Source: a virus | DNA: 38,528 nt | Reading direction: 5' to 3' (one strand) | Virus record (IMG/VR): IMGVR_UViG_3300021959_009863 | Coordinates: 1 to 38,528 of that record | Shown here: piece after piece, positions 1-38,528 of the stretch | Layout: the number at the start of each line of letters is the position of its first letter | Numbering within the stretch: the first letter of the stretch is position 1 | Position numbers and translations under genes: made by a program | Notes under the pieces: generated by a model | What the model was told of the DNA's origin: nothing | Databases searched by the model: none | What the model saw: only the letters and a program-made list of their open reading frames with translations

Positions 1-2
1 AA

Positions 3-1724
3 ATATTGGATCACGATGATGACATTGTTGACCTAATGCAACAATTCACAGCACAAGAAATTAATCCTAGCATTGTAGAAAACTTTGATGATGACGAGGA
101 AGTAGAATACTACGATGAAATAAATCCCGTTGTTATTAAAGCCTGGAAATCAGTATACCCAGATGTTCCACTAAAAGTCATTGATGACGAAGATATGTAT
201 ATGCAGTATACCACTGCTGATGAATACGAACATCACGGAGGAAACGGAAAAGATTTTTATCTTTCTCTCGGCGTACAATATATAGGTTATGAAGAGCCCC
301 CAATGGGGTATGTAAATGTTGGTGATGCGTATGCTGGTAATTATAAAGGCGTAATTGCTAAAATTATTGCTTCTTTATTTGAATGGCTTGAGCAAAGACA
401 TCCTAATATGGGTGTCAAAGAATTAGGCATTCACATGAACCGGAACGCAGAAGCCTGGGACGCCATTGCTAAAAAAGTAGGCGCACAAATAGAACAAAGA
501 GGATACTACGAAAACTTTGCTGACGGTAAGAAAAAAGGCAAGAGTATAGACGAAGGACCTGGAGATTTCGATGATATGAAATTAGATGCCAAAGGCAAAC
601 AGGATAGCCTAGACTATTTTTATTACACACACGCCCCTAGTATGGGCAAGCCTACAAAAGCCGGATCGTTCAAAGGACACAGTATTGTTACCTTTAAAAC
701 ACCTCACGGAATGCTGATGTTTTTAGTTAATCAAAATGATCAACCAGTGTTTTATGTAGGATTAAACAAAATGCCTGACGGTGTTGCTGTGGGTAACGTG
801 AGATCCAACAGCACAATTAAAGCCACAGAAGTTTATCGATACTTAGTGTCTAAGTATGGAAAACTTTATAGCGACAAAGGTCAAACAACTGATGGCAAAA
901 AGATTTGGTCCAATTTAGCAAAATATAATCCCGAACTAAAAATTGCTGATGTTGGTGATAGATTAGTGGCTACTGAAAACTTTGCTGATGGTAAAGTAAA
1001 AGGCAAAAGCAGACCGGGTCGTGTAAAACGTGCAGGTGCTAGTTGCAAAGGCTCAGTGAGTAGTCTCCGTGCAAAAGCAAAAAAGTACAGTGGTGAACGT
1101 GGTAAAATGTACCACTGGTGTGCCAACATGAAAGGTGGAAAGAAAAAGAAAAACGAATCATTATTAGTATCAACATTTGATAATGAGTTTGTGAAAAAAG
1201 CAAAAGAATTATACAACGCAGGCCAACAAGGTCAATTAATTAGACACATATATAAATTTTCTAAAGAAAATGCAGAAAGAATACATGAAAAACCAGAACT
1301 GAAACAGATGCTACAAGATATTTTTTATGAAGTATCAGATAATTTTCAGGACGAAGATCAAATAGAAGAACTGCTATTCATAATAGATAATACATTGAGC
1401 AACCCAGTCAATGAATCCGCATTTGAAAATTTAAAATTACCAACCTGGATGTCACATACCAGTTTAGAAAAATTATTTGCACAAGAGTACGGTCCTAGAT
1501 ACGGTGACTATGTTGCACACATGGAACTGGACAGCGACGACGACTTGGCAATGAATGCCAGTGGCATGGGCGACATGGCGTTTGAATTAGTCAAAGCAAA
1601 TGACATAAAAGTTATGCAAAAATTCTTATCACAAATGCCTGTGCAATTCACAGTAGATGACCTCAAATTAAACAAAGGTATTCAAGTTTGGCATCTAGTT
1701 CAACAAAACAAAACAGTACATTAA
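3..1724 (+). CDS. Modular structural-type protein, 5' end outside window
   Basis: The frame is open to the left edge, so the true start is probably outside the window; the first usable codon is a TTG at 6. About 573 residues are visible. Three modules are separated by two copies of ENFADGK(K/V)KGKS (about residues 169 and 324 counted from that TTG). The first module is acidic and may have an acetyltransferase-like fold (weak). The second is a compact mixed domain without a motif I know. After the second repeat comes a very basic cassette with two cysteines (RPGRVKRAGASCKGS, then YHWCANMKGG), which I recall from other marine T4-like phage proteins. The last 190 residues are helical and acidic. 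No enzyme motif is clear. A virion or capsid-internal role is inference from the modular, cassette-rich build, shared with the minus-strand gene that ends at 32470. Confidence 0.7.
   Translation: MLDHDDDIVDLMQQFTAQEINPSIVENFDDDEEVEYYDEINPVVIKAWKSVYPDVPLKVIDDEDMYMQYTTADEYEHHGGNGKDFYLSLGVQYIGYEEPPMGYVNVGDAYAGNYKGVIAKIIASLFEWLEQRHPNMGVKELGIHMNRNAEAWDAIAKKVGAQIEQRGYYENFADGKKKGKSIDEGPGDFDDMKLDAKGKQDSLDYFYYTHAPSMGKPTKAGSFKGHSIVTFKTPHGMLMFLVNQNDQPVFYVGLNKMPDGVAVGNVRSNSTIKATEVYRYLVSKYGKLYSDKGQTTDGKKIWSNLAKYNPELKIADVGDRLVATENFADGKVKGKSRPGRVKRAGASCKGSVSSLRAKAKKYSGERGKMYHWCANMKGGKKKKNESLLVSTFDNEFVKKAKELYNAGQQGQLIRHIYKFSKENAERIHEKPELKQMLQDIFYEVSDNFQDEDQIEELLFIIDNTLSNPVNESAFENLKLPTWMSHTSLEKLFAQEYGPRYGDYVAHMELDSDDDLAMNASGMGDMAFELVKANDIKVMQKFLSQMPVQFTVDDLKLNKGIQVWHLVQQNKTVH
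510..545 (+). repeat. Direct repeat, copy 1 (ENFADGKKKGKS)
   Basis: This in-frame 36-base unit codes for ENFADGKKKGKS and recurs at 975-1010 as ENFADGKVKGKS with only a few base changes. The two copies bracket the second module of the protein and look like linkers between modules. Confidence 0.8.
975..1010 (+). repeat. Direct repeat, copy 2 (ENFADGKVKGKS)
   Basis: This is the second copy of the 36-base in-frame repeat. It leads directly into the basic two-cysteine cassette. Differences from copy 1 are mostly synonymous, apart from one K to V change, which suggests selection on the peptide. Confidence 0.8.
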
Positions 1725-1730
1725 ACATTC

Positions 1731-1738
1731 CATAAATA
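1731..1738 (+). promoter_or_regulatory. T4-type late promoter CATAAATA
   Basis: CATAAATA lies 6 bases before the ATG at 1745, just after the stop at 1724. By the T4 late-promoter rule, transcription would start at or next to the start codon. Confidence 0.7.
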
Positions 1739-1744
1739 TGTACT

Positions 1745-3202
1745 ATGCAAATAGTACATCATCATAACTGGTACAGAGACTTTTTAGAAGACATGGCCCG
1801 CAGAGGCCCAACACATCTTAGAGACGCCAGTCAACATTGTCCAATAGACAATACTATCAATAGTTTTACACACTTCTACGGGGATAAAAGTTTTATCAAA
1901 CCCAGAGATCAAATTGACGAATCTAAAGGATTCTTTTACCTAATCAGTATTGATTGTTGCGATGATGATAGTATAGCAGAATTAGTATATCATGGAAGAG
2001 AATTAATAAATCAAAAATTAGTTAGACCTTATATCACACAAGAAGCAATAGATGATTTAAATAACTTTCACAACTGCGGATTAATTATTGAAAACGCGGC
2101 AGAAGGTCATGCCAGTGATAAATTATTTGATGCTTTGCATGTGTTAGTTAGTCAAGTTGGTATACCATTTGAAAAAACTTATTACACCAACAGCACACAA
2201 AATCTAAGAGATATGTATGACAGATACTTGCTCAATAAACCTTATGCAACCATAGACAAAATCAAAATGTTTAACTGTGGTGGCTGGAACGAATTAGTAT
2301 GTCAACAGATGCTTGACGATAATTATCAAATAGAAAAAAATGAAGACATGTGCGAGTTTAGACCAGAGCCACTAGTGGATACAAATGAAAATTGGAGTTT
2401 GTCTGTGGAATGCTCAAAACAACTAGAGCATATCAGAGAAGATGCTAATAAACCGCATTTATTTTTGTATAAACACATGAATGCAAAGCGAGGCTTTAGG
2501 ACTTTGTTTTTAGCATTACTTCATAAAGAGCATCTACTAGATAATAATTTATACAGCACACCTGAAGAGTGGCGGGGTACGCAGAGTAGTGCTGTAAAAT
2601 ATATCAATTCTATAACATGGGACAGAAATTGGGCAGAAGGTTTTGAAGAATTATATCCCGTATTATTAAATATCAAAGGCAAAATACCTACATATATTGA
2701 CAGAGAACATAATCACTTGGACTTTGACCCTAACACAAATTTCAGCAGTGACAATCACATGTACTACAATGCTAGGCGTAATTGTGATATTGAGATTGTA
2801 GGCGAAAGCGAATTTGAAGGTTCTATATTTTTAACAGAGAAGTTTCTCAAAGCAATAATATTTAAACAACCATTTATGATTTTAGGTTCGCCTAACAGTT
2901 GGACTAAGATTAAAGAAATGGGATATATTTCATATGAACCTTACATCAAAGAATCATATGATAAAAACGAAGATGAACTCCAACGCATGAATGAAATGAT
3001 ACAAGAAATAAAACGTTTAAGAGATTTAAAACGTGATAAACAAGCATGGAGAAACTGGTTAGAAGGTATCAATAGAATTGCTGTACAGAATTATAATATA
3101 TATTTAAATAATTTAATACGTCGTGTGAGAATGACAACACTAGATGATTATGTAGCAGGTACTGGAGAATTAGTAATTCCATCACAAGAGATTGGCGATT
3201 AA
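1745..3202 (+). CDS. Putative glycosyltransferase-like protein
   Basis: A 485-residue protein starting at the ATG 6 bases after a late promoter. Most of it is unfamiliar. The C-terminal third has the segment EFEGSIFLTEKFLKAIIF followed by QPFMILG, which resembles the nucleotide-sugar binding stretch (ITEKFxxAxxxxxxPIxxG) of fucosyltransferase-like enzymes and related phage glycosyltransferase-like proteins. This is the only basis for the call. The first half has several cysteines and many aromatic residues. There is no signal peptide or membrane segment. The last 80 residues are charged and probably form a coiled coil (ELQRMNEMIQEIKRLRDLKR). It sits between two structural-type genes, so it could modify a virion protein or host surface sugar. 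It may also be a structural protein of unknown fold. Confidence 0.4.
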   Translation: MQIVHHHNWYRDFLEDMARRGPTHLRDASQHCPIDNTINSFTHFYGDKSFIKPRDQIDESKGFFYLISIDCCDDDSIAELVYHGRELINQKLVRPYITQEAIDDLNNFHNCGLIIENAAEGHASDKLFDALHVLVSQVGIPFEKTYYTNSTQNLRDMYDRYLLNKPYATIDKIKMFNCGGWNELVCQQMLDDNYQIEKNEDMCEFRPEPLVDTNENWSLSVECSKQLEHIREDANKPHLFLYKHMNAKRGFRTLFLALLHKEHLLDNNLYSTPEEWRGTQSSAVKYINSITWDRNWAEGFEELYPVLLNIKGKIPTYIDREHNHLDFDPNTNFSSDNHMYYNARRNCDIEIVGESEFEGSIFLTEKFLKAIIFKQPFMILGSPNSWTKIKEMGYISYEPYIKESYDKNEDELQRMNEMIQEIKRLRDLKRDKQAWRNWLEGINRIAVQNYNIYLNNLIRRVRMTTLDDYVAGTGELVIPSQEIGD

Positions 3203-3203
3203 A

Positions 3204-3211
3204 GATAAATA
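3204..3211 (+). promoter_or_regulatory. T4-type late promoter GATAAATA
   Basis: GATAAATA ends 5 bases before the ATG at 3217. It begins right after the preceding stop codon at 3202, with no room for a Shine-Dalgarno sequence between box and start. Confidence 0.75.
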
Positions 3212-3216
3212 CATAT

Positions 3217-3372
3217 ATGCGTATAAAAGAGGTTGACAAAAACATAGATTCGTTCTATAATAACATCAATGAAACAGTAGCAGGTGCTATTGGTGGTGTT
3301 GCGATGCCTCTATTTAAAGAACCAATCAAACGCAAGCCTAGTAAAAAGAAGAAGAAAAAGAAAAATGCGTAG
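3217..3372 (+). CDS. Small protein with poly-lysine tail
   Basis: A 51-residue reading frame that begins 5 bases after a late promoter box. The N-terminus (MRIKEVDKNIDSFYNNINE) is followed by a small glycine/alanine segment (VAGAIGGVAMPL) and a strongly basic end (KRKPSKKKKKKKNA). The stop codon overlaps the ATG of the next gene (ATGCGTAG). The I-N-E triplet before TVAG resembles the cleavage sites of T4-type prohead proteases (L/I-x-E), so a capsid-internal, DNA-binding protein is possible, but this is inference. The lysine run would suit DNA contact. The promoter spacing and tight overlap make it very likely to be a real gene. Confidence 0.7.
   Translation: MRIKEVDKNIDSFYNNINETVAGAIGGVAMPLFKEPIKRKPSKKKKKKKNA
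3233..3261 (+). promoter_or_regulatory. Consensus sigma70 promoter inside the small gene
   Basis: TTGACA (3233-3238), 17 bases, then TATAAT (3256-3261): both hexamers are perfect and the spacing is optimal. It lies within the 51-residue gene and would start transcripts near 3268, upstream of the gene that begins at 3365. The match could be a coincidence of codon choice, but similar perfect promoters occur twice more in the window. Confidence 0.55.
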
Positions 3373-3586
3373 CATAGACAGTAAATACGGATTAACATAC
3401 ATAATGGGCGATGAGATCTCATTTTGTGAAACATTAAAAGAGTTTGGAACATATTACAAAAGCAAAATGAATGAAAGACAGGTTCAAATTGCTGAAGATT
3501 TAAGAAAAAGAGAGATAATTAAACTAGTAAAACTCAAAGATGGACAAACCGGATATAAACTCTATGCATCAACTAAACGAATCTGA
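3365..3586 (+). CDS. Hypothetical protein, 73 aa
   Basis: Protein of unknown function. The frame is open from 3284, but the ATG at 3365 overlaps the stop of the preceding small gene by 8 bases, the normal spacing here, so I chose it. The product begins MRSIDSKYGLTYIMGDE and has a helical, charged middle (KSKMNERQVQIAEDLRKREI) and a short beta-like end (IKLVKLKDGQTGYKLY). It has no membrane segment and no metal motif. A consensus sigma70 promoter lies about 100 bases upstream, so early expression is possible. Confidence 0.6.
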   Translation: MRSIDSKYGLTYIMGDEISFCETLKEFGTYYKSKMNERQVQIAEDLRKREIIKLVKLKDGQTGYKLYASTKRI

Positions 3587-3983
3587 TTTAAAAACTCAGT
3601 TGCAAGACATCCTAAGTGGTATCATTTCCACACTAGATATCTATGAAGTAATAGATAATGGTGATGCATATGATATTGTAAACTTAAAAAACAATGACAT
3701 TGTTGTTGAAAATATACATCTCAGTGTTGTTGCAGATATTGTATCCGCGGCTATGAATACAGGCGAAGAATTAAACATTTCTACTGTTGATAAAATACTA
3801 GAAACCGAAAGATACGCAGTATCCAAAATGGTTGAAGTAAAAATTTACGAAGAATTATCCGATAATGCTTCAAGTGTAGACAAATTAGCAATATATGAGA
3901 CAAAATTAACTGAAGCAGAGCACAAATCACAGAACGCAATCAATAATTTACTACATTATTGTCAACTGTTAATCTCCATATAA
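3564..3983 (+). CDS. Hypothetical protein, 139 aa
   Basis: Protein of unknown function. The frame could start at 3540, but the ATG at 3564 (MHQLNESDLKTQLQD) gives a shorter overlap with the preceding gene and a natural N-terminus, so I prefer it. The product is acidic and mostly helical, with a beta-like segment (YDIVNLKNNDIVVENIHL) that could be a small folded domain near residue 40-60. It ends in a helix with a hydrophobic tail (INNLLHYCQLLISI). It is followed by a late promoter for the next operon, so this gene is probably the last in its unit. Confidence 0.6.
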   Translation: MHQLNESDLKTQLQDILSGIISTLDIYEVIDNGDAYDIVNLKNNDIVVENIHLSVVADIVSAAMNTGEELNISTVDKILETERYAVSKMVEVKIYEELSDNASSVDKLAIYETKLTEAEHKSQNAINNLLHYCQLLISI

Positions 3984-3995
3984 TTATACTTCTTT

Positions 3996-4019
3996 GATAA
4001 ATATAACTATTAGAAGGGA
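3996..4019 (+). promoter_or_regulatory. Late promoter GATAAATA plus Shine-Dalgarno
   Basis: GATAAATA (3996-4003) is followed 21 bases later by the ATG at 4025. The leader contains AGAAGGGA (4012-4019), a good ribosome binding site. This is the leadered type of late promoter, unlike the 5-base type elsewhere in the window, and fits a strongly expressed structural gene. Confidence 0.75.
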
Positions 4020-4024
4020 CTACT

Positions 4025-5242
4025 ATGGAAGTAAAACAATTAAATTCAGATAACTTAACTAGATTAGGTAAATTACAGAATTACCTAACAGAAAATTATG
4101 ACATCAACGTCAAGAAAGTTTTACCTAAGCAGAAGTTAGAACAAGCATATCAAAATGTTGAAAAAAGACTTGTAAATTTAAGAAATAAAAGCAACAAGTT
4201 TCAACAAGATCCTAACTATGGTATGAACATCATGGTTAGAGATGCATTAGGCATTATGATAAACGAAGGACTATACTACGAAGGTGATACATATCGAAAA
4301 CTAATGGACGAACTGCATGAATACGGTTGCTCATTAGCAGAAAGCGGTGATGATTACGATACTATTATGGACAGTTGCAGTAAGAAATATGAGGCCATGC
4401 CTGCTAGATATCCTAAAGATATGATACTAGCCGCTATTGCTGAAAAACTTATGCCCATGTTCGATGGCACTATGGCTGTAGAAGATGCAGTTGGCGAAGA
4501 CATTGAAGACGAAATACTAGACGTTATTGACGAACCAGAAGTAAAAATTGATGTAGACAATTCAGAAGATACCCCTTCAAACTTTGAGTCTGCAACAGAA
4601 GAAATGTTAGCAGGATTAATAGGCGATCATTTAAGCAAAGGCGATTGGAGAGAATACACACTAGGCGAATTATTTGCAGAGTTAGAAAGTGTAGATATAG
4701 AAAAAGCAAACAAGGTGGAAAAAATGGCAAAAAAATATGGAATTACAGACTTGAAGGAAATGAAAGATTTTGAATCTTTCTTAGATACTTTAGTAAGCGA
4801 AATGGTTTCAGAAGAAACTATTACTGAAGAAATATCAGGTACTAGTGTTGAAGAAGCAGAAGTTGTTATGGCGGCAAGAGCATTAAGTAACGACATTCAA
4901 GATCACATTGAAAGAATTGGTAGAATGGCAAATGAGGATATACCGTCAATTGCTGACTCAATGGCACATGAATTTGGTGCTCAGAAAGCCGCAGATTTCA
5001 AAAATCAAATGGAAGATTTACTAGGTTCGTTATTAGATGCAAACAAAAGTTCTAAAGAAGGAGTTGATGCACTTATTGGTACAATGACTGGCGAAGAGTC
5101 AGCCGCACCAATGCCAGCAGAAGATCCACTAGGCGGTGACATGATGGAACCAGCAATGGATGAACCAGTAGATGATTTTGCTGGTGCAGACGCAGAAGCA
5201 GGTCCTGAAGAAGAACCACTAGGTAGAGCAGAAAAGATTTAA
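4025..5242 (+). CDS. Acidic structural or scaffold-like protein
   Basis: A 405-residue, strongly acidic and helical protein. It has no enzyme motif. The N-terminal 130 residues form a charged helical domain, and residues around 280-350 (SNDIQDHIERIGRMANEDI, then ADSMAHEFGAQKAADF) are a long helix set resembling a segment that I recall in virion-associated proteins of T4-like cyanophages. The last 60 residues are rich in proline, glutamate and aspartate (EEPLGRAEKI at the end), low-complexity and probably disordered. It has its own late promoter with a strong ribosome binding site, so it is probably abundant. A scaffold, core or minor virion role is inference. It leads an operon with the next three genes. 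Confidence 0.65.
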   Translation: MEVKQLNSDNLTRLGKLQNYLTENYDINVKKVLPKQKLEQAYQNVEKRLVNLRNKSNKFQQDPNYGMNIMVRDALGIMINEGLYYEGDTYRKLMDELHEYGCSLAESGDDYDTIMDSCSKKYEAMPARYPKDMILAAIAEKLMPMFDGTMAVEDAVGEDIEDEILDVIDEPEVKIDVDNSEDTPSNFESATEEMLAGLIGDHLSKGDWREYTLGELFAELESVDIEKANKVEKMAKKYGITDLKEMKDFESFLDTLVSEMVSEETITEEISGTSVEEAEVVMAARALSNDIQDHIERIGRMANEDIPSIADSMAHEFGAQKAADFKNQMEDLLGSLLDANKSSKEGVDALIGTMTGEESAAPMPAEDPLGGDMMEPAMDEPVDDFAGADAEAGPEEEPLGRAEKI

Positions 5243-5244
5243 TC

Positions 5245-5601
5245 ATGAGGTTTACGGACTTTGCACTCACAGAATCTGACATGAACGACGTCACGTCAGA
5301 TGTTGAAGAACTAGTTATAAACAAAATACAAAGTGGTGTGCAGTCTGCAAGTCTTGATTCATTTGTAGAAGAAGTAAACAAGTTAGGGATTCCGATCTCA
5401 AAAGCAATGCTAAGACTTATACTAGAATCTGATGAGTTCCAGTCATTAGTTACAAACGTATCTGATTCAGAAATTGAATTCAATGTTCCAGGTAATGTAC
5501 CAGACGAGATGGTACCAGAACCAGAGGATATGGAAAACAACGTATCCAACTTAGCAACATCGGCCGCTAACAAAGGTATAGGAGACGAATTAAATGTCTG
5601 A
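5245..5601 (+). CDS. Small acidic protein with capsid-targeting-like N-terminus
   Basis: A 118-residue acidic protein two bases after the preceding stop. The start MRFTDFALTE-S resembles the capsid-targeting N-termini of T4 internal proteins (such as MKTYQEFIxE), with a possible prohead protease site L-T-E before serine. The rest is helical, then a proline/glutamate-rich stretch (VPGNVPDEMVPEPEDMEN). If cleaved there, the mature protein would be packaged within the head. The function is not known. It shares an operon with the acidic scaffold-like protein before it and overlaps the next gene by 8 bases. Confidence 0.6.
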   Translation: MRFTDFALTESDMNDVTSDVEELVINKIQSGVQSASLDSFVEEVNKLGIPISKAMLRLILESDEFQSLVTNVSDSEIEFNVPGNVPDEMVPEPEDMENNVSNLATSAANKGIGDELNV

Positions 5602-5917
5602 TAGTATTTTTATAAACGCAACCGAGGCTCGTAGAAGAAGTCGCGATAGTGTTGTTATACTAAACGAAGTTAGAGCACTTGAGGCTAACGTACTTGCAAA
5701 TATCAGTGCAGGGTCACTTCAATTACTACAATCAACAGGAACTACAATGACTGGTAATACTTCTTATTACCAAGCCTACAACGGCATAACATCTAACACC
5801 ACAATCACTGACCAAATTAATACGGTCAAAAAACATTTCACTGACAAAGGATATTCGGTAAATATTAGCACTAACGCATCAACCGGAAATACAATTCAGT
5901 GGACAATCAAGTGGTAA
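5594..5917 (+). CDS. Small virion structural protein
   Basis: A 107-residue protein starting MSDSIFINATEARRRSRDSV. The pattern 'FINAT.AR', then a helix (ILNEVRALEANVLANI), a threonine-rich middle with YYQAYNGIT, and a C-terminal GYSVNIST...GNTIQWTIKW matches my memory of a small structural protein conserved in T4-like cyanophages, where it sits among virion genes. It has no enzyme motif. The ATG overlaps the stop of the previous gene by 8 bases, so translation is probably coupled. Confidence 0.6.
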   Translation: MSDSIFINATEARRRSRDSVVILNEVRALEANVLANISAGSLQLLQSTGTTMTGNTSYYQAYNGITSNTTITDQINTVKKHFTDKGYSVNISTNASTGNTIQWTIKW

Positions 5918-6615
5918 CAGAAAGCCTTTTAGAAAACAAATACAACTACCCCAAACTAAAAAGAGTAACAGCAAAATCAGGACAACGCCAATACACAGGC
6001 GATGACAATAATCCTGTACCTAGTGTTACCACTATCCTTTCAGACACCGGAGATAAGACTGCTCTTATTGCCTGGCGTAAACGTGTAGGAGAAGCAGAAG
6101 CAACTCGTATCAGTACAGAAGCCGCAGGACTTGGTACTAAAGTACATAATGCTTTAGAAAAATATATTCTTGGTGAAGAGTGGAACACCTTTGGTAATAA
6201 CCATGTCAGTATATTAGCAGAATCAATGACAACCGAGATGGTTAATAACGGACTAACAAAAATAGATGAATTGTGGGGCGTAGAAGTAGCCTTAATTGCA
6301 AAAGGATTGTATGCAGGAACTTCAGATGCAATTGGCATGTATGAGGGCGAAGAGGCAATTATAGATTTCAAAACTGCAAAAAAGATCAAAAAACGTGAGT
6401 GGATCGAAGACTACTTTTTGCAAGGGTGTGCATACGCATTAGCACACAATGAAATGTTTGAAACAAAGATAAAAAAAGTAGTCATACTTATGGTCGACAG
6501 AGAATCTAAGTTTAAAGAATTTATAATTGAAGGCGAAGAATTCGATAAGTACTGTGGTAAATGGGCCGAAAGATTGGCTGACTACTACGGAAAAGTCGAT
6601 GCAAAAAAAGATTAA
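5899..6615 (+). CDS. PD-(D/E)XK exonuclease, RecB-like
   Basis: A nuclease of the PD-(D/E)XK fold, as in T4-like marine phages. Visible motifs are PSVTTIL near the N-terminus, a helix with GTKVHNALEKYI (the histidine-containing RecB motif), GTSDAIG (the first acidic metal ligand), IDFKTAK (the D-x-K core) and DYFLQGCAYALA (the conserved Q-x-x-x-Y helix), all in the expected order. At 238 residues it is complete. It probably degrades DNA ends in recombination or host DNA breakdown. The start is a GTG at 5899; a second GTG at 5911, overlapping the previous stop, is equally possible. Confidence 0.8.
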   Translation: MDNQVVTESLLENKYNYPKLKRVTAKSGQRQYTGDDNNPVPSVTTILSDTGDKTALIAWRKRVGEAEATRISTEAAGLGTKVHNALEKYILGEEWNTFGNNHVSILAESMTTEMVNNGLTKIDELWGVEVALIAKGLYAGTSDAIGMYEGEEAIIDFKTAKKIKKREWIEDYFLQGCAYALAHNEMFETKIKKVVILMVDRESKFKEFIIEGEEFDKYCGKWAERLADYYGKVDAKKD

Positions 6616-8497
6616 TATAAGTTTAGTTCAGCCGGGGTTCGACGTAGGTCCGACTCATATGAACATTTACTACTTTCCTTACACAGTTGGTCTACTGTGG
6701 GCATACGCAAAGCAAAATAAATTAATTGAAAGTAATTTTACTGTAAATTCTATAATCTTTAGCAGAACACCTTACAAAGAAAATCTGAAGCAAATTAAAA
6801 AAAGTAAAATAGTGTTCTTTAGTGCCTATGTATGGAACTGGGAGATGTCTTTAAAACTAGCAGAAGATTTAAAAAAACATGATCCAGAAATTTTAACTGT
6901 ATTTGGAGGGCCACAATTACCTCATACACAAGACGATTTATTTTTGAAGTTTCCTCAAATTGATACTGTAGTTGTAGGCGAAGGGGAACAAGTTTTTGAA
7001 GAAATTTTACTAGCATATTTAGAAAATAAAAAAATTGATAAAGTTATTAAAGCAGAAAGAATCAAAGATTTAAAATTACCTAGTCCTTATTTAGAAGGCA
7101 TCTTTGATAAAATCATAGAGGAAAATCCAGATGTACAATGGAACCCAACATTAGAAATTGATAGAGGATGTCCTTATAAATGTACCTTCTGTGACTGGGG
7201 CGGACTAACAAACGCCAAAGTATATAAATTTGAATTAGATAGAGTGTTTGCTGAGATCGAATGGTTTAGCAAACATAATTGCGACTTTATTTCTTGTACA
7301 GCGGCAAATTTTGGTATATTCAAAGAAAGAGATATGCTTATAGCAAAAAAACTTGTAGACGAGCATTCTAAGAATAAAGTTATTAAAAAATTTCAGTGTA
7401 GTTACGCAAAAAACAGTAATGCTGAAGTAGTTGAGATTATCAAAGTATTAAATGAGGGAGGTGTAAATGCACAGTTCATAATAAGTTTACAATCATTTAC
7501 TGACGAAGTATTAAAAAATATTGAACGTAAAAATATGGACATGGATAAAATTCCTACACTAACATCTTTTGCAAATCAAAATCATTTGCCTGTAGGAACT
7601 GAACTAATTTTAGGTCTGCCTGGCGAAACTTTTGAAACATGGAAATACACAATGGGCGAATTATATGAAAAAGGATTTCATAATTCTATAGATATTTTCT
7701 CGCTACTAATTATTGAAAATGCACCACTTAATTTTCAAAGACAAATGTTTGGATTTGAAACATTCTCTGCAAATGATATGGTAGTTGACTGTACAAATTT
7801 CGAAGATATTTCATTAGGTACGTCAGAAAAATTGCAAGTAATGAAATCAAATAACTCTATGAGTCAAGATGATTTAATAAAATCTTACTGCTACTCGAGC
7901 CAAGTAGTTGCTTTGCATACAATGGGAATAAGCGATATAATCTCCATTTACTTAAACAAATCAAAAGGAGTAACGTATCAAAATTTTTACGAAGGCGCAA
8001 TAGAATACTTAGAAAAAGATTTTGAGTTATGGACATCTGAATTAAAATCTAGTATGTATAATTGGCATAACACAGGTATATACGACTCAAGTGTAGGCAA
8101 CGTCAAAATATATAGTTGGGCAATTCCGTATATTATACCTATGCAAGTACACTATAATCAAAAAGTACCATACTTTATAGATCGAATAGCAAACTATGTA
8201 AGTACAAATTGGGATATAGATAGTGAAATCGTAGATGATTATAAAACAATTTCTCTCAATAGGGTAAAGTACTGGGGTAACTATATACACGAACAAAAAG
8301 TAATTAGTACAAAAACAAATCTATATGACTACACATTTAATAACCAAGATAAAATAATTTTTGAAGAACAAAAGTACACAGTAGATGACCAATATTATAG
8401 AGAGTACGGTAAAAATATTGTTGAACACACGGAATATATACTTTATGGAAGACAACGTAGATGGCATCTCCACAAAGTAAACAAAAAAGATAAATAG
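6599..8497 (+). CDS. B12-binding-type radical SAM enzyme
   Basis: A 632-residue radical SAM protein. The frame opens at 6527, but the ATG at 6599 (MQKKINISLVQPGFD) gives the typical N-terminus and a 17-base overlap with the exonuclease. Residues 1-140 look like a cobalamin-binding Rossmann domain (VFFSAYVWNWEMSLKLAEDL, VFGGPQLPH, VVVGEGEQVFEEIL), without the DxHxxG motif of B12-dependent mutases, as is usual in this family. C191, C195 and C198 (RGCPYKCTFCDWGG) are the [4Fe-4S] ligands. The strand ELILGLPGET is the usual family motif. The C-terminal 250 residues have no known motif. The family includes methylases, cyclases and methylthiolases, so the substrate cannot be given. It is one of three radical SAM enzymes here. 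Confidence 0.85.
   Translation: MQKKINISLVQPGFDVGPTHMNIYYFPYTVGLLWAYAKQNKLIESNFTVNSIIFSRTPYKENLKQIKKSKIVFFSAYVWNWEMSLKLAEDLKKHDPEILTVFGGPQLPHTQDDLFLKFPQIDTVVVGEGEQVFEEILLAYLENKKIDKVIKAERIKDLKLPSPYLEGIFDKIIEENPDVQWNPTLEIDRGCPYKCTFCDWGGLTNAKVYKFELDRVFAEIEWFSKHNCDFISCTAANFGIFKERDMLIAKKLVDEHSKNKVIKKFQCSYAKNSNAEVVEIIKVLNEGGVNAQFIISLQSFTDEVLKNIERKNMDMDKIPTLTSFANQNHLPVGTELILGLPGETFETWKYTMGELYEKGFHNSIDIFSLLIIENAPLNFQRQMFGFETFSANDMVVDCTNFEDISLGTSEKLQVMKSNNSMSQDDLIKSYCYSSQVVALHTMGISDIISIYLNKSKGVTYQNFYEGAIEYLEKDFELWTSELKSSMYNWHNTGIYDSSVGNVKIYSWAIPYIIPMQVHYNQKVPYFIDRIANYVSTNWDIDSEIVDDYKTISLNRVKYWGNYIHEQKVISTKTNLYDYTFNNQDKIIFEEQKYTVDDQYYREYGKNIVEHTEYILYGRQRRWHLHKVNKKDK
8489..8496 (+). promoter_or_regulatory. 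T4-type late promoter GATAAATA
   Basis: GATAAATA overlaps the stop codon of the radical SAM gene and ends 5 bases (GTTGT) before the ATG of the fibre gene at 8502. Confidence 0.75.
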
Positions 8498-8501
8498 TTG
8501 T

Positions 8502-10232
8502 ATGGCAGACAAAGAAATAATCATATCGCGAATGCAACAAAGACGAGGTAATCGTATAGATTTGCCTCAACCTTTACGACCAGGTGAAGTTGCATTAGCA
8601 TCAGACAGCAAAGAAGTTTTTATAGGCTTAGATCCTGAGATAGGCGTAACGGCTCAAAATGCAAATGCTGTGTCTATTAATAATATCACAAACGGATTTA
8701 CATACGCAAACTCTTACTTGAATAATAATTTTGTAAGACTGATAATGCCTAGTAAAAGATTTCCAGTAAGCACATTTGATGGCACATCAAATAATACAAC
8801 ATTTACTGTACAAGACAACAGCGGTCAAGCACATGGTCAACGTGTATTTAATGCCAGTATTACTACAGGTAATATTAAAAATGTATTTGACGGTAATGCA
8901 TTTGAATCAACAGATTTTACAGGTGCTAAAAATGGAGTAGCATTAAGTACTAATGCAACAAGAACAGCGGCCAACTTGCTTAACAACGAATTTTTTGTAT
9001 CTTCGCCAACTGCAAATAGCACAAACACAACTGTGACATTTGGTAGCAATCCAACAGGCACAGATGACATTACTTTAAATTATTACAGTAATGTAGATAT
9101 TATTAGTGCATTTAATGATGCAGGAAATATTGGGTCAACTGCCACAGTAGGTTTTTACGATGATAAAAATGTTGCAAGTTACAGACACTTTAATAATGCA
9201 TATATCAGATCAGATTATGAAGTAGGAACAGCATTTGTAGGTTTAGAAAACAAACATGTAGAAGTATTTGCTGAATCTGGTAATATAAGTGCATCTATAT
9301 CGGGATTAACAGATATCAAGATTACCAATACAAGTACAGCCACAGAAACTACTGTGGATCTATCAAGTGCAACATCATTGCAAGAGGTAGTAAATGCAGT
9401 TAATAATGCAAATATATTTGCAACTGCAACATTTATATCAAGTTCTAATTGGTATATATCTGCCGACGAAGAATTTTCAATAGATTATACTGATACATCA
9501 GATGAAGGCGACCTATTAATATCAATAGATTCATACACTAGAGCGGCTAATTCTATTAAAGGCCAATTAGAAGACTGGTTACACGGCTCCTTAGGTGATC
9601 CAACATTTAATATGTTTGTTGCCGCAGAAGTAGGGAACAAATTTAATAGTGGTGCATCTAGAATAAGTAAATTTACACCATCAACCAGCAGTGAAACACT
9701 TACTATTACACTAACTGGTAATCAAGAAGCAGAAAACTTTTCAACAATAACAAATAAAATATTTGGTGCCAGTGCAAATGCAGATATTACTGGTTTAACA
9801 AATGTTAAAACAAATCAAAGATTATTAACACAAGACGACTATGCTGTATTGCTAACTGGTTCTGCAAATTCATTATTTGAAGCAATAACAAAATTATGTC
9901 CAGCAAGTGTAACAACTGGCATTGTGTCATTTGGCATAGCAGATGTAGATAGTGCTATAGTGGAGTATTCAGTTAAATCAACTGGTGGTGCATCAGGTGA
10001 TGGATACAGTAGAACAGGAACGTTACATATAACAGGGGATTCTAATATAGGTGATGCATCTGTAAATGATACCGGTACAATATTATCAAACAACTATACA
10101 GGACTATTTGACTTTGAAGTTAGTTACAATAGTGGTACGTCAACTATAACTTTATCGGGTGCAAACTCTTTAACTGATGGTACTCCAAGAGATGCAACAG
10201 TAAAATACCTAGTCAGAAAATGGTTGGGATAA
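8502..10232 (+). CDS. Tail fibre protein with tropism-determinant-like N-terminus
   Basis: A 576-residue protein rich in threonine, serine and asparagine, typical of a phage fibre. Residues 8-45 (ISRMQQRRGNRIDLPQ, then RPGEVALASDSKEVFIG) match the N-terminal domain pattern of major tropism determinant and phage fibre proteins (Q-RRG...L-x-x-GE-x-x-x...D-x-x-x-x-x-x-G), which anchors fibres in the baseplate. The rest is beta-rich with repeated short strands. There is no enzyme motif. It probably binds the host surface. It is preceded by a 5-base late promoter and followed by a gene starting directly at its stop codon. Confidence 0.7.
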   Translation: MADKEIIISRMQQRRGNRIDLPQPLRPGEVALASDSKEVFIGLDPEIGVTAQNANAVSINNITNGFTYANSYLNNNFVRLIMPSKRFPVSTFDGTSNNTTFTVQDNSGQAHGQRVFNASITTGNIKNVFDGNAFESTDFTGAKNGVALSTNATRTAANLLNNEFFVSSPTANSTNTTVTFGSNPTGTDDITLNYYSNVDIISAFNDAGNIGSTATVGFYDDKNVASYRHFNNAYIRSDYEVGTAFVGLENKHVEVFAESGNISASISGLTDIKITNTSTATETTVDLSSATSLQEVVNAVNNANIFATATFISSSNWYISADEEFSIDYTDTSDEGDLLISIDSYTRAANSIKGQLEDWLHGSLGDPTFNMFVAAEVGNKFNSGASRISKFTPSTSSETLTITLTGNQEAENFSTITNKIFGASANADITGLTNVKTNQRLLTQDDYAVLLTGSANSLFEAITKLCPASVTTGIVSFGIADVDSAIVEYSVKSTGGASGDGYSRTGTLHITGDSNIGDASVNDTGTILSNNYTGLFDFEVSYNSGTSTITLSGANSLTDGTPRDATVKYLVRKWLG

Positions 10233-10685
10233 TTGCTTGACCAAATAGCAAATCCTCAGCAACGATTATCTATATGGCGAGAATATAAAAATGGTCGCCC
10301 AGCACTAGAAAATGTGTTACAATACATCAATTGTATAAATCCAATAAGTAGAACATTTGATTATTACACTCCCGGTCATTGGCCCACACCTTGGGAAATA
10401 TTAGATCAAGGTTTGTTTTGTGTAAGTGGTAAAGCAATTTTATTATACCATACACTAGCACAATTAGGATATATAGATACAAAAAATGTTAGATGGATTG
10501 TAGCAGAAAATAAAGAAATTTTTGAAGAAGGACTTGTGTTTTTTGACGGAGTATGTTATTATAACATTTTACCGAATACAAGTGTAAATATTCAAAATTT
10601 TGATAATTACATAACAGTTAGAGAAATTATTAGACAGGAAAAACTCACAAAGATTCATGAAAGTTACAAAGAGAGACGGCACTAG
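10233..10685 (+). CDS. Hypothetical protein, 150 aa
   Basis: Function unknown. The start is probably TTG at 10233, directly after the fibre stop codon (TAATTG), suggesting coupled translation. The product has a conserved-looking block TPGHWPTPWEILDQGLFC followed by a helix (GKAILLYHTLAQLG) and then beta strands (VRWIVAENKE, LVFFDGVCYYNIL). The cysteine in LFCVSGKA, with a later histidine or aspartate, could suggest a papain- or transglutaminase-like fold, but this is weak. It overlaps nrdA by 29 bases. A role with the fibre gene is possible because they are coupled. Confidence 0.55.
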   Translation: MLDQIANPQQRLSIWREYKNGRPALENVLQYINCINPISRTFDYYTPGHWPTPWEILDQGLFCVSGKAILLYHTLAQLGYIDTKNVRWIVAENKEIFEEGLVFFDGVCYYNILPNTSVNIQNFDNYITVREIIRQEKLTKIHESYKERRH

Positions 10686-12945
10686 AGAAGACCTAAATAT
10701 CGACAAATTACACAAGGTTGTGATGTATGCAGTAGAAGACCTTACTGGCGTTAGTGCATCACAAGTCGAAATCAATAGCCAAATACAATTCTACGATGGC
10801 ATTAACTCAACTGATATACAAGAAACATTAATTAAAAGTACAGCAGATCTTATATCAGAAGAGACACCAAACTATCAATATGTAGCAGGTAGATTAATCA
10901 ACTATCATTTGCGTAAGCAAGTGTATGGCACATTTGAGCCACCGTGTTTGTGCGACATAGTACAAAAAAACATTGATGATGGCTTCTATGATTCAGAGTT
11001 CACAGACCTCTACACCAAAGACGAAATAAACCAATTACAGACTTATATCAAGCATGAACGTGACGAAGATTTAACGTATGCGGCTATGGAACAATTCCGT
11101 GGTAAGTACCTAGTACAAAATAGAAGTACTGGACAAATTTACGAAACACCACAAGTAGCATATATGATGATTGCGGCTACATTGTTCAGTAAGTATCCTG
11201 CTAAGAAAAGAATGGCGTATGTGAAAGCATACTACGATGCTATCAGCACTTTTAGAATTTCCTTGCCTACGCCTGTTATGGCTGGTGTGCGTACACCACA
11301 AAGACAGTTTAGTAGTTGTGTGCTTATTGAGACTGATGACAGTTTGGATAGTATTAACGCAACGTCTAGTGCTGTAGTCAAGTATGTAAGTCAAAAGGCA
11401 GGTATTGGTATAGGTGCCGGCAGTATTAGAGCAATTGGCTCGCCTATTAGGAGTGGAGACGCAACTCACACTGGAGTTATTCCCTTCTATAAACTATTCC
11501 AGTCAGCAGTTAAAAGTTGCAGTCAAGGTGGAGTACGTGGTGGAGCGGCTACATTATATTATCCGTTATGGCATTTAGAAGTAGAAGACTTACTAGTGCT
11601 AAAGAACAACAAAGGCACAGAAGACAATCGTGTACGTCATATGGACTATGGTGTACAGTTTAATAAACTGATGTATGAAAGGCTCATCAGCGGTGGTAAC
11701 ATCACATTGTTCTCGCCTAAGGATGTACCTGGTTTATATGATGCCTTTTTTGCAGACCAAGACAAATTTAAAGAATTATATGAAGCGGCAGAACGTAAAA
11801 CAAGTATTAGGAAAAAGACTATTCCTGCTATTGAATTGTTTAGTTCGTTTGTTCAAGAACGTAAAGATACAGGTAGAATTTACTTGATGAACGTTGATCA
11901 TGCTAACACACATGGTGCATTTATTGAAAGTGTTGCACCTATTAAACAAAGTAATTTGTGTTGCGAAATTGATTTACCCACAAAGCCATTAACACATATT
12001 AATGATCCAGATGGAGAAATTAGTCTGTGTACTTTAAGTGCAATTAATTGGGGTGTAATTAAAGACTTTGAAGAAATGAATAAAGTGTGTAAGTTAGCAG
12101 TAAGAGGTTTAGATGAACTGCTAGACTATCAAAAGTACCCAGTACTAGCCGCAGAACTCAGCACAATGAAAAGACGTCCACTAGGCATAGGTATAATTAA
12201 TTTAGCATATTGGATGGCAAAACATGGCATGACATATCAAGAGCCTAATTTAGAATTAATTGACGAGTGGGCAGAAGTATGGAGTTACAGTTTAATTAAA
12301 GCCAGTAACAAGTTAGCAATGGAAAAAGGTGCTTGTCCAGGAACCAACGAAACAAAATACGGTTTAGGTATAACACCCAACCAAACATACAAAAAAGATT
12401 TAGACGAACTTGTTAAGCACAAAGAAAGACAAAATTGGAAAGAACTTAGAAAGAATTTGAAAGAACATGGTATAAGAAACAGTACATTAATGGCATTAAT
12501 GCCAGCAGAAACGTCTGCACAGATAAGTAACAGCACGAATGGAATCGAGCCACCACGTGGTTACATCAGCATTAAACAAAGTAAACACGGTGTACTAAAG
12601 CAAGTTGTACCAGGCTTTCCATATTATAAAAACAAATATGATCTACTGTGGGATCAAAAGTCACCACAAGGTTATTTAAAAATAATGGCTGTACTTCAAA
12701 AGTACATTGACCAGGGTATTTCGGTAAATACTTCTTATAATCCCGAACACTATGAAGATGAAAAAGTACCAATGAGTGTGCTAATTCAGGATCTCCTTAT
12801 GTTTTATAAGTATGGCGGTAAGCAGTTATATTACAATAACACATACGATGGACAAGGTGAGATAGATATTAACAAAGATGACAAACTACCTGACTTAGAG
12901 GCAGGCGAACTAGATGACGAAGATTGCGAGAGTTGTAAAATTTAA
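10657..12945 (+). CDS. nrdA: Ribonucleotide reductase class Ia, alpha subunit
   Basis: The 762-residue large subunit, which reduces ribonucleoside diphosphates to deoxy forms for phage DNA synthesis. An ATP-cone domain occupies residues 1-90 (VTKRDGTRED). The active-site cysteines are visible: C221 in QFSSCVLIE, the catalytic NLCCEIDLPT loop (thiyl-radical Cys and Glu), and LCTLSAINWG. The substrate loop is AETSAQISNSTNGIEPPRG. The radical-transfer tyrosine pair is in KQLYYNNTYDG, and the C-terminal CESCKI is the redox-shuttle pair, so the gene is intact. It is directly followed by nrdB. The downstream glutaredoxin at 31083 could re-reduce it. No late promoter precedes it, so it may be expressed from upstream. 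Confidence 0.95.
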   Translation: MKVTKRDGTREDLNIDKLHKVVMYAVEDLTGVSASQVEINSQIQFYDGINSTDIQETLIKSTADLISEETPNYQYVAGRLINYHLRKQVYGTFEPPCLCDIVQKNIDDGFYDSEFTDLYTKDEINQLQTYIKHERDEDLTYAAMEQFRGKYLVQNRSTGQIYETPQVAYMMIAATLFSKYPAKKRMAYVKAYYDAISTFRISLPTPVMAGVRTPQRQFSSCVLIETDDSLDSINATSSAVVKYVSQKAGIGIGAGSIRAIGSPIRSGDATHTGVIPFYKLFQSAVKSCSQGGVRGGAATLYYPLWHLEVEDLLVLKNNKGTEDNRVRHMDYGVQFNKLMYERLISGGNITLFSPKDVPGLYDAFFADQDKFKELYEAAERKTSIRKKTIPAIELFSSFVQERKDTGRIYLMNVDHANTHGAFIESVAPIKQSNLCCEIDLPTKPLTHINDPDGEISLCTLSAINWGVIKDFEEMNKVCKLAVRGLDELLDYQKYPVLAAELSTMKRRPLGIGIINLAYWMAKHGMTYQEPNLELIDEWAEVWSYSLIKASNKLAMEKGACPGTNETKYGLGITPNQTYKKDLDELVKHKERQNWKELRKNLKEHGIRNSTLMALMPAETSAQISNSTNGIEPPRGYISIKQSKHGVLKQVVPGFPYYKNKYDLLWDQKSPQGYLKIMAVLQKYIDQGISVNTSYNPEHYEDEKVPMSVLIQDLLMFYKYGGKQLYYNNTYDGQGEIDINKDDKLPDLEAGELDDEDCESCKI

Positions 12946-14034
12946 ATGAGTGTACTTAATACAAAATCAAAATATACAAATAAGAGTAATATGTTCTTGT
13001 CTGACGACATGGGTATACAACGATTTGATGTGCTCAAATACAGACAGTTCGATAAACTCACAGAAAAGCAGTTAGGGTTCTTTTGGCGCCCTGAAGAAGT
13101 CGATATTACTAAGGATAGTAAAGATTTCAAAGACCTAACAGACTTTGAGCAACACATTTTTACCAGTAATTTAAAAAGACAAATACTGTTAGATAGTGTA
13201 CAAGGTCGCTCACCTAACTTAGCATTACTGCCAATAGTTAGTTTACCAGAATTAGAAACATGGATTGAAACTTGGGCATTTAGTGAAACAATTCACAGTA
13301 AAAGTTATACACATATTATTAGAAATGTTTATCCTGACCCAAGTAAAGTATTTGACGAAATGATGAGCATCAAAGAAATTATTGACTGTTCAGACAGCAT
13401 CACAGAATACTATGATTCATTAATTGAGTATAACAGACTTAGAGATTCTGGTAGTGCCAAGTATAACGAATACGAACACAAGAAACGTATTTGGATGTGT
13501 TTAATGAGTGTAAACATTTTAGAAGGTGTACGTTTTTATGTATCCTTTGCATGTAGTTGGGCATTTGCAGAACTTAAAAAAATGGAAGGCAATGCAAAAA
13601 TTATCAAACTGATTGCACGTGACGAAAATGTTCACTTAGCAAGTACACAACAAATGCTAAAACTTTTACCACGTGAAGATAAGGACTTTGAAAAAATACA
13701 AAAGGAAACTTATGCTGAATGTACACAATTATTTTTAGATGCAGTGGAGCAAGAAAAAGCATGGGCAGACTACCTATTTAAAGACGGAAGTATAATTGGA
13801 CTAAATGCTGAGTTGCTTAAACAGTATGTAGAATACATTGCTGGTAAAAGAATGCACGCCGTAGGACAAGAAAAAATATTTAACACAGGCACAAATCCTC
13901 TTCCTTGGACCCAAGCATGGATCACAGGTGGAGAAGTACAAGTAGCACCACAAGAGACTGAAATCAGTAGTTATGTTATTGGTGGTACAAAACAAGACGT
14001 TGACAAAGAAACCTTCTCAGGCTTCTCGTTATAA
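12946..14034 (+). CDS. nrdB: Ribonucleotide reductase class Ia, beta subunit
   Basis: The 362-residue small subunit, which holds the diiron-tyrosyl radical. E114 and H117 (AFSETIHSKSYTH) are metal ligands and Y121 is the radical tyrosine, matching E115, H118 and Y122 of the E. coli enzyme. Later ligands are in SVNILEGVRFY and ARDENVHLAS. The protein is complete. The start follows the nrdA stop directly, so the two are co-translated in stoichiometry. The end overlaps a late promoter for the next gene. It forms the active complex with nrdA in the cytoplasm. Confidence 0.95.
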   Translation: MSVLNTKSKYTNKSNMFLSDDMGIQRFDVLKYRQFDKLTEKQLGFFWRPEEVDITKDSKDFKDLTDFEQHIFTSNLKRQILLDSVQGRSPNLALLPIVSLPELETWIETWAFSETIHSKSYTHIIRNVYPDPSKVFDEMMSIKEIIDCSDSITEYYDSLIEYNRLRDSGSAKYNEYEHKKRIWMCLMSVNILEGVRFYVSFACSWAFAELKKMEGNAKIIKLIARDENVHLASTQQMLKLLPREDKDFEKIQKETYAECTQLFLDAVEQEKAWADYLFKDGSIIGLNAELLKQYVEYIAGKRMHAVGQEKIFNTGTNPLPWTQAWITGGEVQVAPQETEISSYVIGGTKQDVDKETFSGFSL

Positions 14035-14059
14035 TATAAATATTCACACACAGAGGAAA
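14035..14059 (+). promoter_or_regulatory. Late promoter TATAAATA plus Shine-Dalgarno
   Basis: TATAAATA (14035-14042) starts right after the nrdB stop, and the ATG at 14063 is 20 bases after it. AGAGGAAA (14052-14059) is a clear ribosome binding site, so this is a leadered late unit. Confidence 0.75.
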
Positions 14060-14062
14060 CAC

Positions 14063-14359
14063 ATGTTAGTAAATAAATCTCATACAAAAGGTGACGTTGT
14101 CACTATCAAATTAACCAGCGATACAGAAATTATTACACGTTTTATCAGTCAAGATGAAAACGGTATTACTATTGAAAAGCCTATGGCAGTACAAATTACT
14201 CAACAAGGATTAGGATTAATGCCATGGTTATTTAGTGCTGATGCATCTAAACAAATTACCATTGCAAATGAAAAAATCTTTTGTACTATGGATACACTAA
14301 AGGATCTTGCTGATCAATATCTTGAAGGTACTACTGGTATTAGTTTAGCAAAGGCTTAA
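14063..14359 (+). CDS. Sm-like (LSm-type) small protein
   Basis: A 98-residue protein. The frame is open from 13973, but the ATG at 14063 has a Shine-Dalgarno sequence and a late promoter ahead of it, and the longer version would run into nrdB. The N-terminal half (GDVVTIKLTSDTEIITRF, then SQDENGITIEKPMAV) has the bent-strand pattern of the Sm fold: 'G-x-x-V-x-I-x-L...G/E-x-I...D...I-x-L-x-x-P'. A longer loop and a C-terminal helix (DTLKDLADQYLE) follow. Sm-like proteins usually bind RNA, and some phages carry them. An RNA-related role is therefore possible but unproven. Its stop codon overlaps that of the convergent next gene. Confidence 0.55.
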   Translation: MLVNKSHTKGDVVTIKLTSDTEIITRFISQDENGITIEKPMAVQITQQGLGLMPWLFSADASKQITIANEKIFCTMDTLKDLADQYLEGTTGISLAKA

Positions 14360-14937
14360 ATAAGAGACAAGTCTAATCCATTCTGTTCAATTATAGAAGT
14401 TTTTTCCTCGTCGCTTAACTCTGTTCTTCCAGGATTATCTGGAAATACACAACAAGGTTGCACATTGTAGAAACTGTTATTTTCTTCACACCATTCTCTA
14501 CGATAGAATTTACCAGTGCCGTGTTTGTCCCACTCTATAAACAATTTGTTTTCTGGTTGCATAAGTACCGTTATCATATCTTTGCCTATTTGCATATGAG
14601 ATTCTCGTTGTAAGCGGTCTAAATATCTTCCTTCAAATAAACCATAGGCAGGAAATGCCTCAGTGTATGTTGGATGGTCGATATGCCATTGTTCCATTTC
14701 TTGCACACTAGCACCAAGAGGCTCATACACACCAAACCTATCTGAATAAGTTTCACTGATCCATTGTTTTTCAATTTCCCAAGGGTCGTTTTTATCGTAT
14801 TTGCCCATGTTAGCAACTTCATTGCCGTCAATAATTTTAAGAATATTATCGCCGCCATTGTATGATTTATAAATGATATTGTCTATTTCACAGTATATAA
14901 AACCTTCTGCTTGATTATGGGTCCATTCTAGTTTCAT
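14356..14937 (-). CDS. Hypothetical protein, 193 aa
   Basis: Protein of unknown function on the minus strand, isolated among plus-strand genes. The frame is open beyond 14937, but an ATG there (MKLEWTHNQAEGFIY) lies 5 bases after a late promoter box, and a longer version would overlap the PAAR gene. The product has no membrane segment. Visible features are an acidic region, a Tyr/His-rich middle (EQWHIDHPTYTEAF) and two adjacent cysteines (VQPCCVFPDN). Its stop shares TTAA with the convergent Sm-like gene. A possible composite promoter (TTGACA, 16 bases, CATAAT) also precedes it. Confidence 0.65.
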   Translation of the reverse strand: MKLEWTHNQAEGFIYCEIDNIIYKSYNGGDNILKIIDGNEVANMGKYDKNDPWEIEKQWISETYSDRFGVYEPLGASVQEMEQWHIDHPTYTEAFPAYGLFEGRYLDRLQRESHMQIGKDMITVLMQPENKLFIEWDKHGTGKFYRREWCEENNSFYNVQPCCVFPDNPGRTELSDEEKTSIIEQNGLDLSLI

Positions 14938-14942
14938 ATTAG

Positions 14943-14975
14943 TATTTATTATGATAAATAATATTACTATGTCAA
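14943..14975 (-). promoter_or_regulatory. Composite sigma70-like and late promoter (minus)
   Basis: On the minus strand TTGACA (14975-14970) is followed by 16 bases and CATAAT (14953-14948, one mismatch). The -10 box overlaps AATAAATA (14950-14943), a late box that ends 5 bases before the ATG at 14937. The same layout, with a perfect -10, is seen at 20216-20248. Confidence 0.55.
14953..14960 (+). promoter_or_regulatory. T4-type late promoter GATAAATA
   Basis: GATAAATA lies 8 bases before the ATG of the PAAR gene at 14969. It is back to back with the minus-strand late box at 14943-14950, so one 18-base element serves two divergent genes. Confidence 0.65.
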
Positions 14976-15232
14976 AAGCCGCACTTAATGGAATATCAGT
15001 TGCAGGAGGTCCTGCAGTTGCATCAGCAACAAAAACAACTATTGAATCTTTACAGCCTGTAAGAATAGGCGATTCAGTTACAGGGCACGGTGATTCACCG
15101 CATAGCAATCCCACAGTTGCAGAAGCCTCATCTAAAGTTAGAATTGAAGGTAAATTTGCTTCAAGAGTAGGAGATGCCGCTTCATGTGGCCATGCATTAG
15201 AAAGTGGTGCTAGTAGAACAAACATTGGATAA
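14969..15232 (+). CDS. PAAR-repeat spike tip protein
   Basis: An 87-residue PAAR protein, the sharp metal-bound tip of the tail spike (gp5.4 in T4) that helps pierce the host envelope. It has the features of the family: a small Ala/Gly-rich start (SKAALNGISVAGGPAVAS), GDSVTGHG, a run of histidines (TGHGDSPHSNPTV), and the late GDAASCGHAL, which together give the His and Cys ligands of the zinc or iron site. I chose the ATG at 14969, since the earlier one at 14951 would place the late promoter within the coding region. Confidence 0.85.
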   Translation: MSKAALNGISVAGGPAVASATKTTIESLQPVRIGDSVTGHGDSPHSNPTVAEASSKVRIEGKFASRVGDAASCGHALESGASRTNIG

Positions 15233-16229
15233 GTTATTTAATAATGTTTGCGAAATTGATAATCGCGACTACTACAAAGTTAATCTAAATAATATACCCC
15301 CTTTTTTATTAGAGTTTGATCAATTTGTTCCTATAGTCAACGAATTGTATACTACTTATAATGACGAAATTATTACATATAGTGGCTCTGATGCTATAAT
15401 TACTATTGCTGATAAAGACACAGACTATAAAAACTTTGATGACTTATTTGAAAAAGCATACAGAGAAAAACTAGAAGCAAATACATACAATATATTTGTA
15501 AGTGGTGGTATTGACAGCACCACATTGTATAACTTGCTTAAAAGCAAGGACATTGCGTTTAAACCCTATTGTATTCGTTATATATCACATGGAATAGTAT
15601 TCAATGATTATGAAATAAAAAATGTTGCAGATGACGTAAACATTATAGATTTTGATATTGTAGACTTTTTTGACAGTGGTAAATTTTTAGAAACAGCACA
15701 AAAATATCACTGCATTACTCCACAGTTTTTACCACTATTAAAAGTATTTGAAAGCATTGATGGCCCAATATTAGAAAATTCATGGCCACCAGATGCTCCC
15801 AATATTGGAAATAATATAGAACACATCTCTATAGACTGGATGCCATCACGATATCTTACATATAGATATGCATTAGACATGCGTAATGATAATAGTATTT
15901 TTAATTTTTTTAGAAGTCATCATTTTATAGACAAGATAATGGCAGAAAAAAATAGTAGGCAAGAATACAGCAAAACCATGAATAATATAAACTTAGATCA
16001 GCGATACAGCATAAAAGCACAGTTATACAAAGATGTGTTTAATGAAGTAGGTGCTGTGACAAATAAATTTACTGGCTTTGAGGCATTAAAAGTGTGGTAT
16101 GCAGATAAATATATAGGTAACGATCCATACCTACAAGTGTTTGATCAACACTTTAGAGAAGTTTTGAAACAGCGAAATATAGAAAAATTTCAGGATCTTA
16201 AAATTATATGCATATTGAAGGAAAAATAA
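15204..16229 (+). CDS. PP-loop ATP pyrophosphatase-like protein
   Basis: A 341-residue protein with the PP-loop signature SGGIDS at residues 100-105 (NIFVSGGIDSTTLYNLL), which binds ATP by its pyrophosphate. This fold occurs in enzymes that adenylate a carbonyl group, such as asparagine synthetase, tRNA thiolases and QueC. The N-terminal 90 residues do not carry the N-terminal Cys of a glutamine amidotransferase domain, and no Cys pair like that of tRNA thiolases is evident. The substrate is unknown. The start is uncertain: the ATG at 15204 overlaps PAAR by 29 bases; a TTG at 15225 is the alternative. It shares a strand with the downstream protease. Confidence 0.7.
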   Translation: MVLVEQTLDKLFNNVCEIDNRDYYKVNLNNIPPFLLEFDQFVPIVNELYTTYNDEIITYSGSDAIITIADKDTDYKNFDDLFEKAYREKLEANTYNIFVSGGIDSTTLYNLLKSKDIAFKPYCIRYISHGIVFNDYEIKNVADDVNIIDFDIVDFFDSGKFLETAQKYHCITPQFLPLLKVFESIDGPILENSWPPDAPNIGNNIEHISIDWMPSRYLTYRYALDMRNDNSIFNFFRSHHFIDKIMAEKNSRQEYSKTMNNINLDQRYSIKAQLYKDVFNEVGAVTNKFTGFEALKVWYADKYIGNDPYLQVFDQHFREVLKQRNIEKFQDLKIICILKEK

Positions 16230-16230
16230 A

Positions 16231-17925
16231 ATGACTGTTAAAACATATCTAGTATCATTCGAACACGAATACATAGACGGTAGTTCCGTTAATTTTGATA
16301 AATCAGCAACAGAAACAGCACTCACAAGTGCTGGAGCAACAATAGATGCAAGTTTTGATCATTCCAGAGTTGGCATGTATAAGTTTGATATCGACGATGC
16401 TAATACCGGTAATATAACATCTATTCCAGGATATGTATGTTCCGAAAATATCACGGACCAAGCAGATGCTACACTACTAATCAGCGAAGCAACAAGCGAA
16501 TGGCACAAACAACGAATAGTAACAAGAAACTTGCCACTGAGAACAACATACGATCCAGTTTACACTGGTAACTCAGCAATAGTGTATTTAATGGACAGTG
16601 GTGTAGATACAGGACATCCAGAGTTTACTGGAAAAAGTTTTGAGCCTGTTTTTAGTGTTAAAGAATCACCAAGCGATTTTACTGATTTTATAGAAGGCGG
16701 TGGCCTATCAACAGATTTTGATACTGCAGACAAACACGGCCATGGAACAGCAATGGCAAGTTTGATCAATGGTGCTACATACGGTGTGGCCGGAGATGCC
16801 ACAATAGGAATCGTTAAAATTTCCGACCCTTCAGTAGATGATGGTGCTATTAAATTAGAAAATGTATTAAATGCATTTGAGTCAGTTAGACGTCATGTTG
16901 GTATTAATAGAATAGATTTTAATACATCTCCAACAGTTTGTATGGCTTGGAGTTTTGCCAAATCACAATTATTAGACAGATATGTTTCTTACTTGTATAA
17001 TAGAGAAGGAATACTAATGGTTGCCGCGGCAGGTAATAACGGTGCTGATGTTGACGGTTATTCACCAGCAGGTCTTAACGAAATTTTAACAGTAGGCGCA
17101 AGTGACAGTTCAGATAATGTACCAACATTTTCAAATGATGCAGGTGCAGTAGTAGAACAGGGTTCAGGACTACAAACAAACGGTGGTGAAGAAGTTGATG
17201 TTTTTGCACCAGGTGTAGCAGTTAATATGGCAAGTATTACTAACAGAGTTGAGGTAGGTAACTACACAGGCGTTACTGGGGATGATTTAAAAACAACAGC
17301 AAGTGGTACAAGTATCTCATGTGCAATAGTATCAGGTTTAGGAGCCTTAGTTGCAGAAAGATTTGGTACTAGTTTAGCAACTGCACAGTCTATGAAAGAG
17401 TTAATTATCGAACAATCATTAACAGGATTACTTTTCCAAGATCCTGCTTTATACAGTGGCACACCAAATAACATTGTGTTTGCAGAAAATGAATATTATG
17501 CAACTGTGTGGAATACAGCCGCTGGTAATTTGGGCGACTTTTTACTTACTGATGCAGGAAACGTTAATATCAGTTTAAATGTTGCTAATACTGTAACAGA
17601 TATTGCAAGTTCGGACTTTGCCGCACTACCACCAGCATTAGAGTTAAGTGGTAATGCATCAGCAGGCTGGAACATTACAGCAAATACAAGTGTAACGGGA
17701 AGTATGAGCAATACTACAATTTACAACTTTATTTTAACAGCAACCAAAAATGATAATACAAAATACAACAGACACTTTTCAGTAAGTTTGTTTGGTTCAG
17801 AAGGCATTACTGAAGCAGAAAGAGAGTCTGGTACAGAGACTTACTTTATAAACGAAGATGGTACACTCAGTGAAGTTGTTTACGGTGCAGGTAGTTACGG
17901 CGGACAAAAAAGTGAAAAACCATAA
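16231..17925 (+). CDS. Subtilisin-like serine protease (S8)
   Basis: A 564-residue protein with the complete subtilase triad: D122 (VYLMDSGVDTGHPEF), H171 (DKHGHGTAMA), S361 (ASGTSISCAIVSG), and the oxyanion asparagine near residue 269 (VAAAGNNGA). Residues 1-80 may be a propeptide or an attachment domain. After the protease domain comes a beta-rich C-terminal part (residues about 420-540) like a cadherin- or Ig-type module. There is no signal peptide, so it is likely a virion-associated protease or one that acts in virion maturation, not a secreted enzyme. It follows GAAGGAAAA, a ribosome binding site, and ends at a strong terminator. Confidence 0.85.
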   Translation: MTVKTYLVSFEHEYIDGSSVNFDKSATETALTSAGATIDASFDHSRVGMYKFDIDDANTGNITSIPGYVCSENITDQADATLLISEATSEWHKQRIVTRNLPLRTTYDPVYTGNSAIVYLMDSGVDTGHPEFTGKSFEPVFSVKESPSDFTDFIEGGGLSTDFDTADKHGHGTAMASLINGATYGVAGDATIGIVKISDPSVDDGAIKLENVLNAFESVRRHVGINRIDFNTSPTVCMAWSFAKSQLLDRYVSYLYNREGILMVAAAGNNGADVDGYSPAGLNEILTVGASDSSDNVPTFSNDAGAVVEQGSGLQTNGGEEVDVFAPGVAVNMASITNRVEVGNYTGVTGDDLKTTASGTSISCAIVSGLGALVAERFGTSLATAQSMKELIIEQSLTGLLFQDPALYSGTPNNIVFAENEYYATVWNTAAGNLGDFLLTDAGNVNISLNVANTVTDIASSDFAALPPALELSGNASAGWNITANTSVTGSMSNTTIYNFILTATKNDNTKYNRHFSVSLFGSEGITEAERESGTETYFINEDGTLSEVVYGAGSYGGQKSEKP

Positions 17926-17940
17926 AATCAATTTATAATA

Positions 17941-17970
17941 AAAAGTAGGCTGGGAACAGCCTATTTTTTT
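17941..17970 (+). terminator. Rho-independent terminator after protease gene
   Basis: A perfect 7-bp stem, TAGGCTG (17946-17952) and CAGCCTA (17957-17963), with a GGAA tetraloop, followed by seven T residues (17964-17970). It ends the operon before the next promoter. Confidence 0.9.
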
Positions 17971-17980
17971 GACTGCTCAA

Positions 17981-17988
17981 AATAAATA
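17981..17988 (+). promoter_or_regulatory. T4-type late promoter AATAAATA
   Basis: AATAAATA followed by CTACT and a GTG start at 17994. The spacing is 5 bases, as for other late promoters, which supports the unusual GTG start. Confidence 0.7.
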
Positions 17989-17993
17989 CTACT

Positions 17994-18470
17994 GTGGAAA
18001 CAATTAATATCTCATTTGAAACTATTTGTCATATATGGCAAAAACATTTATGGCAAAATAGAGTAAGTCCAATAGAAACCCATAGTGCAATGACATGGCC
18101 CTATGATGGCAATCCACTAGAATTTGATATGGATATATTTGATTATACTCCTTCGTTTTTTGGCGTATTTCACAATGGTCGTGTTATTGGTGTTAATAGT
18201 GGTCATAGAACAAAAGATAATATCTATAGAAGTAGAGGAATTTGGGTTGATCCACAGTCAAGAAAAAAAGGTATTTCTCAATTATTGTTTAGTGCCACAG
18301 AAAAACAGGCTATAAACGAAGAGTGTAATATGATATGGAGCATACCACGTAAAAGTGCCTTACCGGCATATACTAAATTTGGTTTTAAAACTATGGGCAA
18401 CTTCTTTGATGAAGGCATGGAGTTCGGACCTAATATTTATGTGTTCAAGGAATTAAATGAATCCAACTAA
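17994..18470 (+). CDS. GNAT-family N-acetyltransferase
   Basis: A 158-residue acetyltransferase of the GNAT fold. The coenzyme A binding motif is SRGIWVDPQSRKKGISQLLFSATEKQA (as separate parts: the strand IWVD, then RKKGIS and the following helix). The usual later strand (MIWSIP) and 'YTKFGFKTMGNFF' (residue about 128-140) are present. Phages of this type often carry such a gene, but the substrate is unknown. The start is GTG at 17994, 5 bases after a late promoter box. It overlaps the radical SAM gene by 14 bases, so the two are probably co-translated. Confidence 0.8.
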   Translation: METINISFETICHIWQKHLWQNRVSPIETHSAMTWPYDGNPLEFDMDIFDYTPSFFGVFHNGRVIGVNSGHRTKDNIYRSRGIWVDPQSRKKGISQLLFSATEKQAINEECNMIWSIPRKSALPAYTKFGFKTMGNFFDEGMEFGPNIYVFKELNESN

Positions 18471-19479
18471 AGTACACGGACCTCGACCAGAGCATCTGCC
18501 TAAGGATATAACTATACAATGGAGTATGGGCAATAGTTGTAACTTTGAATGCGAATACTGTCCTACACAATTACATGATGGCAGTTTAGGTTGGCACGAA
18601 ACAAACAAGTATGTAGACATCATAGAAAAAATATGTAAACATTATCAAGAACAAGATAAAGTAGTAAACTTTGAATTCATTGGAGGCGAGGTTACGGTTA
18701 TACCAGGCTTTATTGAAATACTAGAAAAAGTAAAAGAGTATAACGGACATAATATTATTTTTACTAATGGTAGCAGAACAGTTAATTGGTGGAGCAAAGC
18801 AAAACATTTAATTGACGATTTAGTAATCAGTTACCACCCACAATCAATGGACGAAGATTCGCTTATAGAAATTGCAGAAGAAATCAAGGACTCTGTATAT
18901 ACAAGTTATCAACTAGCAGGTGTAAAAGATTACTTACTAAGGCTAGAACTGTTAGCAGAGAGGCTTAGAACAGTATATAAGCACAGTACAGTACAGGACT
19001 ACTGGGGTGTTAATATTGCAATCAAAACCATGTATAAAAAACTATTAGGCCCTGGTGCTAAACAAGATACTTTTTATGACTACAATGGCAATGATTGGCG
19101 TATACTAAACTTGCCCACCTGGAAAGAAAATCCAGACACACCCCCACCTCCGCCACCAGACCCAAATGCACCTCCGCCACCAGAACCGCACCCAGGTAGA
19201 TTTTTATTCACATACCAGACACCTGAAGAAACAAACTACTACAATGCAGATCAAATTATGGATCAAGGACTTAACAAGTTCCAAGGCATGATGTGCCATA
19301 TTGGTGAAAGAGGATTCAATATTGACATGCGTGGCAACATTGTAAGCAGTTGGTGTGGTGCTAAAACATATGGCAATGTATTTGATTCTGAATTTGAATT
19401 ACCAACACCTGAGGGTGTAGTTTGTCCACATGAACATTGTAATAATCCCAAAGATATCCAGATACTCAAAACTGCCTAA
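18457..19479 (+). CDS. Radical SAM enzyme with SPASM-like tail
   Basis: A 340-residue radical SAM protein. C28, C32 and C35 (SCNFECEYCPTQ) bind the [4Fe-4S] cluster. The SAM-binding glycine motif is EFIGGEVTV (GGE near residue 76). A tail with further cysteines (GMMCHIGERG, SSWCGAKTYG, VVCPHEHCNN) resembles SPASM or twitch domains, which bind extra iron-sulphur clusters in enzymes that modify peptides. A low-complexity insert at residues 229-247 carries two proline runs (PPPPPP and PPPP), which is unusual. Its partner is the GNAT gene it overlaps, and a protease lies one operon upstream. The substrate is unknown; a peptide modification is inference. Confidence 0.8.
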   Translation: MNPTKVHGPRPEHLPKDITIQWSMGNSCNFECEYCPTQLHDGSLGWHETNKYVDIIEKICKHYQEQDKVVNFEFIGGEVTVIPGFIEILEKVKEYNGHNIIFTNGSRTVNWWSKAKHLIDDLVISYHPQSMDEDSLIEIAEEIKDSVYTSYQLAGVKDYLLRLELLAERLRTVYKHSTVQDYWGVNIAIKTMYKKLLGPGAKQDTFYDYNGNDWRILNLPTWKENPDTPPPPPPDPNAPPPPEPHPGRFLFTYQTPEETNYYNADQIMDQGLNKFQGMMCHIGERGFNIDMRGNIVSSWCGAKTYGNVFDSEFELPTPEGVVCPHEHCNNPKDIQILKTA

Positions 19480-19635
19480 AACCCCTATTAAATTTATATC
19501 ATAATATAAATAGACTGTATAAAAGGATATAACTTACTTTTATATTATTTTTGCCCACATTCAAGATAAAATTTAATAACATGCTAGGTTGTGTGTTGTG
19601 TTATCCTATTTTTGGGCATATACAACAGACAACAA
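19480..19635 (+). other. Non-coding stretch with orphan late promoter
   Basis: About 156 bases without a convincing gene. It holds a TATAAATA box at 19505-19512 followed by AAAAGGAT (19521-19528), which looks like a ribosome binding site, but no ATG follows at the right place. A 22-residue frame from ATG 19581 is not supported. A weak inverted repeat (TTGCCCA near 19551, TGGGCA near 19613) might form a stem. A small RNA is possible. The box could also simply drive the membrane peptides downstream with a long leader. Confidence 0.4.
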
Positions 19636-19722
19636 ATGGAAAAACTTAGAGACAAAGCAGAGTTATTTACACTAATATCAATATTTTTAATCAGTGTTAT
19701 TTTACTTACACCTGTAACATGA
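19636..19722 (+). CDS. Tiny membrane peptide, 28 aa
   Basis: A short frame: a charged N-terminus (MEKLRDKAEL) followed by one membrane segment (FTLISIFLISVILLTP). The ATG has no clear ribosome binding site. Its stop overlaps the start of the next frame (ATGA), the usual sign of coupled genes. Function unknown; it heads a run of small membrane peptides. Such short proteins cannot be confirmed by composition alone. Confidence 0.45.
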   Translation: MEKLRDKAELFTLISIFLISVILLTPVT

Positions 19723-19847
19723 AATATGCTTTATGTTACATGATGCTACTATTTGCCGCACAAACTGACAATATTGCAGGCATTCTGCGTGGCTTACGAG
19801 ATGTCAATAATTCACATTATTATCTGGAACCTAAAAATGATCATTAA
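19719..19847 (+). CDS. Small secreted or membrane peptide, 42 aa
   Basis: A 42-residue frame overlapping the previous stop by ATGA. It starts with a signal-like stretch (MKYALCYMMLLFAAQ) and a short charged tail with a histidine/tyrosine end (SHYYLEPKNDH). Function unknown. The start overlap and its place among other tiny membrane peptides favour a real gene, but there is no other proof. Confidence 0.4.
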   Translation: MKYALCYMMLLFAAQTDNIAGILRGLRDVNNSHYYLEPKNDH

Positions 19848-19911
19848 ACGTCTTTTAAAAACAATTTACAAATACTGGATAGCACCATGGACACCAATAC
19901 CTTACAAATAA
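19837..19911 (+). CDS. Possible 24-aa peptide
   Basis: A very short frame (MIIKRLLKTIYKYWIAPW and six more residues), amphipathic and basic, overlapping both neighbours. It might be a leader or a chance frame. I list it only because it forms part of the tightly overlapping run here. Confidence 0.25.
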   Translation: MIIKRLLKTIYKYWIAPWTPIPYK

Positions 19912-20078
19912 AAAACGCAACACCTGAAGAAGTTCACAAGTGGCAAAATGGAGAAGATTTCTTTATGACAGGAAACTTTGATGTAATGAAAATGTTTGTT
20001 GTGATACCAGCAGTAATTCAGGTAGTGGTATTTGGATTAATGTTAGCAGTCATGTACTTAAACACACTTTTCTTTTGA
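19887..20078 (+). CDS. Small membrane protein, 63 aa
   Basis: A 63-residue protein with a soluble N-terminus (MDTNTLQIKNATPEEVHKWQ) and a single long membrane segment (residues about 37-60, MFVVIPAVIQVVVFGLMLAV). The topology suggests a cytoplasmic N-terminus and a C-terminus at or in the membrane. Its stop codon overlaps the TTG start of the next frame (TTGA). The function is unknown: a holin-like or host-membrane protein is possible, but nothing shows it. Confidence 0.6.
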   Translation: MDTNTLQIKNATPEEVHKWQNGEDFFMTGNFDVMKMFVVIPAVIQVVVFGLMLAVMYLNTLFF

Positions 20079-20242
20079 TAAAAAACGCAATCAAGGCCGT
20101 TATAGGTGTAGGAAGAAAATCCGATAGCAAATTCGAGATTAAACCTTTGGCAATTATTTGGTTTGCATTACTAGTAGCATTTTTCTTTCTCGGCACAGTA
20201 AGTTTATTATTGCTCTTGACAAGCATAATTATTTCTGTATAA
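20075..20242 (+). CDS. Small membrane protein with TTG start, 55 aa
   Basis: A frame starting at TTG 20075 in the TTGA overlap with the previous gene. It has a basic, cytoplasmic-type N-terminus (IKNAIKAVIGVGRKSDSKF) and a strong membrane segment (IIWFALLVAFFFLGTVSLLL) close to the C-terminus. Two adjacent small membrane proteins with overlapping stops and starts suggest a complex or a two-component membrane function. The stop TAA is part of the following AATAAATA box. No family is recognised. Confidence 0.5.
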   Translation: MIKNAIKAVIGVGRKSDSKFEIKPLAIIWFALLVAFFFLGTVSLLLLLTSIIISV

Positions 20243-20248
20243 TAAATA
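20216..20248 (+). promoter_or_regulatory. Composite sigma70 and late promoter
   Basis: TTGACA (20216-20221), 16 bases, TATAAT (20238-20243): both hexamers are perfect. The -10 box overlaps AATAAATA (20241-20248), which lies 5 bases before the ATG at 20254. Early transcription by host RNA polymerase and late transcription by phage sigma would both begin near the start codon. Confidence 0.7.
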
Positions 20249-20253
20249 CCGTT

Positions 20254-20400
20254 ATGAAAAAGAAAAAGTCAATTCCGAAAACTAGATCGCATCGTGAACT
20301 GTTCACACACGACACTCCCTACGGGCATAAAGTTCAGCAAGACAAAACAAAAATCATACCTAGAAAGCAAAAGCATAACGACGATTTATCCAGCAAATAA
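20254..20400 (+). CDS. Small basic protein, 48 aa
   Basis: A lysine/arginine-rich protein (MKKKKSIPKTRSHRELFTHD, then KIIPRKQKHNDDLSSK). The frame is open from 20158, but the ATG at 20254 lies 5 bases after a composite promoter, and the longer version would cover the preceding membrane protein. It contains no cysteine. The pattern 'RSHRELF...YG.KV..DKT' recalls small basic proteins common in marine T4-like phages. Nucleic acid binding is inference. Confidence 0.65.
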   Translation: MKKKKSIPKTRSHRELFTHDTPYGHKVQQDKTKIIPRKQKHNDDLSSK

Positions 20401-20439
20401 GGTAAATACAAGTAACAATTATTAAAGATTATAAAAAAT

Positions 20440-20601
20440 ATGTCAAGCAAAACACCGTATGAAATCCGTTTAGAACTCATCCAAGAGGCTAGACTAATTC
20501 TGCAGGCAAGAGCAAATAAACCAGAGTATATGCCTACCGCAGAAGAGATAATTGAAGAAGCAGAAAAACTAAACAAGTTTGTATCCAAAAGACCTGAATA
20601 A
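20440..20601 (+). CDS. Small helical protein, 53 aa
   Basis: A 53-residue acidic helical protein, MSSKTPYEIRLELIQEARLI..., ending KLNKFVSKRPE. The opening 'TPYEIRLELIQEA' matches my recall of a small protein conserved in T4-like marine phages. Function unknown. It has no late promoter or clear ribosome binding site, so it probably depends on transcripts from the composite promoter upstream. Confidence 0.6.
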   Translation: MSSKTPYEIRLELIQEARLILQARANKPEYMPTAEEIIEEAEKLNKFVSKRPE

Positions 20602-20637
20602 GTCTAACCTCCCCAAGTAAATACTACTATGAAGAAA

Positions 20638-20712
20638 GCCACCGTAACTCAGTGGTAGAGTAACTGATTTGTAATCAGTAGGTCGTCAGTTCAAGTCTGA
20701 CCGGTGGCTCCA
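20638..20712 (+). tRNA. tRNA-Thr (anticodon UGU), CCA encoded
   Basis: A cloverleaf: acceptor GCCACCG (20638-20644) pairs with CGGTGGC (20702-20708), then discriminator T and encoded CCA (20710-20712). The anticodon stem ACTGA/TCAGT (20663-20667, 20675-20679) closes the 7-base loop with TGT at 20670-20672, giving UGU, which reads ACA/ACG threonine codons. The T arm is GTCAG-TTCAAGT-CTGAC. ACA suits this A+T-rich genome. It is the only tRNA seen. Just before it, AGTAAATACTACT resembles a late promoter with one base changed. Confidence 0.93.
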
Positions 20713-20716
20713 TTTT

Positions 20717-20748
20717 AATAAATAAATGCAACACACATATAACAGGAA
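20717..20748 (+). promoter_or_regulatory. Late promoter AATAAATA plus Shine-Dalgarno
   Basis: AATAAATA at 20717-20724 is right after the tRNA. The ATG at 20754 follows 29 bases later, with AGGAA near 20744-20748 as ribosome binding site. This is the leadered type. Confidence 0.65.
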
Positions 20749-20753
20749 CACAA

Positions 20754-21839
20754 ATGGCACGGAATAAAAAGTCCAGAAATAAAAAATACGATCCAGCAAA
20801 AGCACAGAATACTATCAAAAATACTGATGGTGTTCAGTCAGCACTTTCAGAAAACCTTACACCGCAACAAATGGCAGAGCAAGAAACACTATTCAATCTG
20901 TTAGAAAGAAAGATAGAAATTCCTGTACAAAACTTTGAAGACAAACACCTGTTTATTGCAACACCGTGTTATGGTGGGCAAGTAACAGAACCATATTTAA
21001 GAAGTATGGTTAGACTTATACTATTAATGAACAGGTTTGGTGTAAAATTTACTCTTAGTACATTGGCAAATGAAAGTTTGATCACAAGAGGCAGAAACAC
21101 ACTTGTAAGTTTCTTTATGGAAAACAAAGAAGCAACACACTTGATGTTTATTGATGCTGATATTGAATTCAATCCAGAAGATGTTCTTAGAATGTTAGCA
21201 TACGATAAACCTATTATTGTTGGTGCATATCCTAAAAAAGCACTTAATTGGGATAGTATTTTACAAGCCGCTAGGAATCCTGAATTAAATGAAACAGCAG
21301 ATTCTATTGAAGGCCATAGTTCTAATTATGTAACTAATTTTGAATTTGCAAAAGACGAAAACGGCCAGCCAATATCACAAGTACAAATCAAAGATAATTT
21401 AATTAAATTACTTGATGGCGGAACAGGATTTATGACCATCAAAAAAGAAGTCATACAGAAAATGTTTGATAAATTACCAGAAACAAAATACAACAATGAT
21501 TTAAACATTGATAATAAGTTTGAACCATTTATGTATGCATTATTTGATTGTATAATTGATCCAGAAAGTAGACGATACTTATCAGAAGACTATACTTTCT
21601 GCAGACGTTGGCAAGATATGGGTGGCGATATTTGGTTAGACCCTAGAGTAAGTCTTAATCATGTTGGGCATTACACATTCAACGGTAATGTGAGAAAAAT
21701 GCTCACTGGAGAAACTAAAGTAACTACTAACTATGTTTCTCCAGATGAACGACCATATGTTATTGGTGCTTCAAATAAAGTACAACCAGAGCCACAAGAA
21801 CAACCACAGAAATCTATACAAATAAGTAAAAAGAAATGA
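20754..21839 (+). CDS. Glycosyltransferase (GT-A fold)
   Basis: A 361-residue protein. After a basic, disordered N-terminus of about 60 residues comes a GT-A core: LFIATPCYGGQVTEPYLRSM, TLSTLANESLITRGRN, then FIDADIEFNPEDVLRM with the metal-binding D134-A-D136. Later elements are LDGGTGFMTIKKEV and YTFCRRWQDMGGDIWLDPRV, typical of this phage glycosyltransferase group. A nucleotide sugar donor is expected; acceptor unknown. It overlaps the next glycosyltransferase by ATGA, so they probably act in the same pathway. Confidence 0.8.
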   Translation: MARNKKSRNKKYDPAKAQNTIKNTDGVQSALSENLTPQQMAEQETLFNLLERKIEIPVQNFEDKHLFIATPCYGGQVTEPYLRSMVRLILLMNRFGVKFTLSTLANESLITRGRNTLVSFFMENKEATHLMFIDADIEFNPEDVLRMLAYDKPIIVGAYPKKALNWDSILQAARNPELNETADSIEGHSSNYVTNFEFAKDENGQPISQVQIKDNLIKLLDGGTGFMTIKKEVIQKMFDKLPETKYNNDLNIDNKFEPFMYALFDCIIDPESRRYLSEDYTFCRRWQDMGGDIWLDPRVSLNHVGHYTFNGNVRKMLTGETKVTTNYVSPDERPYVIGASNKVQPEPQEQPQKSIQISKKK

Positions 21840-22654
21840 AGAAGATAAGTGTATTATTAGCCACAAGGCAACGACCAAACATGCTAGACAAAAGTTTAGA
21901 TAGTTTATTAACTAACATAAGTGATACTAGTAATATCGAAATTATGTTAGGCATTGATAACGATGATCAAGAAACATTAGATTTTGTACAGTCAGAAGAC
22001 TTTCAAAACAAAATGCAAGAAGAATATAATGTAGATGTACAAGCAGTTTTATTTGATAGATTAGGCTACAAAAATTTACATCAATACATGAATCAACTTT
22101 GGGGACAGGCAAGTGGCGAATGGCTAATGCTGTGGAACGACGATGCTATTATGGAAACTAAAGATTGGGATTTAGAAATTGGAAAATTTGATAATGAATT
22201 TGCATTATTAAAATTTAATCAAACAAATCACAAACATCCATACGCATTATTTCCAGTGATACCTACAGATTGGTGCAGGCTTATTGGTACGTTTAGTATG
22301 AATGCACAAAATGATGCATGGCTAAACTTAATTGCTAAACCACTGGGAATAATCAAAGATATTCCAGTAGATGTATTTCATGACAGATTTGATCTCACAG
22401 GTAATAACGATGACGATATTTTTAGAAGCAGAGAATATGCAGAGGGCAATCCTCAAGACCCAAATGATCTAATGAGCGAAAATAATATCAGAATGCGAGA
22501 TGCAGTTATACACAAAATTGCATGGTACTGTAATAGGATTGGGCAAACAGAAACAAGCGATTACTTTGATAAAGTAAAAGCAGGTAAAATTAATCCTTTT
22601 GATGATTGGAAAAAAATTAGGGAAGAATCAGTAGGTTTAGGCTCAGGTTTATAA
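21836..22654 (+). CDS. Glycosyltransferase family 2-like
   Basis: A 272-residue protein opening ISVLLATRQRPNMLDKSLDSL, which is the first strand and helix of a family 2 glycosyltransferase, followed by IEIMLGIDNDD and the metal site WLMLWNDDAIM (N101-D102-D103). The C-terminal half (DVFHDRFDLTGNNDDDIFR) is less typical. It starts inside the stop of the upstream glycosyltransferase (ATGA). The late promoter for the bL33 gene overlaps its end. Together the two enzymes may build a sugar on a virion protein or modify host glycan; the sequence does not say which. Confidence 0.75.
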   Translation: MKKISVLLATRQRPNMLDKSLDSLLTNISDTSNIEIMLGIDNDDQETLDFVQSEDFQNKMQEEYNVDVQAVLFDRLGYKNLHQYMNQLWGQASGEWLMLWNDDAIMETKDWDLEIGKFDNEFALLKFNQTNHKHPYALFPVIPTDWCRLIGTFSMNAQNDAWLNLIAKPLGIIKDIPVDVFHDRFDLTGNNDDDIFRSREYAEGNPQDPNDLMSENNIRMRDAVIHKIAWYCNRIGQTETSDYFDKVKAGKINPFDDWKKIREESVGLGSGL

Positions 22655-22657
22655 ATA
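22650..22657 (+). promoter_or_regulatory. T4-type late promoter TATAAATA
   Basis: TATAAATA overlaps the stop codon of the glycosyltransferase gene and ends 5 bases (GTAGC) before the ATG of the bL33-like gene. Confidence 0.8.
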
Positions 22658-22662
22658 GTAGC

Positions 22663-22866
22663 ATGGCAAAGAAAGACAAAAGAAGAACTATTGTATACTT
22701 AATTCCAGAAGGGGAAACTAGGGATCATCACACATATCATTACACCGCAGTAAAAACAAAAGCACTTGTGATAGAAAACAGAAAATTAAAACTTAAAAAG
22801 TTTAATCCTGTTAAACAAAAACACGAGTATTTTGTAGAAGCAAAACTACCCCCACATAGTAAATAA
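22663..22866 (+). CDS. rpmG: Ribosomal protein bL33 homologue
   Basis: A 67-residue protein whose C-terminal half follows the pattern of bacterial ribosomal protein bL33: 'HYTAVKTKALVIENRKLKLKKFNPVKQKHEYFVEAKL' aligns in order with the bL33 elements 'FYTTxKNKR...KLxxKKFDPVxxxHxxYKEAKI' (quoted in two parts: KLKLKKFNPVKQKH and EYFVEAKL). The length is slightly above the usual 50-55 residues because of a longer N-terminal loop (GETRDHHTYH). It lacks the four zinc-binding cysteines, as in proteobacterial forms. It would join the large ribosomal subunit near the E site. It lies just upstream of a peptide deformylase gene, a second translation factor. Confidence 0.75.
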   Translation: MAKKDKRRTIVYLIPEGETRDHHTYHYTAVKTKALVIENRKLKLKKFNPVKQKHEYFVEAKLPPHSK

Positions 22867-22870
22867 ATAG

Positions 22871-22899
22871 TTGACATATACTATAAATAGTAGTATAAT
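22871..22899 (+). promoter_or_regulatory. Perfect sigma70 promoter with internal late box
   Basis: TTGACA (22871-22876), 17 bases, TATAAT (22894-22899), both perfect and optimally spaced. Within the spacer lies TATAAATA (22882-22889). A further AATAAATA is at 22862-22869. The sigma70 start would be near 22906, two bases before the ATG at 22908. So the operon can be read by host polymerase early and by phage late machinery later. Confidence 0.8.
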
Positions 22900-22907
22900 A
22901 GGTTATT

Positions 22908-23333
22908 ATGGAAGAAAAAAGATATAGAATATTTGTGTACGGTACACTAAAATCAGGCAACAAAACTCGTGGTTTAGATAGTATGGGTTTTGAAGATGTT
23001 CAGATGGAAAAAATTGGACAAGCAGTAACCACTGATAGTAAATTTAATATGGCTGATTTAGGATCTTTTCCTGGTGTAATTATTAATGGCACACATGATA
23101 TAGTTGGCGAAGTTTGGGAAGGTGGTGAAGACTTTTTACAACTATGCGACAGCATCGAGGGCCATCAAGGCGATAAACTTAAAAACTTTTATCACAGAGA
23201 TTTAGTCAATACCACAGAAGGTAAAGCATTCATATATCATTTAGATCCATGGTATTGGAGTGATTATGGCGACGATTATGAAAATGTTCCTAGCATCACA
23301 TTATCCAATAATAAATTAACCTGGAACGGATAA
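22908..23333 (+). CDS. Gamma-glutamylcyclotransferase-like protein
   Basis: A 141-residue protein of the GGCT/AIG2-like fold. The signature YGTLKSG (residues 11-17) binds the substrate glutamyl group, and the catalytic glutamate is E84 in LCDSIEGHQGD. The family releases 5-oxoproline from gamma-glutamyl groups, as in glutathione or gamma-glutamyl amine turnover. The length is normal. It follows an early/late promoter and overlaps the peptide deformylase gene by one base. A glutathione-related role would fit the phage glutaredoxin, but the true substrate is unknown. Confidence 0.8.
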   Translation: MEEKRYRIFVYGTLKSGNKTRGLDSMGFEDVQMEKIGQAVTTDSKFNMADLGSFPGVIINGTHDIVGEVWEGGEDFLQLCDSIEGHQGDKLKNFYHRDLVNTTEGKAFIYHLDPWYWSDYGDDYENVPSITLSNNKLTWNG

Positions 23334-23878
23334 TGGAATACGCATCACAATGGAACACTACTCTAGTAGAACCTAAACATCCAGTACTACACAATCCTGC
23401 AGGTATTGACCCACTTGATACTGATATAGTATGGCAAACAGTTGAACAAGAAATGTTTAAACTGATGCACGAAAGAGTAGGCATTGGTTTAGCCGCACCA
23501 CAACTGGGCAATCCAGTAAAAATGTTTGTAATGAGACATAGCACTGAAGGAGATATTGCAGTATATAATCCTAAAATAATAAACGTATCAGAGGAAACAG
23601 TCAGCATGGAAGAAGGCTGTTTAACATTTCCAGGATTATTTTTCCATGTGACAAGACCAGAAGGCGTACAAGTAACTTTTCAAAATAGAAAAGGCGAAGA
23701 ACAAAGCATGGAACTAACAGGTATGGATTCTAGATGCTTTCAACATGAAACTGATCATATACATGGAATTTTAAACTTAACATATATTAGTGATTTTAAA
23801 TTACAAAGAGCAATACAAAAACGTGATAAACTTGTAAGAAAATATTCTAATATGAAGAAAAAAGTTAAACGTTTATAA
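23333..23878 (+). CDS. def: Peptide deformylase
   Basis: The 181-residue enzyme removes the formyl group from new proteins at the ribosome. All three motifs are present: GIGLAAPQ (residues 50-57), EGCLTFPG (94-101, with metal ligand C96; T replaces the usual S) and QHETDHIHG (137-145, with H138, E139 and H142). Phage deformylases typically lack the long C-terminal extension; this one has a basic helical end (KRDKLVRKYSNMKKKVKR). Its neighbour bL33 also acts at the ribosome. The gene is preceded by the stop of the GGCT-like gene. Confidence 0.93.
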   Translation: MEYASQWNTTLVEPKHPVLHNPAGIDPLDTDIVWQTVEQEMFKLMHERVGIGLAAPQLGNPVKMFVMRHSTEGDIAVYNPKIINVSEETVSMEEGCLTFPGLFFHVTRPEGVQVTFQNRKGEEQSMELTGMDSRCFQHETDHIHGILNLTYISDFKLQRAIQKRDKLVRKYSNMKKKVKRL

Positions 23879-23882
23879 TTCT

Positions 23883-25328
23883 ATGAAAGTAGTTATTGTC
23901 TCTTCTCTTGCAATTCGAGGAACTAGATTAGGCGGCTTAGACAATAATGCTAGACTAAGCGGACCATTATCAATATGCGAAATGGTTAGAGAATTAGGCG
24001 GTGAAGCAACAACTGTAGATTATTTTGATAAATGGGATTTAAATATTCTAGCAGAAAGTCTGTGTAAATGGTTTGGCAACGAGAAAAATATTATAATAGG
24101 CACCAGCGGTAGTGTTAATGACGGCAATACAATATTATTTGCTAGACTGTGTAGAATTATTAAAGAAACACACCCTCAATTAAAAGTAATGCTCGGTGGC
24201 TATCGAGTAATCACCGGTAATGCTGATTGGGTTGATATTAGTTTTATTGGTAGATGCAGAAACTTAGTTAAAGAATGGTTAATGGGCAACGATATAAGCG
24301 AATATCAAATATCAGATAATCCTCCATCATTTAGAAATCCGCATAATATAATTAAAGAAGAGCCAGTAAGTCCTATAATGCATTATAGCGACTTTGCTTC
24401 AAGTGAAGAATTAATAACAATAGAACTAAGTTTAGGATGTAAATTTAATTGTGCATTTTGTGGATTTGATTACAGAAACAATAAAAAAGCGGTAGTCAAT
24501 ACTGTTGAGAAAGTAGTAAACAGTTGCCAAACAGCATATGATCTATTTGGAATGACCAATTTTTTTATTGCCGATGATACAATTAACGAAGTAAATTCTA
24601 AACTAGAAGTTCTCGCCGAAGTAAGTAAACAATTAAGTTTTACACCTGAGTTTATGGCATTTGCTAGAATGGACATTATGGGTGCTAAACCCGAGCAAAT
24701 ACAACTAATGCAAGAAGCAAATTTAAAAACAATATTTTTTGGTATTGAAAGTTTAAATCCTGCTGTGACAAAAGATATACGCAAAGGCGGTAAGCCTGAA
24801 AGAAACTATGACATAATGAGGATGATCAAAAGAGATTTTCCAGAAGCATTTACTTACGGAAATTTTATAATAGGTTTAGAAGGAGACAATGAAAAAGACA
24901 TGTGGAAACACATGAACAATCTTGTTGACGAACAGTTATTAACCTCTGCAGGATGCAATGCTTTACGCATTTATAATGATTTAGATAATTGGGAAAACAT
25001 GAGTGACATTGATCGCGACCCTGCTAAATTTGGTTATACTATTTCAAATAAAAAAGAATTTGCAGGACAGTACGGCTATGATGCAAGTCATTGGACAAAT
25101 AGTTGGACTAATTATGAATATGCAAAGAAATTAAGTTATGATGTAGACATGTATCTTTCGTCTAACTTACCTAGCAGTTATACCGCACATGAACACTTTA
25201 GTATTAAAACACTAATGCCTGGAATGTTGCACGAAGAATATTCTGCTATATTACCGATAATTAATAACAAAGCAACTATGTTGCAATCAAAATATATTAA
25301 GAAAAAAATAGCATGGCTGAACGAATGA
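23883..25328 (+). CDS. B12-binding-type radical SAM enzyme
   Basis: A 481-residue radical SAM protein. Residues 1-140 have the Rossmann-like pattern of a cobalamin-binding domain (MKVVIVSSLAIRGTRLGG, KVMLGGYRVITGN). C186, C190 and C193 (LGCKFNCAFCGFDYRN) are the cluster ligands. Later, IFFGIESLNPAVTKDIRKGG and YGNFIIGLEGD are the usual barrel strands. The substrate is unknown. It overlaps the GH6 gene by ATGA and shares an operon with two oxygenases and a ferredoxin, which may be its electron donor. Confidence 0.85.
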   Translation: MKVVIVSSLAIRGTRLGGLDNNARLSGPLSICEMVRELGGEATTVDYFDKWDLNILAESLCKWFGNEKNIIIGTSGSVNDGNTILFARLCRIIKETHPQLKVMLGGYRVITGNADWVDISFIGRCRNLVKEWLMGNDISEYQISDNPPSFRNPHNIIKEEPVSPIMHYSDFASSEELITIELSLGCKFNCAFCGFDYRNNKKAVVNTVEKVVNSCQTAYDLFGMTNFFIADDTINEVNSKLEVLAEVSKQLSFTPEFMAFARMDIMGAKPEQIQLMQEANLKTIFFGIESLNPAVTKDIRKGGKPERNYDIMRMIKRDFPEAFTYGNFIIGLEGDNEKDMWKHMNNLVDEQLLTSAGCNALRIYNDLDNWENMSDIDRDPAKFGYTISNKKEFAGQYGYDASHWTNSWTNYEYAKKLSYDVDMYLSSNLPSSYTAHEHFSIKTLMPGMLHEEYSAILPIINNKATMLQSKYIKKKIAWLNE

Positions 25329-26182
25329 ATTATCCATTCTGGGTTTTTGATTGGAATCGTGTTAAGGATTATCAAGAACAATATCCATTGTCAAAAGAGA
25401 TATTTAAATATCCACTAAGTTTATGGTATGGTAATCGTAGTGCAAAACCTATAAAAGGTTTAGATAAAAGTTTACGCAGACTATTTAATCGCAGTGGCGA
25501 CAAGATGCCTGTGCTAGTTGTATATAATATGCCTAATAGGGATATCGGTCAATACAGTAAAGGTGGTGCTCAAACACAGGACGAGTACTTAGAATTTATA
25601 CAAGATTTTGCTAATGGTATCGGCAATAATAAACCTATAGTAATATTTGAACCAGATGCTATTCCACATATTACGCACTTACCAAAGCGAGAAGCAAATA
25701 ATAGAATAGAACTTATTAAAAAGGCATTAGAAATACTTACTCAAACAGGTGCATACATTTACATAGATGTAGGTCATAGTAATTGGTTAACACCAGAAGA
25801 AGTTAATCATTTTCTAGACAAAGTATCCAATAAAAAAGTAAGAGGTTTTAGTGTTAATGTAAGTAATTATAGAACAACATCAGAGTCGGCAAAATGGGCA
25901 AACAAAATATGCGAACTAAGGCCAAAGGACTATTATGTTATAGACACTAGTCGTAATGGCAATGGGCCGCATGGAAACGAATGGTGTAATCCCCCAGGTA
26001 GAGCATTAGGCGAACCACCCACATGTGACACAGGATTAGAAAAATGCGATGCTTATCTTTGGATTAAAATACCAGGCGAAAGTGACGGTAAAGCAAACGG
26101 TGGTCCAAGAGCAGGAAGAATGTGGGGCGAAATGGCAGAAGAATTAGTTAGGAATACAAAATGGATCAAAACTTCTTTATAA
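25325..26182 (+). CDS. Glycoside hydrolase family 6 catalytic domain
   Basis: A compact 285-residue GH6 domain, the family of endo- and exo-cellulases that cleave beta-1,4-glucan with inversion. Conserved blocks appear in order: VLVVYNMPNRDIGQYSKGG (D73, equivalent to D175 of Trichoderma Cel6A), IVIFEPDAIPH (D111, equivalent to the catalytic acid D221), YIDVGHSNWL, GFSVNVSNY, VIDTSRNGNGP, WCNPPGRALG and WIKIPGESDG (D254, equivalent to D401). There is no signal peptide and no carbohydrate-binding module. I chose ATG 25325, which overlaps the previous stop by ATGA, over the one at 25313. A cytoplasmic or virion role is therefore more likely than secretion. Confidence 0.9.
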   Translation: MNYPFWVFDWNRVKDYQEQYPLSKEIFKYPLSLWYGNRSAKPIKGLDKSLRRLFNRSGDKMPVLVVYNMPNRDIGQYSKGGAQTQDEYLEFIQDFANGIGNNKPIVIFEPDAIPHITHLPKREANNRIELIKKALEILTQTGAYIYIDVGHSNWLTPEEVNHFLDKVSNKKVRGFSVNVSNYRTTSESAKWANKICELRPKDYYVIDTSRNGNGPHGNEWCNPPGRALGEPPTCDTGLEKCDAYLWIKIPGESDGKANGGPRAGRMWGEMAEELVRNTKWIKTSL

Positions 26183-26739
26183 TAGATAACTTTTATAATA
26201 ACCCAGATGATGTGCGAGAATATGCTCTTGGAAGAGAATTTATCACAGAAGGCAATTATCCTGGATATAGAACAACCCCGGAACACAAAGAGCAACACGA
26301 GTATTTAAAAACATTTTTTGAAGATAGTGTAATTAAAAAGCCTATATCATACTGGCCAGAAGAGTACAATACTGCATATCAGATTACTACAGACGAATCC
26401 AAAACATGGATACATCATGATGAAACCACATGGGCGGCAGTATTATACTTAACACCGAATGCACCTGCAGAATCAGGTACTGGTATCTATAGACACAAAC
26501 CAACAGGCATATATCAATGGGACGGTGTTAAAGATTCTACATCTGATTTTAATAATTCTGATTTTCTAGGCGAGGAACACATGGGCCAATGGGAACAGAT
26601 AGCATTTGTAGGAAATGTATATAATCGATTAGTATGCTACAAAGGATCACTTTACCATAGAAGTGTATTACCTGGATTTGGAACAGATAAATATTCAGGT
26701 AGATTGTTTCAAACATTCTTTTTTGATACACAGGAATAG
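26161..26739 (+). CDS. Fe(II)/2OG oxygenase-fold protein (DUF6445-like)
   Basis: A 192-residue protein. It begins FFIIDNFYNNPDDVREYAL, followed by NYPGYRT and then YQITTDESKTWIHHDETTW with the metal pair H85-x-D87 (H86 is adjacent). The distal ligand H166 is in KGSLYHRS and R181 in SGRLFQTFFF would hold 2-oxoglutarate. This is the order of the Fe(II)/2OG double-stranded beta helix fold, similar to the DUF6445 family. The substrate is unknown. It overlaps the GH6 gene by 22 bases, so the two are probably co-translated. Confidence 0.75.
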   Translation: MDQNFFIIDNFYNNPDDVREYALGREFITEGNYPGYRTTPEHKEQHEYLKTFFEDSVIKKPISYWPEEYNTAYQITTDESKTWIHHDETTWAAVLYLTPNAPAESGTGIYRHKPTGIYQWDGVKDSTSDFNNSDFLGEEHMGQWEQIAFVGNVYNRLVCYKGSLYHRSVLPGFGTDKYSGRLFQTFFFDTQE

Positions 26740-26740
26740 T

Positions 26741-27418
26741 ATGGATAGTTATTGGCAATGGAATAAAGAAAACTTTGATTGGCATTACGATCCTGCGTCT
26801 AAGCACTCTGATGTACAGTATGTAGGAAAGTACATATCTAATCCTAAAACGTTGCTTACAGACGTTGTAAGTGCTTCTAGTGACGCCTTAAGTGACGAAG
26901 ATGCATACGATGAAGTAAGTATTAAAGGCACACCTTATAATGAAGAAGCACGAGAAATCATGGAGGGATATCACAATGACCTCACTCGTGCAGGATTTAC
27001 TCCACACAATACTGGCGGAAGACAAACATGGAATGTATGCGATACATTTCGTAGAATGGGCGAGTTAAGTGGATTAAAAAATCCACAAATAATGTTTTTA
27101 GAACAACCACCAGGAAAAGCAATTCCATGGCACAGAGATAGTTATAATAATTACAGACGTAACTTTGCTAAAGTCAGTGACGACACTGAAGTAATACGTT
27201 ATCTAGTCCAACTCAATGATTGGAAATGGGGACACTATGTCACAGTAGGCAATGATGTTTTACATCAATATCAGATAGGTGACATACATTGCTGGAAAGA
27301 AGGCATATATCATGCAACCGGTAATATAGGTTATTGGCCTCGATGGAGTTTAACTATTACAGGCCAAGTGACACCTGATTCATTGCATTTGCACGAACCA
27401 AAAGAAATACTGATATGA
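26741..27418 (+). CDS. Aspartyl/asparaginyl hydroxylase-like oxygenase
   Basis: A 225-residue protein. I chose ATG 26741 ([10 protein letters not shown]), just after the previous stop; the frame opens upstream at 26663 within the preceding gene. The ligands are H131-R-D133 ([11 protein letters not shown]) and H191 ([16 protein letters not shown]), and R201 ([10 protein letters not shown]) would bind 2-oxoglutarate. The loop '[17 protein letters not shown]' is typical of this cupin-like family. Its substrate is probably a peptide or a small molecule; not known. It overlaps the ferredoxin gene by ATGA. Confidence 0.75.
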
Positions 27419-27744
27419 CGTTTGTAGTTGGAAGTCCTTGTGTAGGCTGTAAAGATACTGCCTGTGTAAAAGTATGTCCAGTGGATTGCTTTTATGAAGG
27501 ACCTGACATGCTTTACATTGATCCAGATGAGTGCATTGACTGTGCTTTGTGCGAACCCGAATGCCCAGTAGAAGCCATTTGGAGTGATGATGAACTACCA
27601 GACGAACAAATACCATTCATTAAAATAAATGAAAAAGGTGCTGAAAAATATCGAGATGCAAATATTGTAGATCAGCAAGAGCCGATGGCACACAAATCCC
27701 CTTATACCACTGCTGAAGCAATCAAGGTAGTGCAAATAGATTAG
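27415..27744 (+). CDS. fdxA: 7Fe ferredoxin (FdxA type)
   Basis: A 109-residue ferredoxin with [3Fe-4S] and [4Fe-4S] clusters. The cysteines are at 9, 12, 17, 21, 25, 40, 43, 46 and 50 ([21 protein letters not shown], quoted in parts: [14 protein letters not shown] and [13 protein letters not shown]), the arrangement of bacterial FdxA. The sequence closely follows that of proteobacterial FdxA, including CFYEGPDML and [17 protein letters not shown]. The C-terminal half is a long acidic tail, also typical. It probably passes electrons to the radical SAM enzymes in the same genome. It is the last gene of the operon, before a late promoter. Confidence 0.92.
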
Positions 27745-27752
27745 AAAAAAGA

Positions 27753-27760
27753 GATAAATA
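27753..27760 (+). promoter_or_regulatory. T4-type late promoter GATAAATA
   Basis: GATAAATA followed by CTACT and the ATG at 27766. This is the clearest example of the 5-base spacing. Confidence 0.85.
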
Positions 27761-27765
27761 CTACT

Positions 27766-29967
27766 ATGGACCGATCAAATATCATAGTAGTATACCCAGG
27801 TAGATTTCAACCTTTTCACAAAGGACATAAATCTGTTTATGAGCATATTAAAAAAGACTGGCCACATGTGTATATTGCTACCACAGACAAAGTGCAACCA
27901 GGCAAATCACCATTTAATTTTCAAGACAAATTAAATTTTATGGAACTGTTAGGCATTGATAGAAACAATGTTTTACAGGTAAGGAATACATATAACGGAC
28001 AAGAATATATAGACCAGTTTGGCAAGAAATTTACTGCTAGTGACACAGGATTGATTATGGTTGTTAGCGAAAAAGATATGGTCGATGACCCAAGATTTAA
28101 CTTTCCTAGTATGGGTTTATCACTTAAAAAAGACGGCAATCCTGCATATTTACAAAAATTCACACACGAAGATGATATGAAAAGCATGGCTGAGCATGGT
28201 TATATTATGACTGCTCCTATCTTTCCATTTAAAATAGCAGGACACGATTTAGATAGTGCTAGTCAAATCAGAGAACTAATGAAAGGTGATGAAGAACTAG
28301 CAAAACAGGTTTTTGTGGACTTATATGATAAATACAACGAAGACTTATTTAAACTTATACGAGAGAAACTTATGATAACTGAACAAGAAATATTAGATTT
28401 AAACTATATGCGTAAAATGGCAGGTTTAAACGAAATAGACGTCGAGGACGACGACTATGCAGATGCACCAGGATACAAGGAAATGCCTATGTTTGACCAA
28501 TTAGGAAAAATCATAGACAGTGACGAGATGTCCAAAGATGGCGATGATATCAAAAATCCCAAAGCAACTGTGAAAACAGATGACGGTTCAGAAATGGAAG
28601 TAAGTGTAGGCGAAGCAAAAGCAGTTAGAAAAATGTTAAACATGCTGGGATCTAATAGAGGAGCAGATGCAAAATCACCTAGAGAAAAGTTTCAAGATGC
28701 AATTCAAAAAGAAGAAGGTCTAAGAAACATGATCGAATTTGCTAATTCAAAAGGTTTAGTAGAAGAAGCAGACGTAGAAGAAGGCAATGCATTTGCTAAA
28801 AAAGTTAGAGATTTAAAAGCACAAGGTAAAAAGAAAGGCGATAAGTTTGAAGTAGACGGTGAGGAATACGCATTAGAAGATTTAGACTTAAATGATATTA
28901 GATACGACTATGGTGTAAAACCAGTATCAGAAGGCGGTAATGCATTTGATATAGCAATGACAGATGCAGAAGATGTTATTATGACATGCCAAGATCAAGA
29001 TGAATGTTTAAAAGAGTTAGAAGCATTAATCAAAGATGGCGCAGAGGATTGGGACGACAAATATGCAAACGAAGTAATCCAAGACTACATCACATTAGTA
29101 GTTGACAAAGGCATAGAAGGTGCCAAAGAATATGTAGAGCAACAAAATAGAGAACCAGAAGGTGCACCATTAGAAAGCAAAGGTGCAAAACCAGACTACA
29201 TTGACATAGACGGCGATGGCAACAAAGAAGAGCCAATGAAAAAAGCAGTCAAAGATAAAAACAAGAAAGACGAAAGTTTTGATGCTAGTGCTGAACAAAG
29301 TCGTGAAGAAGAAGCATACGAAGATCTAATGAATGCCCTACAAAGTGGTGGCGAAGAAGCATACGCAGAAGCATGTGGTTTATCAATGGAAGAACTTGAT
29401 CAGGAAATGGGCGAGATTTCCAGAGACTTAAACTTACACATGGATGATGACAGAGATGAAATCATTCAAAGACATGCTGAAGATACTGTAGATAGTGCAG
29501 ATTGGAAAGACCACGGTGAATACGAAAGCATAGAAGAAGGTGCAGGTGAATATAGTTATACATTAGAATATAACGGTGAAGAAAATGGTTATTCAAAACA
29601 TAAACTCACTATTACATCTCCAGAAGGAGAAACTAAAGAAGTTGCAGACGACTTTACATATTTTGATGTTGAAGGCGACGAACTACAAGCAGAATTAGAA
29701 TCTTGGTTCCACAAGGGAATGGGTGTAGCAGATGCATCAGTAGATGAAGACTTACAAAAAATGCGTAAATTAGCAGGATTAGGTGAAATGTTAGGTAAGG
29801 ATGGTAAAAAGCCAGGAGTACCTTATAGCAAATCTACTCAAAAAGATTTAGATGACAGAATAGCAGTTGCAACTCCTCCTAAAGACGATACTGGCGAAGC
29901 AGATGCAGAAGAAGGTGAAACAGCACGTTTCTTAAGACATATGAAACAAATAAAGAAAGTAAAGTAA
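27766..29967 (+). CDS. Nucleotidyltransferase fused to structural-type tail
   Basis: A 733-residue protein. Residues 1-205 are a nucleotidyltransferase domain of the NMN adenylyltransferase/cytidylyltransferase fold, with VVYPGRFQPFHKGHKSVY (H18 and H21 of the HxGH motif) and a late SASQIRELMKG (the ISSTxIR-like motif). The long tail is acidic and carries small cassettes: MRKMAGLNE at 215, a calcium-loop-like YIDIDGDGNKEEPMKKA, and MRKLAGLGE at 666. These cassettes recur in other phage structural-type proteins. A whole enzyme fused to packaging-type elements suggests delivery with the virion; this is inference. It has its own late promoter. Confidence 0.75.
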   Translation: MDRSNIIVVYPGRFQPFHKGHKSVYEHIKKDWPHVYIATTDKVQPGKSPFNFQDKLNFMELLGIDRNNVLQVRNTYNGQEYIDQFGKKFTASDTGLIMVVSEKDMVDDPRFNFPSMGLSLKKDGNPAYLQKFTHEDDMKSMAEHGYIMTAPIFPFKIAGHDLDSASQIRELMKGDEELAKQVFVDLYDKYNEDLFKLIREKLMITEQEILDLNYMRKMAGLNEIDVEDDDYADAPGYKEMPMFDQLGKIIDSDEMSKDGDDIKNPKATVKTDDGSEMEVSVGEAKAVRKMLNMLGSNRGADAKSPREKFQDAIQKEEGLRNMIEFANSKGLVEEADVEEGNAFAKKVRDLKAQGKKKGDKFEVDGEEYALEDLDLNDIRYDYGVKPVSEGGNAFDIAMTDAEDVIMTCQDQDECLKELEALIKDGAEDWDDKYANEVIQDYITLVVDKGIEGAKEYVEQQNREPEGAPLESKGAKPDYIDIDGDGNKEEPMKKAVKDKNKKDESFDASAEQSREEEAYEDLMNALQSGGEEAYAEACGLSMEELDQEMGEISRDLNLHMDDDRDEIIQRHAEDTVDSADWKDHGEYESIEEGAGEYSYTLEYNGEENGYSKHKLTITSPEGETKEVADDFTYFDVEGDELQAELESWFHKGMGVADASVDEDLQKMRKLAGLGEMLGKDGKKPGVPYSKSTQKDLDDRIAVATPPKDDTGEADAEEGETARFLRHMKQIKKVK

Positions 29968-29968
29968 T

Positions 29969-30379
29969 ATGAGTAAAGTCAGCAAAGAAGATTTAAAACA
30001 ATTACAAAAATTAGCAGGCATCTATTCAGATGTGTTGAACGAAAAAGATGCTGGTAGTAGTGATAGTGTTAAAGTAGCAATAGGTCATGTTGATAACGAA
30101 AGAGACATGATTAGAAGACAACTTTATCAAATGGGAAAATATAGTGTAGAGATCGCAAAGACTCTAAAAGAATTGCCAGATTCAGATTTCCCAAATTGGT
30201 GGCAAGCAAAAATTACTAAAGCAGGAGCATATCTAAGTGATTGTGCCCATTATTTAGAAAACACAATGCAAGTACCACCAGGAGATGATATGACCAAAGA
30301 CGGTAGTCAAGGCGAAGTCGAAGTATCAGACCCAGACTATTACGACGACAGAGATCAAGACCCAAGCGGCGTAAGTTAA
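29969..30379 (+). CDS. Small helical structural-type protein, 136 aa
   Basis: It starts one base after the previous stop. Residues 9-18 (LKQLQKLAGI) match the end cassette of its neighbours. The main domain (DNERDMIRRQLYQMGKYSVE, then PNWWQAKITKAGAYLSDCAH) has the pattern of a helical domain common in marine T4-like phages (a helix, a 'P.W...KI..A..Y' motif, a second helix). The C-terminus is acidic. No enzyme motif. A role in the virion or capsid is inferred. It is probably co-translated with the nucleotidyltransferase fusion. Confidence 0.65.
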   Translation: MSKVSKEDLKQLQKLAGIYSDVLNEKDAGSSDSVKVAIGHVDNERDMIRRQLYQMGKYSVEIAKTLKELPDSDFPNWWQAKITKAGAYLSDCAHYLENTMQVPPGDDMTKDGSQGEVEVSDPDYYDDRDQDPSGVS

Positions 30380-30385
30380 AACCAC

Positions 30386-30415
30386 CATAAATATCCATAG
30401 TATTAAGGATAAATA
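30386..30415 (+). promoter_or_regulatory. Tandem late promoters CATAAATA and GATAAATA
   Basis: CATAAATA (30386-30393) and GATAAATA (30408-30415) lie 22 bases apart. The second ends 5 bases (TTACT) before the ATG at 30421; the first would give a short leader. Confidence 0.7.
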
Positions 30416-30420
30416 TTACT

Positions 30421-31074
30421 ATGGCGGCTACAAAACAAGACCAATACTTAGACAATATAACTAGAAATGGTGCTATAAAATTTGTTGGTTCTGACAGTCG
30501 ACATGATTTTGATTTAATGGGCAAAGATCACTTTAATTATCTATATCATCATGGACTAAAACCTAATCATACATTTTTTGATGTTGGTTGCGGAGCATTA
30601 AGAACAGGACAACATATTATACCCTATCTAAATTCAGGTAATTACTTTGGTTTAGATCGTATGCCCGAACTTATTGAATACGGATTAAACGAAGTATTAA
30701 CACCTGAAATTGTGTTTGAAAAAACTCCTAAATTTTCAGTGAACAATACTTTTAATTGCACATTTGTAGATAAGCCAGTTGATTTTGTATGGTGTCAAAG
30801 TTTAATGTCACATCTTAGTGTATTCGACATAAAACATTGTTTAAATAATGTAAAAGAAACACTATCGCCTATTGGAAATATTTATTTTACATACTTCCAA
30901 TTGGAAGGTTTTGATGAAAGTGAAGCAGACATTCAAAAGACCCACTCCAAAAAAGATTTATTCTACAGCGAACAACACATGAATAAAATAGTTGCAAGTT
31001 GTGGATTAACAACATTATATAACGGTCCGATTGGCCATCCAAGAGGCCAATGGATGTACATTTGTAAGGTATAA
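30421..31074 (+). CDS. SAM-dependent methyltransferase
   Basis: A 217-residue methyltransferase. The SAM-binding loop is FFDVGCGALRTGQ (residues 52-64), followed by an acidic strand-end (FGLDRMPELIEYGL). Later, DFVWCQSLMSHLS and YFTYFQLEGFD fit the methyltransferase core. This is the type found in many phages and in cell-wall or sugar gene clusters; the substrate is unknown. It starts 5 bases after a late promoter, and the late box for glutaredoxin overlaps its end. Confidence 0.8.
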   Translation: MAATKQDQYLDNITRNGAIKFVGSDSRHDFDLMGKDHFNYLYHHGLKPNHTFFDVGCGALRTGQHIIPYLNSGNYFGLDRMPELIEYGLNEVLTPEIVFEKTPKFSVNNTFNCTFVDKPVDFVWCQSLMSHLSVFDIKHCLNNVKETLSPIGNIYFTYFQLEGFDESEADIQKTHSKKDLFYSEQHMNKIVASCGLTTLYNGPIGHPRGQWMYICKV

Positions 31075-31077
31075 ATA
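31070..31077 (+). promoter_or_regulatory. T4-type late promoter TATAAATA
   Basis: TATAAATA overlaps the stop codon of the methyltransferase and ends 5 bases (AAAGC) before the ATG of glutaredoxin. Confidence 0.8.
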
Positions 31078-31082
31078 AAAGC

Positions 31083-31310
31083 ATGAAAGTTGAAATATAT
31101 AGCAAACCACAATGTCCATATTGCGTTCAAGCAAAGGCATTAGCAGAAAGAGAAGGTCACGAACTCACATACAAAATGTTAGACGAAGACTTTAGTAGAG
31201 AACAATTAATGGAAACCTTTCCTGGAGCAAGAACATTTCCACAAATTATTGTTGATGGTAAAAAGATTGGTGGGTTCACAGAGTATAAGGCACTAGTAGA
31301 TGCAAGTTAG
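31083..31310 (+). CDS. Glutaredoxin
   Basis: A 75-residue glutaredoxin. CPYC at residues 11-14 is the dithiol active site, TFPQIIVDG is the conserved cis-proline loop, and GGFTEYKAL is the glutathione-binding end. It would supply electrons to the phage ribonucleotide reductase, as glutaredoxin does in T4. It has its own late promoter, which is unusual for a nucleotide-metabolism gene. The stop codon overlaps that of the convergent minus-strand gene. Confidence 0.93.
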   Translation: MKVEIYSKPQCPYCVQAKALAEREGHELTYKMLDEDFSREQLMETFPGARTFPQIIVDGKKIGGFTEYKALVDAS

Positions 31311-31849
31311 CACTGAGTTGCTACAATATGTATTCTGTCTTCATTACTAAAATTAACTGCTGAATGCAAGTAATTAGTACGCATCAAGTACGCATTTCCT
31401 GTTTCTAAATTATAGTGTTTAATTGATATATCTGTGCCGGTATCACTTGCTACAGGCTTGTCCGTATAGAACATTAAAAAGTTTTGATCGTTCGTTATAA
31501 CCGGTATATGTAGGCGCATTACATGGTCTATGCCGTCATGATGAATACTATAACAAGTACGTCTTGCTTTGTTCATTATACGCCATCTACAGTAATTAGG
31601 TGCTAAACTGTCTATTAATTCGCCTATATAACGGTCTTTTATGCTGTTATTAACTACAGTAAAGTCGCTTTCTTTATGCTGTAAATCTGCTATTTTACCA
31701 ATGCTACAATCCCAATCATCGTTACCTGTGATACTAGTTAAACTGATTTGTTGGTTAGGCCACAGTGGAGTTAAGCCAAGTATATACTCAACATCTTCTA
31801 AAAGTTGTTTTTGATCTATTTGTAATGATAGTTTGTTTATATATTCCAT
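31307..31849 (-). CDS. Aspartyl hydroxylase-like Fe(II) oxygenase
   Basis: A 180-residue protein. The metal pair is H103-x-D105 in CYSIHHDGIDH, the distal H162 is in NYLHSAVNFSN, and R172 (NEDRIHIVAT) is the 2-oxoglutarate anchor. 'HVMRLHIPVITNDQNFLMF' matches the beta-helix strand pattern of aspartyl/asparaginyl hydroxylases. It differs from the two plus-strand oxygenases and lies in a minus-strand operon. It overlaps the upstream gene by 13 bases. Substrate unknown. Confidence 0.75.
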   Translation of the reverse strand: MEYINKLSLQIDQKQLLEDVEYILGLTPLWPNQQISLTSITGNDDWDCSIGKIADLQHKESDFTVVNNSIKDRYIGELIDSLAPNYCRWRIMNKARRTCYSIHHDGIDHVMRLHIPVITNDQNFLMFYTDKPVASDTGTDISIKHYNLETGNAYLMRTNYLHSAVNFSNEDRIHIVATQC

Positions 31850-32469
31850 GGTACTAACTTAAATCTCTCTTTTGGTAAGCCTAAGTATTTAGTAGTCCAT
31901 TCGCTTTGCCCAATAAAATCTAAGTGTGCCCATTCAGATTTTTTAGCAATCTTTTGTTTAGCAAAATTGTTCCAATCCACAGTTTCCAATAAGTTTTCTA
32001 TAAAGACTTTTCTTTTTTCAACTTCTTCTAAATTATGACTATCCCATTCATAATGAAACAATTCCATAGTATTATATCTACTATCATCAACATAATCTAA
32101 ACTGATATCAATCCCCCACTTAGGTTTAAGTTGAGTCATTTTGTGTATAAGATGATTACCTTCTGCCCAATGCCCTAACTGTTCTAGAGCATATCCGTGA
32201 TAACCTTTACGCTCAAATAAATATGAATGGTTGATGTGAGGACCACTAGTTGTGTGTGACTCGAACCAAGGTTTTGCTATTGCTCTTCTGTAACGTACAA
32301 AGTCTGCTTCACCCATGTTCTTTTTAGCATATTCTTGCTCAAGTGGACATAAGTCATATCCGCTTTGATCAAATAAGTGTAACATGTCTGCATTAGGACA
32401 ATGCATTTGTTCTATGGCTGTACCCCAAGTACCTTGTGAATTGAATGTGTGTGATGTTCTTTTAAACAT
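31837..32469 (-). CDS. Hypothetical protein, 210 aa
   Basis: Function unknown. Its ATG follows the stop of the upstream gene directly (TAGATG), so translation may be coupled. It is rich in histidine and tryptophan (FESHTTSGPHINHSYLFER, GHWAEGNHLIHKM), with DISLDYVDDSRYN in the middle. Histidine clusters could suggest a metal site, but no family motif is visible. I recall similar proteins annotated as unknown in marine T4-like phages. It is co-transcribed with the oxygenase after it, so a joint role is possible. Confidence 0.6.
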   Translation of the reverse strand: MFKRTSHTFNSQGTWGTAIEQMHCPNADMLHLFDQSGYDLCPLEQEYAKKNMGEADFVRYRRAIAKPWFESHTTSGPHINHSYLFERKGYHGYALEQLGHWAEGNHLIHKMTQLKPKWGIDISLDYVDDSRYNTMELFHYEWDSHNLEEVEKRKVFIENLLETVDWNNFAKQKIAKKSEWAHLDFIGQSEWTTKYLGLPKERFKLVPWNI

Positions 32470-34569
32470 CTACCAGGCGCGGCAACTCCAGTAACGTGCT
32501 TTTGTTTTTGGTCCTGGATTATCACAGTTGTGTCTTGCTCTGAAACTTTTACGTCTTGCTGGGTTAGACTTTTTGATTTTCATTGTTTTTTGCCCGGCTT
32601 TTTTAGCACTACTGCCACCGTGTCCAAAGTTTACTTTTTTAACATTTCCTGTTTTAGGATCTTTTACATATACCTTGAATTTTTTTACATCGCCTCTGGT
32701 TGGCTTGTTTAGTTTAACCTTACGTCCTTGATATTCTGCTTCGCCTAAGCCTGCTAATTTTCGTAATTCTGCTAATTGCTCAGCACCTTCAACAACAATT
32801 TCTTCTGCTAAATTATCCCAACCAACTAAAATATTTTCACCAACAACATGTAATACTGGTACAACAATACCTTCGCCTTCTGCTGTTTCGATCATTAGTT
32901 CGTCGCCTACTTGAATACTTTCTTGTTTTTTGTCTTTTTTCTTTTCTGGCTTATCATGTTTATCAATTCTATCAGTTGCAAAAGTATCTTCTATTCTGCC
33001 TTCGTTCTTTTTACAAGAGCCTTTTTCGCCTGCTTTTTTGCCTGCTACTTTGCTGTAACCTGTCCAGCACTTTTTATATATTTTGCTGTTACCGTGTTGT
33101 TCGCCTTCAGCCATACTAAGTTCGTGTTTGGCATCTGCTACATAATTACTATAACGTAAACTTGCTCTATTTTTATTTGTTTCACCATGTGACTGTTCCC
33201 ATTCCCAATATGTAGGCCAATCTAATGGCTCATTATTCATTGTCACTGGCAACATGTAGTCACTATTAGTTTCAATTTCTTTCCATTTATTTTCGTTCAT
33301 ATTCTCTCCCATACCGGTAAGTCCTGCTTTTTTCATGCCTTTAGAAACTAACTCGGCTCTTTGTCTTCTGCCCATGTGCGGATAATCTATGGCCATTTGT
33401 TGCATAGCCATTCTTGGATCATCCATATTCATAACCATATTACGGATTTGATTAATTACTTCTTCATCACCTGGATAGTTATCTTTTGCTTGTTTCTTAT
33501 CTGCATTACGTTTATCACTTTTGATAATTTCTACCCAACTGCATTCCTCATTGCTATAAGTCATTTCGCCTTCGTCACAACCGTAATTGCCCCAACCGTC
33601 GCAACTGTCTTCCTCTTCCTCGTAGTCTGCATCAGCATAACCACTTCCAGCACAATTAGGACATATACCGTCTTTTACATATTGTGCTTCAGTGCGATCA
33701 CATTGTTCTAATGCATCTTGCAATTCTTGATATGCTTGTTTTCTATCTTCTTCGTTATAATAACGATCAGGTTCACCAATCATGCCATCATTTAAATCTA
33801 CATCTTCATTATTGACTACTTTTAATTGTGGCTTTCTATAATTTTTTAAAAATTTATTTACTTGTTCGTCTGATAGTTGTGGATAATATTGTCTAAACAC
33901 ATCTTCTAAATTGTCTATGCCATATCCATCAATAATTTGTTTAATTATTTGATCAGCATCTGAAGTTCTAGGATCTTTTGCTTCGGCATGCATAGCCGCC
34001 ATGTGTTTTTTATACTTGGCACTACCTTTTTTGTGTGGACTTTTGCCTTCTTCAAGTTCTGATGTGTCTAATTGTGCCATAACATCATCTATAACACTAC
34101 TGCTATCTATAACATCTAATACACCGCCACTAGCAAAGTCGCCCATACGTTGTCCACCGTGTTCCGTATCTGGATCAATACAATCTTCGACATCTAATCT
34201 TTCTAATTCAGTATAAACAGCATTTTCCAAAGCATCTATGCTTTCAAATTCGTCTTCACTATCTAAAAACATATCTACTAGTTTTTCAATACAGGCATCA
34301 CGAATAATACTTCTTTCTTCGCCTTCGTTGACATCTTCCCTTCTGTACTTAGTAACACCTGCACCCATGTAACTGTCAGGTACTAAACCATATTTTTTCA
34401 TTTCAGGTTCAATGTATTTGTCTTGCACATCTGTACCAGCATAAGCAAACTTTTCTTTAGGTTGGCCTGTATCTTTGGCCCACTTTTTTGCGGCATCATG
34501 ATATGCATAATAACTATCGTTACTGCCTTCTTGGATTCTTGTTGCTTGTATAATTGATAGTAGTTTCAT
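32470..34569 (-). CDS. Large modular Cys-cassette structural-type protein
   Basis: A 699-residue mosaic. Order of elements: an N-terminus MKLLSIIQATRIQE-G that resembles a capsid-targeting peptide with a prohead protease site; the cassette SPHKKGSAKYKKHMAAMHA (177-195); a DnaJ-like zinc element (CPNCAGSGY at 303-311, then CDGWGNYGC at 323-331); KKCWTGYSKV...KGSCKKN (499-522); ELRKLAGLGE (601-610); and at the end KSFRARHNCDNPGPKTKARY (from 674) with YWSCRAW. The last part belongs to a family seen in marine phages (DUF5872-like, by memory). No enzyme is evident. A virion or capsid-internal role is inferred. The start is 5 bases after a minus-strand late promoter. Confidence 0.7.
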   Translation of the reverse strand: MKLLSIIQATRIQEGSNDSYYAYHDAAKKWAKDTGQPKEKFAYAGTDVQDKYIEPEMKKYGLVPDSYMGAGVTKYRREDVNEGEERSIIRDACIEKLVDMFLDSEDEFESIDALENAVYTELERLDVEDCIDPDTEHGGQRMGDFASGGVLDVIDSSSVIDDVMAQLDTSELEEGKSPHKKGSAKYKKHMAAMHAEAKDPRTSDADQIIKQIIDGYGIDNLEDVFRQYYPQLSDEQVNKFLKNYRKPQLKVVNNEDVDLNDGMIGEPDRYYNEEDRKQAYQELQDALEQCDRTEAQYVKDGICPNCAGSGYADADYEEEEDSCDGWGNYGCDEGEMTYSNEECSWVEIIKSDKRNADKKQAKDNYPGDEEVINQIRNMVMNMDDPRMAMQQMAIDYPHMGRRQRAELVSKGMKKAGLTGMGENMNENKWKEIETNSDYMLPVTMNNEPLDWPTYWEWEQSHGETNKNRASLRYSNYVADAKHELSMAEGEQHGNSKIYKKCWTGYSKVAGKKAGEKGSCKKNEGRIEDTFATDRIDKHDKPEKKKDKKQESIQVGDELMIETAEGEGIVVPVLHVVGENILVGWDNLAEEIVVEGAEQLAELRKLAGLGEAEYQGRKVKLNKPTRGDVKKFKVYVKDPKTGNVKKVNFGHGGSSAKKAGQKTMKIKKSNPARRKSFRARHNCDNPGPKTKARYWSCRAW

Positions 34570-34574
34570 ACTAC

Positions 34575-34582
34575 TATTTATC
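34575..34582 (-). promoter_or_regulatory. T4-type late promoter GATAAATA (minus)
   Basis: On the minus strand GATAAATA is followed by GTAGT and the ATG at 34569, with the usual 5-base spacing. Confidence 0.8.
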
Positions 34583-34587
34583 AGAAT

Positions 34588-34794
34588 TTATTCTTCTGTA
34601 GGCGTTTTCCAAACTATCTCGATACCACGTCTTGCTAGTTCGTTACGGCACTTTTGTTTGATTTTAGGCTTTTGCCCGTCATTTAGATATTTGATTAGTT
34701 CTTCTTTGGGTGTATTCTTAATGTAGGAATGAGTCGTTACTTTTCCTTTACCCTTTACGAATGTTGTATGTGATGGTGAAAATTTTGTTGGCAT
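34588..34794 (-). CDS. Small basic protein, 68 aa
   Basis: Starts MPTKFSPSHTTFVKGKGKVT, with a basic end (KPKIKQKCRNELARRGIEIVW). The pattern 'MPTKF.PS....VKG.....TPKEELIKYLN...KPK...KCRNELARRG' is one that I recall as a small conserved protein in T4-like marine phages. Function unknown; nucleic acid or capsid binding is a guess. A ribosome binding site GGGAG lies ahead of the ATG, two bases after the stop of the upstream gene. Confidence 0.65.
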   Translation of the reverse strand: MPTKFSPSHTTFVKGKGKVTTHSYIKNTPKEELIKYLNDGQKPKIKQKCRNELARRGIEIVWKTPTEE

Positions 34795-34796
34795 AG

Positions 34797-34952
34797 TTAT
34801 CTCCCTTGACCGTTATAGTTTTTGTGTGATCGTTTTTTGCTTTTATTCATTGTAGACATACCAATTTTACAACGTCTACCTCTGCCACCACTGCCTATAC
34901 TGGAACATTTTCTAGTTTGGGTTCTGATTGATTTCCTTGCCGCTTTTGCCAT
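34797..34952 (-). CDS. Small basic Cys-pair protein, 51 aa
   Basis: A 51-residue protein on the minus strand: MAKAARKSIRTQTRKCSSIG, then GGRGRRCKIGMSTMNKSKKR and a basic end NYNGQGR. It has two cysteines 12 residues apart in a strongly basic context, like the cassettes in the larger proteins. The start has AGGAGAG 4 bases upstream (34955-34961), a very good ribosome binding site. The pattern 'CSSIGSGGRGRRCKIG...MNK' is one that I recall as a conserved small protein in marine phages. The function is unknown; DNA or RNA binding is likely from charge. Confidence 0.75.
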   Translation of the reverse strand: MAKAARKSIRTQTRKCSSIGSGGRGRRCKIGMSTMNKSKKRSHKNYNGQGR

Positions 34953-34978
34953 TTCTCTCCTGGTTTAATTACAGGAAT

Positions 34979-34986
34979 TATTTATG
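34979..34986 (-). promoter_or_regulatory. Late promoter CATAAATA (minus) with leader
   Basis: On the minus strand CATAAATA lies 26 bases before the ATG at 34952, and the leader holds the AGGAGAG site. It is a leadered late promoter. Confidence 0.7.
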
Positions 34987-34995
34987 ATGAATGAT

Positions 34996-35253
34996 TTACT
35001 TTTTCTTTTTAAGATTGGCCACTTCTTTTTCTAAGTCTACAATACGTTGACCTAATAAAGGATATTGTGCTAACCATTTTTCTTCGCGACTAGCAATTTC
35101 TAAATCATATCGCTTTGCTACCCACTCCATTGTGTTATCCATTTTAACTTGAAACCATACACCCATTTTGGTGTTTTTAAACCACTGATAAAAACTACTA
35201 CCAATTATGCTTGATAGTATGCTTTTAAGTGTTAGTATGATTAACCAATTCAT
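34996..35253 (-). CDS. Membrane-anchored coiled-coil protein, 85 aa
   Basis: An N-terminal hydrophobic segment (NWLIILTLKSILSSIIGSSF) is followed by QWFKNTKMGVWFQVKMDN and a C-terminal coiled coil (LGQRIVDLEKEVANLKKKK). It starts inside the stop of the upstream gene (ATGA overlap). The order membrane segment, amphipathic part, coiled coil is typical of small phage membrane proteins; I recall similar unknown proteins in marine T4-like phages. A link to lysis or to the tail at the membrane is only a guess. Confidence 0.65.
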   Translation of the reverse strand: MNWLIILTLKSILSSIIGSSFYQWFKNTKMGVWFQVKMDNTMEWVAKRYDLEIASREEKWLAQYPLLGQRIVDLEKEVANLKKKK

Positions 35254-35930
35254 TTATTTGTATTCTTAAAGTTTGCCCTGGTAATCGGACTATCAATAGG
35301 GTTTTTGCTTACTTTTGTATTAAAAGGTGCTCTTTTGTATGCTGGTTCATCATACTTACTGAAATCTTGTTTAGGCTTGTTTAATTCTTTTTCACCTTTT
35401 GCTTTATTTTGAGCATTTTGGAATTCCATTTGATACCTAACTAAATTTTGCTCAACTGCACCATAAGTTTTGTTAGGATGATTTTGAACTATATACTTTC
35501 TAAATGCTTCATGATCAAAAACAATGTTTCTTTGAGAGTCTGCTTTTGCTTGTCTTTGAGCAACGGAAGTTTGTCTTGGATTATACATTCCTATATCGTC
35601 CGCCTCGCCTACCATTTTACCACGCATTTTATTTGGGGATTCATGTCCAGTAGTAGGTTTAACTTTCATAGTATTTTTGTCGCTAGTTTTAGCATACTTC
35701 TTACTTGCATATTTTTCTTTTAATTTGTTTAATATTGGATCGTTATTTTCCACTTCGTCTTCTCCTAACTTTGATAAGTTAATACTTAAAGGACCTTTTG
35801 GTTTTTTAAAATTTTTATGTTTTTTGCCTGAGACAATTTTCTCAATCTTTTTTGCTTTTCTAACACGTGGCATTTCGCCGCCATTGTTATTGAGTCCTTG
35901 TAGTCCGTTTAGTGCCTCATCTATCTTCAT
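35250..35930 (-). CDS. Basic lysine-rich protein, 226 aa
   Basis: The frame is open from 35966, but the ATG at 35930 (MKIDEALNGLQGLNN) lies 5 bases after a late promoter and avoids covering the upstream terminator, so I chose it. The protein is very basic and mostly disordered (KIEKIVSGKKHKNFKKPKG, KEKYASKKYAKTSDKN), with one helical part (HPNKTYGAVEQNLVRYQMEF). No enzyme motif. Nucleic acid or capsid-interior binding is likely from charge. It overlaps the membrane protein gene after it by ATGA. Confidence 0.6.
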   Translation of the reverse strand: MKIDEALNGLQGLNNNGGEMPRVRKAKKIEKIVSGKKHKNFKKPKGPLSINLSKLGEDEVENNDPILNKLKEKYASKKYAKTSDKNTMKVKPTTGHESPNKMRGKMVGEADDIGMYNPRQTSVAQRQAKADSQRNIVFDHEAFRKYIVQNHPNKTYGAVEQNLVRYQMEFQNAQNKAKGEKELNKPKQDFSKYDEPAYKRAPFNTKVSKNPIDSPITRANFKNTNK

Positions 35931-35935
35931 ACAAG

Positions 35936-35943
35936 TATTTATC
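35936..35943 (-). promoter_or_regulatory. T4-type late promoter GATAAATA (minus)
   Basis: On the minus strand GATAAATA is followed by CTTGT and the ATG at 35930. It lies just downstream of the terminator of the previous operon. Confidence 0.75.
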
Positions 35944-35961
35944 ATTCGAGCAGAAATTTTG

Positions 35962-35995
35962 ATCAAAAAAATCCCCCTAAATTTAAGGGGGATTT
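35962..35995 (-). terminator. Rho-independent terminator (minus)
   Basis: A 10-bp stem, AAATCCCCCT (35969-35978) with AGGGGGATTT (35986-35995), and a 7-base loop. On the minus strand a run of T follows (35970-35965). It ends transcription of the two fibre-type genes beyond 36012. Confidence 0.9.
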
Positions 35996-36011
35996 GATTT
36001 CTATATTTGGA

Positions 36012-36989
36012 TTATACTGAACCGTTATCTGTAACTAGTCCGTAATCTGTAGGTTGTATAGAACCTCTTGTTTCAATTTCCACTGATACTCTCGCAGTAC
36101 CGGCCGATGCCGCACCTTGAGTTACCTCTGCTACTAATTGTACGTCTGATGTGCTAGGCCATATGTAATGGAAGTCTGATCTATATTGTCCTGCTGAAGT
36201 GAGATCTATGTCACTTGCTTTAAATAAAAGATCAGGATCTGCACTAGATCCAACTGTTATAGCAGTTGTACTATTTGCATCTGTCCACGCATCGTCAACT
36301 TCGATTATGACTGCTGAGGCTCTAACTGCATTATTGACATAGAAAATATTTGTTGTACCGCTATCGTATGAAACGTTTGCAGTAGCAAATACTAAGCCAT
36401 TTGCACTAGAACTAGCACCAACACCTTTTGTACCAACGTATTGGTGAGCAACTAAAAATACGTTACTACTAATACCTGATGGTACGTTGTTAGGGAAGTG
36501 TAAAACACCTGCCGCATAATCAAATACCCACTCTTCATTAGTTGTTAAAGCATTCATTTTACTTGAATCGCCTTTAGCATCTGATTCAGTTGTATAAACT
36601 TTAGCAAGATACGTAGATCCTATTGAAGGTGGTATAAAGTCTCTTAGTCTGTTAGCACTACCTGGAACAACATTACCAGATGGGTCTGCTACTGCTAGCC
36701 ATGTCTTACTTCCTGAAACGGTCGGGTCAGCAACCATTTGAATTGGTTCGGCTATGTAGTCACCACTGGCGGCATTTGAACCGTAATATTTTACCGGTGA
36801 TTCTGCACTACTTGTAGGTGCTGTTGCTGGTATAGAAGAGGAATCCTTCCAAACGTCTTGTGCTAGTGTTAAAGTCTCACTTGCATAAATCTCGTTTGGA
36901 CCGTCTTTGCCATCAATGTTAGTTTCGGTTACACCGTAAACTACCTTTTTCCAAAGGAAATCTAATTTATCGCTATCTGTAATTGCCAT
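36012..36989 (-). CDS. Virion or fibre structural protein
   Basis: A 325-residue protein starting MAITDSDKLDFLWKKVVYGV, with a strong ribosome binding site (AAGGAGGA) 7 bases upstream. It is rich in Ser, Thr, Ala and Val and has no Cys or enzyme motif. The opening 'DSDKLDFLWKKV.YGVT.T' matches my memory of a structural protein family in marine T4-like phages. The C-terminal third is beta-rich (VQLVAEVTQG, ARVSVEIETRG). A tail or fibre role is inferred from its neighbour. A hairpin terminator follows. Confidence 0.65.
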   Translation of the reverse strand: MAITDSDKLDFLWKKVVYGVTETNIDGKDGPNEIYASETLTLAQDVWKDSSSIPATAPTSSAESPVKYYGSNAASGDYIAEPIQMVADPTVSGSKTWLAVADPSGNVVPGSANRLRDFIPPSIGSTYLAKVYTTESDAKGDSSKMNALTTNEEWVFDYAAGVLHFPNNVPSGISSNVFLVAHQYVGTKGVGASSSANGLVFATANVSYDSGTTNIFYVNNAVRASAVIIEVDDAWTDANSTTAITVGSSADPDLLFKASDIDLTSAGQYRSDFHYIWPSTSDVQLVAEVTQGAASAGTARVSVEIETRGSIQPTDYGLVTDNGSV

Positions 36990-37002
36990 TTATCATTCCT
37001 CC

Positions 37003-38528
37003 TTAAGATACACTGATTGCTGATATAGAGTCTGAACTACCTAGTTTAACTCTTACCAGTACAACGTTGTTAGTGGCGTTTGTTGTGCTTTGTGTACCTA
37101 ATGTAATTGCAACTGAACCGGAACTTCCACTTGCTACTCCACCATTACCACATCCTGCACCATTACCGGCGCCACCTGGGTTACCTGAGCCATCATATGC
37201 CGTAAATGCGTCATACCATGCTCCGCCAGTTGCGTTTGGTGATATACTATTGTCATCACTAACTCCTGGCAATCCTATAAACAGGCCACTATATGAACCT
37301 GTAATGCTAATACTAAAAGTACTCAAGGCTGATTTTGCAAAATAGAAAGTCATGTATTGAGTCGCATCTTTGCCACTATAATCAATTGCATTTCCATCTG
37401 GCCAATAGCCTGAGGTGTAATCAGTTTGATCAGAGGATAAAATACCTGCAACTACGCCGGCTTCGTGAGCGTACCCACTTGCGGTTAAATCTTGTGTACT
37501 ATCCCATGTTAAACTACTACTCGGTAAGTTCCCTGCTCCTAGAGGCGTATCCCCTGTTGCAGAAGAACCTAAATCTACTCTATTTCCTCCAGTTGCTCCT
37601 GAAGGTATAGAAATATTTTGTTCGTCGACATCACTGCTTCGAGCAGTTCCTGCCTTAAGTAAAATCGTACCTGAAATGGCTTGTGAGCCTGTTCCATTAA
37701 CGTTTGTACCTGTTACTGTTAATGATCCTGAAGTATGTCTATTAGAACCATTAATATTTACTGTTAAGGCACTCAGTGCCTCTGCACTCGTAGTCTGTCT
37801 GGCTATCGGTGCCGTAACGCCTACATCTGAATAGGAATAAGACTGTGAACTTATAATACTGTCTGAACCTGATACACTTATCGGGTTACCATTGTAATAA
37901 GTTTCACCTGCCAAATTTGTCATTGTTAGATTACTAACAGTGACCGAACCACCTGATGCAAAATGTTCAATACCTGAACTATATGCTGAGGAACCTGCAC
38001 TATCTCCAGATATGGTACCAGAACCAATTGACGGTGATCCTGTAAGATCATCTACAACAAAGTATACAGTATTTGTATCACTGCCTTCGTCGTGTGTCAT
38101 TTGAATTCTGTTCCAACCAGCGTCTAAAGCCGACGCTACTCTTACTTGAGCATCACTGGCTGTATAAAAACCTGGTGTATCTGCAGGAAAATCTGCATAT
38201 CCGCTAACTACTAGATCTGTATAAGTTCCATTTTTGTCTGTGCCGTCAAATGTTACACTACCTGAGGTAGAGCCATTGACCACAGCCGCTAACGTTCCTG
38301 AGTCTGATCTAAAGTCATCAATCTGATTCGAATTTGGTGTTGTGTCTGTAATACGAGTAACACTTTGACCTGCTGTCGCTGGAAGTGTTCCGCCGCTTGT
38401 ATTATCTGGAACTGATCCACTTGCAAGATACGGTGATGATCCTGTACTACTGAAACTTAATGTTTCACTATTAGGAAAATCATTCGGTGCGGTAGGAACC
38501 AACAATCCTAAAGTTTCATTTAGTGTAT
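37003..38528 (-). CDS. Large fibre or adhesin-like protein, 5' end outside window
   Basis: At least 508 residues; the frame remains open to the right window edge, so its start is outside. It is made of Ser/Thr/Gly-rich beta repeats (SGSLTVTGTNVNGTGSQAIS). Near the end is a glycine-rich stretch (GSGNPGGAGNGAGCGNGG) followed by SGSSGSVAITLG. Glycine-rich tips occur in T4-type receptor-binding adhesins such as the T2 gp38 group, so it may be the receptor-binding part. It is co-transcribed with the gene that ends at 36012. Confidence 0.65.
   Translation of the reverse strand, partial: TLNETLGLLVPTAPNDFPNSETLSFSSTGSSPYLASGSVPDNTSGGTLPATAGQSVTRITDTTPNSNQIDDFRSDSGTLAAVVNGSTSGSVTFDGTDKNGTYTDLVVSGYADFPADTPGFYTASDAQVRVASALDAGWNRIQMTHDEGSDTNTVYFVVDDLTGSPSIGSGTISGDSAGSSAYSSGIEHFASGGSVTVSNLTMTNLAGETYYNGNPISVSGSDSIISSQSYSYSDVGVTAPIARQTTSAEALSALTVNINGSNRHTSGSLTVTGTNVNGTGSQAISGTILLKAGTARSSDVDEQNISIPSGATGGNRVDLGSSATGDTPLGAGNLPSSSLTWDSTQDLTASGYAHEAGVVAGILSSDQTDYTSGYWPDGNAIDYSGKDATQYMTFYFAKSALSTFSISITGSYSGLFIGLPGVSDDNSISPNATGGAWYDAFTAYDGSGNPGGAGNGAGCGNGGVASGSSGSVAITLGTQSTTNATNNVVLVRVKLGSSDSISAISVS

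Follow-up and report, generated by a model that had tools for sequence, protein, structure and literature searches.

Judging by its distribution across viral contigs, a glycoside hydrolase of family 6 (GH6) belongs to the conserved core genes of a large clade of uncultured, jumbo T4-like phages. We analyzed the gene in a 38.5-kb IMG/VR record (hereafter the window, meaning this whole stretch of DNA) and in relatives found by scanning IMG/VR, which yielded 22 loci with the single protein query and 76 loci with an alignment query. With about 76 IMG/VR loci carrying it, GH6 is not a one-off captured gene. The window features on which the argument turns, with the number of the 76 loci holding each neighbor, are as follows:

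20754 to 21839, plus strand: phrog_1574 protein (E = 6e-48), weakly glycosyltransferase-like (weak Anp1 match), 55 of 76 loci
21836 to 22654, plus strand: GT2-like glycosyltransferase (phrog_14945, E = 8e-11; Pfam below cutoff), 57 of 76 loci
22871 to 22899, plus strand: hybrid promoter-like site ahead of the GH6 unit, by motif only, TTGACA...TATAAT (early type) with TATAAATA (late type) inside
22908 to 23333, plus strand: gamma-glutamylcyclotransferase-like protein (PF06094), first gene of the GH6 unit, 12 of 76 loci
23333 to 23878, plus strand: peptide deformylase (PF01327, E = 7e-39), 66 of 76 loci
23883 to 25328, plus strand: radical SAM protein (PF04055, E = 8e-16), overlapping the GH6 start by 4 bp, 2 of 76 loci
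25325 to 26182, plus strand: GH6 glycoside hydrolase, 285 amino acids, catalytic core only, with D73, D111, D148, and D254
26161 to 26739, plus strand: DUF6445 protein (PF20043, E = 5e-15; phrog_1644), oxygenase-like by eye, overlapping the GH6 end by 22 bp, 10 of 76 loci

Evidence for the core status of GH6 comes from searches that started from its neighbors. In relatives, the first constant gene met upstream of GH6 is nearly always the deformylase. A deformylase-based search returned clade loci (E values up to 5e-46) with GH6 nearby in 26 of 26 cases; the 53 loci that ranked next (E values from 2e-36) all lacked it. In a phrog_1574-based search, the GH6-negative contigs all end less than 9 kb downstream, within the usual distance to GH6, and the longer contigs have the gene. 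A scan of IMG/VR with a short GH6 DNA motif, one that the jumbo-phage clade keeps, gave 66 contigs, and of the 65 loci newly retrieved in this way, 59 belonged to this clade. Clustering of the 52 GH6 sequences analyzed gives 46 groups at 95% identity and 20 at 80%; the least similar pair is 51% identical.

A maximum-likelihood tree of 80 rows, in which a few outgroup rows sit on very long branches, joins the 52 jumbo-phage sequences in a single group (support 100/100) on a stem of 1.27 changes per site. Distances between GH6 sequences correlate with those of the deformylase (Mantel r, 0.67), the GT2-like gene (0.62), and the phrog_1574 gene (0.51), whereas 1,000 permutations gave at most 0.21; by this measure, GH6 is inherited together with its neighbors in a deep clade. 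A pattern scan of 84,980 cellular genomes, which reaches only sequences sharing the same short motifs, matched three loci, all from Glycomyces (38 to 45%), and of 396 actinobacterial genomes searched with a profile, 32 had GH6 homologues. Recent capture from a host is ruled out by the single clade on its long stem and by the match to only three cellular loci in the motif-limited scan. Viral cellulases commonly count as auxiliary genes of sporadic occurrence, acquired from hosts. In the present clade, inheritance with neighbors and an active site that is never lost mean that GH6 must do something these phages need.

The phages were placed through a 340-kb relative, G002, which shares with the window nrdA, nrdB, the glycosyltransferases, GH6, and its neighbors. 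As G002 encodes T4 gp20 (E = 5e-114) and gp23 (E = 2e-81), the clade is assigned to jumbo T4-like phages, and a T4-like origin, which the sequence-only reading of the window had proposed, is upheld by way of this relative. A capsid and portal and a size above 200 kb are seen in G002 only; the window is a 38.5-kb fragment, in which we found no capsid gene. The G002 portal is closest to those of PA5oct, Vibrio phage 2.275.O, XaC1, Phosso, Atu_ph07, SCTP-2, and CBB.

Family membership rests on profile, alignment, and model. Pfam places the protein in GH6, as had been read from its sequence blocks (Glyco_hydro_6, PF01341; E = 3.9e-54; 185 bits against a curated cutoff of 27; profile positions 17 to 299 of 305). 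This domain fills all 285 residues, with no second Pfam domain, in keeping with the earlier description of a compact protein lacking a binding module. A phmmer search of the PDB gave solely Cel6-type enzymes as top matches, led by Mycobacterium tuberculosis Cel6 (8e-54) and the Thermobifida fusca endoglucanase E2/Cel6A (7e-50), while PHROGs held no family matching the protein. We then mapped the active site onto T. fusca Cel6A numbering from the PDB alignment and compared 52 phage sequences. D73, D111, D148, and D254, equivalent to Cel6A D79, D117, D156, and D265, are invariant in all 52; the catalytic aspartates noted earlier are therefore conserved, but they number four rather than three. 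Equally invariant (52/52) are W34, Y67, R72, H151, and W154 (Cel6A W41, Y73, R78, H159, and W162) as well as S180, N181, W220, K248, and E252 (Cel6A S189, N190, W231, K259, and E263). The single exception among the mapped residues is Cel6A S85, replaced by a lysine (K79) that is invariant in the clade, as is C241. The E value of 4e-54 and the invariant catalytic residues rule out a chance match or misannotation. Retention of the active-site residues in 52 of 52 sequences strongly argues that catalysis, and not mere binding, is preserved, and we strongly infer that the enzyme is catalytically competent. Its presumed substrate, beta-1,4-glucan, is deduced solely from family membership and active-site conservation.

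An AlphaFold2 model built on the 52-sequence alignment (mean pLDDT, 87.8; pTM, 0.90) adopts the GH6 fold. Its best Foldseek matches are all GH6, with PDB endoglucanases at the top (M. tuberculosis Cel6, TM score 0.89; T. fusca Cel6A, TM score 0.82), so that the structural check suggested by the sequence-only reading gave the expected fold; the aspartate positions were checked by alignment, D73 lying in a lower-confidence loop of the model (residues 71 to 80, mean 66). The BFVD viral structure library contained no GH6-like match. Because cellobiohydrolases take about 60 more alignment columns, and the phage protein, at 285 residues, resembles 1TML and 1UP0 in length, the long cellobiohydrolase tunnel loops appear to be absent, as judged from lengths, and the enzyme would be of the open-cleft endoglucanase type.

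What sets the phage enzymes apart is their apparent adaptation to the cytoplasm. A simple hydropathy test detected a hydrophobic N terminus in none of the 52 phage proteins, which agrees with the lack of a signal peptide first read from the window's sequence; nearly all cellular GH6 homologues examined carry an export segment. The disulfides of Cel6A, which we take to pair C80 with C125 and C232 with C267, could not form in the phage proteins, neither of them, since positions C80, C125, and C267 are never cysteine in any of the 52. An intact active site combined with the lack of both export signal and disulfides argues for an active enzyme that would fold in the cytoplasm.

The gene itself appears intact and maintained. 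Translation agrees with the open reading frame and plus strand originally assigned to it. An alternative in-frame ATG exists at 25313, but translation probably begins at the ATG at 25325: relatives open with an identical MxYPFWV, and many have a stop codon 2 to 5 codons upstream. In the least diverged, unsaturated pairs, dN/dS is about 0.04 to 0.11, which indicates purifying selection and rules out a decaying gene. In one copy (L063:2086-2940), an in-frame stop ends the protein about 10 residues early; the catalytic residues all precede this stop and are intact.

The overlaps with the radical SAM and DUF6445 genes bear out the operon setting that had been proposed. The unit in the window runs from gamma-glutamylcyclotransferase through deformylase, radical SAM, GH6, and DUF6445 onward; in relatives the partners vary and include an exoribonuclease, an SprT-like protein, an HD_4 hydrolase, and a glutaredoxin, with the deformylase and the upstream glycosyltransferase pair as the constant neighbors across loci. 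The HD_4-family hydrolases (PF13328; L068:8361-8858 and L088:8658-9188, the second assigned by eye from the first) belong to an operon ending with GH6; they resemble ppGpp hydrolases and could act on host alarmone signaling. Elsewhere, the window encodes a 564-residue subtilase-family (S8) peptidase (16231 to 17925, plus strand; E = 8e-27), with relatives in 25 of 76 loci, and a radical SAM protein with a B12-binding domain (6527 to 8497, plus strand), an unusual phage cargo that has a relative in G002.

Among known enzymes, T. fusca Cel6A (1TML) and M. tuberculosis Cel6 (1UP0) share with the phage protein the fold, the compact core, the four aspartates, and nearly all mapped active-site residues, at 34 to 36% identity in the structural alignment; the phage enzyme differs from Cel6A in lacking both disulfides, in its lysine for S85, and in a gene without an export signal. 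The closest cellular homologues found, secreted actinobacterial GH6 proteins (e.g., from Glycomyces, 38 to 45%), have a signal peptide, lipobox, or membrane segments, are often longer, and lie on a separate side of the tree. In a phage collection from which records very near the window may have been left out, the only distant GH6 relatives were one fecal contig and gp72 of Streptomyces phage Gilgamesh. The latter is likewise a phage-encoded GH6 (37% identical), but it is 444 residues long, carries a CBM4_9 domain, lies in the tail gene cluster of an unrelated actinophage, and falls outside the jumbo clade in the tree. A parallel rather than a relative is provided by Erwinia phage S6, for which cellulose is the first receptor and whose GH5 protein degrades carboxymethyl cellulose, a case in which host cellulose matters to a phage and a phage-made glucanase is active (PMC9544554). 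Its gp094 and gp095 are also phage-encoded beta-1,4-glucanases tied to host cellulose, but they are two-domain GH48 and GH5 proteins of a member of the Schitoviridae (PMC9544554). Viral GH6 has already been listed in surveys of auxiliary metabolic genes on metagenomic viral contigs (PMC8725595, PMC9948696); in the portions of these surveys considered here, the entries are single listings that describe no conserved jumbo-phage core subfamily, a distinction drawn from their descriptions. Viral GH6 was thus known before, while the jumbo-phage subfamily and its core status appear to be new, as we found no report of either in the open-access literature.

How might such an enzyme serve the phage? 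Being folded in the cytoplasm, it can reach beta-1,4-glucan after lysis, on the virion, or by way of an intracellular glucan; the sequence-only reading had likewise named a host capsule or exopolysaccharide, the cell interior, and the virion as possible sites of action. We give about even chances to a soluble endo-beta-1,4-glucanase that is made in the cytoplasm, freed at lysis, and directed at beta-1,4-glucan in the host envelope or matrix. A soluble single-domain protein would fold in the cytoplasm of the infected cell, where it would be held until lysis and released along with the endolysin. By inverting GH6 chemistry, in which D111, surrounded by D73, D148, and D254, would donate the proton, it would then cut the beta-1,4-glucan of the host envelope or of a cell aggregate. 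Candidate polymers are cellulose, glucans that are modified or of mixed linkage, and exopolysaccharides built on a cellulosic backbone. Such cutting may aid both the exit of progeny and their access to new cells.

Release at lysis is ranked first because endolysins share its logic, phage lysis enzymes made in the cytoplasm likewise lacking an export signal, and because neither an anchor nor a structural neighborhood favors the virion. In 13 loci, several of them from the same phage, a T4-type lysozyme (about 150 residues in G002) lies 7 to 10 kb from GH6 on the converging strand, which counts for this reading; against it count the contig G006, where the lysozyme is far off, the direct neighbors of GH6, which are mostly metabolic or host-takeover genes, and the early sigma-70-type motif that is the nearest intergenic upstream promoter in many relatives and would ill suit a gene used solely at lysis. 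A search for GH108 endolysins gave no matches, and none in the controls either.

Promoters, by their motifs, give a mixed picture of when GH6 would be expressed. In G002, 124 genes have an intergenic leader; the octamer GATAAATA stands upstream of 31 of them, structural genes among these, where 0.8 would be expected, and sigma-70-type TTGAC...TATAAT sites stand ahead of other genes, e.g., nrdA. Phage CBB has been described as having RpoD-like promoters and an ATAAATA motif ahead of structural genes (PMC5259590). The GH6 unit follows a late-type promoter in some phages, an early-type promoter in many, and the hybrid site in the window.

It is because of these early-type promoters that a role during infection deserves consideration, although we regard it as rather unlikely. 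GH6 would here act on a cytoplasmic glucan or glycoconjugate, for example by editing what the two neighboring glycosyltransferases make or by hindering host beta-glucan synthesis. The lack of export signal and disulfides fits such a role, as do the retention of the upstream glycosyltransferase pair in 55 to 57 of 76 loci and the correlation of GH6 and GT2 distances. However, the glycosyltransferases lie 2 to 10 kb from GH6, often with another promoter between, they are short proteins and not membrane-bound synthases, and we know of no cytoplasmic beta-1,4-glucan in ordinary bacteria.

A virion-associated depolymerase, in or on the particle and opening a host beta-glucan layer at adsorption, is unlikely as well, and slightly more so. 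Virion enzymes also lack signal peptides, the Gilgamesh GH6 with its CBM4_9 domain sits inside a tail gene cluster, and at its far end the window has a gene whose product is related to an annotated tail protein of Caulobacter phages. The absence of an anchor, trimer, or binding domain and the roughly 100 kb separating GH6 from gp20 and gp23 in G002 mildly disfavor this role, and the early-type promoters in many relatives speak against it too. Least probable by far is a GH6 scaffold whose specificity has shifted to a different polymer with beta-1,4 linkages, for example peptidoglycan or some other surface glycan: the long stem and clade-wide departures from Cel6A, such as K79 and C241, would be compatible with it, but the remaining mapped residues for catalysis and glucose binding are all retained, and the long relatives already have a T4-type lysozyme.

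Taking lysis release as the preferred reading, it is tempting to speculate, at somewhat less than even likelihood, that the whole jumbo T4-like clade depends for infection on a cytosol-adapted GH6 subfamily of its own, a core enzyme whose likeliest task is to breach host beta-1,4-glucan at lysis. If so, these phages would routinely have to get past a cellulose-like polymer of the envelope or matrix in order to spread; and should the substrate be a host beta-glucan, the enzyme would reveal a surface or matrix polymer of a widely infected host group and offer a marker for finding that host. As a predicted small, disulfide-free endoglucanase, it should express easily in the bacterial cytoplasm for testing.

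Further genes around GH6 and the lysozyme include a small protein with one N-terminal membrane-like segment (window 34996 to 35253, minus strand; G002 160341-160628), conserved in about 21 loci, which lies near the lysozyme in G002 and is, by eye, a holin candidate. SGNH/GDSL-like hydrolases, possibly glycan esterases, occur around GH6 or the lysozyme in G002 (155563-158955 and 174569-175507), L086 (10860-11699), and L088 (10839-11723); as conserved partners of GH6 they are ruled out, with 8 of 77 loci positive in a motif search and weak Pfam support.

Finally, of 362 distinct copies of the late-type motif [GT]ATAAATA, 99 stand exactly 5 nucleotides ahead of an ATG, versus about 2% for control octamers, as counted over the window (22650, 27753, 30408, and 31070 on the plus strand; 34575 on the minus strand), loci L026 to L099, and G002 (L108 to L124). 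Given normal promoter geometry, this spacing predicts leaderless late mRNAs in the jumbo T4-like clade.
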